Shown: positions 1 to 64,000 of the stretch, piece by piece
Position numbering within the stretch: position 1 is the first letter of the stretch
How the letters are laid out: each line of letters opens with the position of its first letter
NCBI RefSeq assembly: GCF_019599265.1
Contig: NZ_JAHZTC010000004.1
Coordinates: 186,001-250,000 of the forward strand
Direction of reading: 5' to 3'
Length of the DNA stretch: 64,000 bases
From: Pontibacter sp. HSC-14F20
Lineage (GTDB): Bacteria > Bacteroidota > Bacteroidia > Cytophagales > Hymenobacteraceae
Position numbers and translations under genes: made by a program
The notes under the pieces: model-generated
Told to the model about the DNA's origin: nothing
What the model saw: the letters and a program-made list of their open reading frames with translations, nothing else
Databases searched by the model: none

Positions 1-1044
1 AACCCCGACGACCACACGGCAGAAGATAAGTTTAAGGAGGCAGCTGAGGCATACGAAGTACTGAGCGACCAGCAGAAGCGTCAGCGCTACGACCAGTTTG
101 GCCATCAAGGCATGAACGGCGGTTTCGGCGGCGGTGGCGGTATGAACATGGAGGACATTTTCTCCCAGTTCGGCGACATCTTCGGCGGCGGAGGTGGTGG
201 CGGCTTCGAGAGCTTCTTTGGCGGCGCTGGCCGTCAGGGTGGCCGACGTACCCGCAAAGGCAGCAACCTGCGCATCAAGCTAAAACTCAACCTTGAGGAA
301 ATTGCCAACGGCGTTGAGAAGAAAATAAAAGTAAAGCGCTATGTAGCCTGCGCTACCTGTGGTGGTAACGGCGCCAAGAACGGCACTGACATGCAGACCT
401 GTGGCTCTTGCCAGGGTTCAGGTCAGGTACGCAAGGTGGTGAACACCATGCTGGGCCAGATGGTAAGCACGGCAACTTGCCCTACCTGTAACGGCGAAGG
501 CCGCATTGTAACCAAAAACTGCGAAGCCTGCCACGGCAGCGGACGTGAGTTGCAGGAAGAAGTGATCACGATCAACGTACCGGCCGGTGTAATGGACGGC
601 ATGCAGCTTTCCATGAGCGGCAAAGGCAACGTGCCGGAGCGTGGCGGTGTGCCGGGCGATCTGCTGATTCAGATTGAAGAAGAAGAACACCCAAGCCTGA
701 AGCGCGATGGCAACAACGTGATATTCGACCAGTACATCAGCTTTGTTGATGCTGCACTGGGTGCCGATATCGAAGTGCCGACTATCGGTGGCCGCGTGAA
801 AATCACGATCAAGCCGGGTACGCAGAGTGGCGAAATTTTCAGGTTGCGTGGCAAAGGCGTGAAAGACATCAACGGGTATGGAAAAGGCGATCAGTTGATC
901 CACATCAACGTGTGGACGCCAAAGACGCTGAGCAGCGAGGAGCGTGCCGCACTGGAGCGCCTGCGTGATTCCAACAACTTCGCACCACATCCGGGTAAAA
1001 GCGATAAAGGCTTCTTCGAAAAAGTAAAAGACTATTTTCAGTAA
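1..1044 (+). CDS. dnaJ: DnaJ chaperone, 5' end outside the window
   Basis: Co-chaperone of the DnaK (Hsp70) cycle in the cytoplasm. The open frame runs from base 1 with no start, so the window begins inside the J domain; the end of the J domain is readable (AYEVLSD, then RYDQFGHQG). A long Gly/Phe-rich linker follows (about 117-230), then four zinc-binding CxxCxGxG repeats (CATCGGNG, CGSCQGSG, CPTCNGEG, CEACHGSG, about 340-545), then the C-terminal substrate-binding and dimerisation domain. This order is that of type I DnaJ. An ATG at 112 inside the Gly/Phe region is not the start. A strong hairpin lies just downstream, so this is the end of a transcription unit (grpE or dnaK may lie upstream, not visible). 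Confidence 0.97.
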   Translation, partial: NPDDHTAEDKFKEAAEAYEVLSDQQKRQRYDQFGHQGMNGGFGGGGGMNMEDIFSQFGDIFGGGGGGGFESFFGGAGRQGGRRTRKGSNLRIKLKLNLEEIANGVEKKIKVKRYVACATCGGNGAKNGTDMQTCGSCQGSGQVRKVVNTMLGQMVSTATCPTCNGEGRIVTKNCEACHGSGRELQEEVITINVPAGVMDGMQLSMSGKGNVPERGGVPGDLLIQIEEEEHPSLKRDGNNVIFDQYISFVDAALGADIEVPTIGGRVKITIKPGTQSGEIFRLRGKGVKDINGYGKGDQLIHINVWTPKTLSSEERAALERLRDSNNFAPHPGKSDKGFFEKVKDYFQ

Positions 1045-1066
1045 GCTTTTAAAGAACCAAATAAAC

Positions 1067-1105
1067 AAAAGCCTGCCTTTTCAGTAGAGAAGGCAGGCTT
1101 TTGTT
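1067..1105 (+). terminator. Terminator after dnaJ
   Basis: A perfect 13-bp stem (1067-1079 with 1090-1102, core GCCTGCC/GGCAGGC) with a 10-base loop and T's at the 3' side, 22 bases after the dnaJ stop. Confidence 0.9.
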
Positions 1106-1185
1106 GCTTATATAAGGCAGCACCCGAATTTGGTATAGCCTATACCTGCGTTAGTCGATTAAGTATAGTGCTTTGTTGATATCGC

Positions 1186-1216
1186 TTGTCACTCAGCCCC
1201 AAAAAGTCTATTTTTG
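1186..1216 (+). promoter_or_regulatory. Bacteroidota-type promoter for the ABC exporter
   Basis: TTG at 1186-1188, a 20-base spacer, then TATTTTTG at 1209-1216. This fits the housekeeping promoter form of Bacteroidota (TTG about -33, TAnnTTTG about -7). Transcription would begin near 1223, leaving a leader of under 20 bases before the TTG start at 1240. Confidence 0.7.
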
Positions 1217-1239
1217 AACATACCAAAAGGTTATAAGCA

Positions 1240-2151
1240 TTGAGCATTCTTAAAATTGACGGTGTGACCAAGCGATACGCCAATCACACTGCCCTCGATA
1301 ACGTCAGTTTTGACATACCGGCGGGCTGTATTTTTGGCTTACTGGGGCCAAACGGGGCAGGCAAAACGTCCCTGATCCGCATCATTACCCAAATAACCGG
1401 TGCCGACTCCGGCGAAATATTCTTTAAGGGTGAGAAACTTCGGCCTTCGCACATCAAGTCTATGGGCTACCTGCCCGAGGAGCGTGGTCTGTACAAAAAA
1501 ATGAAGGTTGGCGAGCAATTGCTATACCTTGCTCAACTCAAAGGATTGACCAAAGACGAGGCCACGGCCAGAATCAAAGAGTGGGTGCTGCGTTTCGAGA
1601 TAAAGGAGTGGATGAACAAGAACATCGAGGACCTTTCAAAAGGAATGCAGCAGAAAGTGCAGTTTATGGCCACGGTCATGCACGAGCCTTCCCTGATCAT
1701 TCTCGATGAACCTTTCTCTGGTTTCGACCCGATCAACGCCAACCTGATCAAGGACGAAATCCTGCGCTTGCGTGATAACGGGGCGACCATCATCTTCTCG
1801 ACGCACCGCATGGAGTCGGTGGAGGAATTGTGCGATAACATTGCCCTGATCAACCGCTCCCGCAAGGTGCTCGACGGACCGGTGCGTGAAATCAAAGACA
1901 CGTACAAGACCGATACATATCAGGTGATTGGCAACGGGCAATTGCTCATCACGTCACCGGACTTTGAGGTGCTGGAGCAGCATGATAACCATGGTGTGTT
2001 CCGCGCTTCTATCCGTTTGCTCGATGGCGCTTCGCCAAACGACTTGCTGCGTTACCTGATCCAACGCGTGGAGGTGCACTCTTTTGTGGAGCTGGTGCCG
2101 AGTATCAATGACATATTTATCCGAAAAGTAAAAGAAACCTACCATGCATAA
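1240..2151 (+). CDS. ABC exporter ATP-binding protein (NatA-like)
   Basis: Cytoplasmic ATPase of an ABC-2 type exporter, 303 residues. Visible motifs are Walker A GPNGAGKT (36-43), signature LSKGM (132-136) and Walker B LIILDEP (152-158). The last 80 or so residues form the extra C-terminal domain common in NatA-type ATPases (DUF4162-like). The start is TTG at 1240: an in-frame stop lies immediately upstream at 1234-1236, and the protein from TTG begins exactly where the family normally begins. The gene overlaps the permease gene by 8 bases, which indicates translational coupling. The substrate cannot be told; sodium or drug export is known for relatives. Confidence 0.93.
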   Translation: MSILKIDGVTKRYANHTALDNVSFDIPAGCIFGLLGPNGAGKTSLIRIITQITGADSGEIFFKGEKLRPSHIKSMGYLPEERGLYKKMKVGEQLLYLAQLKGLTKDEATARIKEWVLRFEIKEWMNKNIEDLSKGMQQKVQFMATVMHEPSLIILDEPFSGFDPINANLIKDEILRLRDNGATIIFSTHRMESVEELCDNIALINRSRKVLDGPVREIKDTYKTDTYQVIGNGQLLITSPDFEVLEQHDNHGVFRASIRLLDGASPNDLLRYLIQRVEVHSFVELVPSINDIFIRKVKETYHA

Positions 2152-3478
2152 GATCTGGCTCATCATACAACGTGAATACCTGACACGCGTGCGGAAGAAA
2201 AGCTTCATCATCATGACTTTCCTGACACCGCTGTTGCTGGCCGCTTTCATGGTTATACCTGCCTGGCTAGCCACTGTTTCCAACAGCGATGACGTGGTGA
2301 TGGTGCTGGACGAAAGCGGACTCTTTGCAGATAAGCTGGAAAGCAAAGAAGACCTGAAAATTATACCCATAGCTGCCAGTTCGCTGGAGCAGGCTAAAAC
2401 GGCTTATCAGGAAACCGACTATACCGCCTTGCTGCACATTCCAAAATTCGACCTGGACACGCCGGAAGGTATACGCCTTTACTCCAAGAAAAACACCAGT
2501 CTGCAAGTGAAGTTCAGGCTGGAGAACATGCTCGAGAAAGAAATTGAGAGCCAGCGTTTTATGGCCTCAGGTATAGACCGTGAGATGCTCAACAAGATGA
2601 AAGCCAACGTGACCATGACGACCGTGAATCTGAGCGAGAGCGGCGAACGCGACAGCAACGTATGGGTGACCTCGGGTGCGGGTATTACTGGGGCAGTGAT
2701 CATATACTTCTTCATTTTCCTGTATGGCGTGCAAATTATGCGCGGCGTGATTGAGGAGAAGACCAACCGCATTGTGGAGGTGATGATCTCGTCGGTGAAG
2801 CCTTTTCAGCTGATGATGGGCAAGATTGTAGGTATAGCCGGCGTGGGCCTGACGCAGTTTTTGCTTTGGGTGGTGCTGTCGGCTATCGTGGTGAGCGGCG
2901 TGCAGGCAGCGTTCGGTATCAAACCGGCGCCTACTCCAATCGAGCAAATGCAGGCCGGACGGGATTTGGCAACAGGTGAAGAATCAACGCAAACAGAGGA
3001 AACCAGCCAGGCAACAACAATATCAGAGGTGAGCAGTGCCATTTCTAACCTGAACTTTCCGCTCTTGCTAGGTTGTTTCCTGTTTTACTTTTTAGGCGGC
3101 TACTTGCTATACGGTTCCCTCTTCGGGGCCATTGGCGCTGCCGTGGATAACGAGACGGATACGCAGCAGTTCATGTTCCCGATCACGATCCCGCTGATCA
3201 TCTCCTTTATCATGTCTTACACCGTGGTGATTCAGAATCCGGACGGGCCTGTGGCGTTCTGGATGTCGATCATACCGTTTACGTCCCCGATCGTGATGAT
3301 GGTGCGCATTCCGTTCGGTGTGCCTGCCAGCGAGCTCCTGCTCTCGATGGGACTGTTGATCCTGGGCTTCATCTTCACCACTTGGATCGCTTCCAGAATC
3401 TACCGCATAGGTATACTGATGTACGGCAAGAAGATCAACTACAAAGAATTGTCGAAGTGGTTGTTTTACAGGGTATAA
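2144..3478 (+). CDS. ABC-2 exporter permease (NatB-like)
   Basis: Membrane partner of the preceding ATPase, 444 residues. An N-terminal membrane segment (about 22-45) is followed by a long extracytoplasmic region (about 46-175) and then a cluster of five or so membrane segments, the usual NatB/YhaP layout. A Thr/Gln/Glu-rich insert (about residues 265-300, reading TGEESTQTEETSQ) lies between two membrane segments. The gene overlaps the ATPase gene and is followed by a clear terminator, so the two make a complete two-gene exporter operon. Confidence 0.92.
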   Translation: MHKIWLIIQREYLTRVRKKSFIIMTFLTPLLLAAFMVIPAWLATVSNSDDVVMVLDESGLFADKLESKEDLKIIPIAASSLEQAKTAYQETDYTALLHIPKFDLDTPEGIRLYSKKNTSLQVKFRLENMLEKEIESQRFMASGIDREMLNKMKANVTMTTVNLSESGERDSNVWVTSGAGITGAVIIYFFIFLYGVQIMRGVIEEKTNRIVEVMISSVKPFQLMMGKIVGIAGVGLTQFLLWVVLSAIVVSGVQAAFGIKPAPTPIEQMQAGRDLATGEESTQTEETSQATTISEVSSAISNLNFPLLLGCFLFYFLGGYLLYGSLFGAIGAAVDNETDTQQFMFPITIPLIISFIMSYTVVIQNPDGPVAFWMSIIPFTSPIVMMVRIPFGVPASELLLSMGLLILGFIFTTWIASRIYRIGILMYGKKINYKELSKWLFYRV

Positions 3479-3504
3479 CCGATCAGGTATTGGTATAAAA
3501 TTAG

Positions 3505-3537
3505 AATAGCTGGTTCTTCGGAGCCAGCTATTTTTTT
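3505..3537 (+). terminator. Terminator after the ABC exporter operon
   Basis: Twelve-base stem (3505-3516 with 3521-3532, one G-T pair) closed by a C(TTCG)G tetraloop, followed by a run of seven T's. The UUCG tetraloop is among the most stable RNA loops. Confidence 0.92.
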
Positions 3538-3569
3538 GTAACTTGATAGGGGAAACTGCATATTTGACG

Positions 3570-4106
3570 ATGAACCAGATAATAGAAATCCCGCTTAGCA
3601 AAGCAAAAATGATGCTCTTCTGTATGGGAGCCGTAGCATTCGTTGTTGCAGGGGTTTTCTTTGCAACCGAGCCGGCCAGATTTATATCTCCAATTTTCAG
3701 GAGTGAGGAGATTATCCGGATAGCTGGAGTTGCTGCTGTGCTATTCTTTGGGTTGGGCGCAGTGTACATCCTTAGAAAATTATTCGATAAGAAGGTAGGG
3801 CTGACGATTGATGAAGAAGGTATTACGGATAACTCAAGTGCGGTAAGCGTTGGTTTAATTGGGTGGCAGGAAATAACTGGCGTAGAAACACTGGAGATCG
3901 TATCGAATAAGATAATGCTATTGCATACTAACAATCCTGAGAAATATATGGCGCGTGCTACTAATATGTTCTCCAGGAAAGCAATGCAGACGAATTACAA
4001 GATGTATGGAACACCCTTTTCCATTACAGCGAACTCACTCCAGATTAAATATAAAGAGTTAGAGCGGCTGGTATGTGAAGAATTAGAAAACAGGAAAGTG
4101 CTCTAA
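3570..4106 (+). CDS. STM3941-family small membrane protein
   Basis: Uncharacterised protein of 178 residues from ATG 3570; the frame could begin nine codons earlier at TTG 3543, but that extension overlaps the terminator spacer and adds no typical sequence. It opens with IEIPLSKAK, then has two membrane segments (about 15-35 and 50-70) and a soluble tail with the phrase GITDNSSAVSVG. This layout matches proteins labelled STM3941 family in my memory; function unknown. It lies alone between two transcription units. Confidence 0.72.
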   Translation: MNQIIEIPLSKAKMMLFCMGAVAFVVAGVFFATEPARFISPIFRSEEIIRIAGVAAVLFFGLGAVYILRKLFDKKVGLTIDEEGITDNSSAVSVGLIGWQEITGVETLEIVSNKIMLLHTNNPEKYMARATNMFSRKAMQTNYKMYGTPFSITANSLQIKYKELERLVCEELENRKVL

Positions 4107-4163
4107 ACCACTGAGCCGAATAGTTTCCTAAACCAATAACCTGTTAAAGTTAATAACGAAAAG

Positions 4164-5051
4164 ATGACTAATTTTTCCTTTCTCACACTCCTGCTGCTTA
4201 TGTTCACTACAGGTATAGCCACTGCCACTGACAAAGACAAACCCGCCTACCAGCTTTTCAACGCGAAGGGCAAGCAGGTGAAGTATGGCAAAATGCTGGA
4301 CGAATTGCAGAAGGCCGATGTGGTGCTGTTTGGGGAGCAGCACAACGATCCGATCGCGCACTGGCTTCAATTGGAAGTAGCCAAGGATCTGCACAAAGCC
4401 CACCAGCAAAGCTTTGCTATCGGTGCAGAAATGTTTGAAGCTGATGTACAACTGGTGCTGAACGAGTACCTGTCGGGGCAGGTGGCGGAGAATAACTTTG
4501 AGCAGGAGTCGAGGCCGTGGAATAACTACAAAACCGACTACCGACCGGTGGTGCGCTTTGCCAAAGAGGTGTCTATACGTTTCATCGCGACGAATGTGCC
4601 GCGCCGCTATGCCGCCATGGTATCAGCTGGCAGCCTGAAAGCGCTGGAAAATGTGTCGGCAGATGCCAAACGTTACATCGCACCGCTGCCCGTGCAGGTA
4701 GATATGGATTTGCCAGGGTATAAGAACATGCTCGCCATGTTCGGCAACAGCACGCATGGCAACACCAAAAGCGAGAATATTGTGCAGGCGCAGGCCCTAA
4801 AAGACGCGACTATGGCGCACTTTATTTTACAACAGGCAAACAGTGGCATAAAAATGCTACACCTGAATGGCGCCTATCACTCCGATAATTTTGAAGGAAT
4901 TGGCTGGTATCTGAAACAGGGAAATCCGCAACTAAAAACGCTGACCATCACGACTGTACTGCAGGAAAACCTGGATAAGTTAACAGAAGAGCATAAGCAG
5001 AAGGCGGATTTTATACTGGTTGTGCCGTCGGGTATGACGCGGACTTATTGA
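4164..5051 (+). CDS. ChaN-family haem-binding-like protein
   Basis: Exported protein of 295 residues with a signal peptide (hydrophobic about 5-20, ending TGIATA). The motif GEQHN (57-61) after VVLF, and the later HLNGAYHSDNF, are typical of the ChaN/DUF399 family, whose studied members bind haem; they belong to the same superfamily as Tiki/TraB. Unlike many ChaN proteins it has no lipobox cysteine, so it is probably periplasmic rather than lipid-anchored. Haem binding here is inferred from the family only. Confidence 0.8.
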   Translation: MTNFSFLTLLLLMFTTGIATATDKDKPAYQLFNAKGKQVKYGKMLDELQKADVVLFGEQHNDPIAHWLQLEVAKDLHKAHQQSFAIGAEMFEADVQLVLNEYLSGQVAENNFEQESRPWNNYKTDYRPVVRFAKEVSIRFIATNVPRRYAAMVSAGSLKALENVSADAKRYIAPLPVQVDMDLPGYKNMLAMFGNSTHGNTKSENIVQAQALKDATMAHFILQQANSGIKMLHLNGAYHSDNFEGIGWYLKQGNPQLKTLTITTVLQENLDKLTEEHKQKADFILVVPSGMTRTY

Positions 5052-5091
5052 GTTTGGGAGTTTAAGAATTTAGGAGTTTGAGAGTTAATCC

Positions 5092-5304
5092 ATGGAATTC
5101 TTATTAGGTGACATTTTATTAGCCGGAGTAGGTTGGCTATACCTGCTAATAAGGTATAGGAAGAAAGAAGCTATTGCAAAAGTTCTGGCAGAAGAATATG
5201 AAGGAAGCTATAGTAAAGCTGGCAGTTCGCTAACGCTGAATATTTTCGACATGGTGCTAGCCACATTGCTTTTCGTTTTTCTGATAACTTTTATTTTCAT
5301 CTAG
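5092..5304 (+). CDS. Small two-segment membrane protein
   Basis: Unrecognised 70-residue protein. It has hydrophobic segments at about 4-21 and 47-69 joined by a charged linker (RYRKKEA...EEYEG). It starts at ATG 5092, 40 bases after the ChaN-like gene, and ends just before a bidirectional terminator, so it is probably cotranscribed with the ChaN-like gene. No function can be assigned. Confidence 0.6.
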   Translation: MEFLLGDILLAGVGWLYLLIRYRKKEAIAKVLAEEYEGSYSKAGSSLTLNIFDMVLATLLFVFLITFIFI

Positions 5305-5333
5305 TTGAAAGGTTCATCCCAGGTATAAAAACA

Positions 5334-5363
5334 ACAAAGCCCGACCAATTGGCCGGGCTTTGT
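5334..5363. terminator. Bidirectional terminator between convergent genes
   Basis: Ten-base stem ACAAAGCCCG (5334-5343) with CGGGCTTTGT (5354-5363) enclosing the palindrome CCAATTGG. It lies between the plus-strand small membrane protein gene and the minus-strand iscA-like gene and can serve both. Confidence 0.85.
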
Positions 5364-5392
5364 CTTTCTACTAAAGAGAAAGAAAGGTGTTT

Positions 5393-5740
5393 TTAAGCAG
5401 AGAATGAGCTTCCGCAACCGCAGGTACTCTTGGCTTGTGGGTTGTTGAAAACAAAGCCACGTGCGTTCAGGCCGTCCTGGAAATCAACTTCCATACCTAG
5501 CACATACATCGCATGCTTCTTGTCCATGATCAGGCTCAGACCGTCCAGGTTGTATACTTCATCAGTATCCTTTGCCTTATCAAAGCCCAGCAGGTACGAC
5601 ATACCTGAACAGCCACCGCCCTGCACGCCAATGCGCAGGCCGTATTCAGCAGGTACGTTCTTCTCTTGCATTATATTTCTAACCTCAACCAGCGCTTTTT
5701 CAGTAAGCGCTATCGGAGCAGTTTTTGTTTCAGTTGCCAT
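5393..5740 (-). CDS. HesB/IscA-type iron-sulfur cluster assembly protein
   Basis: A-type carrier or scaffold that helps load Fe-S clusters, 115 residues in the cytoplasm. The three expected cysteines are present: GGGCSG in the middle and the C-terminal CGCG. I start it at ATG 5740 (MATETK...), because the in-frame ATG 13 codons upstream would add a non-family stretch. It stands alone, with no suf or isc genes in sight. IscA, SufA and ErpA cannot be separated from sequence alone. Confidence 0.93.
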   Translation of the reverse strand: MATETKTAPIALTEKALVEVRNIMQEKNVPAEYGLRIGVQGGGCSGMSYLLGFDKAKDTDEVYNLDGLSLIMDKKHAMYVLGMEVDFQDGLNARGFVFNNPQAKSTCGCGSSFSA

Positions 5741-5896
5741 GATCTGTTCAAATTTGAAATGGAGCTGCAATTTACGCAATTACTCGCAATTTTGCTGCGG
5801 CTCCCGAATGTATTAGCTAAACAGCTATACCTTGAAAATGATTCATGCCAACCTAAATTAATTTTTTCCGATATTTAAGGTTCAAAACAATTGCAA

Positions 5897-6430
5897 ATGG
5901 AAGAGAGCACCAACATTATACTGGACATACTTAAGATTTCTATACCTGCCATACTAGTGGCCGCAGTAGCTTACTCGATGCTGAAAAGAGTTCTGGAGCG
6001 TGATTACAAATTGCGCCTGCTGGAACTGCGTCATAAGAATGCTGAGGTTGTAACCCCCATTCGTCTGCAGGCCTACGAACGCGTTGTGCTTTTGCTGGAA
6101 CGCATCACTCCAAGTAATATGCTGTTGCGCGTGAGCGGCGGAGGACATTCTGCCGCCGAGTATCATCGCATTCTGCTCACCGAAATCCGCAACGAGTTTA
6201 ATCACAACATGTCGCAACAGGTATATATGACCGAACAGTCGTGGCAGCAGGTACGGCACGCCCGCGAGGAAGTCGTAAATCTGATCAACAGATCTTTCCA
6301 AAGCCTCGACGAAAAAGCGAAAGGCACCGAACTCGCCAAACGCATCCTGGAAAATGTTCTCAACAACGAGATCGACCCAACCGCCAGAGCAATTAGCTAT
6401 CTGAAACAGGAAATCGGGCAGGTGTTTTAA
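5897..6430 (+). CDS. Membrane-anchored helical protein, function unknown
   Basis: 177-residue protein from ATG 5897 (a TTG two codons upstream is the only alternative). One N-terminal membrane anchor (about 7-28) is followed by a soluble, helix-rich, charged domain. It resembles uncharacterised Bacteroidota proteins (I think the group now called DUF7935, but I cannot confirm that). It is divergent from iscA and isolated from the next gene by 258 bases in which I see nothing clear. Confidence 0.6.
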   Translation: MEESTNIILDILKISIPAILVAAVAYSMLKRVLERDYKLRLLELRHKNAEVVTPIRLQAYERVVLLLERITPSNMLLRVSGGGHSAAEYHRILLTEIRNEFNHNMSQQVYMTEQSWQQVRHAREEVVNLINRSFQSLDEKAKGTELAKRILENVLNNEIDPTARAISYLKQEIGQVF

Positions 6431-6688
6431 GTTAAAAAGTTGAGTGGTTAGAAAGGTAAAAGGTTGGAGGTATCCTGGAGGGATAGTTAAGATCCTGCCT
6501 GAATCGTGCAAATAATAGAATTGCCCGAAAAATTTATACCTGAAACATAGTCAAAAACAGGCTATAAAGATAGCGGTTCAAGAAAAAGCAGAAGCCAATA
6601 ATAAGCACATCTTTCTAATATATTCTGCTAAAGTCATATGGCTGGTGTGAGGTATACTTTCACTGATTTGACAGAGTACGCTTCTATC

Positions 6689-8581
6689 TTAATACAAAAT
6701 CCTGAACTTGATCGTAGCCGGTACCTGCTTCATTTCCTCAATCGCTTTCTTGTCGTACAGCTTGTCGATGTCGGTGATCACGTAGCCGATCTGTTCGTTG
6801 GTTTTCAGGTACTGGCCCAAAATGTTGACCTGATTACCGGCCAGCACGTTGTTAATATTGGCCAGCACTCCCGGCACGTTCTGGTGAATGTGAATCAGGC
6901 GGTGCGCATTTTTGAGCTCTGGTAACTGTATGTTCGGGAAGTTGACGCTCTGGTAGCTGTTGCCTGAATTGATATACTCCATGATACGGCTCGGTACAAA
7001 CATACCTATGTTTTCCTGTGCCTCCTGTGTGCTGCCGCCGATGTGTGGGGTTAGGATGACGTTAGGCAGACCACGTAGTTCGCTGACAAACTCTTCGTCG
7101 TTGGTGGCGGGCTCGTAAGGGTATACGTCCACCGCAGCGCCATGTATCTTTCCTGATTTAATAGCCGCTACCAAAGCAGGCAAATCCACGATATGGCCAC
7201 GACTCAGGTTCAAAAAGATGGCCCCGTCCTTCATGGCAGCAAATTCTTCGGCACCGAACATACCTTCATTACTGGTGCGGCCATCCACGTGCAGGCTAAC
7301 AATATCAGCTATTTCGAGGAGATGTTTGAGTGTCTCGCATTTACGGGCATTGCCGAGCTGCAGGCGTTCTATCACATCATAATAGTACACATCCATTCCC
7401 AGCGCTTCGGCCAGCACCGAAAGTTGTGCACCAATGCTGCCGTAGCCTATTATACCTAGTTTCTTATCGCGCACCTCCACGCTGCCGGTCGCGGATTTAT
7501 CCCAAATACCCTGGTGCATTTTGGTGCTTTTATCCACCACGTTGCGGCAGAGCATGATGATCTCGCCAATGGCAAGCTCCACCACGCTGCGGGTATTGCT
7601 GTATGGGGCATTGAACACGGCTACGCCTGCGTCAAGACAGGCCGTAAGATCGATCTGGTTAGTGCCGATGCAGAAAGCGCCGATACACATCAGTTTGTTC
7701 GCATGCTCAAGCACGCGCTTCGTTACCTGCGTTTTGGAACGTATACCTAGCACCGACACATTTTTGATGCGCTCGCAGAGTTCGTCCTCGCTCAAAGCAC
7801 CCGATACAGTTTCGATCTGATACCCTTCACGCTTGAACAACTCCAAAGCCTTGGGGTGTACATTCTCCAGCAGAAGCACGCGAATCCGATTCTTAGGATA
7901 GGAGATGGCCATTGGCAGGTTGTGCTGGTACAGAAACTCATCCAGACTAGGAGCTACGTTATCGGCTTTGGCCACCACACTGTCGCGCACCACGTTTTCG
8001 GTGAATGCGTAGAACTTATTGGCTAGTCCCGCCTCCTTTATTTCGTAATCGGTATACCCATCGCCAAGCACGTATACATCCCCTTCCAGGGCCAGCTCTT
8101 CCAGTAGCTTTATTTTACCCCGGTCTAGGCAAAGCAGGTTCTCTTCATCAAAACCAATGATATTACCCTGCTCATCAAACTTAAAAGTATTGGCGTAAAT
8201 ATTCTCTTCCTTGATATCATACTCGGTCACGATCGGGGTGATAAACTCCTTGAAGCCACTCGACACAATCAGGATATTATCGGCGTAGGCTTTAAAGAAC
8301 TCTTTGTTGCGTTTGATAGAGTCCGACACTCTGTTCTGCAAAAGGTGGATCAGGGGCTTCAGGTGACGGCGGTTGGCTTTGAGTAAGGCCAGACGCTTGG
8401 ACAAACCTTCGGTAAACGAACTTTTTCCTTCCATGGCACTATTGGTCAGATCCATAATCTGCTGCAGAATTTCCGCTTTGTTCTCCTCGCCTTCGAGCGT
8501 TATTTCGCCCAGTTCATCCAGCGCCTCTACCTGTGTAAATGTGCTGTCGAAGTCAATGATGTAGTATTGATCTTTTGCCAT
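6689..8581 (-). CDS. serA: Fused phosphoserine phosphatase-phosphoglycerate dehydrogenase
   Basis: A 630-residue protein joining two enzymes of serine synthesis. Residues 1-225 form a HAD phosphatase of SerB type: D10-F-D12-S-T14, SSG at 107-109, Lys156 and GDGYTD at 173-178. Residues 233-630 form a 3-phosphoglycerate dehydrogenase: GYGSIG nucleotide site (379-384), catalytic Arg461, Glu490 and His513 (TPHIGGST), and a C-terminal ACT domain (about 555-630) for serine feedback. The pathway steps catalysed would be the first and third; the middle transaminase SerC is not in this window. All key residues look intact in both halves. It is transcribed alone on the minus strand. Confidence 0.93.
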   Translation of the reverse strand: MAKDQYYIIDFDSTFTQVEALDELGEITLEGEENKAEILQQIMDLTNSAMEGKSSFTEGLSKRLALLKANRRHLKPLIHLLQNRVSDSIKRNKEFFKAYADNILIVSSGFKEFITPIVTEYDIKEENIYANTFKFDEQGNIIGFDEENLLCLDRGKIKLLEELALEGDVYVLGDGYTDYEIKEAGLANKFYAFTENVVRDSVVAKADNVAPSLDEFLYQHNLPMAISYPKNRIRVLLLENVHPKALELFKREGYQIETVSGALSEDELCERIKNVSVLGIRSKTQVTKRVLEHANKLMCIGAFCIGTNQIDLTACLDAGVAVFNAPYSNTRSVVELAIGEIIMLCRNVVDKSTKMHQGIWDKSATGSVEVRDKKLGIIGYGSIGAQLSVLAEALGMDVYYYDVIERLQLGNARKCETLKHLLEIADIVSLHVDGRTSNEGMFGAEEFAAMKDGAIFLNLSRGHIVDLPALVAAIKSGKIHGAAVDVYPYEPATNDEEFVSELRGLPNVILTPHIGGSTQEAQENIGMFVPSRIMEYINSGNSYQSVNFPNIQLPELKNAHRLIHIHQNVPGVLANINNVLAGNQVNILGQYLKTNEQIGYVITDIDKLYDKKAIEEMKQVPATIKFRILY

Positions 8582-8746
8582 GGTTTGGTCGGGTAATAGG
8601 GTAGTAGCTAGGTATAGGTATAGAAAAGGTATACAGGATGCTCACGCCATATTAGCTTAAGTGTTTCCCGATCCAGATCGCTCCTTTCGCTGAGGTGACA
8701 GTACTGGGATGATCGTGCACGACACCATAAAGTAAAGATAGGACAT

Positions 8747-8780
8747 AAAAAAATCCGGCAACAGGTATAGCGGCCGGAAT
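8747..8780 (-). terminator. Terminator after bshA
   Basis: On the minus strand TCCGGC (8778-8773) pairs with GCCGGA (8759-8754), followed by seven T's. The loop happens to hold the frequent word AGGTATAG. Confidence 0.8.
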
Positions 8781-8799
8781 TTTTGTCTTTACTACTGAA

Positions 8800-9948
8800 T
8801 TACAGTGGATTACTGGTTTCAGCCAATTGTGCGTCGATGATGCGCTGGTAGAATTGCTCGTAGAGCGGCACGATCTTCTCAATGTCAAAGTCGTGGGCGC
8901 GAGCCAGAGCGTTTGCCTTGAAAGTTGGCAGATTGACATCATCGAGGATGAGCAGGGCGTTACGCACCATGTCATCCACATCGCCTACATTGCTCACAAA
9001 ACCAGTGAGGCCGTGCACATTCAACTCAGGGATACCGCCGGCATTAGTCGAAATTACGGGTACTTCGCAGGCCATCGCCTCGAGTGCAGCCAGGCCAAAG
9101 CTCTCTTTCTCAGACGGCATCAGGAACAGATCGGCGATGGACAGCACTTCTTCCACAGCCTCCAGCTTCCCCAAAAAGCGCACATCGTTGTAAATATTGA
9201 GATCGCGGCATAGCTTCTCCATTTTAGGGCGCTCAGGTCCGTCTCCCACCATCAGTAGCTTGGAAGGCACTTGCTCACGCACTTTGGCAAAAATCCGGAT
9301 CACGTCCTCCACACGCTTCACGCCCCGGAAGTTGGAAGTATGCACCAAAAGCTTTTCGTTGTTCGGGCCGATAGCCGCTCTAAAGTGCTCTTTTTTCTGG
9401 CGTTTGAATTTGTTCAGATCAATGAAGTTAGGTATAACCTCAATCTCTTTTTCGATCTGGAAGAACTCGTAAGTCTCGGTACGCAAACTTTCTGAAACAG
9501 CCGTTACGCCATCCGACTGGTTGATGCTGAACGTCACCACCGGCTCAAAAGAAGCGTCCTTGCCCACCAGCGTAATATCCGTGCCGTGCAGCGTCGTGAT
9601 GATAGGTATGTGGATACCCTTGGTGCGCAGGATCTGTTTGGCCATGTAGGCCGCCGAAGCATGGGGTATGGCATAGTGCACGTGCAGCACGTCGAGTTTC
9701 TCGAAACGGGCGATATCTACCATTTTACTGGCCAGCGCCAGTTCGTAGGGTGGGTACTGGAACAGCGGGTAATTCGGGATATAAACTTCGTGGTAGAACA
9801 GGTTCTCGTTGAAGAAGTCGAGCCGGGCCGGTTGGCTGTAAGTAATAAAGTGTACCTGATGCCCTTTAAGGGCCAGCGCCTTGCCGAGTTCAGTGGCGAC
9901 TACGCCGCTTCCCCCAAAGGTAGGGTAACAAACTATTCCGATTTTCAT
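8800..9948 (-). CDS. bshA: N-acetyl-glucosaminyl L-malate synthase BshA
   Basis: GT-B glycosyltransferase that joins UDP-GlcNAc to L-malate, first step of bacillithiol synthesis. 382 residues from ATG 9948; a longer frame reaches 9996 but the family begins MKIGIVCYPTFGGSG. That Gly-rich N-terminal loop, HVHYAIPHA, TTLHGTDITLVG and the C-terminal EKESFGLAALEAMACEVPV (the EX7E region that binds the sugar nucleotide) are all visible. BshB and BshC are not in the window. It lies downstream of the GH3 fusion gene with a terminator between. Confidence 0.93.
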   Translation of the reverse strand: MKIGIVCYPTFGGSGVVATELGKALALKGHQVHFITYSQPARLDFFNENLFYHEVYIPNYPLFQYPPYELALASKMVDIARFEKLDVLHVHYAIPHASAAYMAKQILRTKGIHIPIITTLHGTDITLVGKDASFEPVVTFSINQSDGVTAVSESLRTETYEFFQIEKEIEVIPNFIDLNKFKRQKKEHFRAAIGPNNEKLLVHTSNFRGVKRVEDVIRIFAKVREQVPSKLLMVGDGPERPKMEKLCRDLNIYNDVRFLGKLEAVEEVLSIADLFLMPSEKESFGLAALEAMACEVPVISTNAGGIPELNVHGLTGFVSNVGDVDDMVRNALLILDDVNLPTFKANALARAHDFDIEKIVPLYEQFYQRIIDAQLAETSNPL

Positions 9949-9967
9949 GGTTTTATGCTGAGGAAAC

Positions 9968-10001
9968 AACAAGTGCAGCCCCACGCGGAGCTGCACTTGT
10001 T
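9968..10001 (-). terminator. Hairpin after the GH3/beta-lactamase gene
   Basis: Perfect 12-bp stem (AACAAGTGCAGC at 9968-9979 with 9990-10001) and a 10-base loop, 17 bases past the GH3 gene's stop on the minus strand. The following T tract is weak and interrupted. Confidence 0.75.
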
Positions 10002-10017
10002 AACAATCCATTCTATG

Positions 10018-12969
10018 TTAAGTTTTAGGAACAATCGATTTATAAATCACATCGTGTATACGGGTGCGGATGTTATACTTCACCAGTTTAGAATTGCCTG
10101 CGTCTGGGTATACCCTGTTACTCAGGAAGATGTAGATCAGCTGGTTCTCCGGATCAACCCAGGCGCCTGTACCTGTGAAACCTGTATGGCCGAAGGTAGC
10201 TTTCGAAGCTAAGTTCGAAGTCGGGCCGTTGCCGTCCGGATCGGGCTTGTCCCAGCCCAGGCCGCGGCGGCTGGTGGTGGACTGGCGCTTCGAGAACTCA
10301 GTCACCACCGGATTGTTGTAGAACTTGTGGCCTCCGTAGTTGCCGTTCTGCAGGTTCATTTGCAGGAGCACAGCCAAATCGTTGGCGTTGGAGAATAAGC
10401 CAGCATGGCCGCCTACACCGCCCATCATGGCAGCGCCCTGGTCATGCACCGTTCCCCATATCAGGTTTTTGCGGAAGTAATTGTCATCCTCGGTCGGCAC
10501 AATCACATCGCGATGGTGCTTCAGGAGTGGGTTATAGGTCATGGTGCTCAGGCCAAGCGGACCGTAGAAGTTCTGATCCATGAACTCGTTCAGCGGCTGG
10601 TTCAGCATACGCTCCGACATACGCTTGAGAATATAGAACCCCAGATCGCTGTACTGATAGCTATAGGTCTTGGCAGCTTTAGGCTTCACCAGCAGCGGCG
10701 AGCGCACGGTCCAGGCCCATAGCGAGTCCTCCATTGATTTGATGGAGTAGATGCCGGGCACCACTTCGTTCGGGAACACATCATTTTGAGCGCTGGCGTA
10801 GAAGGTCTGGTTCAGCTGCAGCTTATCCAGCGTTTTCTGCCAGTGCGGTATACCTGCACGCAGACCCGACTGGTGCGCCAGCACATCGCGGATCACGAGA
10901 TTGGCCTTGTTGGTGCCTTTCAGCTCCGGCAGGTATGTCGCTATTTTTTCATCGAGGTTGATCTTGCCTTGGTCTTTCAAGAACATCACGGCCTGCAGCG
11001 TAGCTGCCACTTTGGTGATGGACGCAATATCGTATACCGTGTTGTTGGTTACCGGCTTTTTCTTATCATAGGTATAGTGGCCGTATGATTTGTTGAAAAT
11101 CACAGTACCGTTCTTTACCACCAATACCTGAGCGCCCGGCGTTGCGGCATAGGCAATGGCTTCTGTGGCGATGTTGTCGATCTGAGTCAGGGTCCTGGAG
11201 TCCATACCTACGCTTTCCGGTGTGCCGTACTTCAGGCGACCGAGGGAAGGCGTGGCTATACCTGTACCTGCCTTTAGACTAGCCGAAGCAGTTATCGGCA
11301 GTTTGCCTTTGGCGGCGCGGGCTCCAAACAGCACCTGCGGCACCAGCGACTGCGAAATCGGGTTGTCTTCGTATCCAGCCACCAGCCACTCGCTCTTGTC
11401 GAAGAACTTCAGGCTATAGGCGTTTCCAAACACGGCTACCACTACTTTTTTATCGGTGCGATCCTGTAGATATTTAATGAAAGCACGTGTACCCAAGCCG
11501 ATACCGAAGTCGCGGAAAGGGGTGTTGTTCATGCCGTGCACACTTACCACTACCACATCATGGTCCTGCAGTTTAGATATAAGTTTAGTGAAGGCAGTAT
11601 CCGGAGCGAAGCGGTCTTTGATGCTAAACTTGGTTACCGGAGCGTAGTTGCCCAGTGTTTGCTGGAAAATGCTGTTCGGTCCCGTACCGATCGCCACCGA
11701 TGCAATGCTCAAAGTATCAAGATTGCGGAAAGGAATGAGGTTACTTTTGTTGCGGGCAACGGTTACGGCATGTTCATAAAGCTGCTCCTGCACCACATTG
11801 CTCAACGGACGATCCACGTCTTGCTGCAGATTGGTCAGCGATACCGGCTTGTAATTGTTCAGACCGGCCCAGTACTTGGCATGCAGTATCTTACGCACAC
11901 GCTGGTCAATGTCTTCCTGCTTAATTTGCTTGGCCGCAATAGCTTCGTTGATCTTGCGTAAAGCAGTTGGCACATCTTCCGGGAACAGCAATACGTCGTT
12001 ACCAGCCATCAAAGCTTTTAAATCCACCTCACCAGGCTTGTAAAAGCTGCTCACGCCTTTCATGTTCAGGGCGTCGGTAAACACGAGTCCCTTGTACTTC
12101 ATCTTTTCTTTCAGGAGTCCTGTTACAATGGGTTTGGAGAGCGTAGCTGCCTGGTTTTTAGTCGAGTCGATCTTGGGCATGTGCAGGTGCGCAACCATCA
12201 CGCCCATCACGCCGGCCTCAAATGACTTATGGAAAGGGTATAGCTCCACCTCAGAAAGGCGTTTCATGTCGTGGTTCACCACCGGGAGGGTCAGGTGGGA
12301 GTCGGTGTCGGTGTCACCGTGGCCGGGAAAATGCTTGGCGACTGCGATTACACCGTGGTCCTGCAGGCCTTTAATGTAGGCTACACCACGTCGGGCCACT
12401 TCTTCTTTGGTCTCGCCGAAAGAGCGGTTGCCGATTACCGGGTTAGCCGGGTTCACATTCACGTCCAGTACAGGCGAGAAGCTTACGTGCACACCCATAC
12501 GCTTCATTTTGAGCGCAATTTCACGGCCCATCAGGTATACATACTTGTCATCATCGAGCGCGCCCAGCGTCATTTGCTTAGCGAAGTGCATACTACTGTC
12601 GAGACGCATGTTCAGACCCCACTCGGCGTCCAAAGCGATCAGCGCCGGCACTTTTGCCTTGCTCTGGAAGCGGTTGGTTAGTTGCGCCTGCCGCACCGGG
12701 CCACCCTGCATGAACATGATACCGCCCACATTGTAGCGGGCTACAAGCGTATCGATCTGGCGGAAGTGTTTTTCGTCTTTGTTGGAGTAGGCAGCCACCA
12801 TAAACAGCTGGCCCAGACGCTGATTGGGAGTCATAGATGTAAAGACACTGTCTACCCAACTTTGCTCTTTAGAAGCCACAATGATGTTGTCTGACGGAGT
12901 CAGTGACATCAGCGGACCCATGCCGAGAAAGATAAGTATAAGTAATCCTAAGCTAAAACTCTTCAACAT
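10018..12969 (-). CDS. Fused GH3 beta-N-acetylglucosaminidase and serine beta-lactamase-like protein
   Basis: A 983-residue exported protein; a hydrophobic N-terminus (about 4-24) acts as signal peptide or anchor. Residues about 40-360 are a glycoside hydrolase family 3 domain of NagZ type, with KHFPGHG at 212-218 and a His/Asp-rich stretch (GDTDTDSH) after it, and TDALNMKG carrying the probable nucleophile Asp. A GH3 C-terminal-like domain follows. Residues about 600-983 form a class C beta-lactamase/esterase-like domain with SITK near 648 (Ser-x-x-Lys), YSD in place of Tyr-x-Asn, and HTG near the end. The first half should cut GlcNAc from muropeptides; the second may be a peptidase, esterase or carboxypeptidase. 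True beta-lactamase activity is not implied. Confidence 0.92.
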   Translation of the reverse strand: MLKSFSLGLLILIFLGMGPLMSLTPSDNIIVASKEQSWVDSVFTSMTPNQRLGQLFMVAAYSNKDEKHFRQIDTLVARYNVGGIMFMQGGPVRQAQLTNRFQSKAKVPALIALDAEWGLNMRLDSSMHFAKQMTLGALDDDKYVYLMGREIALKMKRMGVHVSFSPVLDVNVNPANPVIGNRSFGETKEEVARRGVAYIKGLQDHGVIAVAKHFPGHGDTDTDSHLTLPVVNHDMKRLSEVELYPFHKSFEAGVMGVMVAHLHMPKIDSTKNQAATLSKPIVTGLLKEKMKYKGLVFTDALNMKGVSSFYKPGEVDLKALMAGNDVLLFPEDVPTALRKINEAIAAKQIKQEDIDQRVRKILHAKYWAGLNNYKPVSLTNLQQDVDRPLSNVVQEQLYEHAVTVARNKSNLIPFRNLDTLSIASVAIGTGPNSIFQQTLGNYAPVTKFSIKDRFAPDTAFTKLISKLQDHDVVVVSVHGMNNTPFRDFGIGLGTRAFIKYLQDRTDKKVVVAVFGNAYSLKFFDKSEWLVAGYEDNPISQSLVPQVLFGARAAKGKLPITASASLKAGTGIATPSLGRLKYGTPESVGMDSRTLTQIDNIATEAIAYAATPGAQVLVVKNGTVIFNKSYGHYTYDKKKPVTNNTVYDIASITKVAATLQAVMFLKDQGKINLDEKIATYLPELKGTNKANLVIRDVLAHQSGLRAGIPHWQKTLDKLQLNQTFYASAQNDVFPNEVVPGIYSIKSMEDSLWAWTVRSPLLVKPKAAKTYSYQYSDLGFYILKRMSERMLNQPLNEFMDQNFYGPLGLSTMTYNPLLKHHRDVIVPTEDDNYFRKNLIWGTVHDQGAAMMGGVGGHAGLFSNANDLAVLLQMNLQNGNYGGHKFYNNPVVTEFSKRQSTTSRRGLGWDKPDPDGNGPTSNLASKATFGHTGFTGTGAWVDPENQLIYIFLSNRVYPDAGNSKLVKYNIRTRIHDVIYKSIVPKT

Positions 12970-13330
12970 CCTGTACTGGTATTATTATATTGGAACAAGT
13001 CGAAATTACCCCTATTTTTGCAGAAGGTGGTTCAAAAAACGAGAAAAATTATTTCCGGTCTTTTTTGCCTCCCTTAGGCGGTATGGCAGATGGTGCTTGT
13101 AAGTGCTAACGGCCCGAGAGTCACAAGTCATACAGCTTCTCTAGTTAAAATCAGAACCACATACTTTCTCTGATTTCCGATCGCGTTTTGCAACTGGTCT
13201 GTAAATTAGTAATAAAATTCGTTCTGAATAAGTTCTGTTTTGACAAAATAGTATATTCAAAAACCCGGCCGTTTTCGGAAATCGGGTGCTCCGAAGGGAA
13301 GATACCATCAAATTGAATTTGAAATAGCGG
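12970..13330. other. Divergent intergenic region before mutL
   Basis: 361 bases between the divergent GH3-fusion gene and mutL. It holds a good plus-strand promoter at its left end (12990-13020, listed separately), which leaves about 300 bases of untranslated sequence before mutL. I found no convincing small ORF; short frames here start at random and have no family features. No strong hairpin with a T tract is visible. Confidence 0.6.
12990..13020 (+). promoter_or_regulatory. Bacteroidota-type promoter upstream of mutL
   Basis: TTG at 12990-12992, exactly 20 bases, then TATTTTTG at 13013-13020. Predicted transcription start is near 13027. It points toward mutL but lies over 300 bases upstream of it, so it may drive a long leader or an unrecognised small RNA. 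Confidence 0.65.
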
Positions 13331-15157
13331 ATGTCCGATATTATACACTTATTGCCCGATTACCTTGCCAACCAGATAGCTGCCGGCGAAGTGGTGCAGC
13401 GGCCTTCATCGGTGGTGAAGGAGTTGCTCGAGAACGCCATAGACGCCCGCGCTACCAGCGTGCAGCTGCTTGTGAAGGAGGCAGGAAAACAACTGGTGCA
13501 GGTAGTGGACAACGGAATCGGCATGTCGGAAACCGACGCCCGCATGTGTTTCGAGCGGCACGCCACATCTAAAATCAAATCCACCGAAGACCTGTTCCGG
13601 ATCCGTACGATGGGCTTCCGGGGAGAAGCGATGGCCTCGATCGGGGCTGTGGCGCAGGTGGAACTTAAAACCAAGCCGCATGGCGCCGAAACAGGGACAC
13701 GCCTGCTGGTAGAAGGGTCTACGGTGGTGTCGCAGGAGCCGGCTGCTATACCTGCGGGATCATCAATTGCTGCCAAAAATCTTTTCTATAACGTACCCGC
13801 CCGTCGCAACTTTCTGAAAACGAACGCGGTGGAGATGCGCCATATCCTGGACGAGTTTCAGCGGGTGGCGCTGGCGTACCCGGAAGTAGCTTTTACGCTG
13901 CACCACAACGATGTAGAGATTTTCAGTCTGCCGGCCGGTAAGCTGAGTCAGCGCATTGTGGGCGTGTTTGGCAACAATTACAAAGAGCAAATGGCCGGCT
14001 GCGAAGAAGAAACGCCTTTTATGAACGTACGTGGCTACATTGGCAAGCCAGAGTTTGCCAAGAAGACCCGGGGTGAGCAATTCTTCTTCGTGAACAACCG
14101 TTTTATCAAAAGCGGCTACCTCAACCATGCCGTGATGACGGCCTATGAAGGACTTCTGCCAAAAGACAGCCATCCGTTCTATGTCCTTTTCATCGACATT
14201 GAGCCGGAGCGCATCGACATCAACGTGCACCCGACCAAGACTGAAATCAAGTTTGAGGACGAGAAGACGGTATACGCCATTGTGCATGCTGCCGTGAAGA
14301 AATCGCTGGGAACGCATAACATTGCGCCTTCGCTTGATTTTCAGAGTGATGTGAACTTTGCGCCGTTACAGCCGATCCGGATGCAGCATGGGGGAGAAGG
14401 GTTTGAAAATGAAGGCACATTCTCAGGCTTTAAAGCGCCATCCTCACCCAAAAAGGCTAGTACCAATGGCTGGGAACAGCTTTACGAACCTTTGCGCAAT
14501 ACGCAGCCAGTTGAGCAACAGGAAGAGCGAATCACGTCGCCATCAGGTATGGGCTTGCTCGACGATGCTTTTGCTGCGCCCATGACCACATCCAGCAAAA
14601 CTTTGCAGGTGCATCACAAGTATTTGTTGGTGCAGGTGAAGTCAGGGGTGATGATCATCGACCAGCAGGCGGCACAGGAGCGGATTTTGTTCGAAAAATA
14701 CATGGCCTCGCTGCAGAAAAAGATGGTGACCTCGCAGGCGCTTCTCTTCCCGCAGACCATCGAGTTGTCGCCCGCTGATTCGGCTTTGGTGAAAGAATTG
14801 CGGGCAGAGTTTCAGGAGCTGGGCTTTCAGTTCGAAGACTTTGGCGGCAATACCATCATCCTGAACGCTATACCTGCCGATGTGCAGGCGGCTAACGAAA
14901 AAGAGCTGCTCGAAGAGCTGATTGAACAGTATAAAAACAATCTGGCCACGCTCAAGTTGGATAAACGGGAGAACCTCGCCCGGGCCATGGCCAAGCGACT
15001 GGCTTCCAAACTGCAGCCACGCATGTCAGACCTCGAGATGAACTCGCTCGTAGACAAGCTGTTTGGCTGCGAAGTACCCAACTATACCCCCGGCGGACAA
15101 AAGACGCTGGTTATCATGGAGCTCGGTCAGCTGCATGAGCTTTTCCTGAAGGGGTGA
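13331..15157 (+). CDS. mutL: DNA mismatch repair protein MutL
   Basis: GHKL ATPase that links MutS mismatch recognition to strand removal, 608 residues. N-terminal motifs are clear: LLENAIDA (ATP-binding Glu/Asn), DNGIGM, and GFRGEAMASI. The C-terminal dimerisation domain carries DQQAAQERILFE at 444-455, which is the MutL endonuclease motif DQHA(X)2E(X)4E with His446 replaced by Gln. The other C-terminal endonuclease motif of the form CPHGRP is not visible; the tail reads FGCEVPNYTPGGQ. Whether this MutL nicks DNA is therefore unclear. ATG 13331 is the natural start (MSDIIHLLPD). Confidence 0.95.
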   Translation: MSDIIHLLPDYLANQIAAGEVVQRPSSVVKELLENAIDARATSVQLLVKEAGKQLVQVVDNGIGMSETDARMCFERHATSKIKSTEDLFRIRTMGFRGEAMASIGAVAQVELKTKPHGAETGTRLLVEGSTVVSQEPAAIPAGSSIAAKNLFYNVPARRNFLKTNAVEMRHILDEFQRVALAYPEVAFTLHHNDVEIFSLPAGKLSQRIVGVFGNNYKEQMAGCEEETPFMNVRGYIGKPEFAKKTRGEQFFFVNNRFIKSGYLNHAVMTAYEGLLPKDSHPFYVLFIDIEPERIDINVHPTKTEIKFEDEKTVYAIVHAAVKKSLGTHNIAPSLDFQSDVNFAPLQPIRMQHGGEGFENEGTFSGFKAPSSPKKASTNGWEQLYEPLRNTQPVEQQEERITSPSGMGLLDDAFAAPMTTSSKTLQVHHKYLLVQVKSGVMIIDQQAAQERILFEKYMASLQKKMVTSQALLFPQTIELSPADSALVKELRAEFQELGFQFEDFGGNTIILNAIPADVQAANEKELLEELIEQYKNNLATLKLDKRENLARAMAKRLASKLQPRMSDLEMNSLVDKLFGCEVPNYTPGGQKTLVIMELGQLHELFLKG

Positions 15158-15163
15158 TTTTGA

Positions 15164-15193
15164 ATTGTTAAATTGTTGATTGTTAAATTGTTG
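15164..15193 (+). repeat. Perfect 15-base tandem duplication
   Basis: ATTGTTAAATTGTTG at 15164-15178 is repeated at once at 15179-15193, seven bases after the mutL stop. Similar AT-rich words (ATTAAATTGCTAATTGTTAG) occur upstream of lysS near 32795. Confidence 0.8.
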
Positions 15194-15270
15194 TTTTTGC
15201 TTTTCTGAGTTCGTTCTTAGGTATAGGTATAGCCAACAGTGTAGCAAGCGACGCGAGAAAAGAAGATAAG

Positions 15271-16047
15271 ATGTTCAATATAACCCCCATGGTCAGGAAC
15301 CTCCTGATCATCAACGTGGTCGTATTTATTTTGCAGGGTAATGTGTTTGATTACCGGCAATTTGCTTTGTACCATTTCGGCTCCGACTACTTTCAGCCGA
15401 TTCAGCTTTTCACCCACATGTTTTTGCATGGCGGCTGGGCACACTTGTTCAGCAACATGTTCAGTTTGTTCATCTTCGGGCCTCTGCTGGAGCGTTTCTG
15501 GGGTTCGCAGCGCTTTCTGGCCTTTTACCTGATCACAGGCCTGGGAGCCAGTATGCTTTACTCGGGCGTGCGGGCTTATGAACTGAATACAATCGAAAAC
15601 GAAGCAGTACAGTATATCGAAAACCCAACACCATCAAGTTTCTACAACTTTATGGAATCGCACTACGCGGGTGGGTACGAGAAACGTTTTGCGATAGAAT
15701 ACCAGCGCAATCCGGATAACGAAGGCTACATCACCGAAAGCAAAAAAGCCGTTACAGCAGTCTTTAATCAGGCGGTTAACGTGCCGATGCTGGGTGCTTC
15801 GGGGGCCGTTTTTGGTATCCTGATGGCATTTGGTATGCTCTTTCCGAATCTTGAACTTTTCCTGCTCTTCCTGCCCGTCCCCATCAAGGCCAAATATTTT
15901 GTGCTACTGTATGGAGGCTACGAACTCTACGCGGGCTTTAACAGGGTGCCGGGCGATAATGTGGCGCACTTCGCGCACCTCGGCGGTATGCTGTTTGCGT
16001 ATATTCTTATTAGAATGTGGCAACGCAACGATTATCAGGATACGTAG
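15271..16047 (+). CDS. Rhomboid intramembrane serine protease (first of two)
   Basis: Integral membrane protease of 258 residues that cuts transmembrane helices. About six membrane segments are visible. HGGWAHLFSNMFSLFIFG is the rhomboid loop with the conserved His and Asn; GASGAVFG holds the catalytic Ser, and HFAHLGG the catalytic His. A soluble loop of about 55 residues rich in Glu/Asn sits between the third and fourth segments. It follows mutL by 113 bases and precedes a second rhomboid by 69 bases, probably in one transcript. Substrates unknown. Confidence 0.92.
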   Translation: MFNITPMVRNLLIINVVVFILQGNVFDYRQFALYHFGSDYFQPIQLFTHMFLHGGWAHLFSNMFSLFIFGPLLERFWGSQRFLAFYLITGLGASMLYSGVRAYELNTIENEAVQYIENPTPSSFYNFMESHYAGGYEKRFAIEYQRNPDNEGYITESKKAVTAVFNQAVNVPMLGASGAVFGILMAFGMLFPNLELFLLFLPVPIKAKYFVLLYGGYELYAGFNRVPGDNVAHFAHLGGMLFAYILIRMWQRNDYQDT

Positions 16048-16116
16048 TAATAAAAACAACAAGTATAAAATAGTAAGGCGCAGAAGCCTTTCCGCTCTTT
16101 TCAGCTAACAGGTATA

Positions 16117-17031
16117 ATGAGTATCATCCAAGACATAAAAGACTCTTTCCGGCAGCCGAACAACACCCTGAAGCAACTGATTCTGATCAACGTCATCGTT
16201 TTTGTGACTTTGATCGTGCTTCGTACGGTGCTGTACCTGACCAGTAGCAGCTGGGCCTACACGGGGCTGATGCGCTTTATCGCGCTCCCCTCTGACCCAC
16301 TCGTTTTCATCACCCGTCCCTGGACGATCATTTCGTATTTCTTTACCCACGAAGGCTTCCTGCACATCATCTTCAACATGCTCAACCTCTACTGGTTCGG
16401 GCAGCTGATTCGCGAGTATCTTGGTGAAAAGAAATTGCTTAGCCTCTACATATTAGGAGGTATCGCCGGTGGTTTGCTCTATATGCTGAGCTACAACCTG
16501 ATTCCGTACTTTGCCGACCGCGCAGCCTATGCCGTGATGATCGGTGCCTCGGCCAGTGTGCTCGCGGTGGTCGTGTCGGCGGCTACGCTGATACCGAACT
16601 ATACCTTCAACCTGATTCTGATAGGTCCGGTACGGATTAAGTACATCGCTGCTTTTCTAGTGATTTTGTCTATTTCCGGGGCTGTGGGCGATAATGCTGG
16701 TGGTAACATTGCGCACTTAGGTGGCGCGCTCTTTGGCTGGCTTTTCGTGAAGCAACTGCAGCGCGGCCGCGACATGGGGCGACCCTTACACAGCACCATG
16801 GATTTCATTACGAACCTGTTCAAGCGCCGTCCGAAACTGAAGGTAACGCACCGCCAGAAAGCTACAGTCGGGAATGATTCCCGCCCATCTTCTGGCTACC
16901 ACACAGGGTATGCCGGTAAGCCCAGCCAAATGGAGATTGATCTGATCTTAGATAAGATTTCTGTGTCGGGTTACGAAAGTCTTTCTAAAGAAGAAAAACA
17001 GAAGCTGTTTCAGGCGAGTCAGAAGGATTAA
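16117..17031 (+). CDS. Rhomboid intramembrane serine protease with C-terminal tail domain (second of two)
   Basis: 304-residue membrane protease beside the first rhomboid. HEGFLHIIFNMLNLYWFG is the conserved loop, GASASVLAVV carries the presumed catalytic Ser, and NIAHLGG the catalytic His. After the last membrane segment comes a basic cytoplasmic tail (about 220-265) and a short conserved end (about 272-300: LILDKISVSGYESLSKEE), which resembles the DUF6576 domain found behind rhomboids in Bacteroidota. The tail distinguishes it from its neighbour and suggests a different partner or substrate. Confidence 0.9.
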   Translation: MSIIQDIKDSFRQPNNTLKQLILINVIVFVTLIVLRTVLYLTSSSWAYTGLMRFIALPSDPLVFITRPWTIISYFFTHEGFLHIIFNMLNLYWFGQLIREYLGEKKLLSLYILGGIAGGLLYMLSYNLIPYFADRAAYAVMIGASASVLAVVVSAATLIPNYTFNLILIGPVRIKYIAAFLVILSISGAVGDNAGGNIAHLGGALFGWLFVKQLQRGRDMGRPLHSTMDFITNLFKRRPKLKVTHRQKATVGNDSRPSSGYHTGYAGKPSQMEIDLILDKISVSGYESLSKEEKQKLFQASQKD

Positions 17032-17126
17032 AGCTAATTTTTCGCTTACCAGCGGGTATAGCTGCAGTTTTGCAGGTATAGCAAACTGTGGTGTTTCATA
17101 GTTTCGCCTGTGCGACGGGCACCTAC

Positions 17127-17198
17127 TTTTTTCCTTGATGGGGGTAGGGGCCCTCGATAAAGAAAAAATAGAGGCCCCTACACCCATCAAGGAAAAAA
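17127..17198. repeat. Long inverted repeat
   Basis: Left arm 17127-17154 (TTTTTTCCTTGATGGG...) and right arm 17171-17198 are nearly perfect reverse complements over about 27 bases, with one mismatch and one base of slip. The loop is 16-17 bases. The T's and A's lie inside the arms, so on neither strand does a free T tract follow the stem. It could be a REP-like or MITE-like element, or act as a terminator in both directions. Confidence 0.8.
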
Positions 17199-17359
17199 AT
17201 TAAGACGCTTTTAAACTCGCTGACCGCTCAGACACAAAATCGTCAGTTGTGCACCTGGCTCAGGTGATTTGCTTCGTAGCTGAAGTGCAAGTTAGTCTTG
17301 CTATACCTTCAGTGATATGTGCTAAGAAGCGATACCTATAAAACTGGTAATGGCAGAAG

Positions 17360-17400
17360 TCCCCCTCTTGAGAGGGATAGAGGTGTTTCAACCGTGCACA
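17360..17400. repeat. CCCTCTTGAGAGGG palindrome, possible dispersed repeat
   Basis: A short palindrome CCCTCT-TG-AGAGGG followed by ATAGAGGTGTTTCA. Comparable C-rich palindromes followed by AGGGGTG-like words are, as I remember, scattered through intergenic DNA of Bacteroidota. Only one copy is visible here. Confidence 0.35.
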
Positions 17401-17488
17401 TGAATCTATAGCTACATAGCTTATACCTGGAGAATTGGTAGCAACAGATTCTCCGCCTGGGGTAGGGCCCTATGTAAGATTCAGACAA

Positions 17489-17522
17489 AAAAGCGCCACT
17501 CCTTTGCAGAAGCGGCGCTTTT
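17489..17522 (-). terminator. Terminator after mdh
   Basis: Nine-base stem AAAAGCGCC (17489-17497) with GGCGCTTTT (17514-17522); on the minus strand the stem is followed by T's. Confidence 0.88.
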
Positions 17523-17546
17523 GGTATCAATAAGTAGGTATAACGA

Positions 17547-18488
17547 TTAAGCTTTGGCGGCGTTGATGTTGTCGAGCGCTTCCATTACTTCTTTCACGTG
17601 ACCGCGTGACGTCTCCAGCAGTTGCTTCTCGTCTTCGTTCAGTTGCAGTTCGATGATCTTCTCGATACCGTTTTTGCCCAGGATTACCGGAACACCCAGG
17701 TATACGCCATCGATGCCGTACTCACCTTCGAGCTTCACACAAACAGGGAACACACGGCGCTGGTCGCGCACGATCGCCTCCACCATCTGAGCAGCCGCAG
17801 AGCCCGGGGCATACCAGGCAGAAGTACCCATCAGTTTCACCAGTTCACCACCCCCGTTCTTGGTGCGGTCAACAATAGCGTTCAGTGTTTCTTCGTCGAT
17901 CAACTCAGTTACCGGGATGCCACCTACTGTTGTGTAGCGTGGAAGTGGAACCATGGTATCGCCGTGGCCACCCATTAATACTGCCTGGATGTCTTTTGGA
18001 GATACGTTCAGGGCCTCAGCCAAGAATGCTCTGTAGCGGGCAGTATCCAGGATACCAGCCATACCCATAACCTTGGTGCGAGGCAGTTTAGAGGTGATAT
18101 GCGCTGCGTACGTCATCACGTCAAGTGGGTTAGATACCACGATGATGATGGCGTCAGGCGAGTGCTTCACGATGTTCTCAGTTACCGACTGCACGATACC
18201 GGCGTTGGTAGAGATAAGGTCATCGCGCGTCATGCCCGGCTTGCGTGGCAGACCAGATGTGATTACTACCACGTCAGAACCCGCAGTTTTGCTGTAATCG
18301 TTGGTTACGCCAACAGTACGCGTGTCGTATAGGTTGATGGGAGCTTTCTGCCAGATATCAAGCGCTTTGCCCTCAGCAAAACCTTCTTTAATATCCACTA
18401 AAACTACTTCGTTCGCGATTTCGCGGTAAGCCAATACATCAGCGCATGTCGCACCAACGTTACCAGCTCCAACTACGGTTACTTTCAT
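17547..18488 (-). CDS. mdh: Malate dehydrogenase
   Basis: NAD-dependent malate/oxaloacetate interconversion in the citric acid cycle, 313 residues. It is of the lactate dehydrogenase-like type: GAGNVGA nucleotide loop at the N-terminus, ITSGLPRKPGMTR substrate loop with the Arg that selects malate over lactate, VSNPLDV, and MGGHGDTMVPL with the catalytic His. Length is normal. It is transcribed alone with its own terminator; the upstream gene tilS is separated by 160 bases that hold a repeat. Confidence 0.97.
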   Translation of the reverse strand: MKVTVVGAGNVGATCADVLAYREIANEVVLVDIKEGFAEGKALDIWQKAPINLYDTRTVGVTNDYSKTAGSDVVVITSGLPRKPGMTRDDLISTNAGIVQSVTENIVKHSPDAIIIVVSNPLDVMTYAAHITSKLPRTKVMGMAGILDTARYRAFLAEALNVSPKDIQAVLMGGHGDTMVPLPRYTTVGGIPVTELIDEETLNAIVDRTKNGGGELVKLMGTSAWYAPGSAAAQMVEAIVRDQRRVFPVCVKLEGEYGIDGVYLGVPVILGKNGIEKIIELQLNEDEKQLLETSRGHVKEVMEALDNINAAKA

Positions 18489-18572
18489 TGTAGGATATAC
18501 TTTAATTATGGTTTGAGAATCAGTTTACTTCCGTAAAAGTAGAAAAATCTATTGTTAAAAGCGTGCTTTTCG

Positions 18573-18652
18573 GACAAAAGACTATGTAACAAAAGACAAA
18601 GGATTTTTAATTATCCGTACATGAAGTCTTTTGTCTAGGATTCATTTGTCAG
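18573..18652. repeat. GTCTTTTGTC-type inverted repeat downstream of tilS
   Basis: GACAAAAGACT (18573-18583) pairs perfectly with AGTCTTTTGTC (18624-18634); further partial copies (ACAAAAGACAAAGGAT and GGATTCATTTGTC) lie between and beside them. The right end touches the tilS stop codon. Related words occur at 20081-20101 and 61594-61670. Confidence 0.7.
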
Positions 18653-19986
18653 GAAGCCGCAGGCTTCCGCTGCAACGAGACTTCCAGCACCTGTTCTGTT
18701 TTTTCCGTCACTTTAAAGCGGTTGTCGAGTCGCTGGCCCACAATCCAAACAATAGACTGCTCTGATACCAATACCAGCGTTTTAGCTTTAAGGTTGGCCG
18801 GGATCTTCTTGTCGATCAGGAAATCGCTGATTTTCTTTTTGCCGTTCATGCCGAGCGGTACAAACCAGTCGCCTTCCTGCCAGGGGCGCAACTTCAGAGG
18901 AAATTTGAGCAGGCCGGCATCCAGGGCAGCCACATGGGGTTTTGTGTTGAGCTTATATTCACTGGCTGGTACATAACGCAGCGTTAGGTATACATGCTCT
19001 TCATTTACTTCAGTCTGACCTTCGGCTATGATTACACTCCCAAACCGATTCAGGTTGCGGGGCGTGATCACGAGCTGGTCGCGGTCTTTGACCAGGGTAT
19101 GGCTCGGTGAGTCGAACTGTTTGCCCGGTATACCTTCCAGCGCCTCCACCAGTTCCAGCACCACGGTATAGTTGAAGTTAAAAGGTCTCAACAGCTCGTG
19201 CAGCACAACCGGCAGGCCCGTTGCGTTCAACGGCACCAGCGACAGGTACACGGCACCTTCAGCTTCTTTAAAACATTGCTGGCGCAGGTTGTCGATGTAG
19301 GCGTGCACGATCGCCTCGGCCTGACTTACCCGCTCGGCCGTGTGCTGCATGGTTTCCTCCAGGTTCGGGTTGATTTCCTTGAGCACCGGAATTACCTCAT
19401 GCCTGATTTTGTTGCGCTGGTACTTTGTTGTCTCGTTGGATATGTCTTCCCGCCAGATCAATCGCTGCTCGGTTACGAAATCGAAAATATCGTCTTTGGC
19501 AACGGTGAGCATCGGCCGGATAATGTGGCCGTTCTGGGCAGGTATTCCATGAAGCCCTGCCATACCTGTGCCTTTGGTGAGGTGCAGCAATATGGTCTCT
19601 GTCAGGTCGTTGCTATGATGAGCTGTGGCAATGTAGTCGTAACCTTCCTGCTGGCGTACCTGTTCAAACCAGGTATAGCGTAGTGTACGGGCTGCCATCT
19701 GAATCGAGAGTTTCTCCTGCGCAGCAAAAGCACGGGTATCAAAATTTTCGGTATAAAAGGGCACCTCGTACTTTTTGGCCAGCTTTTTGGCGAAGAGTTG
19801 GTCGGCCTCTGCGTCTTCGGCACGTAGCCCGAAGTTGCAATGCGCAATGGCAAACGTATACTTAAGCTGGTGCAGCACTTCGCAAAGCACGATGGAGTCG
19901 ATGCCGCCACTCACAGCCGCCAGTATTTTGCTGTCAGGCTCGCAAAGGGTATGGGATTGGATGAAACCGGAAACTTTCTTTAGCAT
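18649..19986 (-). CDS. tilS: tRNA(Ile)-lysidine synthase
   Basis: Modifies C34 of the CAU-anticodon isoleucine tRNA to lysidine so that it reads AUA. 445 residues. The PP-loop SGGIDS (26-31) of the N-type ATP pyrophosphatase domain is clear, followed by the TATAHHSNDLTET region and a C-terminal substrate-binding domain containing GMNGKKKISDFLIDKKIP. This is essential in bacteria. It is of interest here because AUA codons are common in this window, created by the frequent AGGTATA word. Divergent from the ostA-like gene. Confidence 0.94.
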   Translation of the reverse strand: MLKKVSGFIQSHTLCEPDSKILAAVSGGIDSIVLCEVLHQLKYTFAIAHCNFGLRAEDAEADQLFAKKLAKKYEVPFYTENFDTRAFAAQEKLSIQMAARTLRYTWFEQVRQQEGYDYIATAHHSNDLTETILLHLTKGTGMAGLHGIPAQNGHIIRPMLTVAKDDIFDFVTEQRLIWREDISNETTKYQRNKIRHEVIPVLKEINPNLEETMQHTAERVSQAEAIVHAYIDNLRQQCFKEAEGAVYLSLVPLNATGLPVVLHELLRPFNFNYTVVLELVEALEGIPGKQFDSPSHTLVKDRDQLVITPRNLNRFGSVIIAEGQTEVNEEHVYLTLRYVPASEYKLNTKPHVAALDAGLLKFPLKLRPWQEGDWFVPLGMNGKKKISDFLIDKKIPANLKAKTLVLVSEQSIVWIVGQRLDNRFKVTEKTEQVLEVSLQRKPAAS

Positions 19987-20011
19987 AAGGCAGCGGCTGG
20001 TATATTTTTTA

Positions 20012-20019
20012 TAATTTTG
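20012..20019 (+). promoter_or_regulatory. Possible -7 element upstream of the ostA-like gene
   Basis: TAATTTTG matches TAnnTTTG exactly, 89 bases before the ostA-like start. I see no TTG at the ideal distance upstream, so this is a weak call. Confidence 0.35.
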
Positions 20020-20080
20020 AAGTTAAGATCAGGCAAAGGCCACAGGTATAGAAACGTCGAAATAAAACGTTGCTCCTGAT

Positions 20081-20101
20081 GAAGTCCTTGTCTTTTGTCC
20101 A
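20081..20101 (+). repeat. Single copy of the GTCTTTTGTC repeat
   Basis: GAAGTCCTTGTCTTTTGTCC, six bases upstream of the ostA-like start codon. It shares AAGTC(C/T)TT and GTCTTTTGTC with copies at 18623-18634 and 61634-61652. Confidence 0.6.
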
Positions 20102-20107
20102 TAAAGC

Positions 20108-21964
20108 ATGAACATCACAAAATTAGTCTATTCTATTCTCTTTACGCTATTGTCGTTGACAGTTTTGGCGCAGGAGCAACAGCAGCAGAAACCTCCGGTG
20201 AAATTGCGCCAGGCCACGCAGCAGGTGCGACCGCCGCAGCCGCCAAAGATTGTGCCGCAGCAACAGCCACCGCAGCCACGCATCAACCAGCCGCAGCAGG
20301 CACCCCAGCAGCCCCGCACTACGCCGCAACAGGATACGCTGCGTCGCGTCCAAACACCGGCACAACAAGGTCCTCAGCAGCAGGGACAACAGGATCGGGT
20401 AGAATTGAAAGGTGCGGATGACCTGGTTGGTACCACGATCAACGGAAAGCGTGTCAACAAACTGATCGGGAACGTGATTTTTCAGCAGAAGGAGACCTTT
20501 CTATATGCTGATTCTGTTTACCAGTACCGGGATAGCGAGATACTGGAAGCTTTCGGCAACGTGCGCATCAACCAGGCTGACACTGTTACTATGACTGGAT
20601 CGAAAGCGGTGTACGATGGTGCCAAACGCACCGCCAAAATGAGCGGTGGGGTAACGATGCAGGATCCTAACATGACGCTTACGACGCCAACCCTGGACTA
20701 TAACATGGATTCACGCACGGCGGTCTATACCGAGGGTGGTACCATTGTGCAGCCTAATAACCGCCTGCAGAGCCAGCGCGGCACCTACGATACCAATACG
20801 AAAGTCTTCACTTTTCAGCAAAATGTAAAAGTATTCTCGCCTGATTACGAAATCACGGCCCAGAATATGCGCTACAACACCGAAAGCGAGGTGGTATACT
20901 TCCAGGGGCCAACTTTTATCAAAGGACAAAACGGTGACCTTTATGCGGAACAGGGTACATATAATACTGTCACCAAAGTATCACGTTTTGGTCGCAATGC
21001 CTACATCGTGACGCCGGAGTACCGTTTGGGAGGGGATGACCTGTATTATGACGAAGGCCGTGGTTATGGCGAGGCAAAAGTGAACATGACCATGCGCTCA
21101 CTTAAAGATGATGTGACGATTCGTGGGCAAGTGGGGCGCTACTGGCGCGACCAGGGCTTGGCCAAGGTATGGGGAAGTCCGGTGATGGAATCGATCATGG
21201 ATGGCGATACCCTGTATATGGCCGCCGATTCGCTGATTTCGCAGGAAGCCAAGGCGGACGGACAGCCGAGCATGCTGTTTGCGTTCAAAAATGTAAAAAT
21301 TTTCAAGTCAGACCTGCAGGGTACGTGCGATTCACTGAGCTACAACCGCACCGATTCCCTCATGTACATGCACCGCGACCCGACACTTTGGAGCGAGCAG
21401 AGCCAGATTGTGGGCGATACGATTCGCATTCATATGCGCAATAAAACGATCGACAAGATGTACATCTTTAGTAACTCCTTTATTACCTCAGAAGACTCAC
21501 TCCAAAACTACAACCAGGTAAAAGGCCGTAACATGGTGGCGCATTTTCAGGAAGGGCGTATGCGGCGGGTAAATGTGAATGGCAACGGAGAAAGCATTTA
21601 TTTTGCGCTGGAGGGCGATTCGGTGCTGACTGGTATGAACAGGGCCATATGTAGTGACATGGTTTTGAACTTTGCAGAAAATAAACTCAAATCTATTTCG
21701 TTTCTTGTAAATCCGGAAGCTAAGTTTATACCGCCGCACGAGTTGCAGGCCTCCGAACGAAGGCTGGAAGGATTTGCCTGGCTAGAAGAGCTCAGACCGG
21801 ATAAAAAAGAGGTGCTGGCACCCCGGGAACCGGTAAAAGAGCCGATTTCTCCTGCAAAAGCCGCCGAGCCTGCAAAAGGCAAAGCATCGGGTGCCAAGCC
21901 AAAGCAGTCTCAACCCAAAAAGCCTGCTGCCGGAGCTGTCAAGCAGACACCGAACCCTCAGTAA
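20108..21964 (+). CDS. OstA-like protein (LptA/LptD-related)
   Basis: Exported 618-residue protein likely involved in moving lipopolysaccharide to the outer membrane. A signal peptide (1-21, ending VLAQ) is followed by a striking Gln/Pro-rich stretch (22-95). Then come OstA-type beta repeats (GNVIFQQKETFLYADS, EAFGNVRINQADT, SGGVTMQDP, AKMSGG), which in LptA and the LptD N-terminus bind lipid chains. The C-terminal 50 residues are Lys/Pro/Ala-rich. In Bacteroidota such large OstA-like proteins are common; the exact step is inferred. It is followed by bamD, the other outer-membrane assembly gene here. Confidence 0.85.
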   Translation: MNITKLVYSILFTLLSLTVLAQEQQQQKPPVKLRQATQQVRPPQPPKIVPQQQPPQPRINQPQQAPQQPRTTPQQDTLRRVQTPAQQGPQQQGQQDRVELKGADDLVGTTINGKRVNKLIGNVIFQQKETFLYADSVYQYRDSEILEAFGNVRINQADTVTMTGSKAVYDGAKRTAKMSGGVTMQDPNMTLTTPTLDYNMDSRTAVYTEGGTIVQPNNRLQSQRGTYDTNTKVFTFQQNVKVFSPDYEITAQNMRYNTESEVVYFQGPTFIKGQNGDLYAEQGTYNTVTKVSRFGRNAYIVTPEYRLGGDDLYYDEGRGYGEAKVNMTMRSLKDDVTIRGQVGRYWRDQGLAKVWGSPVMESIMDGDTLYMAADSLISQEAKADGQPSMLFAFKNVKIFKSDLQGTCDSLSYNRTDSLMYMHRDPTLWSEQSQIVGDTIRIHMRNKTIDKMYIFSNSFITSEDSLQNYNQVKGRNMVAHFQEGRMRRVNVNGNGESIYFALEGDSVLTGMNRAICSDMVLNFAENKLKSISFLVNPEAKFIPPHELQASERRLEGFAWLEELRPDKKEVLAPREPVKEPISPAKAAEPAKGKASGAKPKQSQPKKPAAGAVKQTPNPQ

Positions 21965-21981
21965 ACACTGTATATTCACGC

Positions 21982-22012
21982 TTGTAAATCACAGGGATAT
22001 TGTATAATTTTG
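21982..22012 (+). promoter_or_regulatory. Bacteroidota-type promoter for bamD
   Basis: TTG at 21982-21984, 20-base spacer, TAATTTTG at 22005-22012. The predicted start of transcription (about 22018-22020) falls on or next to the ATG of bamD at 22020, implying a leaderless or almost leaderless mRNA. Confidence 0.7.
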
Positions 22013-22019
22013 CCCGTTC

Positions 22020-22844
22020 ATGAACAAAGGAATCCTGCATACCGTCGTAATGTTGTGCCTGTTGGTTTTTGCAACCAGCTGCAGCAACTTCCAGAAGCTA
22101 TTGAAAAGCAACGACGTTGACCTGAAATACAAAGCCGCGCTCGAGTATTACGAGAAAGGGGACTACTACCGTGCAAACCAACTGTTGGAGCAGGTAATGC
22201 CTTTAATGACGGGTAGAGTTGAAGCTGAAAAAGCCCGTTTCTATTACGCCAACACACATTACCAGCAGCGGGAGTACATGCTGAGCGCTTTCCAGTTCCG
22301 CACTTTCTTCGAAACATTCCCGCGTAGCGAAATGGCTGAAGAGGCCATGTTCCTGCAGGCTAAGTCGCTCTATAACGACTCGCCGGACTATGAGCAGGAC
22401 CAGACCAGTACCGTAACAGCCATGGAGTCTATTCAGGAGTTCTTGGTGCGCTACCCGAACAGCCAGTATGCCGCAGAGGCCAACACCATGTTCGATGATC
22501 TGAGCGCGAAGCTGGATCTGAAATCCTTTGAAAGTGCCCGTCTGTACTACAAACTGCGTTACTACAGGTCGGCTGTAGTGGCCTTTACAAACTTCCTGCG
22601 CGAAAATCCGTCTTCACCTTACAGCGAGGAGGCTTCTTACCTAAGAGTAGACGCACAGTATCGGTTTGCGCTGGAAAGTGTGCCCGACAAGCAGCAGGAG
22701 CGTTACATGGAGGCTGTAGACTTTTACCAGGCCTTCATCGACCAGTATCCGGACAGCCGTTTCCTGCGTAGTGCCGAACAGGTATACACCAACACGCAGA
22801 GCGAGCTCGAGAAAATAAAGAAAAATAACCCAAGCAATTCATAA
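22020..22844 (+). CDS. bamD: Outer membrane assembly lipoprotein BamD
   Basis: Lipoprotein of the BAM complex that folds beta-barrel proteins into the outer membrane, 274 residues. The lipobox ends at Cys21 (VFATSC). The mature part is built of TPR helices, for example ALEYYEKGDYYRANQLLEQ and AFQFRTFFETFPRSE, in the usual BamD order. ATG 22020 is required for a full signal peptide; the next Met (codon 11) would leave too little. The gene opens an apparent run bamD-rpoZ-coaBC-porD-like with gaps of only a few bases. Confidence 0.95.
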   Translation: MNKGILHTVVMLCLLVFATSCSNFQKLLKSNDVDLKYKAALEYYEKGDYYRANQLLEQVMPLMTGRVEAEKARFYYANTHYQQREYMLSAFQFRTFFETFPRSEMAEEAMFLQAKSLYNDSPDYEQDQTSTVTAMESIQEFLVRYPNSQYAAEANTMFDDLSAKLDLKSFESARLYYKLRYYRSAVVAFTNFLRENPSSPYSEEASYLRVDAQYRFALESVPDKQQERYMEAVDFYQAFIDQYPDSRFLRSAEQVYTNTQSELEKIKKNNPSNS

Positions 22845-22855
22845 AGCAAGTATAT

Positions 22856-23182
22856 ATGGCAGCAGTTCCATCATCAATCGTTACCCGTAACATGGCAGAT
22901 TTCGCAAAGCAGACCGGCAATGTGTACAAGTCTGTTTCGGTGATCTCTAAAAGAGCAAACCAAATTTCTGTTAAGCTCAAGGAAGAGTTGAACTCTAAAC
23001 TGGCGGAGTTTGCGACTACAGTGGATAACCTGGAGGAGGTATTTGAGAACCGTGAGCAGATCGAAATTTCTAAATACTACGAGCGCCTGCCAAAGCCAAC
23101 TAACCTGGCGATCGAGGAATTCCTGGAAGGCAATGTATACGTTCGTACACCAGACGTAGAGACTGACGAAATATCGCTGTAA
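22856..23182 (+). CDS. rpoZ: RNA polymerase omega subunit
   Basis: Small subunit that helps assemble RNA polymerase, 108 residues, of the Bacteroidota form: SIVTRNMADFAKQTGNVYKS at the N-terminus, then SKRANQIS, which corresponds to the omega helix that clamps beta prime. It lies 11 bases after bamD and 5 bases before the coaBC frame, an arrangement of rpoZ next to coaBC that is widespread in bacteria and supports the call. Confidence 0.93.
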   Translation: MAAVPSSIVTRNMADFAKQTGNVYKSVSVISKRANQISVKLKEELNSKLAEFATTVDNLEEVFENREQIEISKYYERLPKPTNLAIEEFLEGNVYVRTPDVETDEISL

Positions 23183-23187
23183 GGCGC

Positions 23188-23748
23188 ATGCTCCGGAATC
23201 GGAAAATAGTATTGGGAGTTTGCGGAAGTATAGCTGCGTATAAAGCAGCCATGTTGGTCCGCTTACTCGTAAAAGCAGAAGCAGAAGTACAGGTAATCCT
23301 GACCACTTCTGCTTCTGCCTTTATAACCCCGCTCACACTGGCAACCCTTTCCAAACGGCCGGTGCTCACTGAGTTTGTGCTCAACGAGCAGGGCGTCTGG
23401 AACAACCACGTAGAACTGGGTCTTTGGGCCGATGCCATGGTGATAGCACCTGCCAGCGCCAACACAGTAGCCAAATTTGCCAACGGATTCTGTGACAACC
23501 TGCTTTCAGCCACTTATCTGTCGGCACGTTGCCCTGTGTTTGTGTCCCCGGCCATGGACCTGGATATGTACCAGCACCCGGCAGTGCAAGCTAACTTTAC
23601 TAAACTGCGAGGGTATGGCAACTTCATCATTGAAGCAGGGTATGGCGAACTGGCTAGCGGACTGGTAGGGCAGGGGCGCATGGCAGAGCCCGAGGAAATT
23701 ATTTGCGTACTAGAAAACCACTTTTCAGGCATTGGAAAAACTGTTTGA
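23188..23748 (+). CDS. coaBC: CoaC half of CoaBC, phosphopantothenoylcysteine decarboxylase
   Basis: Flavoprotein that decarboxylates phosphopantothenoylcysteine in coenzyme A synthesis, 186 residues. VCGSIAAYK flavin loop, NNHVEL with the catalytic His, PASANTVAKFANG and SPAMDLDMY are visible. The usual substrate-loop Cys (ACG in E. coli) is replaced by LASGL, which I believe is normal in this phylum. The frame ends in TGA at 23746-23748, while the ligase half continues in the +1 frame from about 23732. CoaBC is normally one protein of about 400 residues; removing one base near 23734-23740 would give a single frame of 400 residues (23188-24391). Confidence 0.88.
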   Translation: MLRNRKIVLGVCGSIAAYKAAMLVRLLVKAEAEVQVILTTSASAFITPLTLATLSKRPVLTEFVLNEQGVWNNHVELGLWADAMVIAPASANTVAKFANGFCDNLLSATYLSARCPVFVSPAMDLDMYQHPAVQANFTKLRGYGNFIIEAGYGELASGLVGQGRMAEPEEIICVLENHFSGIGKTV

Positions 23749-24391
23749 GGGCAAAACCGTGGTGCTGACCGCCGGCCCAACGTATGAGCCGATTGATCCG
23801 GTGCGTTTTATCGGTAATCATTCTACAGGCAAAATGGGCTATGCACTGGCCGAGTGTTTTGCCAGTCGGGGTGCTCAGGTACAGCTGGTGGCAGGCCCTA
23901 CTAATTTGCAGGCACAGCATGAAGGTATAACGGTGACGCCTGTCACGACAGCCGACGAAATGTATGCGGCCGTAAAACGGCTGGCTCCTGCAGCTGACAT
24001 CTGGGTGTTTGCTGCCGCCGTAGCCGATTACAAACCCAAAGTCGTTGCTACCAAAAAGATAAAAAAAACCGGTGCCGAACTGACTATTGAACTCGTGAAG
24101 AACGTTGATATAGCAGCTGCGCTCGGCAAAGAGAAGCGGGAAAATCAGTTTGCCTTAGGCTTTGCCCTGGAGACAGACAACGAAGACAGCAACGCACGCG
24201 AAAAGCTGAAAAAGAAGAACCTGAACATGATCGTGCTGAATTCGCTCAACGACCCGGGCGCTGGTTTTAAGCACGATACAAATAAAATCACTATTATTGA
24301 GGAAAATAAGACCACAGCTTTTGAACTGAAACACAAAAGCGAAGTGGCACAGGATATCGTCAACCTGATCTGGGAGAGACTCTATGTTTAA
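23732..24391 (+). CDS. coaBC: CoaB half of CoaBC, phosphopantothenate-cysteine ligase
   Basis: Ligase that joins cysteine to 4'-phosphopantothenate, 219 residues in the frame following the decarboxylase. LTAGPTYEPIDPVRFIGNHSTGKMG is the nucleotide and dimer region, AAAVADYKP and KK-IKK follow, and ALGFALETD and NMIVLNSLND are typical CoaB motifs. The only start near the domain boundary is TTG 23732 (LEKLFEGKTVVL), 17 bases inside the upstream frame. It is either a separately translated gene coupled by overlap, the product of a +1 ribosomal frameshift, or one half of a gene broken by a one-base insertion or sequencing error. Confidence 0.86.
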   Translation: MEKLFEGKTVVLTAGPTYEPIDPVRFIGNHSTGKMGYALAECFASRGAQVQLVAGPTNLQAQHEGITVTPVTTADEMYAAVKRLAPAADIWVFAAAVADYKPKVVATKKIKKTGAELTIELVKNVDIAAALGKEKRENQFALGFALETDNEDSNAREKLKKKNLNMIVLNSLNDPGAGFKHDTNKITIIEENKTTAFELKHKSEVAQDIVNLIWERLYV

Positions 24392-25289
24392 GCGACTGTT
24401 TGTTTTGCTGTGTGTGATGGGAATAGCCTTGGGAGCGCGTGCCCAGGAGCTGCAGTGCGATGTGGTGGTAAACAGCGAACAGGTAGCTTTTGCAGACCGG
24501 CAACTGTTCACCGAAATGCAGAACCGCATTTTTGAGTTTATGAACAACCGCCGCTGGACAAACCAATCTTACAGAGTAGATGAGCGCATTAAATGCCGTA
24601 TCCTGATCAACCTGACCGAAATGCCTGAAGTTGGTACTTTCCGGGCCAATGTGCAGGTTGTGTCGGTACGGCCAGCTTACGGTACCGGCTACGAGTCCAC
24701 TCTTTTCTCGTTCATTGACCGTGACTGGCTTTTCCAGTTCAACGAAGCACAACCACTCGACTTTGCCGAAAATAACTTTACCGGCAACCTGTCGGCGATG
24801 CTCGCTTTCTACGCCTACATGATTATTGGGATGGATAACGACAGCTTTTCCAAACTGGGCGGTTCGCCTTCTTTTGACAGGGCACGTGGTATCCTGAACC
24901 TGGCGGCTTCACAGAACTCTATTTTCCCGGGTTGGCGTCCGTTTGAGGGGAACCGAAACCGCTACTGGATGATCGACAACATGCAGGACCCCGTATTTAT
25001 CCCTTTTAGGGAAGGCATTTATGCGATGCACCGCGAGGGAATGGACATCATGGTGCAGGATCCGGAAAAGGCCCGCAAGGCCACTTTAGAAGTATTGCGC
25101 AATATCCAGAAAATATCGCAGCAGAAGCCCGGCGCGGCGGTAATTCGCTCTTTCTTTGAAGCCAAGTCGGATGAGCTGGTGCATGTTTTCAAAACTGCCG
25201 CACCAGCCGACAAGCAGGCTGCCTATACCTTGCTCACGCAGGTTGACCCTACCAACAACACCAAATACGAAGTGCTGCTCCAGCGCTAA
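24384..25289 (+). CDS. porD: PorD-like (DUF4835) type IX secretion protein
   Basis: Exported 301-residue protein of the DUF4835 family; the Porphyromonas gingivalis member PorD is needed for type IX secretion. The signal peptide ends ALGARAQ. Recognisable features are FADRQLFTEMQNRIFEFMNNR, CRILINLTEMP, and NFTGNLSAMLAFYAYMIIGMD. It overlaps coaB by 8 bases, so it is translated from the same message. Together with the T9SS sorting domain on the large protein at 35.5 kb it shows that this organism has the system, though no core T9SS genes lie in the window. Confidence 0.88.
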   Translation: MFKRLFVLLCVMGIALGARAQELQCDVVVNSEQVAFADRQLFTEMQNRIFEFMNNRRWTNQSYRVDERIKCRILINLTEMPEVGTFRANVQVVSVRPAYGTGYESTLFSFIDRDWLFQFNEAQPLDFAENNFTGNLSAMLAFYAYMIIGMDNDSFSKLGGSPSFDRARGILNLAASQNSIFPGWRPFEGNRNRYWMIDNMQDPVFIPFREGIYAMHREGMDIMVQDPEKARKATLEVLRNIQKISQQKPGAAVIRSFFEAKSDELVHVFKTAAPADKQAAYTLLTQVDPTNNTKYEVLLQR

Positions 25290-25358
25290 GCCTTTTCCAA
25301 ATTTCACAGAAAGCGCGTATCTTCACGGGGCGGATGGCTATACCTGTGCGCTATACCT

Positions 25359-25589
25359 ATGGGCAAACGTCAGATCAGAATCAATCGAAACAAATTGGCC
25401 GACCACCTGCCCGATTTGCTGCAACAGCAGACGTTGCAGGTGGTGTTGAGAACCCGCGTGGTGATGCAGGGCGTGCTACAGCATGTTTCAGCTGAAGAAC
25501 TGGAGTTGCTGGACGGCCGGCGAAGCAAGCACACCATACCTGTAGCGGAGGTAGAAGAAGTGATTTACGACATAGAAGCACCTTATTAA
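25359..25589 (+). CDS. Small protein with Sm-like strand pattern, unknown
   Basis: 76-residue protein not recognised by name. It begins with a basic helix (MGKRQIRINRNKLADHL) and continues with alternating strands: LQVVLRTRVVMQGVLQHV, then LELLDGRRSKHTIPVAEV, then EEVIYD. The pattern 'basic position, turn, VxxQGxLxxV, polar strand, HTIxxxxVxxVI' is like the Sm1/Sm2 motifs of Hfq and LSm proteins. That is an inference from pattern only. It lies 69 bases after the porD-like gene and 75 before recN, possibly in the same transcript. Confidence 0.6.
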   Translation: MGKRQIRINRNKLADHLPDLLQQQTLQVVLRTRVVMQGVLQHVSAEELELLDGRRSKHTIPVAEVEEVIYDIEAPY

Positions 25590-25664
25590 AATACACCCAA
25601 ATTATCGAACTAAGTCCGGGCCTTAAGTCTTATACCTTGTGACGAACGTCTTGCATCCTGATAT

Positions 25665-27344
25665 ATGCTGATTGATCTTAAAATAAAAAACTACGCACTG
25701 ATAGAGCAGTTGGAAATGAATCCATCGCCGGTGCTCAATATTATAACCGGCGAAACCGGTGCTGGTAAGTCCATTATGCTGGGCGCTATCGGCTTGCTGC
25801 TCGGTAACCGCGCCGACTCCAAGTTGCTTTTTAACCAGGAGCAGAAGTGCGTGATCGAGGGCGTGTTTGATATTTCGCAGTATAATCTCAAAGAGGTGTT
25901 CTTGGCCGAAGACCTGGACTTTGATGAGCAGTGCATTCTGCGCCGCGAGATCAGCCCGAGCGGAAAGTCGCGCGCCTTCGTGAACGACACCCCTGTAACG
26001 CTGGACGTGCTGCGCAAAATAGGGGAGAACCTGATGGACATCCACTCGCAGCACGACACGCTGCAATTGGGCGACACCAGCTTTCAGCTCAACATCCTCG
26101 ACATCTATGCAGGCAACACCTCGCTGGACATTTATGCAGGCAACCTCTCATACCTGAAAGACTACAACGAGACTTTTCGCAGGTATAAGAAGTTGGAGGG
26201 CGACTACAAAAAACTTACTGACCAACTGGCGCAGGCGCAGAAGGAGCTGGATTACAATACCTTTCTGCTCAACGAACTGGAAGAGATCAACCTGCAGGAA
26301 GACGAGCAGGAGCAGCTGGAGACAGAACTAAAGGAACTGGAGAATGCAGAGGATATAAAACTGAAGCTGACGCAGGCTGTGCAGTCACTTACGGAATCCG
26401 AGTTCAATATCACTTCTGCCCTCAAAGACACAGTACAACTGATCGGGCAGTTAGCGGCTTTCTCTCCAAAATATGAAGAGCTCCGTACCCGCACCGAGAG
26501 CTGCATGATTGAGCTGAATGATGTGGCTGGCGAACTGGAAGATGCCGAGCGCCGGACTGAGGCTGATCCTGCCCGCACCACGGAAGTGCAGGAACGACTT
26601 AATACGATCTATACCCTGCAGCGCAAGCACCAGGTAAACACTATAGCCGAATTACTCGGAATACAACGTGAACTCGAAAACAAAGTAGGCAGTGTGCTTA
26701 ACTTGGACAATGCCCTGGCCAGCACCGAGAAAGCCATGAAAGAGGCCGAGAATGAAATGCTGGAAAAAGCAGCAGTGCTCTCAGAGCGTCGCAAGGCTTC
26801 GTTTGGCCAGTTTGAGAAGGAGCTCTATACCTTGCTGGCTGAACTTGGCATGCCAAACGCGCGCATTGTCATACAGCATAAAAGTGCGGCTCCTACTGCC
26901 ACAGGCACCGATGAGATCAGCATCTTGTTCAGCGCCAACAAAGGAGCACAGCCGCAAAGCCTGGTGAAAGCCGCCTCCGGAGGTGAATTCTCCCGTCTGA
27001 TGCTCAGCATCAAGTACATGCTAGCCGATAAGACTGCTCTGCCTACGATTGTGTTTGATGAAATCGACACAGGTATATCCGGTGAAGTAGCTGTGAAAGT
27101 GGGCAGGATGATGCAGCAGATGGCACAGAAGCATCAGATTATTGCTATTTCGCACCTACCGCAGATAGCGGCGCAGGGTAACTCACACTACTTTGTATAC
27201 AAGCACGATACCGAAGACCGCACGATCAGCCGCGTGAAGAAGCTAAGTGAGAAGGAGCGTGTAGACGAAATTGCACACATGATTGCAGGGGCCAACCCAA
27301 GTGCGAGCGCCTACAAGAGTGCCAAGGAATTGCTATCGCTGTAA
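25665..27344 (+). CDS. recN: DNA repair protein RecN
   Basis: SMC-like ATPase acting early in double-strand break repair, 559 residues. Walker A GETGAGKS at 29-36, long coiled-coil arms (about 160-360, rich in Glu/Leu/Lys), ABC signature SGGEFSRLMLSIK and Walker B PTIVFDEIDTGISG in the C-terminal head. One oddity is a 9-residue tandem duplication near residues 145-162 (LDIYAGNTS then LDIYAGNLS), at the root of the first arm. ATG 25665 is the normal start for the family (MLIDLKIKNYALI). Confidence 0.95.
   Translation: MLIDLKIKNYALIEQLEMNPSPVLNIITGETGAGKSIMLGAIGLLLGNRADSKLLFNQEQKCVIEGVFDISQYNLKEVFLAEDLDFDEQCILRREISPSGKSRAFVNDTPVTLDVLRKIGENLMDIHSQHDTLQLGDTSFQLNILDIYAGNTSLDIYAGNLSYLKDYNETFRRYKKLEGDYKKLTDQLAQAQKELDYNTFLLNELEEINLQEDEQEQLETELKELENAEDIKLKLTQAVQSLTESEFNITSALKDTVQLIGQLAAFSPKYEELRTRTESCMIELNDVAGELEDAERRTEADPARTTEVQERLNTIYTLQRKHQVNTIAELLGIQRELENKVGSVLNLDNALASTEKAMKEAENEMLEKAAVLSERRKASFGQFEKELYTLLAELGMPNARIVIQHKSAAPTATGTDEISILFSANKGAQPQSLVKAASGGEFSRLMLSIKYMLADKTALPTIVFDEIDTGISGEVAVKVGRMMQQMAQKHQIIAISHLPQIAAQGNSHYFVYKHDTEDRTISRVKKLSEKERVDEIAHMIAGANPSASAYKSAKELLSL
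26097..26150 (+). repeat. 27-base in-frame tandem duplication inside recN
   Basis: Copy one 26097-26123 and copy two 26124-26150 encode LDIYAGNTS and LDIYAGNLS. The copies differ at several bases, including synonymous sites, so the duplication is not recent. Confidence 0.8.
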
Positions 27345-27544
27345 GCTCATCCAGTTTTGTTCCTGTGCTCAGTACCCCGATCCTGAAACAGCGATGGGAG
27401 CTAAGACAGGAGTTAACTTGCGTGAATGAAGACTGCTTTGCACTTGAGTTATACCTAGTAATTGCTATATTGCTGCCTGATTTGCGCTAGCTATACCTAT
27501 CTGGCAGAAATCAATAAAATTTGAAACATTAACCTGACAAATAC

Positions 27545-28363
27545 ATGTCTTATAATCTGCTTAAAGGAAAGAAAGGAATCATTTTCGGAGCGCTTGACGA
27601 GAAGTCTATTGCCTGGAAAGTGGCGATGCGTGCCAAAGAAGAGGGCGCTGAGTTCGTGTTGACCAATGCACCCCTGGCTATGCGTATGGGCGAGATCAAC
27701 AAACTGGCTGAGGCCTGCAACACACAGGTTATACCTGCTGATGCCACTTCTGTAGAGGATCTGGAAAACCTTTTCACCAAAGCACAGGAAATACTGGGCG
27801 GCAAAATTGACTTCGTGCTGCACTCTATCGGCATGAGCCCGAATATCCGCAAAGGCAAGTCGTATGGCGACCTGAACTATGAGTGGTTCCTGAAGACGCT
27901 GGACATTTCGGCGCTTTCTTTCCATAAAGTGATGCACGTGGCTGAGAAGCAAAATGCCATGAACGAGTGGGGCTCTATCGTAGCGCTTTCGTACATCGCT
28001 GCTCAGCGTGTATTCCCTGACTATACCGACATGTCGCAGGCAAAGGCCGTGCTTGAGTCGATTGCCCGCAACTATGGCTACCGCCTGGGTAAGCTGAATA
28101 AAGTGCGCGTGAACACAGTATCACAGTCGCCAACCAAAACTACTGCTGGTACAGGCGTAGGTGGTTTCGACGCTTTCTACGATTATGCTGATAAGATGTC
28201 GCCACTTGGCAATGCTTCTGCTGAGTCATGCGCTGACTACTGCATCACCCTGTTCTCTGACCTGACCCGTATGGTGTCGATGCAGAACCTGATGCACGAC
28301 GGTGGCTTCTCTACCATGGGCATCTCCGAAGATGTGGTAGAAATGATCAGCAAGCAGTCTTAA
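27545..28363 (+). CDS. fabI: Enoyl-ACP reductase FabI
   Basis: NADH-dependent last step of each fatty acid elongation cycle, 272 residues. The FabI-type short-chain dehydrogenase features are present: IIFGALDEKSIAWKVA nucleotide loop, HSIGMSP, and the catalytic Tyr-x6-Lys (Y-TDMSQA-K). The C-terminus ending GGFSTMGI is typical. It starts at ATG 27545, 200 bases after recN with nothing clear between except two AGGTATA-type words, and has its own terminator. Confidence 0.96.
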   Translation: MSYNLLKGKKGIIFGALDEKSIAWKVAMRAKEEGAEFVLTNAPLAMRMGEINKLAEACNTQVIPADATSVEDLENLFTKAQEILGGKIDFVLHSIGMSPNIRKGKSYGDLNYEWFLKTLDISALSFHKVMHVAEKQNAMNEWGSIVALSYIAAQRVFPDYTDMSQAKAVLESIARNYGYRLGKLNKVRVNTVSQSPTKTTAGTGVGGFDAFYDYADKMSPLGNASAESCADYCITLFSDLTRMVSMQNLMHDGGFSTMGISEDVVEMISKQS

Positions 28364-28429
28364 TTTCTAAGAACTAGAAAATTGAAGATGTGAAGGTTTT
28401 TAAATGAATCTCGTATCTTCTGAAATATG

Positions 28430-28466
28430 AAAAGCCCCTGGTGCTAAATGCGCCAAGGGTTTTTTT
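28430..28466 (+). terminator. Terminator after fabI
   Basis: An imperfect stem CCCCTGGTGC/GCGCCAAGGG with one G-T pair and loop TAAAT, followed by seven T's. Confidence 0.85.
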
Positions 28467-28604
28467 ATATTAGAAGCGTAAGAGGAAGACTGGTATAAGA
28501 GAATGTCTATCTCCTGGAACAACTGCCAGGAGGCTACTCGGGGAACATCTGAACCACCCAATCTCTCTGGGCAATTATACTCTAAAGAATACCCTCGAAA
28601 TTGG

Positions 28605-28673
28605 TGTCATTCTGTAAAGTAATCTGGAAATGTAGTCGTTGCCATTTACTAGAAAGATCCATTCAGGATGACA
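28605..28673. repeat. Degenerate inverted repeat with TGTCAT ends
   Basis: TGTCATTCTG at 28605-28614 and CAGGATGACA at 28664-28673 are inverted with one mismatch. Ends of this type (TGTCATYCTG...) remind me of small MITE-like repeats common in this phylum. Only one copy is visible here. Confidence 0.4.
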
Positions 28674-28682
28674 AAATTAGCA

Positions 28683-29054
28683 TCAATCTTCCTCCCGATG
28701 CACTTTAGTGAAGTCGAATGCCGGTACGCAAACCGACCAGTATTCTGTCTCTTCGTTGTAGGGATTGGCATAACGGATGCGGGCACCGGCTTTGATCAGG
28801 ATGGATTCGCCGGCTTCTACAACAATCTCTTCACCGTCTACCTCAATTAACTTGCGGCCACGCAGCACGATCGTGATTTCGTCGAATTCTGGCGTTTGAT
28901 GTGGCTCGCCCCAATGCGGCGGCGCTACCATGTGAGCCACACTAAAAGCGCTGGTCTGGGTAGAGGCTTTGCCGAAATGCTCTTCTATCAGTTTGCCATC
29001 CGTAGTAGGCACCCGAAAAGGCCTGGTCTGCTTAAAATATTTCTTCTCAGTCAT
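28683..29054 (-). CDS. Cupin-domain protein
   Basis: Single-cupin protein of 123 residues, presumably cytoplasmic. The barrel motifs are HWGEPHQTPEFDEITIVLRG (first cupin motif with metal-type His/Glu residues) and GESILIKAGARIRYANP (second). No substrate can be named; small cupins may be isomerases, sensors or storage proteins. It follows the Kazal gene by 27 bases on the same strand and may share its transcript. Confidence 0.85.
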   Translation of the reverse strand: MTEKKYFKQTRPFRVPTTDGKLIEEHFGKASTQTSAFSVAHMVAPPHWGEPHQTPEFDEITIVLRGRKLIEVDGEEIVVEAGESILIKAGARIRYANPYNEETEYWSVCVPAFDFTKVHREED

Positions 29055-29081
29055 AGTCAGTCATAGGCTGTCAGGTATGGC

Positions 29082-29312
29082 TCAGGATTTAGTGGCGCAT
29101 TCGCCTTTGGTATAGGAAGTTACGCCTGACCGGTCAGCTTCGCAGGCATTGCCGTAGGTTTTTCCGTCGCAGCCGCACACAGGGTCGTACTGCATGGTAC
29201 ACATCTGGTCGGGATTGATCTTAGCCTGATCGATGCAGGGAATTTCACTGTTTTTGCAGGAGTAGAAGACGCTCATAGCCAGGAAAGCTGTCGCGAAAGC
29301 TGTTTTTTTCAT
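29082..29312 (-). CDS. Kazal-type protease inhibitor lipoprotein
   Basis: 76-residue exported lipoprotein: signal peptide 1-18 with lipobox FYSC (Cys19). The rest is one Kazal domain with exactly six cysteines (26, 38, 46, 48, 57, 72), including the family signature [16 protein letters not shown] and the closing YTKGEC. Kazal domains block serine proteases of the subtilisin or trypsin kind. On the cell surface or in the periplasm it could protect the cell from its own or foreign proteases. The reactive-site residue cannot be set with confidence. Confidence 0.85.
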
Positions 29313-29491
29313 CGTGTTTTATTAGTTATCGTTTGTACGCAATTATTGGTGGACGGGGAGTAATAACGTATAGCAAACTAAGTATGCACTGCCCCGTATG
29401 TATTGGAACGTAAATTAAAAGAGATATAGGCAGAAGGACTATACTTTCTATTATTTATGAAGGCGCCTTATCAAATAAACAGCACCAGAAA

Positions 29492-29893
29492 ATGATAAAC
29501 AAGATGAACGACGAAAAAGGAAAGATTTTGCTGGCCACGCTGGCCGGTATTGGAGTAGGCGTAGCGGCAGGTATACTGCTGGCTCCCAACAATGGCCTTG
29601 ACACGCGCGACAGTTTAAAGAGAACATTGAGCAAAGCAGGTGATGACCTGGAGCGCACTGTGAAAAACTTTATGGACAAGCTCGAGAGCAACAAAGTGAC
29701 TGATGATGGCAGCAGCCTGGTCATGCGCGGATCTTGGGACGATGTAAAAGGCCAACTGAAGCAGAACTACGCAGAACTTACTGAAGACGACCTGACTTAC
29801 GTGGAAGGTCAGGAGGACGAGCTATGGGGCCGTCTGCAGCAAAAGTTAGGCAAGACCAAGAATGAGATCATGAAAGTGATCAGAGACTTGTAA
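29492..29893 (+). CDS. YtxH-CsbD fusion protein
   Basis: 133-residue stress-type protein. The N-terminus holds a Gly-rich membrane segment (LATLAGIGVGVAAGILLAPNNG) of the YtxH family, then an amphipathic helix, then a CsbD-like domain (about 80-133: WDDVKGQLKQNY, LTEDDLTYVEGQEDELWGRLQQKLG). CsbD proteins are induced by general stress in Bacillus. Start is ATG 29492 or the ATG four codons on (29504). First of three YtxH genes in a row, each with its own terminator. Confidence 0.82.
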   Translation: MINKMNDEKGKILLATLAGIGVGVAAGILLAPNNGLDTRDSLKRTLSKAGDDLERTVKNFMDKLESNKVTDDGSSLVMRGSWDDVKGQLKQNYAELTEDDLTYVEGQEDELWGRLQQKLGKTKNEIMKVIRDL

Positions 29894-29912
29894 TAACATA
29901 CTGATCGCAATT

Positions 29913-29947
29913 AAAAGCTCAGCAAAGTGTTTTGCTGAGCTTTTTTT
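29913..29947 (+). terminator. Terminator after the first YtxH gene
   Basis: Perfect 14-bp stem AAAAGCTCAGCAAA/TTTGCTGAGCTTTT with a four-base loop, ending in a T run. Confidence 0.92.
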
Positions 29948-30074
29948 CGTTATTTAGATGCAGTATAGTACAAAACTGTAGTATAGTTATAACTTAATAC
30001 ATGGCTTCATCGTTATTAGGTCAACAGTTGAAAATCAAAGAAATCAAATCCAACAATTTATAATAAACAGAACT

Positions 30075-30404
30075 ATGAAAGATAATAGCGGAAAAGTAAT
30101 GCTTGCACTGTTGGCAGGTGCCAGCGCCGGTGTAATTGCAGGTCTATTGATGGCCCCGGACACAGGTGAGCAAACCAGAACTGGTATCAAAAAGTGGGCG
30201 AACAAGCTGAGCAAAGACTTAGAAAAGAACCTGCAGACTGGCCTTGACGAGATTAAGAACATGAGCAACGAAGCCATGAACAAAATGGGCAATGCGAATA
30301 AAACTGGTGGTAACACGGGCGGCAATGCATCGTCTTCATCAACTGGCTCAACCGGTTCATCTGCCGGTACAAGCACAGGTGGCTCTACTGAAACAAACGT
30401 TTAG
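30075..30404 (+). CDS. YtxH-family protein with Gly/Ser/Thr-rich tail
   Basis: 109 residues: a membrane segment LLAGASAGVIAGLLMAPDTG, a lysine-rich amphipathic helix (KKWANKLSKDLEKNL), and a low-complexity tail of Gly, Ser, Thr and Asn (about 75-109). Function unknown; related proteins are linked to stress and desiccation. The start has the context AGAACTATG. Confidence 0.8.
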   Translation: MKDNSGKVMLALLAGASAGVIAGLLMAPDTGEQTRTGIKKWANKLSKDLEKNLQTGLDEIKNMSNEAMNKMGNANKTGGNTGGNASSSSTGSTGSSAGTSTGGSTETNV

Positions 30405-30497
30405 TACATAGCCCTTTCAGAAACTATACTTTAAACTTAGCTTACTCCCGGGGCATACCTGCCTCTGAGGCGGAAACACTAGTTTTGTGAAGATGAC

Positions 30498-30534
30498 AGG
30501 CCTGTCCCTTACCGGGGCAGGCCTTTTGTTTTTG
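30498..30534 (+). terminator. Terminator after the second YtxH gene
   Basis: Eleven-base stem AGGCCTGTCCC/GGGGCAGGCCT with one G-T pair, then a T-rich stretch. Confidence 0.88.
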
Positions 30535-30642
30535 GTAATTGGCGAGCTGAATTACGTTAACCTTAGAACTTTACTCCCGTTATTATTTTAGAGAGTAATA
30601 GAAGTTTGCAGGAATGAATTCACACTAAAACCAAAGGAAACT

Positions 30643-31122
30643 ATGAGAACGAAAATGGATTACAGCAGCCTGGGAGAGGCCAAAAGTACATACAGCAACA
30701 CCCCGCGATCTTCCTCAACCTACAGCCATGTGGGCAAAGAATCGGGCGGAAACAAAACACACTCCTCTGTTCGTGAGCCAATGCACCAGCCGCAAATGCA
30801 GCAACGAACTGTGTATAGCAGCGGAAATCGCAAGGCGTCTTCTTCTGACTCACATGGCGAGAGCAGCGGAACATTGGGGGTCGCCATGGGCTTGCTCGCC
30901 GGCGCCGGCGTAGGTGTGCTAGCCGGTATACTTATGGCGCCCGACAGTGGCCGTATTACCCGTCGCCGCCTGTCAGACTCCGCCGCTTGGGTAGGCCGCG
31001 GCATCAACGAGAAGTTAGGTGTTGGTAAGACTAAAATTGACTCCTGGGTCGGGAAAGAAGAAAGCCTGAAGGATGCTGCTGATAACCTGAAAAATAGAAA
31101 TTCGGGTGAGGAAAAGTTTTAG
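30643..31122 (+). CDS. YtxH-family protein with long Ser-rich N-terminus
   Basis: 159 residues. Unlike its two neighbours, the membrane segment (MGLLAGAGVGVLAGILMAPDSG) lies in the middle (about 87-108), after a polar Ser/Gln/His-rich stretch of 80 residues without a signal peptide. After the segment is a basic helix (RITRRRLSD). This suggests a cytoplasmic N-terminal tail anchored to the membrane. Function unknown. Confidence 0.78.
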   Translation: MRTKMDYSSLGEAKSTYSNTPRSSSTYSHVGKESGGNKTHSSVREPMHQPQMQQRTVYSSGNRKASSSDSHGESSGTLGVAMGLLAGAGVGVLAGILMAPDSGRITRRRLSDSAAWVGRGINEKLGVGKTKIDSWVGKEESLKDAADNLKNRNSGEEKF

Positions 31123-31143
31123 ATAGGAAATCAAGTATAAACA

Positions 31144-31180
31144 GAAATGGCCCGCTAAACCTTAGCGGGCCATTTCTTAT
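31144..31180. terminator. Bidirectional terminator between third YtxH gene and lysS
   Basis: Perfect 15-bp stem GAAATGGCCCGCTAA (31144-31158) with 31162-31176 and a three-base loop, between convergent genes. Confidence 0.92.
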
Positions 31181-31197
31181 TTATATAAGATGATCGC

Positions 31198-32724
31198 TTA
31201 TTCTTCTCTCTTCTCCGGCTTCATCTGCGGGAAGAACAGCACATCCTGAATAGAGTGCGAGTTCGTCATGATCATACTCAGGCGGTCGATGCCTATACCT
31301 AAACCGGCAGTTGGTGGCATACCATACTCGAGTGCACGCAGGAAGTCTTCGTCCAGCACCATGGCTTCTGTGTCGCCACGCTTGCCAAGCTCCAGCTGCT
31401 CTTCAAAGCGGGCACGCTGGTCGATCGGGTCGTTCAGTTCGGAGAAGGCATTGCAAATTTCCTTGCCATTGCAGATTGCTTCGAAACGCTCTACCAGACC
31501 CGGCTTGTCGCGGTGCTTCTTGGCTAGCGGGCTCATCTCCACAGGGTAATCCGTGATGAAAGTTGGCTGGATCAGGTACGGCTCACAGGTCTCACCAAAA
31601 ATCTCGTCGATGATCTTGCCTTTGCCCAGTTTCGGATCCACTTTTATACCTAGTGACTCGGCAGTCTGGCGCAGTTCCGGCTCTTCCATCTCCGAAATAT
31701 CGATCTTAGTGAAGTGCTCGATGGCCTCAAACATGGTAAAACGCTTCCATGGGCGCTGGAAATTGATGATGTTCTCACCCACCTGCACCTCGGTAGTACC
31801 GTGAAGGTCCATGGCTACTTTCTCCACCATTTCCTCTACTAGGTCCATCATCCAGTTGTAATCTTTGTAGGCCACATAAAGCTCCACCTGCGTAAATTCC
31901 GGATTGTGGAAACGGCTCATACCTTCGTTGCGGAAGTCTTTGGCAAACTCGAATACACCGTCGAAACCGCCTACGATGAGGCGCTTCAGGTATAGCTCGT
32001 TGGCAATGCGCAGGTATAGCGTCATGTCCAGCGTGTTGTGGTGCGTCTTGAACGGACGCGCCGCCGCACCACCGTACAGTGGCTGCAGAATAGGGGTTTC
32101 TACTTCCAGGTAACCTTGATTTGTCAGGTAGGAACGCATGGAATTTACCAGTTGCGTACGCTTGCGGAAGGTTTCGCGCACGTGCGGGTTCACGATCAAA
32201 TCCACGTAACGCTGGCGGTAACGCAGTTCCGGGTCTGTAAAGCCATCGTGCACGATCTCGTTGCCGTTCTCATCAACCTCACGCTTCACAATCGGCAGCG
32301 GACGCAGCGATTTGGTCAATACCTTCAGCTCTGTTACGTGTACCGAAATCTCGCCTACCTGTGTGATGAAAGCATAGCCTTTGATACCGATGAAGTCACC
32401 GATATCGAGCATCTTTTTGAACACGGTGTTGTACATGTCCTTGTTCTCGCCAGGCGCAATGTCGTCGCGCGATACGTAGATCTGGATGCGACCGGTGCTG
32501 TCCATCAGCTCAGCAAACGAGGCTTTGCCCATCACGCGGCGGCTCATCAGGCGACCAGCCAGGGTTACTTCCTGGTAGTTGTTCTTGTCCTTATCGAAAT
32601 TCTCCTTTATCTCTTTGGCCGTGGCCGTCACTTCAAATGTTTCGGATGGATATGGGTTAATGCCCATTTTCTCCAGCTCTTCGCGCTCGTGGCGTCTGCG
32701 TAGTTCCTGTTCGCTGAGTTGCAT
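31198..32724 (-). CDS. lysS: Lysyl-tRNA synthetase, class II
   Basis: Charges tRNA(Lys), 508 residues. An N-terminal OB-fold anticodon domain (about 55-170, [21 protein letters not shown]) is followed by the class II catalytic core: [20 protein letters not shown] (motif 2) and [11 protein letters not shown] (motif 3). It is the bacterial class II type with normal length. Alone on the minus strand, with terminators on either side. Confidence 0.97.
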
Positions 32725-32845
32725 GCGATTTTAGTACTAAAGGTGACTGTTATATATAAACTACAAAATTGCTAAATAAACAGGAGGTTTTAAACATTAA
32801 ATTGCTAATTGTTAGCCGCTGTATTGTAGCGGGACATAAAGTAAA

Positions 32846-32874
32846 AGCCCCGGCAAGCAAGACTTGCCGGGGCT
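32846..32874 (-). terminator. Terminator after the 33-kb unknown gene
   Basis: Perfect 12-bp stem AGCCCCGGCAAG (32846-32857) with 32863-32874 and a five-base loop; on the minus strand it is followed by TTTACTTTA. Confidence 0.87.
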
Positions 32875-32902
32875 CCCATATATGTAGTAGAACAAATGGG
32901 AC

Positions 32903-33931
32903 TTAAGCAGCTGTGCGGAGTTGCTGCTCATCGTCCTGCAAAAGCGGTTTTACTTTGTCTTGCAATCGGGCTGCCACAAAGGAGTTTTGCAGATAGGCCG
33001 GCAGTTCCTGCACAAAAGCCTCGTATTGCTGCAAACTCATGGCCTGCGCCACATAGCACTCATGTATACCGTTCAGGTAGCTTACAATCTGGAGCAGCGA
33101 TTCGTGGAACAGCTTAAAGTCGATGTCGGACTGCACGAAGCGCTCGATCTCGCGGTGCGAACTGGAGATGCGCAACCTCGCCAGCAAGTCGAACAACGTT
33201 GTATAGCCCATACGCCAGGTCAGCTGCTGCCAATGCTGCGGACCAAACTTCTGTAGCACCTCACCTGTGCGGCTGCTGCGGATGGCGGTATTCGGGTTAG
33301 CCTGTACCTGCTGTCGAACGGATCTGGCCTTCATGCGTCGCGTAGTCTTCAAAAACTGACCGATCTGCGACTGCGCTTCGAGCTCTTTGCCCGCAATCTG
33401 CAAGCCTGGTTTGTAATGCGCCAGCGGCAAACGGTTGATGCGGAAGTCATCGTAATGCCCCGATGCATAAAAGCTCATCGCCTGCGGGTAAGCATTCTTC
33501 ACGATCAGGCGGCCCGCTTCGCGCATCACCAAGGACTCGTTGCTGGTCTTGATCTGGCGGGTATGCAGAAAAGCCTGTAAGCTCGCAAACACGGTATAGT
33601 AAGCCTGCGGAAACGTCCAGTGCAAGGCGTTGCGGATATAGTTCTCATCGCCTAACTCGGCTGTAGTACGCAAAGCATACTCTGTATTCCAGCTGTTGAG
33701 CAACAGTTTCTTCACTGCTTCCAAATCTTCTTCAGATAACTCAGCAGGCACATCCTTAAAGTAGGCCAGCTGCTGCAGACCCATCCCTTCGTAATGATCG
33801 AGGTGGTAATTGATAGCGAAAAAGTAGTTCAGAAACACCTGCGCCGGGATGGATTTATACCATTCCTTGTCCAGCTGTTTCTGCTCTTCCGGATACATGG
33901 ATATGATGTTTTCTTCTTCTTTCTCTTTCAT
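32903..33931 (-). CDS. Unknown helical protein with a possible HEPN-like motif
   Basis: 342-residue soluble protein I do not recognise; no signal peptide or membrane segment. It is predicted mostly helical and rich in Gln, Leu and Tyr. One region (about 105-185) has ALHWTFPQAYYTVFASLQAF, then an Arg/Ala-rich helix, then NRLPLAHY, in which Arg-x4-His fits the Rx4-6H motif of HEPN ribonucleases. That match is weak by itself. The protein has a basic middle (TTRRMKARSVRQQ). It stands alone between terminators and no partner gene (such as a nucleotidyltransferase) is adjacent. Confidence 0.6.
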   Translation of the reverse strand: MKEKEEENIISMYPEEQKQLDKEWYKSIPAQVFLNYFFAINYHLDHYEGMGLQQLAYFKDVPAELSEEDLEAVKKLLLNSWNTEYALRTTAELGDENYIRNALHWTFPQAYYTVFASLQAFLHTRQIKTSNESLVMREAGRLIVKNAYPQAMSFYASGHYDDFRINRLPLAHYKPGLQIAGKELEAQSQIGQFLKTTRRMKARSVRQQVQANPNTAIRSSRTGEVLQKFGPQHWQQLTWRMGYTTLFDLLARLRISSSHREIERFVQSDIDFKLFHESLLQIVSYLNGIHECYVAQAMSLQQYEAFVQELPAYLQNSFVAARLQDKVKPLLQDDEQQLRTAA

Positions 33932-34196
33932 GTATTTACAACATTTTTAGCCTGCTAACAGTTGCATATTTAAGGTGTAAATGCAGTGATTTTATGATTT
34001 TAATATGCTGTAAATCAGGGACTTGCAAAATATTTATAAAATAATTTCTGAGCCAGTAAATTGCTGTTGCAGAGGCCTCTTTATCAGGCATTTTCTGCGA
34101 TGTCTATACCTGCAAAAGCGAACTAGATGTAAGCGCTTGCCATCATAACCTGAAGCTCGAAATAAGAGTACAAGAGGGGGACAAAATCCTTATACC

Positions 34197-35354
34197 ATGG
34201 AGCTATCTTACATCCTGAACGAGTTGGGCGAAGATCGGGAACTGTATTACAATGCAGTAACGCCTCCCATCCTGCAGACCAGCAATTTTGCCAGCAAAAC
34301 GGTGGACGATATGCGGCGCATGCTCCAGAACGAGGCAGAGTCATACCTCTATACCCGTGGCAACAACCCCACTGTGACCATGTTTGAGAAGAAGATGGCG
34401 GCGATGGAAGGAGCGGAGCATGCTATTGCCTTTGGAAGCGGGATAGCGGCAGTTTCGGCAGCGGTGCTATCGCAAGTGAAGGCAGGAGATCATGTGGTGT
34501 GTGTGGATAAACCTTACGGCTGGACCAATGTGTTGATGAACCGCTTCCTGCCCAGGTTCGGGGTAGAAGTAACCCTGGTAGACGGTACCGACACGGAGAA
34601 CTACCGCCAGGCGATGCGGCCCAACACGAAATTGCTATACCTGGAAAGCCCGAACTCTTTTACCTTTGAGCAGCAGGATATTGCAGCTGTTGCAGCACTT
34701 GCCAAAACGCATGGCTGTAGCACCATCATCGACAATAGTTTTGCCTCGCCGCTCAACCAGAACCCTTTACAGATGGGCGTGGACCTGGTCGTGCACTCCT
34801 GCACCAAATACATTGGCGGCCACTCTGACACGATGGGCGGCGTGATTTGTGGCAGTCGCGACATGATCAACAGGATATTCGAGGGAGAGTTTATGACGCT
34901 CGGGGCTATTTTGTCGCCGCACGATGCCTGGCTGCTCCTGCGTGGTCTGCGCACACTGCATGTGCGAATGGAGCGCGTCGCTGAAACAACCCGAAAGGTA
35001 GTAGCCTGGCTTCAGCAGCAGGAAAAGGTTGAGAAGATCTATTATCCTTTCCTGCCTTCAAATCCGCAGTATGAGCTTTCCAAAAAACAACTGCGCAACA
35101 ACACCGGGCAGTTTACAATTGCTCTCAGAACAGATGACATCAAGAAAGCAGAAGACTTCTGCAACAGTTTGCAGCACTTTCTGATGGCGGCCTCCTGGGG
35201 CGGACACGAGTCGCTAATATACCCGGCCGCCGCCTATTACAACAACGGCAGTCACAAAGGCAAACTAGACTTTAATCTGGTGCGCTTTTACATCGGGCTG
35301 GAAGATGCAGACTATCTGATTAAAGATATAGAGCAGGCGCTGAGCAAGGTGTAG
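34197..35354 (+). CDS. Cys/Met-metabolism PLP enzyme (cystathionine synthase/lyase or Met gamma-lyase family)
   Basis: 385-residue PLP enzyme of the gamma family. YTRGNNPTV binds the cofactor phosphate, AFGSGIAAVSA and VDNSF-type IIDNSFASP contain the PLP aspartate, and SCTKYIGGHSD contains the Schiff-base Lys. A purine-rich GAGGGGG sits about 25 bases upstream of ATG 34197. Sequence alone does not separate cystathionine gamma-synthase, gamma-lyase, beta-lyase and methionine gamma-lyase. No methionine pathway genes are adjacent and I see no riboswitch in the 265-base upstream gap. Confidence 0.88.
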   Translation: MELSYILNELGEDRELYYNAVTPPILQTSNFASKTVDDMRRMLQNEAESYLYTRGNNPTVTMFEKKMAAMEGAEHAIAFGSGIAAVSAAVLSQVKAGDHVVCVDKPYGWTNVLMNRFLPRFGVEVTLVDGTDTENYRQAMRPNTKLLYLESPNSFTFEQQDIAAVAALAKTHGCSTIIDNSFASPLNQNPLQMGVDLVVHSCTKYIGGHSDTMGGVICGSRDMINRIFEGEFMTLGAILSPHDAWLLLRGLRTLHVRMERVAETTRKVVAWLQQQEKVEKIYYPFLPSNPQYELSKKQLRNNTGQFTIALRTDDIKKAEDFCNSLQHFLMAASWGGHESLIYPAAAYYNNGSHKGKLDFNLVRFYIGLEDADYLIKDIEQALSKV

Positions 35355-35420
35355 CACCACCAAAATATACAATTGAAATAATATTGATGATTTGGTAACA
35401 TTTGATTGAAAGCGTCTGCT

Positions 35421-35428
35421 TACCTTTG
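35421..35428 (+). promoter_or_regulatory. -7 promoter element upstream of the T9SS cargo gene
   Basis: TACCTTTG, followed by C, matches TAnnTTTG. TTTG lies 16 bases upstream (35401-35404), shorter than the usual spacing. The leader would be about 100 bases. Confidence 0.45.
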
Positions 35429-35535
35429 CAACCGATGGATCTTCATGCGCACTTCTGTGTACGTATCCCATTGCGCGACAGTGCAGTACACTCTTGCGTC
35501 CCCTACACATCAGAAATCAAATCTCTCTTATACCT

Positions 35536-38500
35536 ATGTTTAAACATCTACACAAAGCCTCTGCTTTTGTGCTGGTCTGCTGTGCCTTTTTAGCTGGCGG
35601 AGAAGCTTTAGCGCAGACAAACCCGCAGCCACAGCCGCTGCCTTACTCGCAGGATTTCTCCGGCTTGGAGCATGCCTCTATAGCATACCCTGACGGGTGG
35701 CAAGGCTGGTTACTGTCTACAAGTCCTGGAGCGAACTTTCGAACCACTCCTGCTACTGCCGATAGAGCCATGTTGGCTAGCAGCACATCCACTACTACCA
35801 ATGGTGCGATTCACAACTACAACGGCAAGATAGGTATCCTGAACAGTGGGTCTGTTGACCTGAGCCTGGCATTTGCAATCAATACGCAGCAGAAGCAGGC
35901 CGTAAAGGTCTCTTTCGACATGATGACGCTGCGCAATCCATATGACGGTGGAAGCAATACCCGTATCAACGAAATCGTGCTGCAATACCGCGTTGGAACA
36001 AGCGGGGATTTTAGCACAATTGAGGGCACCCAATACCAGAACAACACGGAGAAATGGGCCACGAGCGGTAACACGGAGCCTCAACAGGTAGAATTCTTCA
36101 CTTTGACGCTGCCAGAAGCGGCTGAAAACCAGGAGGTGGTGCAGTTGCGCTGGGCTACGCGCCAGATTAGCGGTAGCGGCTCCAGACCAAGTTTTGCTGT
36201 GGACAACATTGAGGTGAGCAGTCTGAGCGACAGCAAGGACCCCATCGTGCTGGCTCCTGCTTCACTTGCCTTTGGCGAAGTGGCTGCCGGACAGCCAACA
36301 ACTGTTTCCTATACCTTGACCAGCGCCAACATCACGGACAATGTGCAGCTAACGGCGACAGGAGGCTTCACAGTTTCAAAACGGGCGACTTCTGGTTTCG
36401 TGACCAGCCTTACCTTTTCAGCTGAGGAGATGGCCGCTAATCCCACAGTGTTTGTGCAGGTAACGCCAACTACAACAGGCGCTCTGTCGGGTACGATTTC
36501 GCATAGTGGCCACGATATAGCTACTGTCGTAACCGAGCTGAAAGCCAATGCGGTTAGCCCATTTGCTCAGGACTTTAACAACTGCTCTACCACCCTGCCA
36601 GGCGGCTGGAAGGCCTATAGCGTAACTGGTGACCAGGTATGGGGCTGCACGACTTTCGGAAGAGAGACAGAAGAAAACCCACGTAACAACGGCGTTCAAA
36701 TTAACGGCTATGCCGGCAGCGCCCAAGACAACGAAGACTGGATGATTTCTCCTGCACTGGATTTGTCTGAGTTCAACATCGCCGCACTTTCTTTCTGGAC
36801 AAGAACTGCTTTTACGGGTCCTGGTCTGAAGCTGATGGTGTCGACAGACTACGACGGCAGCAGCGCACCTGCCACTGCCACCTGGACAGAACTGAATGGC
36901 GATTTCCCGGCTGCCGCTTCTGACGTATGGAAGCAGTCGATTGTAAACCTCACTGCTTACAAAGGTGCTTCGGTGCACGTGGCTTTCGTCTATACCTCTG
37001 GTGTTGACCTTAATGCCGCCCGCTGGACACTGGACGATTTCGCTGTGGAGAATGTAGACCAATTGTTGGTTGCCAGTGACTTCAACCTTGATTTTGGGTT
37101 GGTGGAAGTACCGAACGCCTCTGCTCCGTATACCTTCAATTTTTCTGCACTGGGCTACCCGGCAGGTATGACGCTGTCAGTAGGTACTGATTTCGAACTT
37201 TCCAAAAACGGACAGGTATACGCTTCTTCTCTGGTTTATACTGCTGCTGAAGCGGGTCTTTCAAACCAGGTATACCTGCGCTATAAGCCAGGCAGCACCA
37301 AGCTCCGCTCCACTGGCCAGCTGACCTACACAAGCGGCGATTTCTCTGTAGTGAAAAGTAACTTAACCGGCACCTCCCTGCCGAAAAGCAGCACCCTGGA
37401 CATCGTGTCCTGGAACCTGGAGTGGTTCGGCGCTGACAAAGACGACAGAGGCTCAGAACTTGGTCCTAACGACGAGGAACTGCAGTTTGCCAATGCTAAA
37501 AAGGCACTACAGACATTGGACGCTGATATCATTGCCTTCCAGGAGATTGCAAACGATGCCGCCATGGCCAGCCTGATAGCTGAGTTGCCGGCCTATGACT
37601 TTGTTCGTTCTGATGTGCACTCTTATTCCTGGGACCCAAGCCGTAACCTGGTGCCACAAAAACTTTATGTTGCCTACAAGAAGGATGTAATTAAAGTAAA
37701 GAGCCAAAAAGTTCTGCTCCACAAATTGTATCAGGATGTGCTAGCTGGTACAGCTACGTTGCCAGATTATCCGGCTGCACAGACCAGTTTCTGGGCAAGC
37801 GGCCGCCTTCCTCTGATGGTGGAACTGGAAGCCACAGTAAACGGCGTGACGCAGCAAATCTATGTGGTGAATCTTCATACCAGAGCCAACTCCGGCACGA
37901 ACGTGACGCCATACAACCAACGTAAGTACGACGTGCAGGTGTTAAAAGACAGCCTGGCGGCACAGTACCCGAACGTAAACCTGGTGATGCTGGGCGATAT
38001 GAATGACGATGTGGACGTTTCTGTAGTAAACGACCTGCCTTCTACCCTGAACCCATTTGTACAGGATGAAAATTACAGAGCACTGACCTACGACCTGAGC
38101 GTGGCAGGTGGCTATACCTATGCGAGTGGCTCTTTCCAGAGCTTCCTGGACCACATCATCGTTTCTAAATCTTTAGTGGATGAATATATCGAGGAATCTG
38201 TTACAATTGAGAACCAATTGCTTAGCCTGATTCCGAGTTACAGAAGCACCACCTCAGACCACGTACCGGTATCGGCCCGCTTCAGCTTCAGCGCAACGCC
38301 AGCCGTTGCTTTCTCAGCACCTACACTGACGGCAACTGAAGGCGATGCACCCTTTGCCGTGAACATGAGCATCTCGGCTGCGCAGCCAAAAGCGCACACT
38401 CTATACCTGACTGTGAAGGACGGTGCCACAGCCACAGCAGTTGATTACACGACTGCCCCGGTAGCCGCTAACAACGTAATTGCAGTCGAGGTGTCTGCTT

Positions 38501-38940
38501 ATGCTACATCAGCCACTTTCGACGTGAGCATCATAGACGACAAAGTGACTGAGCCAACGGAGCAGGTAACGTTCCATATCAACAATGTAACCACCGACCT
38601 GGGTATAGCCGCATCAGCCCGTAGCTTCACGCTGGCCATCCGCGACAACGACTTCCCGGCAGGTATAGCCAATGGTCAGGACCTGGCTTTCCGTCTGTAT
38701 CCGAACCCGACGCAGGGCCCTGTGGTGAACATCTCATTACCAGTAGAAGTATCGGTGATGGATGAGATGACACTGGAGCTACGTTCTGCAAACGGCACTA
38801 AAATGTATGAACTAAACGGTAACCTGAGCAGTGTGCAGCAGCAGCTGAACGAGAAGGTAGCCGGTCTGCGTAACGGCATGTATTATGTGCAGGTAGCGGT
38901 ACAAGGCAAGGTATACCAAGCCAAACTGGTAAGAAACTAG
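35536..38940 (+). CDS. Multidomain secreted endonuclease/phosphatase-family protein with T9SS sorting domain
   Basis: 1134-residue secreted protein. The signal peptide starts at ATG 35536 (MFKHLHK...GGEALAQ); the frame extends 14 codons upstream without a plausible start. Order: jelly-roll adhesion-type domain (about 30-215), Ig-like domain (about 220-335), second jelly-roll of the choice-of-anchor type (about 335-505), Ig-like spacer, then an endonuclease/exonuclease/phosphatase domain from about 618 to 915 (SWNLEWFG, ADIIAFQE, VVNLHTRA, LGDMNDD, SFLDHII, SDHVPVSARF, i.e. the metal and catalytic residues). A Calx-beta domain (about 915-1035) and a T9SS type A sorting tail (YPNPTQGP...) finish it. 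Likely an extracellular DNase or phosphoesterase for scavenging phosphate or DNA. Confidence 0.93.
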   Translation: MFKHLHKASAFVLVCCAFLAGGEALAQTNPQPQPLPYSQDFSGLEHASIAYPDGWQGWLLSTSPGANFRTTPATADRAMLASSTSTTTNGAIHNYNGKIGILNSGSVDLSLAFAINTQQKQAVKVSFDMMTLRNPYDGGSNTRINEIVLQYRVGTSGDFSTIEGTQYQNNTEKWATSGNTEPQQVEFFTLTLPEAAENQEVVQLRWATRQISGSGSRPSFAVDNIEVSSLSDSKDPIVLAPASLAFGEVAAGQPTTVSYTLTSANITDNVQLTATGGFTVSKRATSGFVTSLTFSAEEMAANPTVFVQVTPTTTGALSGTISHSGHDIATVVTELKANAVSPFAQDFNNCSTTLPGGWKAYSVTGDQVWGCTTFGRETEENPRNNGVQINGYAGSAQDNEDWMISPALDLSEFNIAALSFWTRTAFTGPGLKLMVSTDYDGSSAPATATWTELNGDFPAAASDVWKQSIVNLTAYKGASVHVAFVYTSGVDLNAARWTLDDFAVENVDQLLVASDFNLDFGLVEVPNASAPYTFNFSALGYPAGMTLSVGTDFELSKNGQVYASSLVYTAAEAGLSNQVYLRYKPGSTKLRSTGQLTYTSGDFSVVKSNLTGTSLPKSSTLDIVSWNLEWFGADKDDRGSELGPNDEELQFANAKKALQTLDADIIAFQEIANDAAMASLIAELPAYDFVRSDVHSYSWDPSRNLVPQKLYVAYKKDVIKVKSQKVLLHKLYQDVLAGTATLPDYPAAQTSFWASGRLPLMVELEATVNGVTQQIYVVNLHTRANSGTNVTPYNQRKYDVQVLKDSLAAQYPNVNLVMLGDMNDDVDVSVVNDLPSTLNPFVQDENYRALTYDLSVAGGYTYASGSFQSFLDHIIVSKSLVDEYIEESVTIENQLLSLIPSYRSTTSDHVPVSARFSFSATPAVAFSAPTLTATEGDAPFAVNMSISAAQPKAHTLYLTVKDGATATAVDYTTAPVAANNVIAVEVSAYATSATFDVSIIDDKVTEPTEQVTFHINNVTTDLGIAASARSFTLAIRDNDFPAGIANGQDLAFRLYPNPTQGPVVNISLPVEVSVMDEMTLELRSANGTKMYELNGNLSSVQQQLNEKVAGLRNGMYYVQVAVQGKVYQAKLVRN

Positions 38941-38954
38941 TTTATATCAACTCA

Positions 38955-38993
38955 AAAAAAGCGGCCTCCTGCCTTACGGGAGGCCGCTTTTTT
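38955..38993 (+). terminator. Terminator after the T9SS cargo gene
   Basis: Perfect 15-bp stem AAAAAAGCGGCCTCC/GGAGGCCGCTTTTTT with a nine-base loop. Confidence 0.93.
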
Positions 38994-39080
38994 ATGTATA
39001 GGTATAGCGGTTCCTTATCTGAAGTCGTTCTAACAGGTATAACCAAGCCGTAAATCAATCGGTAAGAAGTAAACGAATAA

Positions 39081-39479
39081 ATGGAAACGACTATGACAGA
39101 CAAACCGCAAATCATAAACAATGTACACGCTGCCACCCTGATCGGGACAGGCCTGAGCAGTTATTTTATGAATGAGAAGCGACCCAAAACAGCGCTTATA
39201 CCTGCTGTGGCTGGAAGCGGGCTACTGCTCCTGAGCAGAAATCTGGAGAAAGGCGACCAGACCACGGCGCATGTGGCAGTCGGCATCACCGGACTCCTGC
39301 TGGCCCAGACCCTGCGCTCGTTCCTGCAGGCTGCCGTACCCGACGCCGAAACAGAAGCAAAATTTGATACGGCTACCTTAAACCGCCGGAAACTGATGTT
39401 TGGCCTGATGAGTACCACAGGTATAGCGGCCATGGCCAATTATATCGGCGGATTTATCGAGAAGCGAAAGAATGGCTAA
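39081..39479 (+). CDS. Small Gly/Ala-rich membrane protein, unknown
   Basis: 132 residues (128 if translation begins at the second ATG, 39093, whose context GAAACGACTATG resembles that of other genes here). About four short hydrophobic segments are visible (AATLIGTGLSSYF, ALIPAVAGSGLLLL, VAVGITGLLLAQ, MSTTGIAAMANYIGG). Not recognised. It stands alone between two terminators. Confidence 0.6.
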   Translation: METTMTDKPQIINNVHAATLIGTGLSSYFMNEKRPKTALIPAVAGSGLLLLSRNLEKGDQTTAHVAVGITGLLLAQTLRSFLQAAVPDAETEAKFDTATLNRRKLMFGLMSTTGIAAMANYIGGFIEKRKNG

Positions 39480-39491
39480 GGTATACCTGAC

Positions 39492-39540
39492 ACAAAAGAG
39501 AGAGCCCGCAGATGCTATACCTGCAGGCTCTCTCTTTTGT
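39492..39540. terminator. Bidirectional terminator between the small membrane protein and ggt
   Basis: Fifteen-base stem ACAAAAGAGAGAGCC (39492-39506) with 39526-39540; an inner CGCAG/CTGCA adds pairs. The loop contains GCTATACCTGC. Confidence 0.9.
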
Positions 39541-39576
39541 ATTTATGAAATCAAAAAGCCGGTTGGCTATACCTTT

Positions 39577-41316
39577 TTAGAAGCCAACTGCAGTATCGTC
39601 ACCGCGCGGGTCGGCACCACCTTCCAGTTTACCGTTAGGCAGCACCAGTATACCTTCCACTGCGCCATACCTACCTCTCTGCTTTAATTTATACCCCTTG
39701 CTTTCCAACGCGGCTCGTACTTCAGGCGAGATGGCATTCGGTTCATGCTGTATCTCGTCGGGGAGCCACTGATGGTGAAAGCGGGGAGCAGCCACAGCTT
39801 CCTGCATGGTCATATTATGCTCCACTACGTTCAGTATCGTTTGGAAAACAGAAGTGATAATCGTCGAGCCGCCCGGTGTGCCCACAACCATAAAGAGCTT
39901 GCCGTCTTTCTCCAGAATAGTTGGTGTCATGGCGCTGAGCATGCGTTTGCCGGGCTGCACGGAGTTTGCTTCGCCTCCAATCAGGCCAAACATGTTCGGA
40001 ACACCGGGCTTCGCGCTGAAGTCGTCCATTTCGTTGTTGAGCAGGAAACCAGCACCTTCTACCACCACCATGGAGCCATACCCTCCGTTGATGGTCGTGG
40101 TGATGGAAGCGGCGTTACCAAACTGGTCCACTATGCTGAAGTGGGTTGTCTGATCTGATTCATACACTGGCAGTACACCGGCTTTTACTTCAGAAGATGG
40201 CGTGGCTCGTTCCAGGTTCACGTTCTGCATACGCTCCTGCAAATAGCTACGATCCAGCAGGCCATTGCTAGGCACTTTGTGAAAATCCGGGTCGCCGAGG
40301 TAAGTGGCGCGGTCAGCGTATACGCGGCGTTTGGCCTCTGTCATAAGCTGAATGGTCTGAGGCTGCTGCCAGCCAAAGCTTTTCAGGTCGTAAGGCTCTA
40401 CCATAGTAAGTAGCTGCATGAGTGCTATACCTCCACTCGAGGGCGGCGACATGGAGGTGACTTTCAGATTTTTGTACTGACCCGTAATCGGCGTGCGCCA
40501 TACCGCATTGTAATCGCGTAGGTCCTGGTGCGAAACAAGGCCTCCGCCCCGCTGCATCTCTTTCACGATCAGGTCGGCCGTTTCGCCGGCGTAAAAACCA
40601 TCACGACCTTGGTCGCGGATGCGCTCCAGAGTGCGGGCCAGGTCCAGGTGATACAGCGTATCACCTGGTTGCCAGGCTTGCTCACGTGTTAGGTAGGGGG
40701 TATGCTTGTTATACCTGATCATTTCTTCCCGGGCATTATTCAACATACGGGCTTCACGGGCAGTCAGCACTACGCCGCGACGAGCCAGGTCAATAGAGGG
40801 CTGCATCAGTTCAGCAAAAGGCAGGGAACCAAGCTTTTCGTGCAGCTTAATCATACCATCAACAGAGCCGGGTACGCCTGCTGCCAGGTGGCCGAGCAGA
40901 CTCAGGTCAGGGATTACATTCCCCAGCGAGTCGAGGTACATGTCGCGGTGAGCGCCTGCAGGTGCTTTCTCCCTGAAGTCAAGCGCACCGGTTTCGCCGG
41001 TACGATGGCGGTAAACCAAAAATCCGCCGCCACCAATGTTGCCGGCCACCGGATAGCAAACTGCCAGCGCAAATTGTGTGGCGATGGCTGCGTCGTAAGC
41101 GTTGCCACCTTTGCGCAGTATCTCCAAACCAATGTTAGAAGCATCGGGATGAGCCGATACCACCATGGCTTTAGCTGCTACAACGCCACGCTTCCCGGCT
41201 TCGGGTTGCGTTTGTGGGCGAGGCGCACAACTGGAAAAGGCGAGGAGTACCGTTGCAATACAAGACAAGGTATAGCGCTTCGTTCGGAAGCTCTGAAGCG
41301 GGTTGACGTGTTTCAT
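39577..41316 (-). CDS. ggt: Gamma-glutamyltransferase lipoprotein
   Basis: Exported enzyme that cleaves or transfers the gamma-glutamyl group of glutathione and related peptides. 579 residues from ATG 41316; the frame reaches 41346 but the signal peptide needs the shorter start. It has a lipobox ending at Cys30 (AFSSC), so unlike E. coli GGT it should be membrane-tethered. The self-cleavage site is [13 protein letters not shown], where the second Thr becomes the nucleophile of the small subunit; GNIGGGGF and [15 protein letters not shown] are also conserved. Since bacillithiol rather than glutathione is expected here (bshA), its natural substrate may be peptides taken from outside. Confidence 0.95.
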
Positions 41317-41353
41317 GAGTAAGGTATTGGTAAGGCGAAGATGCAAAATAAAA

Positions 41354-41383
41354 AAAAGCCGGCTATCTACATAGCCGGCTTTT
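41354..41383 (-). terminator. Terminator after the Prc-type protease gene
   Basis: Perfect 13-bp stem AAAAGCCGGCTAT/ATAGCCGGCTTTT with a four-base loop; on the minus strand followed by a T run. Confidence 0.92.
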
Positions 41384-41405
41384 GCTTAATGCCCATTGAG
41401 GGCGA

Positions 41406-43517
41406 TTACTTGATGTCGTTTTTGATGATTGCTACTGCTTCTTCCACATACACATCTTTCTGCAGCGACCTCAGGAAGTCTTTGTTGCGGGCCATTTTGG
41501 CGGTGTCTCCCGCCAGGGTCTGCAAATCAGTTTTCAGACGTGATACATTCAGCACCGGAATATTTTTCTGAGCGTCTTCCAGTTGTTTGTTGGCTGTTTC
41601 GCTCTTTTTCTCCTCTTCCATGTACTTCTTCAGACTCAGAGAGCGGGAAGTGTTGTCCACCTGCTTTTTCAGTCTTTCGCCGCTCTGCTGAATGATCTTG
41701 AAGCTCTCGATGTCTGCAATGCGGCCCTTGCTGCTAGCCTGTATCGCCGGAATGTTCAGCTTGGTGCGTGTCCATGTTTTGTAGCGGGCTGGTGATATCT
41801 CATCAAAAGCCAGAGCATATTCCTGCTCTTTTTCACCGAACTCCAGGTAGCTGTAAGCATCTGGCAGAATAACGTCTGGCGTTACACCGCGCAGCTGCGT
41901 GGTGCCGCCGTTAATACGGTAGAACTTCTGGATGGTCAGTTTAAGCGCTCCGAATGGTTTGTATGGATCAAACTGTGATGGCAGGGCTTCGTCAATCTCA
42001 ACAAACTGCTGCACAGTGCCTTTACCGAAAGTAGGTGTACCCACAATTACGGCACGCTTATAATCCTGCATGGCTGCTGCCAGAATTTCAGAAGCAGATG
42101 CGCTGTTTGAGTTCACCATGATCACGAGCGGACCAGTATACTGTACTTCCGGATCTCGGTCGTCGAGCACTACGGTTTTGCCAGATGAAGTGCGTACCTG
42201 AACGATCGGGCCCTGTTCGATGAACAAACCAGCCATTTCCACAGCATCGGCCAGTGAACCACCGCCGTTGTTGCGCAGGTCCAGTACAAGGCCCTGCATA
42301 CCGGCTGCTTTCAGTTTCTCAACCTCAGCCTTCACGTCTTCACCACTATTACGGCCACCTTTGCGCTCAAAGTCGGCATAAAATCCAGGAAGCTTAATGT
42401 ATCCGATCTTCTGTTTGTCGTCAATCATGGCACTTTGGGCGTAGGTCTCTTCAAACACGATCACATCGCGCACAATCGGGATAATGCGGGTACTGCCATC
42501 TGGCTTACGTACTGTCAGGCGTACTTCTGTTCCTTTTTTACCACGGATAAGCTGAATGGCATCGTCCAGGCGCATACCTTCCACCAGAACCGGGTCATTG
42601 CTGCCCTGGGCTACTTTCTGGATCGCATCGCCTGGTTTCAGATCACCCTGCATATACGATGGGCTGCCCGGAACAATTTCCATTACCTTAATCTGTCCAT
42701 CTTTCTCCTGCAGGGAGGCGCCTATACCTTCCAATCGGCCTGTGAACTCAATATCAAAGTCTTTTTTGGCTTTAGGAGGGAAGTAACCTGTGTGCGGATC
42801 GTAAACGTTTGCTACTGCGTTGATGTAAGTAGAGCGGCGGTCGTCGCGGGTTACCTGATCCAGACGCTTGTAGAGTTCGTTGTAAGCTGTCATCACCTTT
42901 TCACGGGCTTCGGCTTCCATCTGTTCCATGGTCTTGCGCGTTTCCTTGCTATCGGCACTGGCGGTGGCTTTTTCCTGTTGCTTCTGCATGTCGGCCAGGC
43001 GCACCAGTGTCTGGTACTTCAGCTGCTTTCTCCAGGCTTCTTTCAGCTCGTTTTTGTCTTTAGCAAATTTCAGTTTCTTGCCGTCCAGCTCAATGTTCTC
43101 TTCTTTAGAAAAATCGAATGGCTTGGACAGGATCTCTTTGTAAAAAGCCTCAGACTCTTTGGTGCGCTTCTCGATCAGATCGGCTGAAATGTCAAAAAAC
43201 TCAAACGAGCCGGCGCGCAGCTGGTCGTCCAACTGGGTTTCATACTTACGTAGCATGGCCACATCTGACTCTAACAGAAACTTTTTGTTAAAATCGATAC
43301 GGTCCAGGTATAGCCCAAAGGCTTTTTTCGAAAAGTTGTCGTCTACCTTCTCCGGCTTATAGTGCATCGTGCTCAAACCCTGCATCAGAGCTTTGATCAG
43401 GATTTCGTTTTTGCCGGCAGGTGTGCTGTTTTTGCTGTACAGGATAAAAGAGCCCGTGAGTAAGATTACGGCCAGTACAGAAAGAAATATTTTTAATCTG
43501 GTTGTCAAGGATAGCAT
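41406..43517 (-). CDS. prc: Carboxy-terminal processing protease (Prc/Tsp type)
   Basis: Periplasmic S41 protease of 703 residues that degrades or trims proteins from the C-terminus. One N-terminal membrane anchor or signal (about 8-27). A long helical N-terminal domain precedes a PDZ domain (about 245-335, GIGASLQEKDGQIKV) and the S41 core, with NSNSASASEILAAAMQDY (catalytic Ser) and TFGKGTVQ (catalytic Lys). The C-terminal helical domain is DUF3340-like. This full-length three-part layout is Tsp/Prc, not the shorter CtpA. Confidence 0.94.
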   Translation of the reverse strand: MLSLTTRLKIFLSVLAVILLTGSFILYSKNSTPAGKNEILIKALMQGLSTMHYKPEKVDDNFSKKAFGLYLDRIDFNKKFLLESDVAMLRKYETQLDDQLRAGSFEFFDISADLIEKRTKESEAFYKEILSKPFDFSKEENIELDGKKLKFAKDKNELKEAWRKQLKYQTLVRLADMQKQQEKATASADSKETRKTMEQMEAEAREKVMTAYNELYKRLDQVTRDDRRSTYINAVANVYDPHTGYFPPKAKKDFDIEFTGRLEGIGASLQEKDGQIKVMEIVPGSPSYMQGDLKPGDAIQKVAQGSNDPVLVEGMRLDDAIQLIRGKKGTEVRLTVRKPDGSTRIIPIVRDVIVFEETYAQSAMIDDKQKIGYIKLPGFYADFERKGGRNSGEDVKAEVEKLKAAGMQGLVLDLRNNGGGSLADAVEMAGLFIEQGPIVQVRTSSGKTVVLDDRDPEVQYTGPLVIMVNSNSASASEILAAAMQDYKRAVIVGTPTFGKGTVQQFVEIDEALPSQFDPYKPFGALKLTIQKFYRINGGTTQLRGVTPDVILPDAYSYLEFGEKEQEYALAFDEISPARYKTWTRTKLNIPAIQASSKGRIADIESFKIIQQSGERLKKQVDNTSRSLSLKKYMEEEKKSETANKQLEDAQKNIPVLNVSRLKTDLQTLAGDTAKMARNKDFLRSLQKDVYVEEAVAIIKNDIK

Positions 43518-43859
43518 CTAATTAAGTTAGTTGGACCACATTGTATCTACGCAAAAGTAGTGCCGCAGATGAGGCCACGGGCATTTCTTTTAAGGCGAGT
43601 CCTAATGTAGTATAAATATAGCTTTATCGCAAAGCGGGGTATTTGTTAAGTGTAAACAAACAGATCGCCTGCTTGTTTTACGCAAAGCCTCACTTCTTTA
43701 TATAACTGTTCTGACTTTTTTTTCGTTTCCCGAGCATGCCTAAACCTTGAAACCTGAGCAGGAACAGCTTGTCTGATCTAAAGCGCTGAAGTGCTTTTTC
43801 TCACAGTATAGCTAGTTCCAAAGCAGTTGCTCAGACAGGTATAGCAAGACCAGACAACT
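43518..43859. other. Divergent intergenic region prc/arylesterase
   Basis: 342 bases. It holds a minus-strand -7 element for prc (43552-43559) and, nearer the arylesterase, a short hairpin AAAGCGC-TGAA-GTGCTTT (43780-43797) followed by T's in plus orientation that could end an unseen small transcript. A GCTATACC-type word lies just before the arylesterase. No ORF worth calling. Confidence 0.5.
43552..43559 (-). promoter_or_regulatory. -7 promoter element for prc
   Basis: On the minus strand TACTTTTG followed by C, 35 bases upstream of the prc start. I see no TTG at the ideal distance. Confidence 0.45.
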
Positions 43860-44423
43860 ATGAAGACAATTCTTTTTTTCGGGGATAGCCTGACAGCAGG
43901 ATATGGATTGCCAACGGCGCAATCCTATCCATCGCTGATACAAGAGAAGTTGAAAGAGGAAGGATATGATGCCTATACGGTGATCAATGCGGGCATCAGC
44001 GGCGACACCACAGCAAGTGGCCTGTACCGGGTGGACCGTTGGCTGTCTGCACCCATCGATATCTTTGTGCTGGCGCTAGGGGCTAACGACGGACTGCGGG
44101 GTATACCTGTCCGGGAAACCACCCAGAACCTGCAACAGATCATAGACAAGGTTAAGTACAAACACCCGGATGCACAGATTATTCTGTCAGGTATGGAGAT
44201 TCCTGACATTGTGCCAGGGCGCTATGCAGCAGAGTTCAGAAAACTGTTCAGAGAGCTTTCCATCAATAATAATGTAGCCTTTGTGCCTTTTCTGCTGGAA
44301 GGAGTGGCAGGTATGCGGCACCTTAACTTACCCGACGGCGTGCATCCTAATGCGGAAGGGCAGAAACTACTGGCCCGTCATACCTGGGCGATACTGGAAG
44401 GGGTATTGAAGAAAGCCCTATAA
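43860..44423 (+). CDS. SGNH-hydrolase arylesterase (TesA-like)
   Basis: 187-residue GDSL-type esterase with the four SGNH blocks: FGDSLTAGYG (Ser), GISGDTTASG (Gly), ALGANDGLRG (Asn) and DGVHPN (Asp-x-x-His). The size and sequence resemble the TesA/TAP arylesterase group, but there is no signal peptide, so it would act in the cytoplasm. Substrate unknown; esters or thioesters of medium chains are usual for the group. Confidence 0.92.
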   Translation: MKTILFFGDSLTAGYGLPTAQSYPSLIQEKLKEEGYDAYTVINAGISGDTTASGLYRVDRWLSAPIDIFVLALGANDGLRGIPVRETTQNLQQIIDKVKYKHPDAQIILSGMEIPDIVPGRYAAEFRKLFRELSINNNVAFVPFLLEGVAGMRHLNLPDGVHPNAEGQKLLARHTWAILEGVLKKAL

Positions 44424-44425
44424 AT

Positions 44426-44458
44426 CAAACAGGCGGTGCTGGTAGCGCCGCCTGTTTG
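44426..44458. terminator. Bidirectional terminator between arylesterase and DUF4142 genes
   Basis: Fifteen-base stem CAAACAGGCGGTGCT/AGCGCCGCCTGTTTG with a three-base loop and one G-T pair, between convergent genes. The trailing T tract is poor. Confidence 0.8.
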
Positions 44459-44464
44459 GTGTGG

Positions 44465-45049
44465 TTAGTTTTTGTTATCCTGCCGGAAGCCCATCGCGTT
44501 TTCCATCTGAGCCCGGATTTCTTTGGTGGTATTGCGCGCCCAAAGGTTAAAGGTAGTATTGTCTGTCTCTTCTATGTCTTTCACATTATCCTCAAACGCA
44601 TCGAGTGCATCTTTGTGGGCATCTACCACAGTATCCCAATAGGCACGGTCAAATTCACCAGCATTTTTATCGCGAAGCTCCTGTACACGTCCTGCGTGGT
44701 CTTCTTCCATTTGCTGTGGCAGCGTAACGCTATATTGCCCTGACATATCTTGCAGCTCGTCCAGCTTCTTGGAGTACAGGTCTACCATTTGCTGACCATA
44801 TTCACGTATTTGGTCCGTTGTGCCTTTCTCGACCGCCAATTTGCCCAACTCTACCTGCTGTGTGCTGATGCTGTGTGCTTTGGTCATAAACTCGCGCTTG
44901 TCATCGTTCAGGGTAGAATCTACTGCAGCGGTTGTGTTCAGTTCGGTGTCTACATTGGCGGTGGTGTCGGTTTCCTGTGTATTCGAGTTACAGGATGCAA
45001 AGGCAAGCGTGCCCAGTGTAAGGGTGGCTGCCATCCATAGGTTTTTCAT
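44465..45049 (-). CDS. DUF4142-family lipoprotein
   Basis: 194-residue lipoprotein from ATG 45049 (the frame extends further but without a signal). Lipobox FASC, then a Thr/Asp/Asn-rich spacer (ETDTTANVDTELNTTAAVDS), then a helical DUF4142 domain with FMTKAHSISTQQVELGKLAVEKG and DRAYWDTVVDAHKDALDAFED. DUF4142 is related to ferritin-like bundles but no clear di-iron set is visible. Function unknown; often stress-linked. Confidence 0.88.
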   Translation of the reverse strand: MKNLWMAATLTLGTLAFASCNSNTQETDTTANVDTELNTTAAVDSTLNDDKREFMTKAHSISTQQVELGKLAVEKGTTDQIREYGQQMVDLYSKKLDELQDMSGQYSVTLPQQMEEDHAGRVQELRDKNAGEFDRAYWDTVVDAHKDALDAFEDNVKDIEETDNTTFNLWARNTTKEIRAQMENAMGFRQDNKN

Positions 45050-45174
45050 AGTCTTATCTTTTGCTTTTGATATTTCTTCGTTTTTTAAAGGCATACGGAA
45101 AAAGGTTCGGTATATGTTCAATTTATTCTATAAACAGCTTATGCGATGCTACAGTTAGGGGAAGGTATAAAGAA

Positions 45175-45215
45175 CAAAGGCTCGACTTCGCCCCAAGGGA
45201 AAAGCCAAGCCTTTG
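45175..45215 (-). terminator. Possible terminator after the general stress protein gene
   Basis: CAAAGGCT (45175-45182) pairs with AGCCTTTG (45208-45215), with a 25-base interior; on the minus strand TTCTTTA follows. Weak compared with others in the window. Confidence 0.4.
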
Positions 45216-45236
45216 ATTCAGGTAAGGTATACTACC

Positions 45237-45773
45237 TTAGTAATAAATATGCTCTCCGCGGTTCTTCTGGAAATGATCCTCGAAGTAGCGGGCATCTTCT
45301 GATGTACGTGGCTTAAAGCCCAGCACGATATTACCTTCTTTCACGCCTTCTTCATATACCTTAGCGCGTTCTTCAGGTATACCGGCACCCACCAGCGCAC
45401 CAATCAGGCCGCCCGTTAAGCCGCCTGCACCTGCACCGGCCAGACCAGCTGCCAGCGGACCAGCCACCACCAGGCCCAAGCCAGGTATAGCTACTGAAGT
45501 ACCGATGGCTGCCACGGCTCCTACTATAGCACCAAGTGTGCCGCCAATGGCTGAACCAGCTCCGGCTCCCTCCAGTGATTTATTTCCAAGTTCGGTGTCG
45601 CCGTCACGGTCTACGTCATCACTAAAGTGACGCTTACGGCCTTCGTCGGACAATACCACGTTGATATCATCTTTGTCGTATCCGCGTGCACGTAGTTCTT
45701 CATAGGCGCGTTCTGCGCTGTCACGGTCCCGGAACATGGCTGTCATCATGCTCGCATTATTTTGTCTGTCCAT
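45237..45773 (-). CDS. General stress protein 17M-like membrane protein
   Basis: 178 residues. The N-terminus (MTAMFRDRDSAERAYEELRARGYDKDDINVVLSDE) is a ferredoxin-like 'general stress protein 17M' type domain. It is followed by a very Gly/Ala-rich hydrophobic stretch (about 70-130) with many GxxxG-like pairs, able to form two membrane helices, and a short acidic tail. Likely a stress-induced membrane protein; function unknown. Confidence 0.8.
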   Translation of the reverse strand: MDRQNNASMMTAMFRDRDSAERAYEELRARGYDKDDINVVLSDEGRKRHFSDDVDRDGDTELGNKSLEGAGAGSAIGGTLGAIVGAVAAIGTSVAIPGLGLVVAGPLAAGLAGAGAGGLTGGLIGALVGAGIPEERAKVYEEGVKEGNIVLGFKPRTSEDARYFEDHFQKNRGEHIYY

Positions 45774-45924
45774 AGTTTAATTTTTTAGTTTGTATAAGTA
45801 TTGTTTAAGGATGCCTGCTTTTTTGCAGACTAGTTTATTGTAACGGCTGACCTAGCCTATGGTTGCAAAAGGGGCTTAGCCAACGCAGTTTTACATTATT
45901 TAAAGTGGTTTCTGCCAGGTGCCA

Positions 45925-45959
45925 ATGAAAAAGCCTTCCATAGCGGAAGGCTTTTTCAT
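45925..45959 (-). terminator. Terminator after the fasciclin gene
   Basis: Perfect 15-bp stem ATGAAAAAGCCTTCC/GGAAGGCTTTTTCAT with a five-base loop. Confidence 0.9.
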
Positions 45960-45980
45960 TAGTGTATAAAATGATGTTGT

Positions 45981-46658
45981 TTATTTTTCGTCGGTTACAC
46001 GGTCAGCAGTTACCAGCACACGGTCAACCACGTGGATTACACCGTTGTTTGCTTCAATATCAGAATCTACAATGCTGGCACCGCCAATAGTAAAGGCAGT
46101 CGGGTTGGCACCTGCAGAAGCTACTTCGATATAGTCATCCTCACCTACCTGAATTCGCTGATTCGTCTGTAGTTGAGCAGTAGTTACTTTACCTGAAATG
46201 ATATGAGCCTGTAGGACCTGAATCAGTTCATTTCTGTTTTCTGGCTTTTTCAGGTATTCCAGTTGACCGGCAGGGAGTTGCTTAAAGGCCTCGTTATTTG
46301 GAGCGAAGATGGTAAACTCACCTTCCTGATCAAAAGCTGCTGAAATGTTAGCCGCCTGTATTAATTCCATGAAAGTAGAAATTTCGCTTTTTGTTCTGGC
46401 TGCATCCAATATAGCCATAGAGCTTGTCTCTGCAGTGGCATCCATTGTGGCAGCAGTATCCATGTCCGTGTTGGTGGTTACGTCGGTGCTTACTTCTGTT
46501 TCTGTAGTAACATCATCACCGGCCATGGTGGTTGTTTCGCTCATGGTTGTAGTTTCGTCCATGGCAGTGGTATCCATTGTATCATTACTGCTGGCGCAGC
46601 TGTATAAAAAGCCTGCGGCAAATACAGCTGCAAGAGGTTTTAACATTCGCATTTTCAT
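45981..46658 (-). CDS. Fasciclin-domain lipoprotein
   Basis: 225 residues from ATG 46658. Signal peptide with lipobox LYSC, then a 55-residue spacer made almost only of Thr, Met, Asp, Glu, Ser and Ala, then one fasciclin (FAS1) domain: FMELIQAANISAAF, FTIFAPNNEAFKQLP, LQAHIISGKV and the closing NGVIHVVDRVL. FAS1 domains mediate adhesion at the cell surface. The spacer suggests it is held away from the membrane. Confidence 0.93.
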   Translation of the reverse strand: MKMRMLKPLAAVFAAGFLYSCASSNDTMDTTAMDETTTMSETTTMAGDDVTTETEVSTDVTTNTDMDTAATMDATAETSSMAILDAARTKSEISTFMELIQAANISAAFDQEGEFTIFAPNNEAFKQLPAGQLEYLKKPENRNELIQVLQAHIISGKVTTAQLQTNQRIQVGEDDYIEVASAGANPTAFTIGGASIVDSDIEANNGVIHVVDRVLVTADRVTDEK

Positions 46659-46750
46659 AGTTTTTCCTTTATAGTTCACGATAAAATAAATTGTACATCT
46701 TTGGTCGGGATATACCTTGTTTATTTAACTGTATCTTTTTAAAAAAGTTA

Positions 46751-46793
46751 TAAAAAAAGAGGACTATCTACGTTTCAGTATAGATAGTCCTCT
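46751..46793 (-). terminator. Terminator after the sigma/anti-sigma-protease operon
   Basis: Perfect 13-bp stem AGAGGACTATCTA/TAGATAGTCCTCT with a ten-base loop; on the minus strand followed by seven T's. Confidence 0.92.
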
Positions 46794-46825
46794 GTGGTAT
46801 TGTAATAAAACAATATTGTCGTATC

Positions 46826-47923
46826 TTAATTGTAGACTTTTACGACGAAAATATAGTCCTGAAGTTTCTTTAATTGTTGTGTGCGTGAGGTTCCGCTCAG
46901 GTTATTTTGCTGTGGCAGGCTTACTGCAAGTCCATTCTCTCTCTCCTTCATTTCTGTTACCATTTGCAGCAGGTATGATGATTTCACTGCAAAAGCGGCC
47001 CCTTCCTGACCTGCCTGCTTACCGTTGATCACGCCAATAACATTGCCTTTGTCATCGAGCAGCGGACCGCCACTGTTACCCGGGTTTAGCGGGATGGAGA
47101 TCTGATAAGAAGTAGTATCGCCTTCGAAACCGGAAGCTGAGCTAAGCGAGCCTTCGCCAAACACGATGTCCTCGCGTGGGAAGCCAAGGGTATACACGCG
47201 CTCACCCAGATCTGAAGTGGCTGTCTTGAAGGTATAAGGTAGCTTGCCAAAACCAGCAAAAGCCGGGTCTTCTACTTTCAGGATGGTCAGGTCGTAGTCG
47301 GTGTTGCGGTGCACTTCCGTTACCTTATACTTCAGGCCAGCCTTATTTTCGATCAGGATAGAGTCTGCTCCCTGAATAACGTGCGAACTAGTGACGATAT
47401 ACCCGTCCGGGCTGATGGCGAAACCAGTACCACTGAAGCGTGCCGAACGCGGGGCCGGTGCGGCGGCATCTGCACTGGCGATACCATTGATAATGGCACG
47501 CTGTTCTTTTTTGATTTTCTCTACCTCACGGCGAAGCTCCACGTAGCGGGCAGTCTGCTGCTGTACAGGTTTCTTTATTTGCTGGACACTCCAAAGCGTA
47601 CCAAATACCGACAGTAGCGAAACACTGGCAGCAACCGCCATGGTCTGTGCATGCTTCTTAAAAAAGACTTTCCAGGCAGTCAGTTCGCTGGTGATAGCTT
47701 GTGGCCCGGTCTCCATTTCGGTGTGGATGCTGTTGAGTTTATGGCGCAATTGCTGGCGCTTGCCATACTGCTGCATGGCCTGCAGTACTTGCCGGTGCTC
47801 CTGTACCTGGTCAGCAAGCCGCAGGTCGGTGAGCAACAGCGCTTCAAAGGCTGCTTTCTCCTCGGCGGGCAGGGTGCCGGCCAGGTAGCGCTCTATTTGC
47901 TCGTATATGCGGTGGTCAAACAT
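46826..47923 (-). CDS. Anti-sigma-like membrane protein fused to a trypsin-like protease
   Basis: 365-residue single-pass membrane protein. Residues 1-90 are a cytoplasmic helical domain opening IYEQIERYLAGTLPAEEKAAFEALL, the zinc-finger-less anti-sigma style seen beside ECF sigma factors. A membrane segment lies at about 94-113, a coiled linker at 115-150, and an HtrA-like trypsin domain at 160-320 with the full triad His181 (SSHV), Asp211 (DYDLTI) and Ser284 (NPGNSGG). No PDZ domain follows. It lies 52 bases after the sigma gene. I infer that it holds the sigma factor at the membrane and senses envelope damage through its periplasmic protease. Confidence 0.9.
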   Translation of the reverse strand: MFDHRIYEQIERYLAGTLPAEEKAAFEALLLTDLRLADQVQEHRQVLQAMQQYGKRQQLRHKLNSIHTEMETGPQAITSELTAWKVFFKKHAQTMAVAASVSLLSVFGTLWSVQQIKKPVQQQTARYVELRREVEKIKKEQRAIINGIASADAAAPAPRSARFSGTGFAISPDGYIVTSSHVIQGADSILIENKAGLKYKVTEVHRNTDYDLTILKVEDPAFAGFGKLPYTFKTATSDLGERVYTLGFPREDIVFGEGSLSSASGFEGDTTSYQISIPLNPGNSGGPLLDDKGNVIGVINGKQAGQEGAAFAVKSSYLLQMVTEMKERENGLAVSLPQQNNLSGTSRTQQLKKLQDYIFVVKVYN

Positions 47924-47975
47924 GGGTCTATAAAAATACCTTTTACAAGGTGCTAACGTTCATTTTAATCTATGG

Positions 47976-48548
47976 CTATACCTCTGGTTTATAAGAAGTA
48001 AAGAATAGCTTCTTGAGGCGCTGCAGACACTTATACTTCTGGTTCTTGGCTGTGTCTGTGTTCGTATAACCAAACTTCTCCACAATTTCCTGCATCCCCT
48101 GTGCCCGGATGTAAAAGTCCTCCAACAAGGTGCGGCAGGGTTCGCCGAGCTGGTCAAGCGCTTCAGCCATAACGCCGAACTGCCTTTCGTTCTCCTCGTG
48201 CTGCGGCACATCCTCCTCCAGCGACAAGTAGTTCTCAGAATCCTCTATGCGATTTGCGTAGCGGCCTTTCTCTGCCAGTCGTTTTAGCCATAACCTGCGG
48301 CACACGGAATAGAGGTAAGTTTTGATCTGGCAGCTAAGCTCCAGGCTGTTGCCTTTGATCTTCTCGTAGAAGACGATCACGCCTTCCTGATAAATGTCTT
48401 TCGCCTCATCATCAGTTCCACTGTTACTGATAATGAAATAAGAAATCATCGGGAAGTGCAGCTTATAAAGATGTGCGAGCGCTCGGTCATCGTCATTGCG
48501 GATTCCCTCCATGATCGCCTCATCCGTCTCATACAAACTCTTCCTCAT
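47976..48548 (-). CDS. ECF-type sigma-70 family RNA polymerase sigma factor
   Basis: 190-residue alternative sigma factor. Region 2 is visible as DDEAKDIYQEGVIVFYEKI (core binding and -10 recognition), and region 4 near the C-terminus (MQEIVEKFGYTNTDTAKNQKYKCLQRLKK) as a helix-turn-helix for the -35. It is first in a two-gene operon with the membrane anti-sigma-like protease. Its upstream region carries GGGTTAC-N15-GTAT, also found in front of the divergent lipoprotein gene, suggesting autoregulation. Confidence 0.93.
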   Translation of the reverse strand: MRKSLYETDEAIMEGIRNDDDRALAHLYKLHFPMISYFIISNSGTDDEAKDIYQEGVIVFYEKIKGNSLELSCQIKTYLYSVCRRLWLKRLAEKGRYANRIEDSENYLSLEEDVPQHEENERQFGVMAEALDQLGEPCRTLLEDFYIRAQGMQEIVEKFGYTNTDTAKNQKYKCLQRLKKLFFTSYKPEV

Positions 48549-48563
48549 GCCGTTCTGATTTTA

Positions 48564-48589
48564 ATACGCCAGGCCGCTTTTTGTAACCC
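48564..48589 (-). promoter_or_regulatory. Proposed ECF promoter of the sigma operon
   Basis: On the minus strand GGGTTAC (48589-48583), 15 bases, GTAT (48567-48564), 15 bases before the sigma ATG. An identical arrangement faces the other way at 48624-48649. Confidence 0.6.
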
Positions 48590-48623
48590 AACAAAAAAAT
48601 ATTTTAAAAAAATAAAAAATACC

Positions 48624-48649
48624 GGGTTACCTATCCGGGTTTGCGGTAT
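48624..48649 (+). promoter_or_regulatory. Proposed ECF promoter of the acidic lipoprotein gene
   Basis: GGGTTAC (48624-48630), 15 bases, GTAT (48646-48649), 43 bases before the ATG at 48693. Same spacing as the divergent copy at 48564-48589. Confidence 0.6.
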
Positions 48650-48692
48650 GAAGTTCAAATTCGAAACCAAAACACTTAATCACAAACACAAA

Positions 48693-48893
48693 ATGAAAAA
48701 TTTGTTCAAATTCGCTTTCGTAGCGTTCGCCCTGGTAGCTTTCACAGCTTGCAACACTGAAGAAACTGCAACTGAAACTGAAGCTGTAGAAACTGAAGTT
48801 GTTACTGAAGAAGAAGTAATCACTGAAGAAGTTGAAGCAGACACTACTGTTGAGACTACTGTTGAAGTTGACTCTACTGTAACTGTACAGTAA
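48693..48893 (+). CDS. Tiny all-acidic lipoprotein
   Basis: 66 residues. Signal peptide (FAFVAFALVAFTAC) with the lipidated Cys at 20. The 46 mature residues after it are made of Glu, Thr, Val and a few Asp/Ala/Ser/Ile, with 16 acidic residues and not one Lys or Arg. No fold is expected; it is a lipid-anchored negative tether. Real gene by its signal peptide, its own terminator and its promoter-like element shared with the sigma operon. Possible target and sensor input of that sigma factor. Confidence 0.75.
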   Translation: MKNLFKFAFVAFALVAFTACNTEETATETEAVETEVVTEEEVITEEVEADTTVETTVEVDSTVTVQ

Positions 48894-48936
48894 TCAATAG
48901 CAGAACTACGGATTATACCTTATAGTTCTAAACACA

Positions 48937-48976
48937 TAAGAAGGCCCTGCAGCAATGCAGGGCCTTCTTATTTTTT
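48937..48976 (+). terminator. Terminator after the acidic lipoprotein gene
   Basis: Perfect 15-bp stem TAAGAAGGCCCTGCA/TGCAGGGCCTTCTTA closed by a GCAA tetraloop, followed by six T's. Confidence 0.94.
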
Positions 48977-49017
48977 GTGCCAGTCAGATTAAATATAATA
49001 ATCTGACAAGTGATGAT

Positions 49018-50205
49018 TTAGTGTTTTGCCTTTTTACGGCGCTCCATTTCTTTGCTGATCAACCCAAACTCGCGGCTGCTCTGCCCGGCAATGGCTGTGT
49101 TCTCGTTGGCGCGGCGCAGCAGGTAAGGCATCACCGACTCTACCGGACCGTAAGGCACGTACTTCGCCACATTGTATCCGGCGTTAGCCAAGTTATAAGA
49201 CAAGTTATCGCTCATGCCAAAAAGCTGGGCGAAGAATACGCGCTTATCCTCTGGCGCTATACCTTTCTCCTCCATCAGTTCCATCAACAGGTAGCAGCTG
49301 TCTTCGTTGTGCGTACCAGCGCAAAGCGATATGCGGTCGATGTGCTCGATGCAGAAGCGGAGACCGTCGTTGTATAGTTTATCTGAAGCTGCTTTGGTCG
49401 GGTTGATCGGGCTTGGATAGCCTTGCTCTTCGGCACGCTTGCGCTCTTTTTCCATATAGGCACCGCGCACAGGTTTAGCTCCTAGTTTATAGTTTTTGGC
49501 AGTAGCATTTTCGTAATCGCGCACCAGGGCGTCGAGGCGGTCGTGGCGGTAGAGTTGGTACGTGTTGTAAATGATGGCCTTCTCCTTGTTGTAGAGTGCC
49601 ATCATGTCGTAGGCCAGGTTGTCGATTGTCTCCTGGAACCAGCTTTCCTCTGCATCCACAAATACCCGTACATCGGCTTCGTAACAGCGCTTGCAGATGT
49701 CATTCACTCGCTGACGACCACGCTCAAAAGCGGCCTGATCTTCTGGTGTCAGCTTTTCACCAGCCTGCACTTTCTCCAAAATGTCTGTTCGCATCAGGCC
49801 AGTCACCTTAAACACCGAGAAAGGTATATTCTTGTTGCCACGGGCTTTTTCTACGGTGCGCAGAATCTCGTCCCGGGTATCATCAAAGCTTTTGTCCACG
49901 CCCTCGCCCTCGACCGAGTAGTCTAGAATGGTGCCGATGTTATACCTGGCCAGCTCGCGGATGGCACGCTCCGATTCTTCGATCGTCTCGCCGCCGCAGA
50001 AGTGGTTGAAAATGGTTGGCTTGATGATAAACTTAACCGGCAGGTGCAGTTTAATCGCTGTGTTGAGCAGACCGCCGCCCACTTTCACGAAGGTGTTGTT
50101 GTTCATCGACTTGAACAACAGAAACATTTTATAAAGCTCAGCGTCCGACTTAGATGAAAAAGCGACGGCTGTATCGTCGAAAGAAACGTTGGTAACCGGG
50201 TTCAT
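49018..50205 (-). CDS. Proline dehydrogenase
   Basis: FAD enzyme that oxidises proline to pyrroline-5-carboxylate, 395 residues from ATG 50205 (MNPVTNVSFDD). Family features: TILDYSVEG, VFKVTGL, VFVDAEESWFQ, IYNTYQLYRHD, KLVRGAYM-type GAKPVRGAYMEKER, and the C-terminal QLFGMSDNLSYNLANAGYNVAKYVPYGPV and YLLRRANENTA, which hold the substrate Arg pair. It is the monofunctional type, without the P5C dehydrogenase of PutA. Confidence 0.95.
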   Translation of the reverse strand: MNPVTNVSFDDTAVAFSSKSDAELYKMFLLFKSMNNNTFVKVGGGLLNTAIKLHLPVKFIIKPTIFNHFCGGETIEESERAIRELARYNIGTILDYSVEGEGVDKSFDDTRDEILRTVEKARGNKNIPFSVFKVTGLMRTDILEKVQAGEKLTPEDQAAFERGRQRVNDICKRCYEADVRVFVDAEESWFQETIDNLAYDMMALYNKEKAIIYNTYQLYRHDRLDALVRDYENATAKNYKLGAKPVRGAYMEKERKRAEEQGYPSPINPTKAASDKLYNDGLRFCIEHIDRISLCAGTHNEDSCYLLMELMEEKGIAPEDKRVFFAQLFGMSDNLSYNLANAGYNVAKYVPYGPVESVMPYLLRRANENTAIAGQSSREFGLISKEMERRKKAKH

Positions 50206-50226
50206 GTAATAGCATGTTAAACGGCG

Positions 50227-50234
50227 CAAAGATA
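50227..50234 (-). promoter_or_regulatory. -7 promoter element for proline dehydrogenase
   Basis: On the minus strand TATCTTTG followed by C, 22 bases upstream of the start codon. The -33 position has GTG rather than TTG. Confidence 0.5.
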
Positions 50235-50352
50235 GTGTATGTGCGAAAGTTATACACTATAGAGGCCTGGTACTTAAGGTATATTTTTGTACTGTTTTAG
50301 GGGGTATACATTCCCTTAAACCAGATGCGCTGCATAACTGTTGTAATTGTCG

Positions 50353-50360
50353 TACCTTTG
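50353..50360 (+). promoter_or_regulatory. -7 promoter element for DAHP synthase
   Basis: TACCTTTG, 18 bases before ATG 50379, with CTG at the -33 position (50330-50332) 20 bases upstream. A second match, TATTTTTG, lies at 50282-50289. The nearer one would give a leader of about 12 bases and rules out the longer reading frame from 50325 as the true start. Confidence 0.5.
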
Positions 50361-50378
50361 TATGGACAATTGACACCG

Positions 50379-51509
50379 ATGAATTTCAAAAATAAAGACT
50401 CATTTTTTGCTGATTTACTGGCTGAGCGGGGCAGGCCACTGGTGATTGCCGGGCCGTGCAGCGCCGAGACTGAAGAGCAGGTTATGCAGACTGCAGCAGC
50501 CCTTAAAAAGCTGGATGTGCACCTGTTCCGTGCTGGAATCTGGAAACCACGCTCCCGACCCAACACATTTGAAGGTATAGGCCAGCAGGGCTTAGCATGG
50601 CTGGGTCGCGTGAAGCAGGAGTTGGGTATGCGTGTGACCACCGAAGTAGCCACCGGCCGCCACGTAGAAGAAGCCCTGAAACAAGGTATAGATGTGCTGT
50701 GGATTGGGGCCAGAACTACTGTAAATCCATTTGCCGTGCAGGAGATAGCCGATGCACTGAGCGGTGTGAACGTGCCTGTAATGGTGAAGAACCCCGTGAA
50801 CCCGGATCTGGCCCTGTGGATCGGCGCGATCGAGCGTATTTACCAGGCAGGTATAACCGATCTGGCTGCCATACACCGTGGCTTTTCATCGTACCAGCCT
50901 TCCAAGTATCGCAACGCCCCGGTCTGGCAGATTCCGATCGAACTGAAAGCGCGTTTCCAAAACTTGCCTGTCATTGTGGACCCGAGCCATATCGGAGGCA
51001 CTCGCGAACTGATTCACCCCATTTCGCAGCGGGCACTTGACCTGGGATATGACGGTGTGATGATCGAAACGCACCCGAATCCGGATGAAGCACTGAGCGA
51101 CCCGGAGCAGCAAGTAACGCCAGCCGCTTTGGCTGACATTCTGAGTAAGCTACAGGTGCGCAAAACTAACTACGATGACGTGGAACTGGTGAACCGGGCA
51201 GAGGAATTGCGCCTGAAGATCGATGCTGCCGACCACGACCTGATTGGGGCTTTGGCGAGGCGTATGGCTTTGGTGGAGCAGATAGGGGAGTATAAAAAGC
51301 AGAATAATGTACAGGTGCTGCAGCTTGAGCGCTGGAAAGAGATTTTCCGGACTCGTGCCGACTGGGCGGGCGAAGTAGGTATAAATCCGGCTTTTGTAGA
51401 AGAGCTCTACAAACTGATTCATGTGGAGTCTATTCGCAAGCAGACCAGCATCCTGCAGGCCGGAAATCCGAAAGCAAAACCTGATATCGAGCCGGAACAG
51501 GCTTCGTAA
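50379..51509 (+). CDS. DAHP synthase fused to chorismate mutase
   Basis: 376-residue enzyme for the entry step of aromatic amino acid synthesis and the branch toward Phe/Tyr. Residues 1-260 are a type I-beta DAHP synthase (VIAGPCSAE, AGIWKPRSRPNTFEG, PVMVKNP, PVIVDPSHIGGTRE). Residues about 275-365 are an AroQ-type chorismate mutase helix bundle (LRLKIDAADHDLIGALARRMALVEQIGEYKK). This C-terminal fusion is known in Bacteroidota and gives feedback by prephenate in relatives. aroB follows 153 bases downstream. Confidence 0.95.
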   Translation: MNFKNKDSFFADLLAERGRPLVIAGPCSAETEEQVMQTAAALKKLDVHLFRAGIWKPRSRPNTFEGIGQQGLAWLGRVKQELGMRVTTEVATGRHVEEALKQGIDVLWIGARTTVNPFAVQEIADALSGVNVPVMVKNPVNPDLALWIGAIERIYQAGITDLAAIHRGFSSYQPSKYRNAPVWQIPIELKARFQNLPVIVDPSHIGGTRELIHPISQRALDLGYDGVMIETHPNPDEALSDPEQQVTPAALADILSKLQVRKTNYDDVELVNRAEELRLKIDAADHDLIGALARRMALVEQIGEYKKQNNVQVLQLERWKEIFRTRADWAGEVGINPAFVEELYKLIHVESIRKQTSILQAGNPKAKPDIEPEQAS

Positions 51510-51662
51510 GCGTATACCTAGGACTACGCCGAATTAGAAAATATTCGAAGGGAAAGACTTCTCATTTGAGCAACAGCTATTAGTTTAAAAAACGAATTAG
51601 AGAAGCACTAAGCCTAAGCTATTACTGGCTATTTCTTTATACCTGACAAAACAAAATCCATC

Positions 51663-52700
51663 GTGACTGAAAGCATATACATCGGGCGAGACGTGTTGCC
51701 ACAACTGAAAACAGTGTTGCAAAACCTGGCCTTTTCGAATATAGCCGTACTGGTGGACGAGAACACCCTACACCATTGCTATCCGCAGGTGAAGCCCCAT
51801 TTACCCGAGCACGACATTATCCAGATACAGAGCGGCGAGGTGCATAAAACCTTGCATACCTGCGAGTACATCTGGCAGCGCATGACCGAACTTAACCTGG
51901 ACCGCTGGTCGGTGCTGGTGAATCTGGGCGGCGGTGTGATTGGCGACATGGGCGGTTTTTGTGCGGCCACTTTTAAGCGCGGGATGTACTTTGTACAGGT
52001 GCCTACTACACTTCTGGCGCAGGTCGATGCCAGCGTGGGTGGCAAAACAGGTATAGACTTCCACGGACTCAAGAACCACATCGGGGTATACAAAGAGCCT
52101 AAAGCCGTTATCATCGACCCGACTTTTCTGAGTACGCTACCGCAGCGCCAGCTCAAGTCAGGCTTTGCCGAAATCATCAAACACTGGCTGATTGCCGACG
52201 CAGCAGCCTTTGAGGAACAGCGCCACATCGGGCTTTTCACTGAAGACTGGGATGCACTGATTCGCCACTCGGTAGGTATAAAGTCTGCCGTGGTGGAGGC
52301 TGATCCGTTGGAAGGCGGCTACCGCAAAGTGCTCAATTTCGGCCATACCGTGGGCCACGCCGTAGAAAGCTACCTGATGGAGCAAATGGGTCGTGAACTG
52401 TTGCATGGCGAGGCCATTGCCGTCGGGATGCTGTGCGAGGCTTACCTTTCCGTAAAGAAGGATTTGCTTACCAAGCGCGAACTGGACCAGATCGAGACTT
52501 TTCTGATATCGATTTACGAAAAAGTAAAACTGACAGAAGAAGATATTCAGGCAATGGCCCAATTGGCTTTGCAGGACAAGAAAAATACCCGTTCCACCAT
52601 CAATTGTACCCTGTTGCAAGGTATAGGCAAGGCCGTTTGGGACCAGCCGGTTACCTTGCCCGAAATACAGGAAGCCTTGCGCTACTACCAGCTACTATGA
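51663..52700 (+). CDS. aroB: 3-dehydroquinate synthase
   Basis: Second step of the shikimate pathway, 345 residues. NAD loop LVNLGGGVIGDMGGF, VPTTLLAQVDASVGGKTGID, FAEIIKHWLI, and NFGHTVGHAVE plus HGEAIAVGM with the zinc-binding His/Glu residues. The start is GTG at 51663 (MTESIYIG), with no nearby ATG that would keep the N-terminus. Its TGA overlaps the ATG of aroA in the sequence ATGA, so the two are translationally coupled. Confidence 0.95.
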   Translation: MTESIYIGRDVLPQLKTVLQNLAFSNIAVLVDENTLHHCYPQVKPHLPEHDIIQIQSGEVHKTLHTCEYIWQRMTELNLDRWSVLVNLGGGVIGDMGGFCAATFKRGMYFVQVPTTLLAQVDASVGGKTGIDFHGLKNHIGVYKEPKAVIIDPTFLSTLPQRQLKSGFAEIIKHWLIADAAAFEEQRHIGLFTEDWDALIRHSVGIKSAVVEADPLEGGYRKVLNFGHTVGHAVESYLMEQMGRELLHGEAIAVGMLCEAYLSVKKDLLTKRELDQIETFLISIYEKVKLTEEDIQAMAQLALQDKKNTRSTINCTLLQGIGKAVWDQPVTLPEIQEALRYYQLL

Positions 52701-53929
52701 TTAAAACTCTTACTATTTCCCACCCTACAGGTATACTGAAAGGGCGTGTACAATTACCGGCATCTAAAAGCGAAGCCAACCGCGCTTTGATTATCTCAGC
52801 ACTTGCCGGTGAAAAATCCGAATTGCAGAACCTTTCTGAGGCCAACGACACCCAACTCCTGCAAAAGCTCCTGAAAAGCGACTCTGATACGATCGACGCC
52901 GAGGACGCCGGCACGGTTATGCGCTTCCTGACGGCCTTTTATGCTATAACCGGTCAGCAAAAAACGCTCACCGGTACCGAGCGCATGTGCCAGCGACCGA
53001 TCAAAGTGCTGGTGGAAGCCTTGCAGGAACTGGGCGCAGGTATAGCCTACGTAGGTGAGGAAGGTTACCCGCCGCTCCAGATCAGCGGCTTTAAAAGCAG
53101 TGGAAAAAAGCACCTGAAGGTGCGCAGCGATATCAGCAGTCAGTACATTTCGGCTTTGCTGATGATTGCCCCTCTGCTGCCGGAAGGCCTTGAACTGGAA
53201 CTGGAAGGCAAGATCAGCTCACGTCCATACATCGAAATGACTTTGGCGCTGATGAAGCACTTCGGGGTGGAGGACAGCTTTGAGGACAACACGATTACGG
53301 TACCGCATCAGGTATACCAGCCAGCGGCTTTTACTGTAGAGTCAGACTGGTCTGCTGCCAGTTACTGGTATAGCATGGTGGCTTTGGCCAAAGAAGCGGA
53401 TATTATCCTGCTCGGGTTGCGGGAAACTTCTTACCAGGGCGACAAAGCTATTGTGGATATCATGCGTCGGCTGGGTGTGCATACCGAGTTCAAGGCGGAA
53501 GGAGTGCGCCTCACCAAAAAGCATGCGGAGAAAAGAGTGGCCTTCGACTTCAGCAACTGTCCTGATCTGGCCCAGACCGTCGTCGCGCTGTGTGCTGCCT
53601 TAGGTATAGCCGTTGAGATGACCGGACTAGAGAGTTTGCGCATCAAAGAAACAGACCGCATTCAGGCTTTACAAATTGAGGTTTTGAGTATGGGAGCATC
53701 ATTCGATGAAAGAACTCCCGGCATTTTTCAGATGAATCCGACGCTGCTGGTCAATCGGCAACTGAATTTCAGGACTTACCAGGACCACCGCATGGCCATG
53801 GCTTTTGCCCCGATTTCCTTGCTGCAACCGATTCAGATTCAGGAGCCAGAGGTGGTACGTAAATCCTACCCACGATTTTGGGAAGATCTGGAGCAAATGG
53901 GGTTTAAAATAAAGTATAACGAGGTATAG
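52697..53929 (+). CDS. aroA: EPSP synthase (3-phosphoshikimate 1-carboxyvinyltransferase)
   Basis: Sixth shikimate step, 410 residues. LPASKSEANRALI binds phosphate, DAGTVMRFLTAF is the substrate Asp-Ala-Gly-Thr loop, SSQYISALLMIAPLL and the C-terminal LRIKETDRI and YQDHRMAMA are active-site segments. The real start is ATG 52697, overlapping the aroB stop; the open frame runs 88 codons further up through aroB but that part is not AroA-like. The family is usually about 430 residues, so this is a slightly short member. Confidence 0.95.
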   Translation: MIKTLTISHPTGILKGRVQLPASKSEANRALIISALAGEKSELQNLSEANDTQLLQKLLKSDSDTIDAEDAGTVMRFLTAFYAITGQQKTLTGTERMCQRPIKVLVEALQELGAGIAYVGEEGYPPLQISGFKSSGKKHLKVRSDISSQYISALLMIAPLLPEGLELELEGKISSRPYIEMTLALMKHFGVEDSFEDNTITVPHQVYQPAAFTVESDWSAASYWYSMVALAKEADIILLGLRETSYQGDKAIVDIMRRLGVHTEFKAEGVRLTKKHAEKRVAFDFSNCPDLAQTVVALCAALGIAVEMTGLESLRIKETDRIQALQIEVLSMGASFDERTPGIFQMNPTLLVNRQLNFRTYQDHRMAMAFAPISLLQPIQIQEPEVVRKSYPRFWEDLEQMGFKIKYNEV

Positions 53930-53932
53930 GAA

Positions 53933-54451
53933 ATGGGAAAGCGCTATTTGTTCGGAGACGCTGGTCTGATCGAGGTACTGTTGCCGCAGTTTGAGCTGAG
54001 GGAGACTTCTGCCGGTGGTTATGCCGCTGTTTACAAAGATCCGCTTACTAATTCCTTTTGGCTGAAGTATTATGCTACCGCAGCTACGCAGGGTGGCGGC
54101 TACCTCACCCTGATGCGCCTCCCTCCGCCATCTACTGACAAGTTGATTGATATTGCCATTGCCTCAGATTTTGAAGACGAAGCGGTTGCGGCTGTCTTGC
54201 GCTTGCTTGATGAAGAAGCAATCGAGAAGAAAGATTTTCGCCTGGAACTGATCGAAAAACTGGAGCAGGCAGTTGGAGGAGGTACCATGCCATCTGCAAG
54301 AATGATGAAGATTATCAAGTTTGCGAATCTGGCTGACCCGATGAACAAACGTGAAATAGTCGGCAAGTCTCCTGTAGCTGTAAAAGCTGATTCAGATTAT
54401 TTTAAAGGTATAGCTGAGCGGGCCGAGCAATTGTTGGCGCGGTATAGTTAG
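53933..54451 (+). CDS. Unknown protein following aroA
   Basis: 172-residue soluble protein I do not recognise. It starts at ATG 53933, three bases after the aroA stop, so it belongs to the aroB-aroA operon. Two features stand out: an N-terminal strand-rich part with SFWLKYYATAATQGGGYLTLMRLPPP, and a helical C-terminal half (DEAVAAVLRLLDEEAIEKKDFRLELIEKLEQAV). No membrane segments or known motifs. Confidence 0.65.
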   Translation: MGKRYLFGDAGLIEVLLPQFELRETSAGGYAAVYKDPLTNSFWLKYYATAATQGGGYLTLMRLPPPSTDKLIDIAIASDFEDEAVAAVLRLLDEEAIEKKDFRLELIEKLEQAVGGGTMPSARMMKIIKFANLADPMNKREIVGKSPVAVKADSDYFKGIAERAEQLLARYS

Positions 54452-54470
54452 AAAGGCACTATACCTTATC

Positions 54471-55280
54471 TTAATGCGCTATACCTTTTGCTACTTCATT
54501 GATTACACTTTGCAAGTACTCAGGCGCCTTTAACAAGCGACTGCCATACCAACTAAACATTTCCCCATCTACCACTTTAATCTCGGCTTCCGGGCACATT
54601 TCCTGAAACTCAGCAAAGTGCTTTTCCTGAAAAGGGTAGGGCTCTGATGAGAGTAAGATTAGTTTCGGAGCGGTCTTGTGCAGTTGCTCCGGCGATATCT
54701 CCGGATAGCGGGACTGTTCAACGAAAATGTTGGAAAAGCCGCAGCGCTGTAGCAGGTGGTCGATGAAATTATCACTGCCCACGGCCATGTAAGGTTTGCG
54801 CCAGATGAAGTAAGCGGTAGGTATAGCAGGGTGCACAGGCTGCAAAGTGTTGAAGCCAGCCACTATCCCTTGAACCAATTCCTGAGCCTTGACCTCTGTA
54901 CCCGTTAACTGCCCAACCTGGCTAATCATCTCAAGAGAGTCCTTCAAGGTATAAATGTCGCTCATCCATACCGGATACTTTGCCTGCAGGGCTTCTATAC
55001 CTTCCTGATAGTTCTCCTCCTTGTTGCCAATAATCAGGTCTGGTTGTAGCTTATCAATTACCTCCAGCTTGAAATTCTTGGTACCGCCAACAATGGTCTT
55101 TTGCTTCACTTTATCACTTGGGTGAATGCAGAATTTGGTCAAGCCCACAAGGCGGTCTACAAGCCCAAGATCAAAAAGGAGTTCGGTTTGCGAAGGCACC
55201 AGCGACACAATGCGCTGGGGCATGTGTGGCAGCGTGACTTGACGGCCCATTTGGTCGGTGAAGGTATAGGGGAAGCGCAT
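54471..55280 (-). CDS. BtuF-like helical-backbone metal/cobalamin receptor
   Basis: 269 residues from ATG 55280. PQRIVSLVPSQTELLFDLGL and LQPDLIIGNKEEN, LSSEPYPFQEKH are typical of cluster VIII-type ABC substrate-binding proteins (BtuF, siderophore or haem binders). No signal peptide or lipobox is present from this start; the 15-codon upstream extension runs through a terminator and is not a good signal either. So it may be cytoplasmic, or export depends on an unusual route. No permease gene is adjacent. Confidence 0.82.
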   Translation of the reverse strand: MRFPYTFTDQMGRQVTLPHMPQRIVSLVPSQTELLFDLGLVDRLVGLTKFCIHPSDKVKQKTIVGGTKNFKLEVIDKLQPDLIIGNKEENYQEGIEALQAKYPVWMSDIYTLKDSLEMISQVGQLTGTEVKAQELVQGIVAGFNTLQPVHPAIPTAYFIWRKPYMAVGSDNFIDHLLQRCGFSNIFVEQSRYPEISPEQLHKTAPKLILLSSEPYPFQEKHFAEFQEMCPEAEIKVVDGEMFSWYGSRLLKAPEYLQSVINEVAKGIAH

Positions 55281-55315
55281 AATCAAAAGTAAAGAATTAG
55301 GGAGGGCTTTAAAAC

Positions 55316-55352
55316 AAAAAACCACACAAGCCGCTCAGGGCTGTGTGGTTTC
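55316..55352 (-). terminator. Terminator after the M42 peptidase gene
   Basis: Stem AAACCACACA(AGCC)/TGTGTGGTTT (55319-55328 with 55342-55351) with T's following on the minus strand. Confidence 0.88.
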
Positions 55353-55372
55353 TCTCGGGCTAAAAGTGATTT

Positions 55373-56443
55373 CTATTTCAGGTATCGGAAGTCCTGATTG
55401 TCCTCAATTTTTAGCAATGTCTCGTAAATCAACTTTGTTACGTTCTCCACATCGTCCTTGTGTACAGTCTCTACCGTGGTATGCATGTACTTCAGCGGCA
55501 GGGAGATAAGCGCCGAGGCTACACCTGCGTTCGAGTAAGCAAAGGCATCGGTGTCGGTTCCGGTTGCACGTGAAACGGCAGAGCGCTGGAATGGAATCTC
55601 TTTTTCCTGTGCGGTATTGATGATCAGATCACGCAAATTGTTCTGAACTGCCGGACCATAGGCGATCACCGGACCTTTGCCACAGTGGATGTCGCCGCTA
55701 TTCTTTTTGTCATACATCGGCGACTGCGTATCGTGCGTCACGTCTGTGATGATGGCCACGTTCGGGTTGATACGGTGCGCGATCATTTCAGCGCCACGCA
55801 AACCAATCTCTTCCTGCACCGCATTCACGATGTACAGACCGAATGGCAGCTTGTGCTTGCGCTCATGGATCATGCGGGCCACTTCAGCGATCATGAAGCC
55901 ACCCACACGGTTATCTAATGCACGGCCTACGTAGAACTTGTCGTTCATCACCGTAAACTCGTCTTCAAAAGTAGCCACGCAACCTACGTGTATCCCCATT
56001 TTCTCTACCTCTTCACGGTTGCTGGCGCCACAGTCCAGGAACACGGTTTCAATGGTAGGGGCTTTGTCGTTCTCTACCTTGCGCACGTGTATGGCCGGCC
56101 ATCCGAAAACAGCCTTCACGATACCTTTGGAGGTATAGATGTTTACCCTTTTGGAAGGAGCGATCAAGGCATCGGAGCCACCATTGCGCTTCAGGTATAG
56201 GTATCCTTCGGGCGTGATGTAGTTTACAAACCAGGAGATCTCATCGGCATGCGCTTCGATCACCACCTTGTACTCGGCCTCCGGATTGATCACACCCACC
56301 ACCGTACCGTACGTGTCTACAAAGTAATCCTCAATGTAGGGCTTAATATACTCCAGCCACAGTTTCTGTCCTTCAGACTCAAAGCCAGTAGGAGAGGAGT
56401 TATTCAGATATTTTTCTAGAAAATCGAAAGATTCTTTTCTCAT
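55373..56443 (-). CDS. M42-family metallo-aminopeptidase
   Basis: Cytoplasmic di-zinc aminopeptidase of 356 residues from ATG 56443 (MRKESFDFLEKYLNNSSPTGFE). Metal ligands are visible: VIEAHADEISW, YVGRALDNRVGG, NAVQEEIGLRGA (catalytic Glu-Glu), ITDVTHDT, and MHTTVETVHKDDV. M42 enzymes form dodecameric particles that trim peptides. The open frame extends to 56521, but that stretch overlaps a strong hairpin and is not part of the family. Confidence 0.93.
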   Translation of the reverse strand: MRKESFDFLEKYLNNSSPTGFESEGQKLWLEYIKPYIEDYFVDTYGTVVGVINPEAEYKVVIEAHADEISWFVNYITPEGYLYLKRNGGSDALIAPSKRVNIYTSKGIVKAVFGWPAIHVRKVENDKAPTIETVFLDCGASNREEVEKMGIHVGCVATFEDEFTVMNDKFYVGRALDNRVGGFMIAEVARMIHERKHKLPFGLYIVNAVQEEIGLRGAEMIAHRINPNVAIITDVTHDTQSPMYDKKNSGDIHCGKGPVIAYGPAVQNNLRDLIINTAQEKEIPFQRSAVSRATGTDTDAFAYSNAGVASALISLPLKYMHTTVETVHKDDVENVTKLIYETLLKIEDNQDFRYLK

Positions 56444-56483
56444 CAGGTTTTTCAGTAATGTATACACAATGGTTGTTAAACAT

Positions 56484-56528
56484 AACGAGCATGCACAGCC
56501 AGATGTTCTATGGCTGTGCATGCTCGTT
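56484..56528 (-). terminator. Hairpin after the carboxylase gene
   Basis: Perfect 18-bp stem AACGAGCATGCACAGCCA (56484-56501) with 56511-56528 and a nine-base loop, 12 bases after the stop of the carboxylase gene. T tract poor. Confidence 0.85.
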
Positions 56529-56539
56529 GTTCAATCCAA

Positions 56540-58099
56540 TTAAAGCGGAATATTTCCGTGCTTCTTGCGTGGCAGTGTCACCGCCTTGTTCTCCAGCATT
56601 TTGAAGGCTTTGATCAGCTTAGCGCGAGTTTCGTTCGGCATGATCACCTCGTCGATGAAGCCACGGTGCGCGGCACGGTATGGCGTTGCGAACTTGTCTT
56701 TGTACTCCTGCACCTTCTCGGCCAGTTTCGCAGCCGGATCTTCGGCTTCAGCGATCTCGCGTTTGAAGATAATCTCAGCAGCACCTTGCGCACCCATTAC
56801 CGCGATCTCGGCAGTTGGCCAGGCATAGTTCATGTCGGCGCCAATGTGCTTAGAGTTCATCACGTCATAAGCACCGCCGTAAGCCTTGCGGGTAATCACC
56901 GTGATGCGTGGTACAGTCGCTTCGCAGAACGCATACAGCAACTTAGCTCCGTTAGTAATAATGCCACGCCACTCCTGGTCAGTACCTGGCAGGAAGCCCG
57001 GTACGTCTTCCAATACCAGCAAGGGCACGTTGAAGCTGTCGCAGAAGCGCACAAAGCGGGCAGCCTTGGTGCTGGCATTGATGTCGAGTACGCCGGCGAG
57101 CACGGCAGGCTGGTTGCCTACGATGCCGATGCTGCGGCCACCCAGACGGGCAAAGCCTACCACGATGTTCTCTCCAAAGTTCTTGTGTACTTCAAAGAAA
57201 GAGTCCGCATCGATGATGCCCTCGATCACCTCACGCATGTCGTAAGGCTGGTTCGGGTTTTCAGGTATAATGGTGTCGAGTACAGCGCGGGTTTCGTCTG
57301 CTTTTTCCTCGTAAGGTACTGACGGCGGCAGTTCCTCGCAGTTTTGCGGCACGTAGCTCAACAGTGTTTTAATATAGTTGATACACTCCACTTCGTTTGC
57401 GCAGGAGAAATGCGTCACACCGCTCTTGGAACTGTGTGTGCTGGCTCCGCCCAGTTCTTCAGACGTTACATTCTCGTGTGTTACCGTTTTCACCACGTTA
57501 GGGCCGGTCACGAACATGTACGACGTGTCTTCCACCATCATGATGAAGTCGGTAATGGCAGGGGAGTACACCGCACCACCGGCGCATGGTCCCATGATAG
57601 CTGAAATCTGAGGTATAACGCCAGAGGCAAGTGTGTTGCGGTAGAAAATGTCAGCGTAGCCACCCAGCGATACCACACCTTCCTGGATACGGGCTCCGCC
57701 TGAGTCATTCAGTCCGATCACGGGCGCACCATTTTTCATGGCCAGTTCCATGATCTTTACGATCTTCTCAGCATGGGTTTCAGAAAGCGAACCACCTAAA
57801 ACAGTGAAGTCCTGCGAGAAAACGTATACCAGACGCCCGTTGATGGTGCCGTAACCAGTCACCACACCGTCGCCGAGATAGTACTGCTTGTCCAGACCAA
57901 AGTCCTTAGAGCGGTGCATCACAAACTTCCCGATCTCCTCAAAAGAGTTTTCATCCATTAAAAGATGAATGCGCTCGCGGGCCGTCAGTTTGCCTTTTTT
58001 GTGCTGTGCTTCTATTCTGTCCTGTCCGCCGCCAAGCAAAGCTTCGGCGTTTTTGCGCTCCAGCGTTTCTATCTGGCCTTTTCTGATTTCTCCTGCCAT
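56540..58099 (-). CDS. Acyl-CoA carboxylase beta subunit (propionyl-CoA carboxylase type)
   Basis: 519-residue carboxyltransferase subunit. The paired crotonase-type halves are clear: [14 protein letters not shown] with [13 protein letters not shown] in the first, and [14 protein letters not shown] with [18 protein letters not shown] in the second. It transfers CO2 from biotin to propionyl-CoA or a similar acyl-CoA; methylmalonyl-CoA decarboxylase and methylmalonyl-CoA carboxytransferase are related alternatives. No biotin carboxylase or biotin carrier gene is adjacent. Confidence 0.93.
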
Positions 58100-58145
58100 G
58101 AAATGGGGTATATCTGTATTTAGCTGATACGAAATGATTAATTGT

Positions 58146-58153
58146 CAAATTTA
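58146..58153 (-). promoter_or_regulatory. Possible -7 element for the carboxylase gene
   Basis: On the minus strand TAAATTTG, 47 bases upstream of the ATG. No good -33 TTG. Confidence 0.35.
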
Positions 58154-58186
58154 AAAACTATAAGCCGAAAACAGCTATAAACCAGA

Positions 58187-58224
58187 CAAAAAATAAGGGC
58201 TGCCCTAAATAGGACAACCCTTAT
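58187..58224 (-). terminator. Terminator after clpC
   Basis: On the minus strand ATAAGGGTTGTCCT, loop ATTT, AGGGCAGCCCTTAT with two wobble pairs, followed by T's. Confidence 0.9.
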
Positions 58225-58241
58225 ACCTTAGGTTTTATACC

Positions 58242-60845
58242 TTATTTGTCAGATTTCTCACCATCACCAGATGACTTGGTTGGCTCAGTTTCTTCCTCTT
58301 CTCCGTCGTTGGCTATACCTTTCGGTTTCTTGCCATTGCTTTTTTTCGAAGTAAAAGTAAGTTGCTCTTCGCCTTCTTTGTAATCCACCATCATGGTGTC
58401 GCCTTGTGTGATTTCGGCTTTCAGTATCTCCTCCGCAATAGGGTCTTCGATGTATTTCTGAATAGCGCGGTTCAGCGGACGGGCACCATACTTCGGATCG
58501 TAGCCTTTCTCAGCCACAAAATCCTTCGCTTTGCTGGTGAGTTCGATCTTATACCCAAGTGCTTCAATGCGCGTGAACAGTTTGCCAAGCGACAGCTCAA
58601 TAATCTTGTGCATGTCCTCACGACCGAGTGAGTTGAACACGATTACGTCATCCAGACGGTTCAGGAACTCTGGAGAGAACGTCTTCTTCAGGGCGCTAGC
58701 AATAGTGCCTTTCATGATTTCGTCCACGTTGTCTTGTTTGGTTTTCGACATGAAACCGATACCGGCACCGAAGTCCTGCAGATCGCGTGCACCGATGTTG
58801 GAGGTCATGATGATGATCGTGTTACGGAAATCCACCTTGCGGCCAAGTCCGTCTGTCAGAATACCATCGTCCAGCACCTGTAGCAACAGGTTGTACACAT
58901 CCGGGTGCGCTTTCTCGATCTCGTCGAGCAGCACGACAGAGTATGGCTTGCGGCGGATCTTCTCCGTCAGCTGACCACCTTCTTCGTAGCCCACGTAGCC
59001 CGGAGGCGCTCCCACCAAGCGAGATACGCTGAATTTCTCCATGTACTCACTCATATCAATACGCACCAATGCATCGTCTTTATCAAACAGGTAAGTGGCC
59101 AGCACTTTGGCCAGCTCCGTTTTACCTACACCAGTCGGACCCAGGAACACGAACGAACCAATCGGCTTCTTCGGATCTTTCAGACCAACGCGTGTACGCT
59201 GGATGGCTTTCACCAATTGCTTGATGGCTTTCTCCTGACCAATCACTTTACCGCTTAGTTCATCAGCCATATTCAACAGCTTCTGACCTTCGTTCTGCGC
59301 GATACGTTTCACTGGTATACCTGTCATCATGGCAATAACCTCTGCCACATTTTCCTCTTTTACCGAATAACGCTTCTTCTTGGTCTCTTCTTCCCAGTTC
59401 TTTTTAGCTTGTTCGAGCTGGTCAATCAGTTTTTTCTCTTTGTCGCGTAGTTGAGCAGCCTCTTCGTACTTCTGGCTTTTCACCACACGGTTTTTCTCTA
59501 CCTTGATGTTCTCAATCTGCTCTTCGAGCTTCAAGATATCATCCGGCACCACAATGTTATTGATGTGCACACGCGCACCTGCCTCATCCAGAATATCGAT
59601 CGCCTTGTCCGGAAGGAAACGGTCGCTCATGTAGCGGTCCGAAAGCTTCACACAGGCCTCGATTGCCTTATCGGTATAGTTTACGTGGTGGTGATCCTGG
59701 TACTTATCCTTGATGTTGTGCAGGATCTCCATGGTCTCTTCCGGCGTGGTAGGGTCTACCATTACAATCTGGAAACGACGGGCCAATGCACCATCTTTTT
59801 CAATGTACTGTCGGTACTCGTCAAGCGTGGTCGCGCCAATGCATTGGATTTCGCCACGGGCAAGAGCCGGCTTGAACATGTTAGAGGCATCCAGCGAACC
59901 GGAAGCGCCACCAGCACCCACAATCGTATGCAGCTCATCAATAAACAGGATCACGTCCGGAGACTTCTCGAGCTCGTTCATCACAGCTTTCATACGCTCT
60001 TCGAACTGACCACGGTATTTTGTGCCTGCCACCAGAGAGGCAAGATCCAGGGTTACCACACGCTTGTTGAAGAGCACGCGGCTTACCTTTTTCTGCACAA
60101 TGCGCAGCGCAAGGCCTTCAGCAATAGCTGTTTTACCTACACCAGGCTCACCGATTAGGATTGGGTTGTTTTTCTTACGACGGCTCAGTACCTGGGCCAC
60201 GCGTTCGATTTCTTTTTCACGGCCCACAATCGGGTCGAGCTTGTCATCTTCTGCCAGTTTAGTCAGGTCACGGCCAAAATTGTCGAGCACAGGTGTACGC
60301 GACTTTTCGCCGGGCTTCTTGCTCGAGCTGCTGCCAGCACGGGAAGAAGAGCCAAACAATTTGTCAGAATCATCATTATCGTCTGTGTCAGACGATGCCA
60401 GTGGATTATTGCTATGATAATCCAGGGAGTCTCTTATCGCTTCGTAGTTCACGTTGAATTTCGCTAGGATTTGTGAAGAAATATTGTCCTCATCCCGAAG
60501 GATGGATAATAAGAGATGTTCAGTACCTATTATATCACTTTTGAAGATTTTGGCCTCCAGGTAAGTAATCTTAAGCACCTTCTCAGTTTGTTTGGTAAGC
60601 GGGATGCTGCCGGTAATGTTGCTGTTTTGCGAAGCAGTGTTACGTGTAGCCTGTTCTAAAGCGTACTTCAGTTCATCTATCGAAACACCCAGCTTCTTGA
60701 GCAAGGCGATGGCAGTACCTTCTCCTTCCCGGATCATGCCCAACACCAGATGCTCAGTGCCAATATAGTCATGCCCAAGACGGATAGCTTCCTCACGGCT
60801 GAGTGAGATCACCTCTTTCACTCTGTTTGAGAATTTAGCTTCCAT
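58242..60845 (-). CDS. clpC: ClpC-type ATP-dependent protease ATPase subunit
   Basis: 867-residue AAA+ unfoldase that feeds proteins to ClpP. N-terminal double Clp repeat (about 1-145), first AAA module with GEPGVGKTA, a UVR-type coiled middle domain (about 430-470, [21 protein letters not shown]) that marks ClpC rather than ClpB or ClpA, second AAA module with GPTGVGKTE, and a C-terminal D2 small domain. The last 40 residues are a Glu/Lys/Ser tail ([19 protein letters not shown]) longer than usual. ClpP is not in this window. McsA/McsB partners are not seen either. Confidence 0.96.
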
Positions 60846-60960
60846 GTATACTCTATAAAAAAATGTAAAGGTCTATAAATTGTAACTCGTTGAGGCTAAC
60901 AGGAAAAGCCCCTGATTGTTAACAAGCCCTGGTCCGCAAAGGTTTAGTTTTGCCGGGGCA

Positions 60961-61566
60961 TTATTGTAAGTAGGAAAGCGACTTCGGACCCTGTGTAAAC
61001 AACAAGTCAATTATACTAAGGTCTTGTACAAATTGTTTGCCAAATACTTGTGTATAGGGTTGTACGTACAAGTTGTCAGGAATGATTTTAGGATGTATCC
61101 TATTTCTGAGGTCGAGCATCCCCTCCGGTTGCCCTGTCTGATAGCTGTCTGTGAACCCGATTGTCGGCTCTAGTTTCAGAAATTTAAGATAAAGCCGCAA
61201 TAAATCAACGTTCAGGTCGAATAAATATTTCGGCTGACGCTCATATACCTCTTTCAGGTAGTCACTGTAAAATTCAAAATAAGGTGCACGACCGTAGGCC
61301 GCCTGTATGGTGCGCCAGTGCACGTTGTACCATTTCTGACTATAGTCAATCTCTATTTCAGTGATCAGGGTTTTGTCCTTGCTATTGCCCCGCAGTACTG
61401 GCACGCTCAGCGGCACCATGCCCTGCGCCGTGAGCACATGGCAGCGGTTACGGTAGCTCTGCTTCACGTAGTTTTCGTTTTTCTCTATCAGTAAGCCTTC
61501 CATCCGTAGCGCTTGCGCGAAGTACTGGATGGGCGGGTGGTACATGGTTTCGGTAAGGAGAAGCAA
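60961..61566 (-). CDS. WbqC-family protein
   Basis: 201 residues. Family features: ETMYHPPIQYFAQAL at the start (WbqC proteins normally begin with a Pro-x-x-Phe-x-x motif), NRCHVLTAQGMVPLSVPV and WRTIQAAYGRAPYFEFY. WbqC proteins are found in O-antigen clusters and near signal peptidase genes; the reaction is unproven, possibly sugar or lipid carrier modification. It is followed on the plus strand by a lipid A-type acyltransferase, divergent across a repeat. Confidence 0.9.
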   Translation of the reverse strand: MLLLTETMYHPPIQYFAQALRMEGLLIEKNENYVKQSYRNRCHVLTAQGMVPLSVPVLRGNSKDKTLITEIEIDYSQKWYNVHWRTIQAAYGRAPYFEFYSDYLKEVYERQPKYLFDLNVDLLRLYLKFLKLEPTIGFTDSYQTGQPEGMLDLRNRIHPKIIPDNLYVQPYTQVFGKQFVQDLSIIDLLFTQGPKSLSYLQ

Positions 61567-61593
61567 TGGGTTGAGTTAAGAGTTTAAATTTGA

Positions 61594-61670
61594 ACAAAGG
61601 ACTATTTGACAAAGGATCGGTGCCTGTATTAATAAGTCCTTAGTCTTTTGTCAAGCAATCCTTTGTCAAG
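61594..61670. repeat. GTCTTTTGTC-type inverted repeat before the acyltransferase gene
   Basis: TTGACAAAGGAT (61606-61617) pairs perfectly with ATCCTTTGTCAA (61658-61669); ACAAAGGACT and AAGTCCTTAGTCTTTTGTCAAG lie beside them. Same family as the repeats near tilS at 18.6 and 20.1 kb. Confidence 0.7.
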
Positions 61671-61724
61671 TACTGCTGCGAAATAAGCACGATTTCTTTA
61701 ATTTCATAATGCAAGTATAGCTTG

Positions 61725-61732
61725 TACCTTTG
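61725..61732 (+). promoter_or_regulatory. -7 promoter element for the acyltransferase gene
   Basis: TACCTTTG followed by C. It overlaps the first possible start codon (TTG 61730), so transcription would begin after it (about 61739). The first usable start is then GTG 61748. Confidence 0.55.
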
Positions 61733-61747
61733 CAGGCGATTATACCT

Positions 61748-62659
61748 GTGAAAAAATCTCCGAACATACCCATACATTATTACCCGCTGTGGTGGCTGCT
61801 CAAAGGCCTGTCTTTGTTGCCGCTGCCTGTCCTATACCTACTCGCTGACTTTTTGTTTGTGCTCGTGTATTACGTGATCGGCTACCGCAAAAAGGTCGTG
61901 CTGCAAAACCTGCGCAATTCCTTTCCCGAAAAGTCAGAACAGGAGATTCAAGGTATAGCAAGGGCCTTTTACCGGCAGTTCCCAGACCTGATCGTTGAGA
62001 TACTCAAACTGGCCTCGATGGACGCAGCTGAGATGCGCCGCCGCATTGTGTTTTCCAATCAGGAGGTGCTCGACGATTATGTGCAGCGAGGCGGTACCGT
62101 TATTACCATGGGCTCGCACTCCGGTAACTGGGAATGGATTTTGTCGGCAGGAGCTGTGCAGTTCGGTTTTCCGGCAGAAGGTGTTTACAAACCACTCAAG
62201 AATGAATTCTTTGAAGAGTTCATGCTATACCTGCGTGGCCGGTTGGGTGCCCGCCTGATCAAGATGAAAGATACCATGCGCGACTTCGTGCGAAATAGAA
62301 AGACGCCGCGTGTGGTTGCCATGCTCTCAGACCAAACACCTCCTTATGGCGAGATACAGTTCTGGACAACCTTCCTCAACCAGGATACGCCTTTTTTTGT
62401 CGGAGCCGAGAAACTGGCGCATGCCTTTGGCTGTCCGGTGCTTTTCCTGGATGTGGAGCGCATCAAGCGTGGCCATTATTGTCTGACTTTTGACGTGTTG
62501 TCTGATGGCACCACCAAGCCCGGAGAAGGCACTTTCCTGATAACCGAAGGCTTCGCCCGCAAACTCGAAACTTCCATCCGACGCAACCCGGCCAACTACC
62601 TCTGGACCCACAAGCGCTGGAAACATAAGCGGCCGAAGGCCGCAGACGGCCAGTTCTGA
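61748..62659 (+). CDS. LpxL-like lysophospholipid/lipid A acyltransferase
   Basis: About 303 residues. Membrane-bound acyltransferase of the HtrB/LpxL superfamily that adds a secondary acyl chain to lipid A or related lipids. One N-terminal membrane segment (about 15-45), then GSHSGNWEW with the catalytic His-x4-Glu, GVYKPLKNEFFEEF, and MLSDQTPP. I choose GTG 61748 as start because the -7 promoter element sits on the earlier TTG at 61730. The stop codon lies inside the left arm of a 21-bp inverted repeat. Confidence 0.88.
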   Translation: MKKSPNIPIHYYPLWWLLKGLSLLPLPVLYLLADFLFVLVYYVIGYRKKVVLQNLRNSFPEKSEQEIQGIARAFYRQFPDLIVEILKLASMDAAEMRRRIVFSNQEVLDDYVQRGGTVITMGSHSGNWEWILSAGAVQFGFPAEGVYKPLKNEFFEEFMLYLRGRLGARLIKMKDTMRDFVRNRKTPRVVAMLSDQTPPYGEIQFWTTFLNQDTPFFVGAEKLAHAFGCPVLFLDVERIKRGHYCLTFDVLSDGTTKPGEGTFLITEGFARKLETSIRRNPANYLWTHKRWKHKRPKAADGQF

Positions 62660-62719
62660 GTCTCGAGTTCTGAGTTAAAATGGGAATATAAAAATGACCA
62701 GAACTCGAGACTCAGAACT
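62652..62719. repeat. Perfect 21-bp inverted repeat overlapping a stop codon
   Basis: AGTTCTGAGTCTCGAGTTCTG (62652-62672, quoted only in part elsewhere) and its exact reverse complement at 62699-62719, loop of 26 AT-rich bases. The left arm contains the last codons and TGA of the acyltransferase gene; the right arm ends one base before the stop of the convergent YciO/Sua5 gene. It can act as a terminator for both. Confidence 0.88.
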
Positions 62720-62720
62720 C

Positions 62721-63347
62721 TTACAGATATTCCTCAATATCTCCCGCACCTTCTCTAAGCACTTCAAAATTGTTGGCTACGTCTACCACAGTAGAGGCGA
62801 CATTCTGGCCGGGACCACCATCAATCACGGCATCTACTAAATTTCGATATTTTTCATAGATCAGTTCGGGGTCGGTGCTGTACTCGAGCACTTCGTCCTC
62901 ATCGCGGATAGAGGTGGAGAGGATGGGGTTGCCAAGCTCCTGCACGAGCGCCAAAGCGATTTTGTTATCGGGCACGCGTATACCTACCGTTTTCTTTTTG
63001 CTGCCTGCATAGCGCGGCACGCGGCTGCTGGCATCGAGCACGAAGGTAAAGGGGCCGGGTAGTGCCTTTTTCATCACCTTATAAGTAGGCGTGTCGATCT
63101 TGGCATAATCGGAGATATGTGTAAGGTCGAAGCAAATGAAAGACAGATTCACCTTGTCGGGCTTAACCCCCTTGATCTGGCAGACACGCTCCACCGCTCT
63201 GGTGTTGTGTATGTCGCAGCCGAGTCCGTAAATGGTGTCGGTCGGGTAGATGATGATGCCTCCGTTGCGCAGGATCCCGACTGCTTCCTGTATCTTTTTT
63301 GGCTGTGGATTGTCCGGATGTATCTGTAGGAAAACAGCGTTCGCCAT
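62721..63347 (-). CDS. YciO/Sua5-type L-threonylcarbamoyladenylate synthase
   Basis: 208 residues from ATG 63347 (MANAVFLQIHPD). Motifs: GGIIIYPTDTIYGLGCDI, KPDKVNLSFIC (with KR-type ATP contact), ALPGPFTFVLDAS, KKKTVGIRVPDN and LSTSIRDEDE. Sua5/TsaC/YwlC makes threonylcarbamoyl-AMP for the t6A modification of tRNAs that read ANN codons. The size and the end without a Sua5 domain suggest YciO or TsaC rather than full Sua5; YciO proteins are much less active than TsaC, so role is uncertain. With tilS it is the second AUA-relevant tRNA gene here. Confidence 0.9.
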   Translation of the reverse strand: MANAVFLQIHPDNPQPKKIQEAVGILRNGGIIIYPTDTIYGLGCDIHNTRAVERVCQIKGVKPDKVNLSFICFDLTHISDYAKIDTPTYKVMKKALPGPFTFVLDASSRVPRYAGSKKKTVGIRVPDNKIALALVQELGNPILSTSIRDEDEVLEYSTDPELIYEKYRNLVDAVIDGGPGQNVASTVVDVANNFEVLREGAGDIEEYL

Positions 63348-63492
63348 AGTTTTATTTTTATGAGGTTGAGCATTTAGGTATGGCATACTGATTAAAAGCT
63401 TACAGCGTTGCAGGTATGGTTTTGCGAACGGGTAGAAAGCTCGCTTAAAACAGATGCCGTTTCAAAATTAGTCAGATAAGAAAGAATAGTGT

Positions 63493-63500
63493 TATTTTTG
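63493..63500 (+). promoter_or_regulatory. -7 promoter element for mltG
   Basis: TATTTTTG followed by T, 60 bases upstream of the mltG start. No clear -33. Confidence 0.4.
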
Positions 63501-63559
63501 TAGCCTAAACTATACAGGTCCGGAACCTGACATCCTTTTCCGGGCTCCTAATTTACATT

Positions 63560-64000
63560 ATGGCTAACGAAGTCACCCCGCGCAGACGCGTCAAGAAAGA
63601 GAAAAGCATGTGGATTCCCGGCATTATTGTGCTGTTGCTGTTCCTGTTTGTGAGCTTTTCTTACTATGCCTACCAGATCGTGTATACGGCCAACGTCGAC
63701 ACCAAAGGGCAGGACACTTATGTATACATCCCGACCGGCGCTTCTTATGAACAGGCGCTCGATTCAGTAGAAGCCACCGGTACCATCATCGACCGCCTTT
63801 CGCTGCGCTTCATGGCCAAGCTCATGGACTACGACGAATTGGTGAAGCCAGGCAGGTATAAGATTGAGAACGGCTGGGGCAACCGCCAACTCATCGGTGT
63901 GCTACGCCTGGGTGAACAGGTGCCGCTCAGAATCACGTTCAACAACATCCGGTTGCGCAGCCAGCTGGCCGAAAAACTGGCCGCTGCTGTAGAACCATCG
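63560..64000 (+). CDS. mltG: Endolytic murein transglycosylase MltG, 3' end outside the window
   Basis: The frame from ATG 63560 stays open to the end (147 codons). A basic cytoplasmic start (TPRRRVKKEK), one membrane segment (about 18-40, PGIIVLLLFLFVSF), then the LysM-like YceG domain start (YVYIPTGASYEQALD, KPGRYKIENGW, LRSQLAEKLA). MltG cuts new glycan strands at the inner membrane and ends their growth. The catalytic Glu would lie beyond the window. Confidence 0.9.
   Translation, partial: MANEVTPRRRVKKEKSMWIPGIIVLLLFLFVSFSYYAYQIVYTANVDTKGQDTYVYIPTGASYEQALDSVEATGTIIDRLSLRFMAKLMDYDELVKPGRYKIENGWGNRQLIGVLRLGEQVPLRITFNNIRLRSQLAEKLAAAVEPS

Follow-up and report, generated by a model that had tools for sequence, protein, structure and literature searches.

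Two facing copies of the pattern GGGTTAC-N15-GTAT lie between an ECF sigma factor gene and a tiny lipoprotein gene of Pontibacter. They are very probably the back-to-back promoters of one autoregulated ECF sigma factor, which would act with its own anti-sigma factor and have a lipoprotein output. The wider genomic distribution is best read as a small regulon dedicated to tiny lipoproteins that are probably glycosylated.

The paired element and its conservation

In the window, i.e., the whole 64-kb stretch of DNA that was analyzed, the exact pattern was found only twice, and these two matches are the facing pair (Table 1). The coordinates and the equal spacing that an earlier note had given for them were correct to the base. 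The two elements read outward, with their -35-like ends flanking an A/T-rich tract. Both lie upstream of start codons, as had been claimed, i.e., the sigma factor ATG (48548) stands 15 nt past the end of the minus-strand element, and the lipoprotein ATG (48693) stands 43 nt past the end of the plus-strand element. The tract between the blocks was also A/T-rich in the Pontibacter alignment and in most of the diverse locus set, and it could act as an UP element for both promoters.

Table 1. Features of the sigma factor locus (window positions)
Feature	Position	Strand	Evidence or detail
Intrinsic terminator past the sigma/anti-sigma operon	46758..46793	minus	14-pair stem and T run
Candidate anti-sigma/protease fusion, 365 aa	46826..47923	minus	Trypsin_2 3.7e-24, AlphaFold models, Foldseek matches
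ECF sigma factor, 190 aa, sigma2 and sigma4 only	47976..48548	minus	TIGR02937, Pfam Sigma70_r2
Sigma-operon promoter-like element	48564..48589	minus	GGGTTAC 48589-48583, N15, GTAT 48567-48564, then TAA; exact match
A/T-rich tract separating the two -35-like blocks, ~34 bp	48590..48623		sequence
Lipoprotein-gene promoter-like element	48624..48649	plus	GGGTTAC 48624-48630, N15, GTAT 48646-48649, then GAA; exact match
Tiny acidic lipoprotein, 66 aa	48693..48893	plus	ORF; lipobox FTAC
Intrinsic terminator past the lipoprotein gene	48936..48971	plus	16-pair stem and T run

When two mismatches were allowed, the window gave 11 matches against 10.3 expected, which is chance level, and this looser pattern was rejected as a signal. 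The significance of the element therefore rests on exact matching, on where the copies lie, and on their conservation. Across the 4.64 Mb of the whole genome, there were six exact matches against about two expected from base counts, and the reversed control gave one. With NAA required after GTAT, four matches were left, two of them being the facing pair. Exact matches at C3:94058 and C43:181101 were rejected because they lie inside ORFs on either strand.

Both copies were exact, i.e., GGGTTAC-N15/16-GTAT, in 37 of the 37 Pontibacter loci examined (30 and 7 more), and the spacers had diverged. One lipoprotein-side spacer among the first 30 loci was 16 nt long. The most invariant part of the element in the Pontibacter alignment was the -35-like block. 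The distances from the elements to both ATGs are nearly fixed, and the gap between the facing copies differs among genera. Over 162 non-identical loci, the sigma-side copy was exact in 147 (135 with N15 and 12 with N16) and the divergent, lipoprotein-side copy in 109, and the reversed-pattern control gave no match. The sigma-side spacer columns of these loci carried 0.07-0.48 bit each, i.e., they were unconstrained. The pair was present in each of the five additional genera examined within the family, in further families of the same order (genomes G052, G040, G457, and G553), and in other orders of the class Bacteroidia. A minority of loci (L063, L390, L416, and L417) had a changed sigma-side element or none. 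The facing pair is not a product of chance. The earlier note had proposed a scan of related genomes, and the conservation found in this way reaches well beyond Pontibacter.

Sigma factor and transcription units

The sigma protein matched TIGR02937 above its cut-off (1.9e-17; 63.4 bits against 42.9), and 16 of 16 homologs matched the ECF profile. The structures of SigW, SigH, and RpoE were matched by the sigma profile. By this domain and HMM test, the protein is a plain ECF (group IV) member. It was found in all 150 family genomes searched. The conservation of the element on the sigma side supports the suggestion that this ECF factor is autoregulated, and the two-block promoter appears to be common to the sigma operon and the target genes.

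Because of the terminators that follow them, the sigma/anti-sigma operon is probably bicistronic and the lipoprotein gene probably monocistronic. Envelope and stress genes, i.e., those of a fasciclin lipoprotein, a YflT-like stress protein, and a DUF4142 protein, lie downstream on the minus strand (44465-46655). None of these three genes had the exact element.

The anti-sigma/protease fusion protein

The second product of the operon consists of a three-helix N-terminal domain (residues ~1-75), one transmembrane (TM) segment (~92-113), a coiled or helical linker, and a trypsin/S1C-like domain (~160-328). The protease triad (H181, D211, and S284) and V97-A98-A99 of the TM segment were invariant over 18 divergent homologs. 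Full-length relatives were found in about 60 of 395 Bacteroidia genomes sampled.

The N-terminal domain was modelled by AlphaFold as three helices with a pLDDT of 83.5. Its best six PDB fold matches in Foldseek were RslA and RsiW, both of them anti-sigma factors, at weak E-values of 1.4-5.0, and NCBIfam gave a weak anti-sigma match over residues 11-129. No Pfam anti-sigma family was matched. A PDB sequence search with this domain was discarded, as it returned weak unrelated matches alone, mostly designed coiled coils. The zinc motif Hx3Cx2C was absent from the homolog alignment. This motif is limited to a subset of class I anti-sigma domains (ASDI), and RskA and RseA likewise do not have it (PMC7406223), so its absence is no bar to an ASDI.

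The protease half showed fold matches to MucD, HTRA1, and DegS at 1e-11 to 1e-10 in Foldseek, and it also matched the S1C domain of the anti-sigma factor RsgI9. The trypsin-like fold and intact H-D-S triad of an S1C domain are both present. Neither a PDZ domain nor an RsgI N-terminal domain was detected with Pfam and NCBIfam, and only about 35 residues follow the protease domain. The fusion protein is therefore not an RsgI, nor is it a full HtrA, as it has no PDZ domain. Its role as an anti-sigma factor is supported, not proven. The membrane anti-sigma/protease that the earlier note had postulated agrees with these models, in which the N-terminus appears to have an anti-sigma-like fold and the C-terminal half is HtrA/DegS-like. 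Judged from RseA and from the XAA motifs of RsgI proteins, which are read by ClpXP (PMC12203970), the invariant VAA in the TM segment would fit activation via intramembrane proteolysis.

The tiny lipoproteins

The tail of the 66-aa lipoprotein is disordered, rich in Glu, Thr, and Val, and contains two O-glycosylation sequons (DTT and DST). The protein resembles the PG1828 family (NF050142) as a tiny Bacteroidota lipoprotein with an acidic tail. However, its match was weak (31.8 bits) and well below the curated cut-off of 50, and by this cut-off it is not a family member. With the divergent copy upstream of its gene, the acidic lipoprotein probably belongs to the same control, as had been suggested.

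A set of 164 distinct tiny lipoproteins (48-96 aa) had a median length of 73 aa and a median net charge of -9. The sequon D-[ST]-[AILVMT] occurred 370 times in the set, whereas shuffling of the mature parts gave an expectation of 125 and, over 500 shuffles, never more than 152. Clustering at 50% identity left 28 representatives, with 73 sequons against 19.8 expected (maximum 33). E-[ST] and other control motifs showed no enrichment in the 164 lipoproteins, and D-[ST]-polar was depleted. D-S/T-A/I/L/V/M/T is the Bacteroidota O-glycosylation sequon (PMC8729774, PMC12871550). Because they have a lipobox and are enriched in sequons beyond composition, the tiny lipoproteins are probably O-glycosylated; the sequon is generally enriched in the phylum, so its enrichment alone is no proof of function. 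Some element-linked lipoproteins are Thr-rich, and others are rich in Ala, Glu, Lys, and Asp and probably helical.

Sites outside the sigma locus

In 35 genomes from other genera of the same family, 43 exact N15 sites were found outside the sigma locus, and all of them were inspected. A lipoprotein gene follows 41 of these sites, i.e., that of a tiny lipoprotein within 120 nt at 39 sites and that of a lipoprotein of about 145 aa at the other two. The scan pattern spanned N14-N15, so N16 targets were under-counted, and the N14 matches served as a control. None of the 18 N14-spaced sites in these genomes precedes a lipoprotein; many of the 18 are one recurrent coding match and so are not independent. 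N14 spacing was rejected, since its sites are mostly coding matches. Other families and orders gave 17 further sites that precede tiny lipoproteins. As the regulon scans used exact patterns, degenerate sites were under-counted.

In some genomes, two or three tiny lipoprotein genes in tandem adjoin the sigma gene. Such tandem copies of gene and promoter were seen at L022/L165 (G024), L250 (G141), L062 (G040), and L528 (G314). At two loci from different orders (L243 and L517), the element precedes related larger membrane-anchored lipoproteins of about 270-280 aa with a C-terminal anchor, which are a possible additional regulon member.

Pontibacter also has a second, unlinked tiny lipoprotein gene under a GGGTTAC element. 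The element was exact at 17 of 30 such loci, and a close variant at equal distance was found in 10 of the remaining 13. In the genome under study, this second tiny acidic lipoprotein gene (C2:3551-3772; L307, also L038 and L185) has GAAT at -10, not GTAT. The same GAAT recurs at the second-lipoprotein loci of the four close relatives fetched (L304, L306, L308, and L310), and it may therefore be a tuned variant. Two adjacent genes for tiny acidic lipoproteins of 61 and 59 aa (L040; C2:98965-101990 of the same genome) had no GGGTTAC element in the 110 nt upstream. Tiny lipoproteins thus seem to be made under other control as well.

Some exact sites in Pontibacter precede no lipoprotein. One of them stands 16 nt before the ATG of a pseB-like UDP-sugar dehydratase gene (C11:64203-65219 of the genome under study), which was not accepted as a secure member. 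The element upstream of this gene was exact in just 7 of 11 close relatives, and its -10 block drifts to TTAT, CTAT, or GTTT. In most other Pontibacter genomes examined, the site reads GGGTGAC and is one arm of a GGGTG...CACCC inverted repeat. This repeat (L252-L281) has variable arms, lies just downstream of a conserved TATCTTGCA element, and looks like a separate operator or a 5'-UTR hairpin.

The earlier note had described a self-contained system of three parts. The sigma factor, the candidate anti-sigma/protease, and the lipoprotein do appear to share one element, but the system was drawn too small, as unlinked tiny lipoprotein genes seem to belong to it too.

Proposed mechanism and alternatives

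The promoter would consist of a -35 block GGGTTAC, a spacer of 15 (sometimes 16) nt, and a -10 block GTAT[T/G/A]AA. From it, the sigma factor would turn on its own bicistronic operon of sigma and anti-sigma genes and, divergently, the tiny lipoprotein gene. The fusion protein is predicted to span the inner membrane once, with the cytoplasmic helical domain holding the sigma factor and, on the periplasmic side, a serine protease domain of the HtrA/DegS type. An envelope signal on the periplasmic domain would probably start the proteolytic release, cleavage and intramembrane proteolysis would free the sigma factor, and freshly made anti-sigma factor would bring back the off state. The protease domain may cut its own chain, cut another protein, or merely sense. 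Linked and unlinked genes would together yield a limited set of tiny, acidic lipoproteins, probably O-glycosylated, which could form a coat on the outer membrane or act back on the sensor.

Other explanations of the element were considered. Two facing 7-mer copies can resemble operator halves, and the invariance of the -35-like block would also suit operators of a separate activator or repressor in place of an ECF -35 region. However, the second block (GTAT and AA) is held at 15-16 nt on both sides and at unlinked sites, the gap between the copies varies from genus to genus, and N14 sites do not have the same gene content. Moreover, a sigma gene adjoins the pair, and the loci showed no further conserved gene for a regulator, which makes operators very improbable. 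It is also quite unlikely that the element is that of a different ECF sigma factor of the genome, or of several whose specificities overlap, and that the local sigma gene is merely one target. Genomes of the class do encode several ECF factors each, and overlapping ECF specificities have been described in F. psychrophilum (PMC9723704), but across families and orders the element goes together with the sigma/anti-sigma pair, and most sites outside the sigma locus precede tiny lipoprotein genes.

The fusion protein could instead be a membrane HtrA-type quality-control protease that is co-expressed with an orphan sigma factor. This would agree with its strong HtrA similarity and with the missing Pfam anti-sigma match. 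We consider it rather unlikely, because the best PDB fold matches to the N-terminal helices are exclusively anti-sigma factors, the weak NCBIfam match points the same way, the single TM segment and the gene order are like those of sigma/anti-sigma operons, and a PDZ domain is missing. An autoregulated ECF sigma factor with a fused anti-sigma factor and protease is thus preferred.

Comparison with known systems

The proposed circuit resembles RpoE/RseA/DegS of E. coli and AlgU/MucA in having an autoregulated ECF sigma factor, an anti-sigma factor with one TM segment, and a periplasmic serine protease of the HtrA type in the signalling pathway, and the VAA of the Pontibacter TM segment is as would be expected for intramembrane proteolysis in such systems. 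DegS is a separate protein in the RpoE circuit, whereas the Pontibacter protease domain is fused to the candidate anti-sigma factor and has no PDZ domain. RpoE-type regulons are broad stress regulons, whereas the predicted Pontibacter regulon comprises only a few tiny lipoproteins.

RsgI9 of Clostridium thermocellum (S1C-NTF2, PDB 7sjy) is likewise an anti-sigma factor whose extramembrane part includes an S1C-type domain. This domain reportedly binds polysaccharide, and the protein is an orphan with no known sigma factor (PMC12203970). RsgI9 is a Firmicute member of the SigI/RsgI family with an RsgI N-terminal domain, whereas the Pontibacter proteins are an ECF pair with a predicted RslA/RsiW-type N-terminus.

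ECF-directed promoters of Bacteroidota are also known from F. psychrophilum SM6 and from P. gingivalis SigP (PMC9723704, PMC4800418). The SM6 promoters have a CGT box at -10 and serve T9SS genes (PMC9723704), unlike the Pontibacter element, and the string GTTAC is absent from the main text of that paper. General O-glycoproteins of Bacteroidota (PMC8729774, PMC12871550) share the sequon in non-cytoplasmic proteins, including lipoproteins. The Pontibacter-type lipoproteins differ from them in being tiny, in having a low-complexity, sequon-rich mature part, and in their apparently dedicated ECF control.

Significance

A literature search, whose scope lay outside the main ECF reclassification (10.1093/nar/gkaa1229), found no account of the GGGTTAC element or of an ECF/anti-sigma-protease/tiny-lipoprotein system, and a search for GGGTTAC with sigma factor gave no relevant paper. 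The sigma group itself may already bear a number in the ECF classification. What is new here is that unlinked N15 sites across the family precede lipoproteins, which the N14 sites do not. ECF factors of Bacteroidota are numerous, and only about 6% were found beside a class I anti-sigma factor (PMC7406223).

A more far-reaching reading is possible but doubtful. It would be a class-wide envelope circuit of Bacteroidia built on an anti-sigma factor that includes its own site-1 protease, with sensing and first cleavage combined in a single polypeptide. Its entire output would be tiny O-glycosylated lipoproteins that form a coat and maybe feed back on the sensor.

The promoter pair would be a ready reporter and expression tool for this poorly tractable group. 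The sigma factor is a core ECF factor of the family. Its promoter code is clear, its anti-sigma candidate, which has a protease built in, is equally clear, and its output is both clear and narrow. Three questions thereby become directly testable, i.e., which envelope signal is received, whether an anti-sigma factor can carry its own site-1 protease, and what role the sequon-rich lipoproteins may have at the cell surface.
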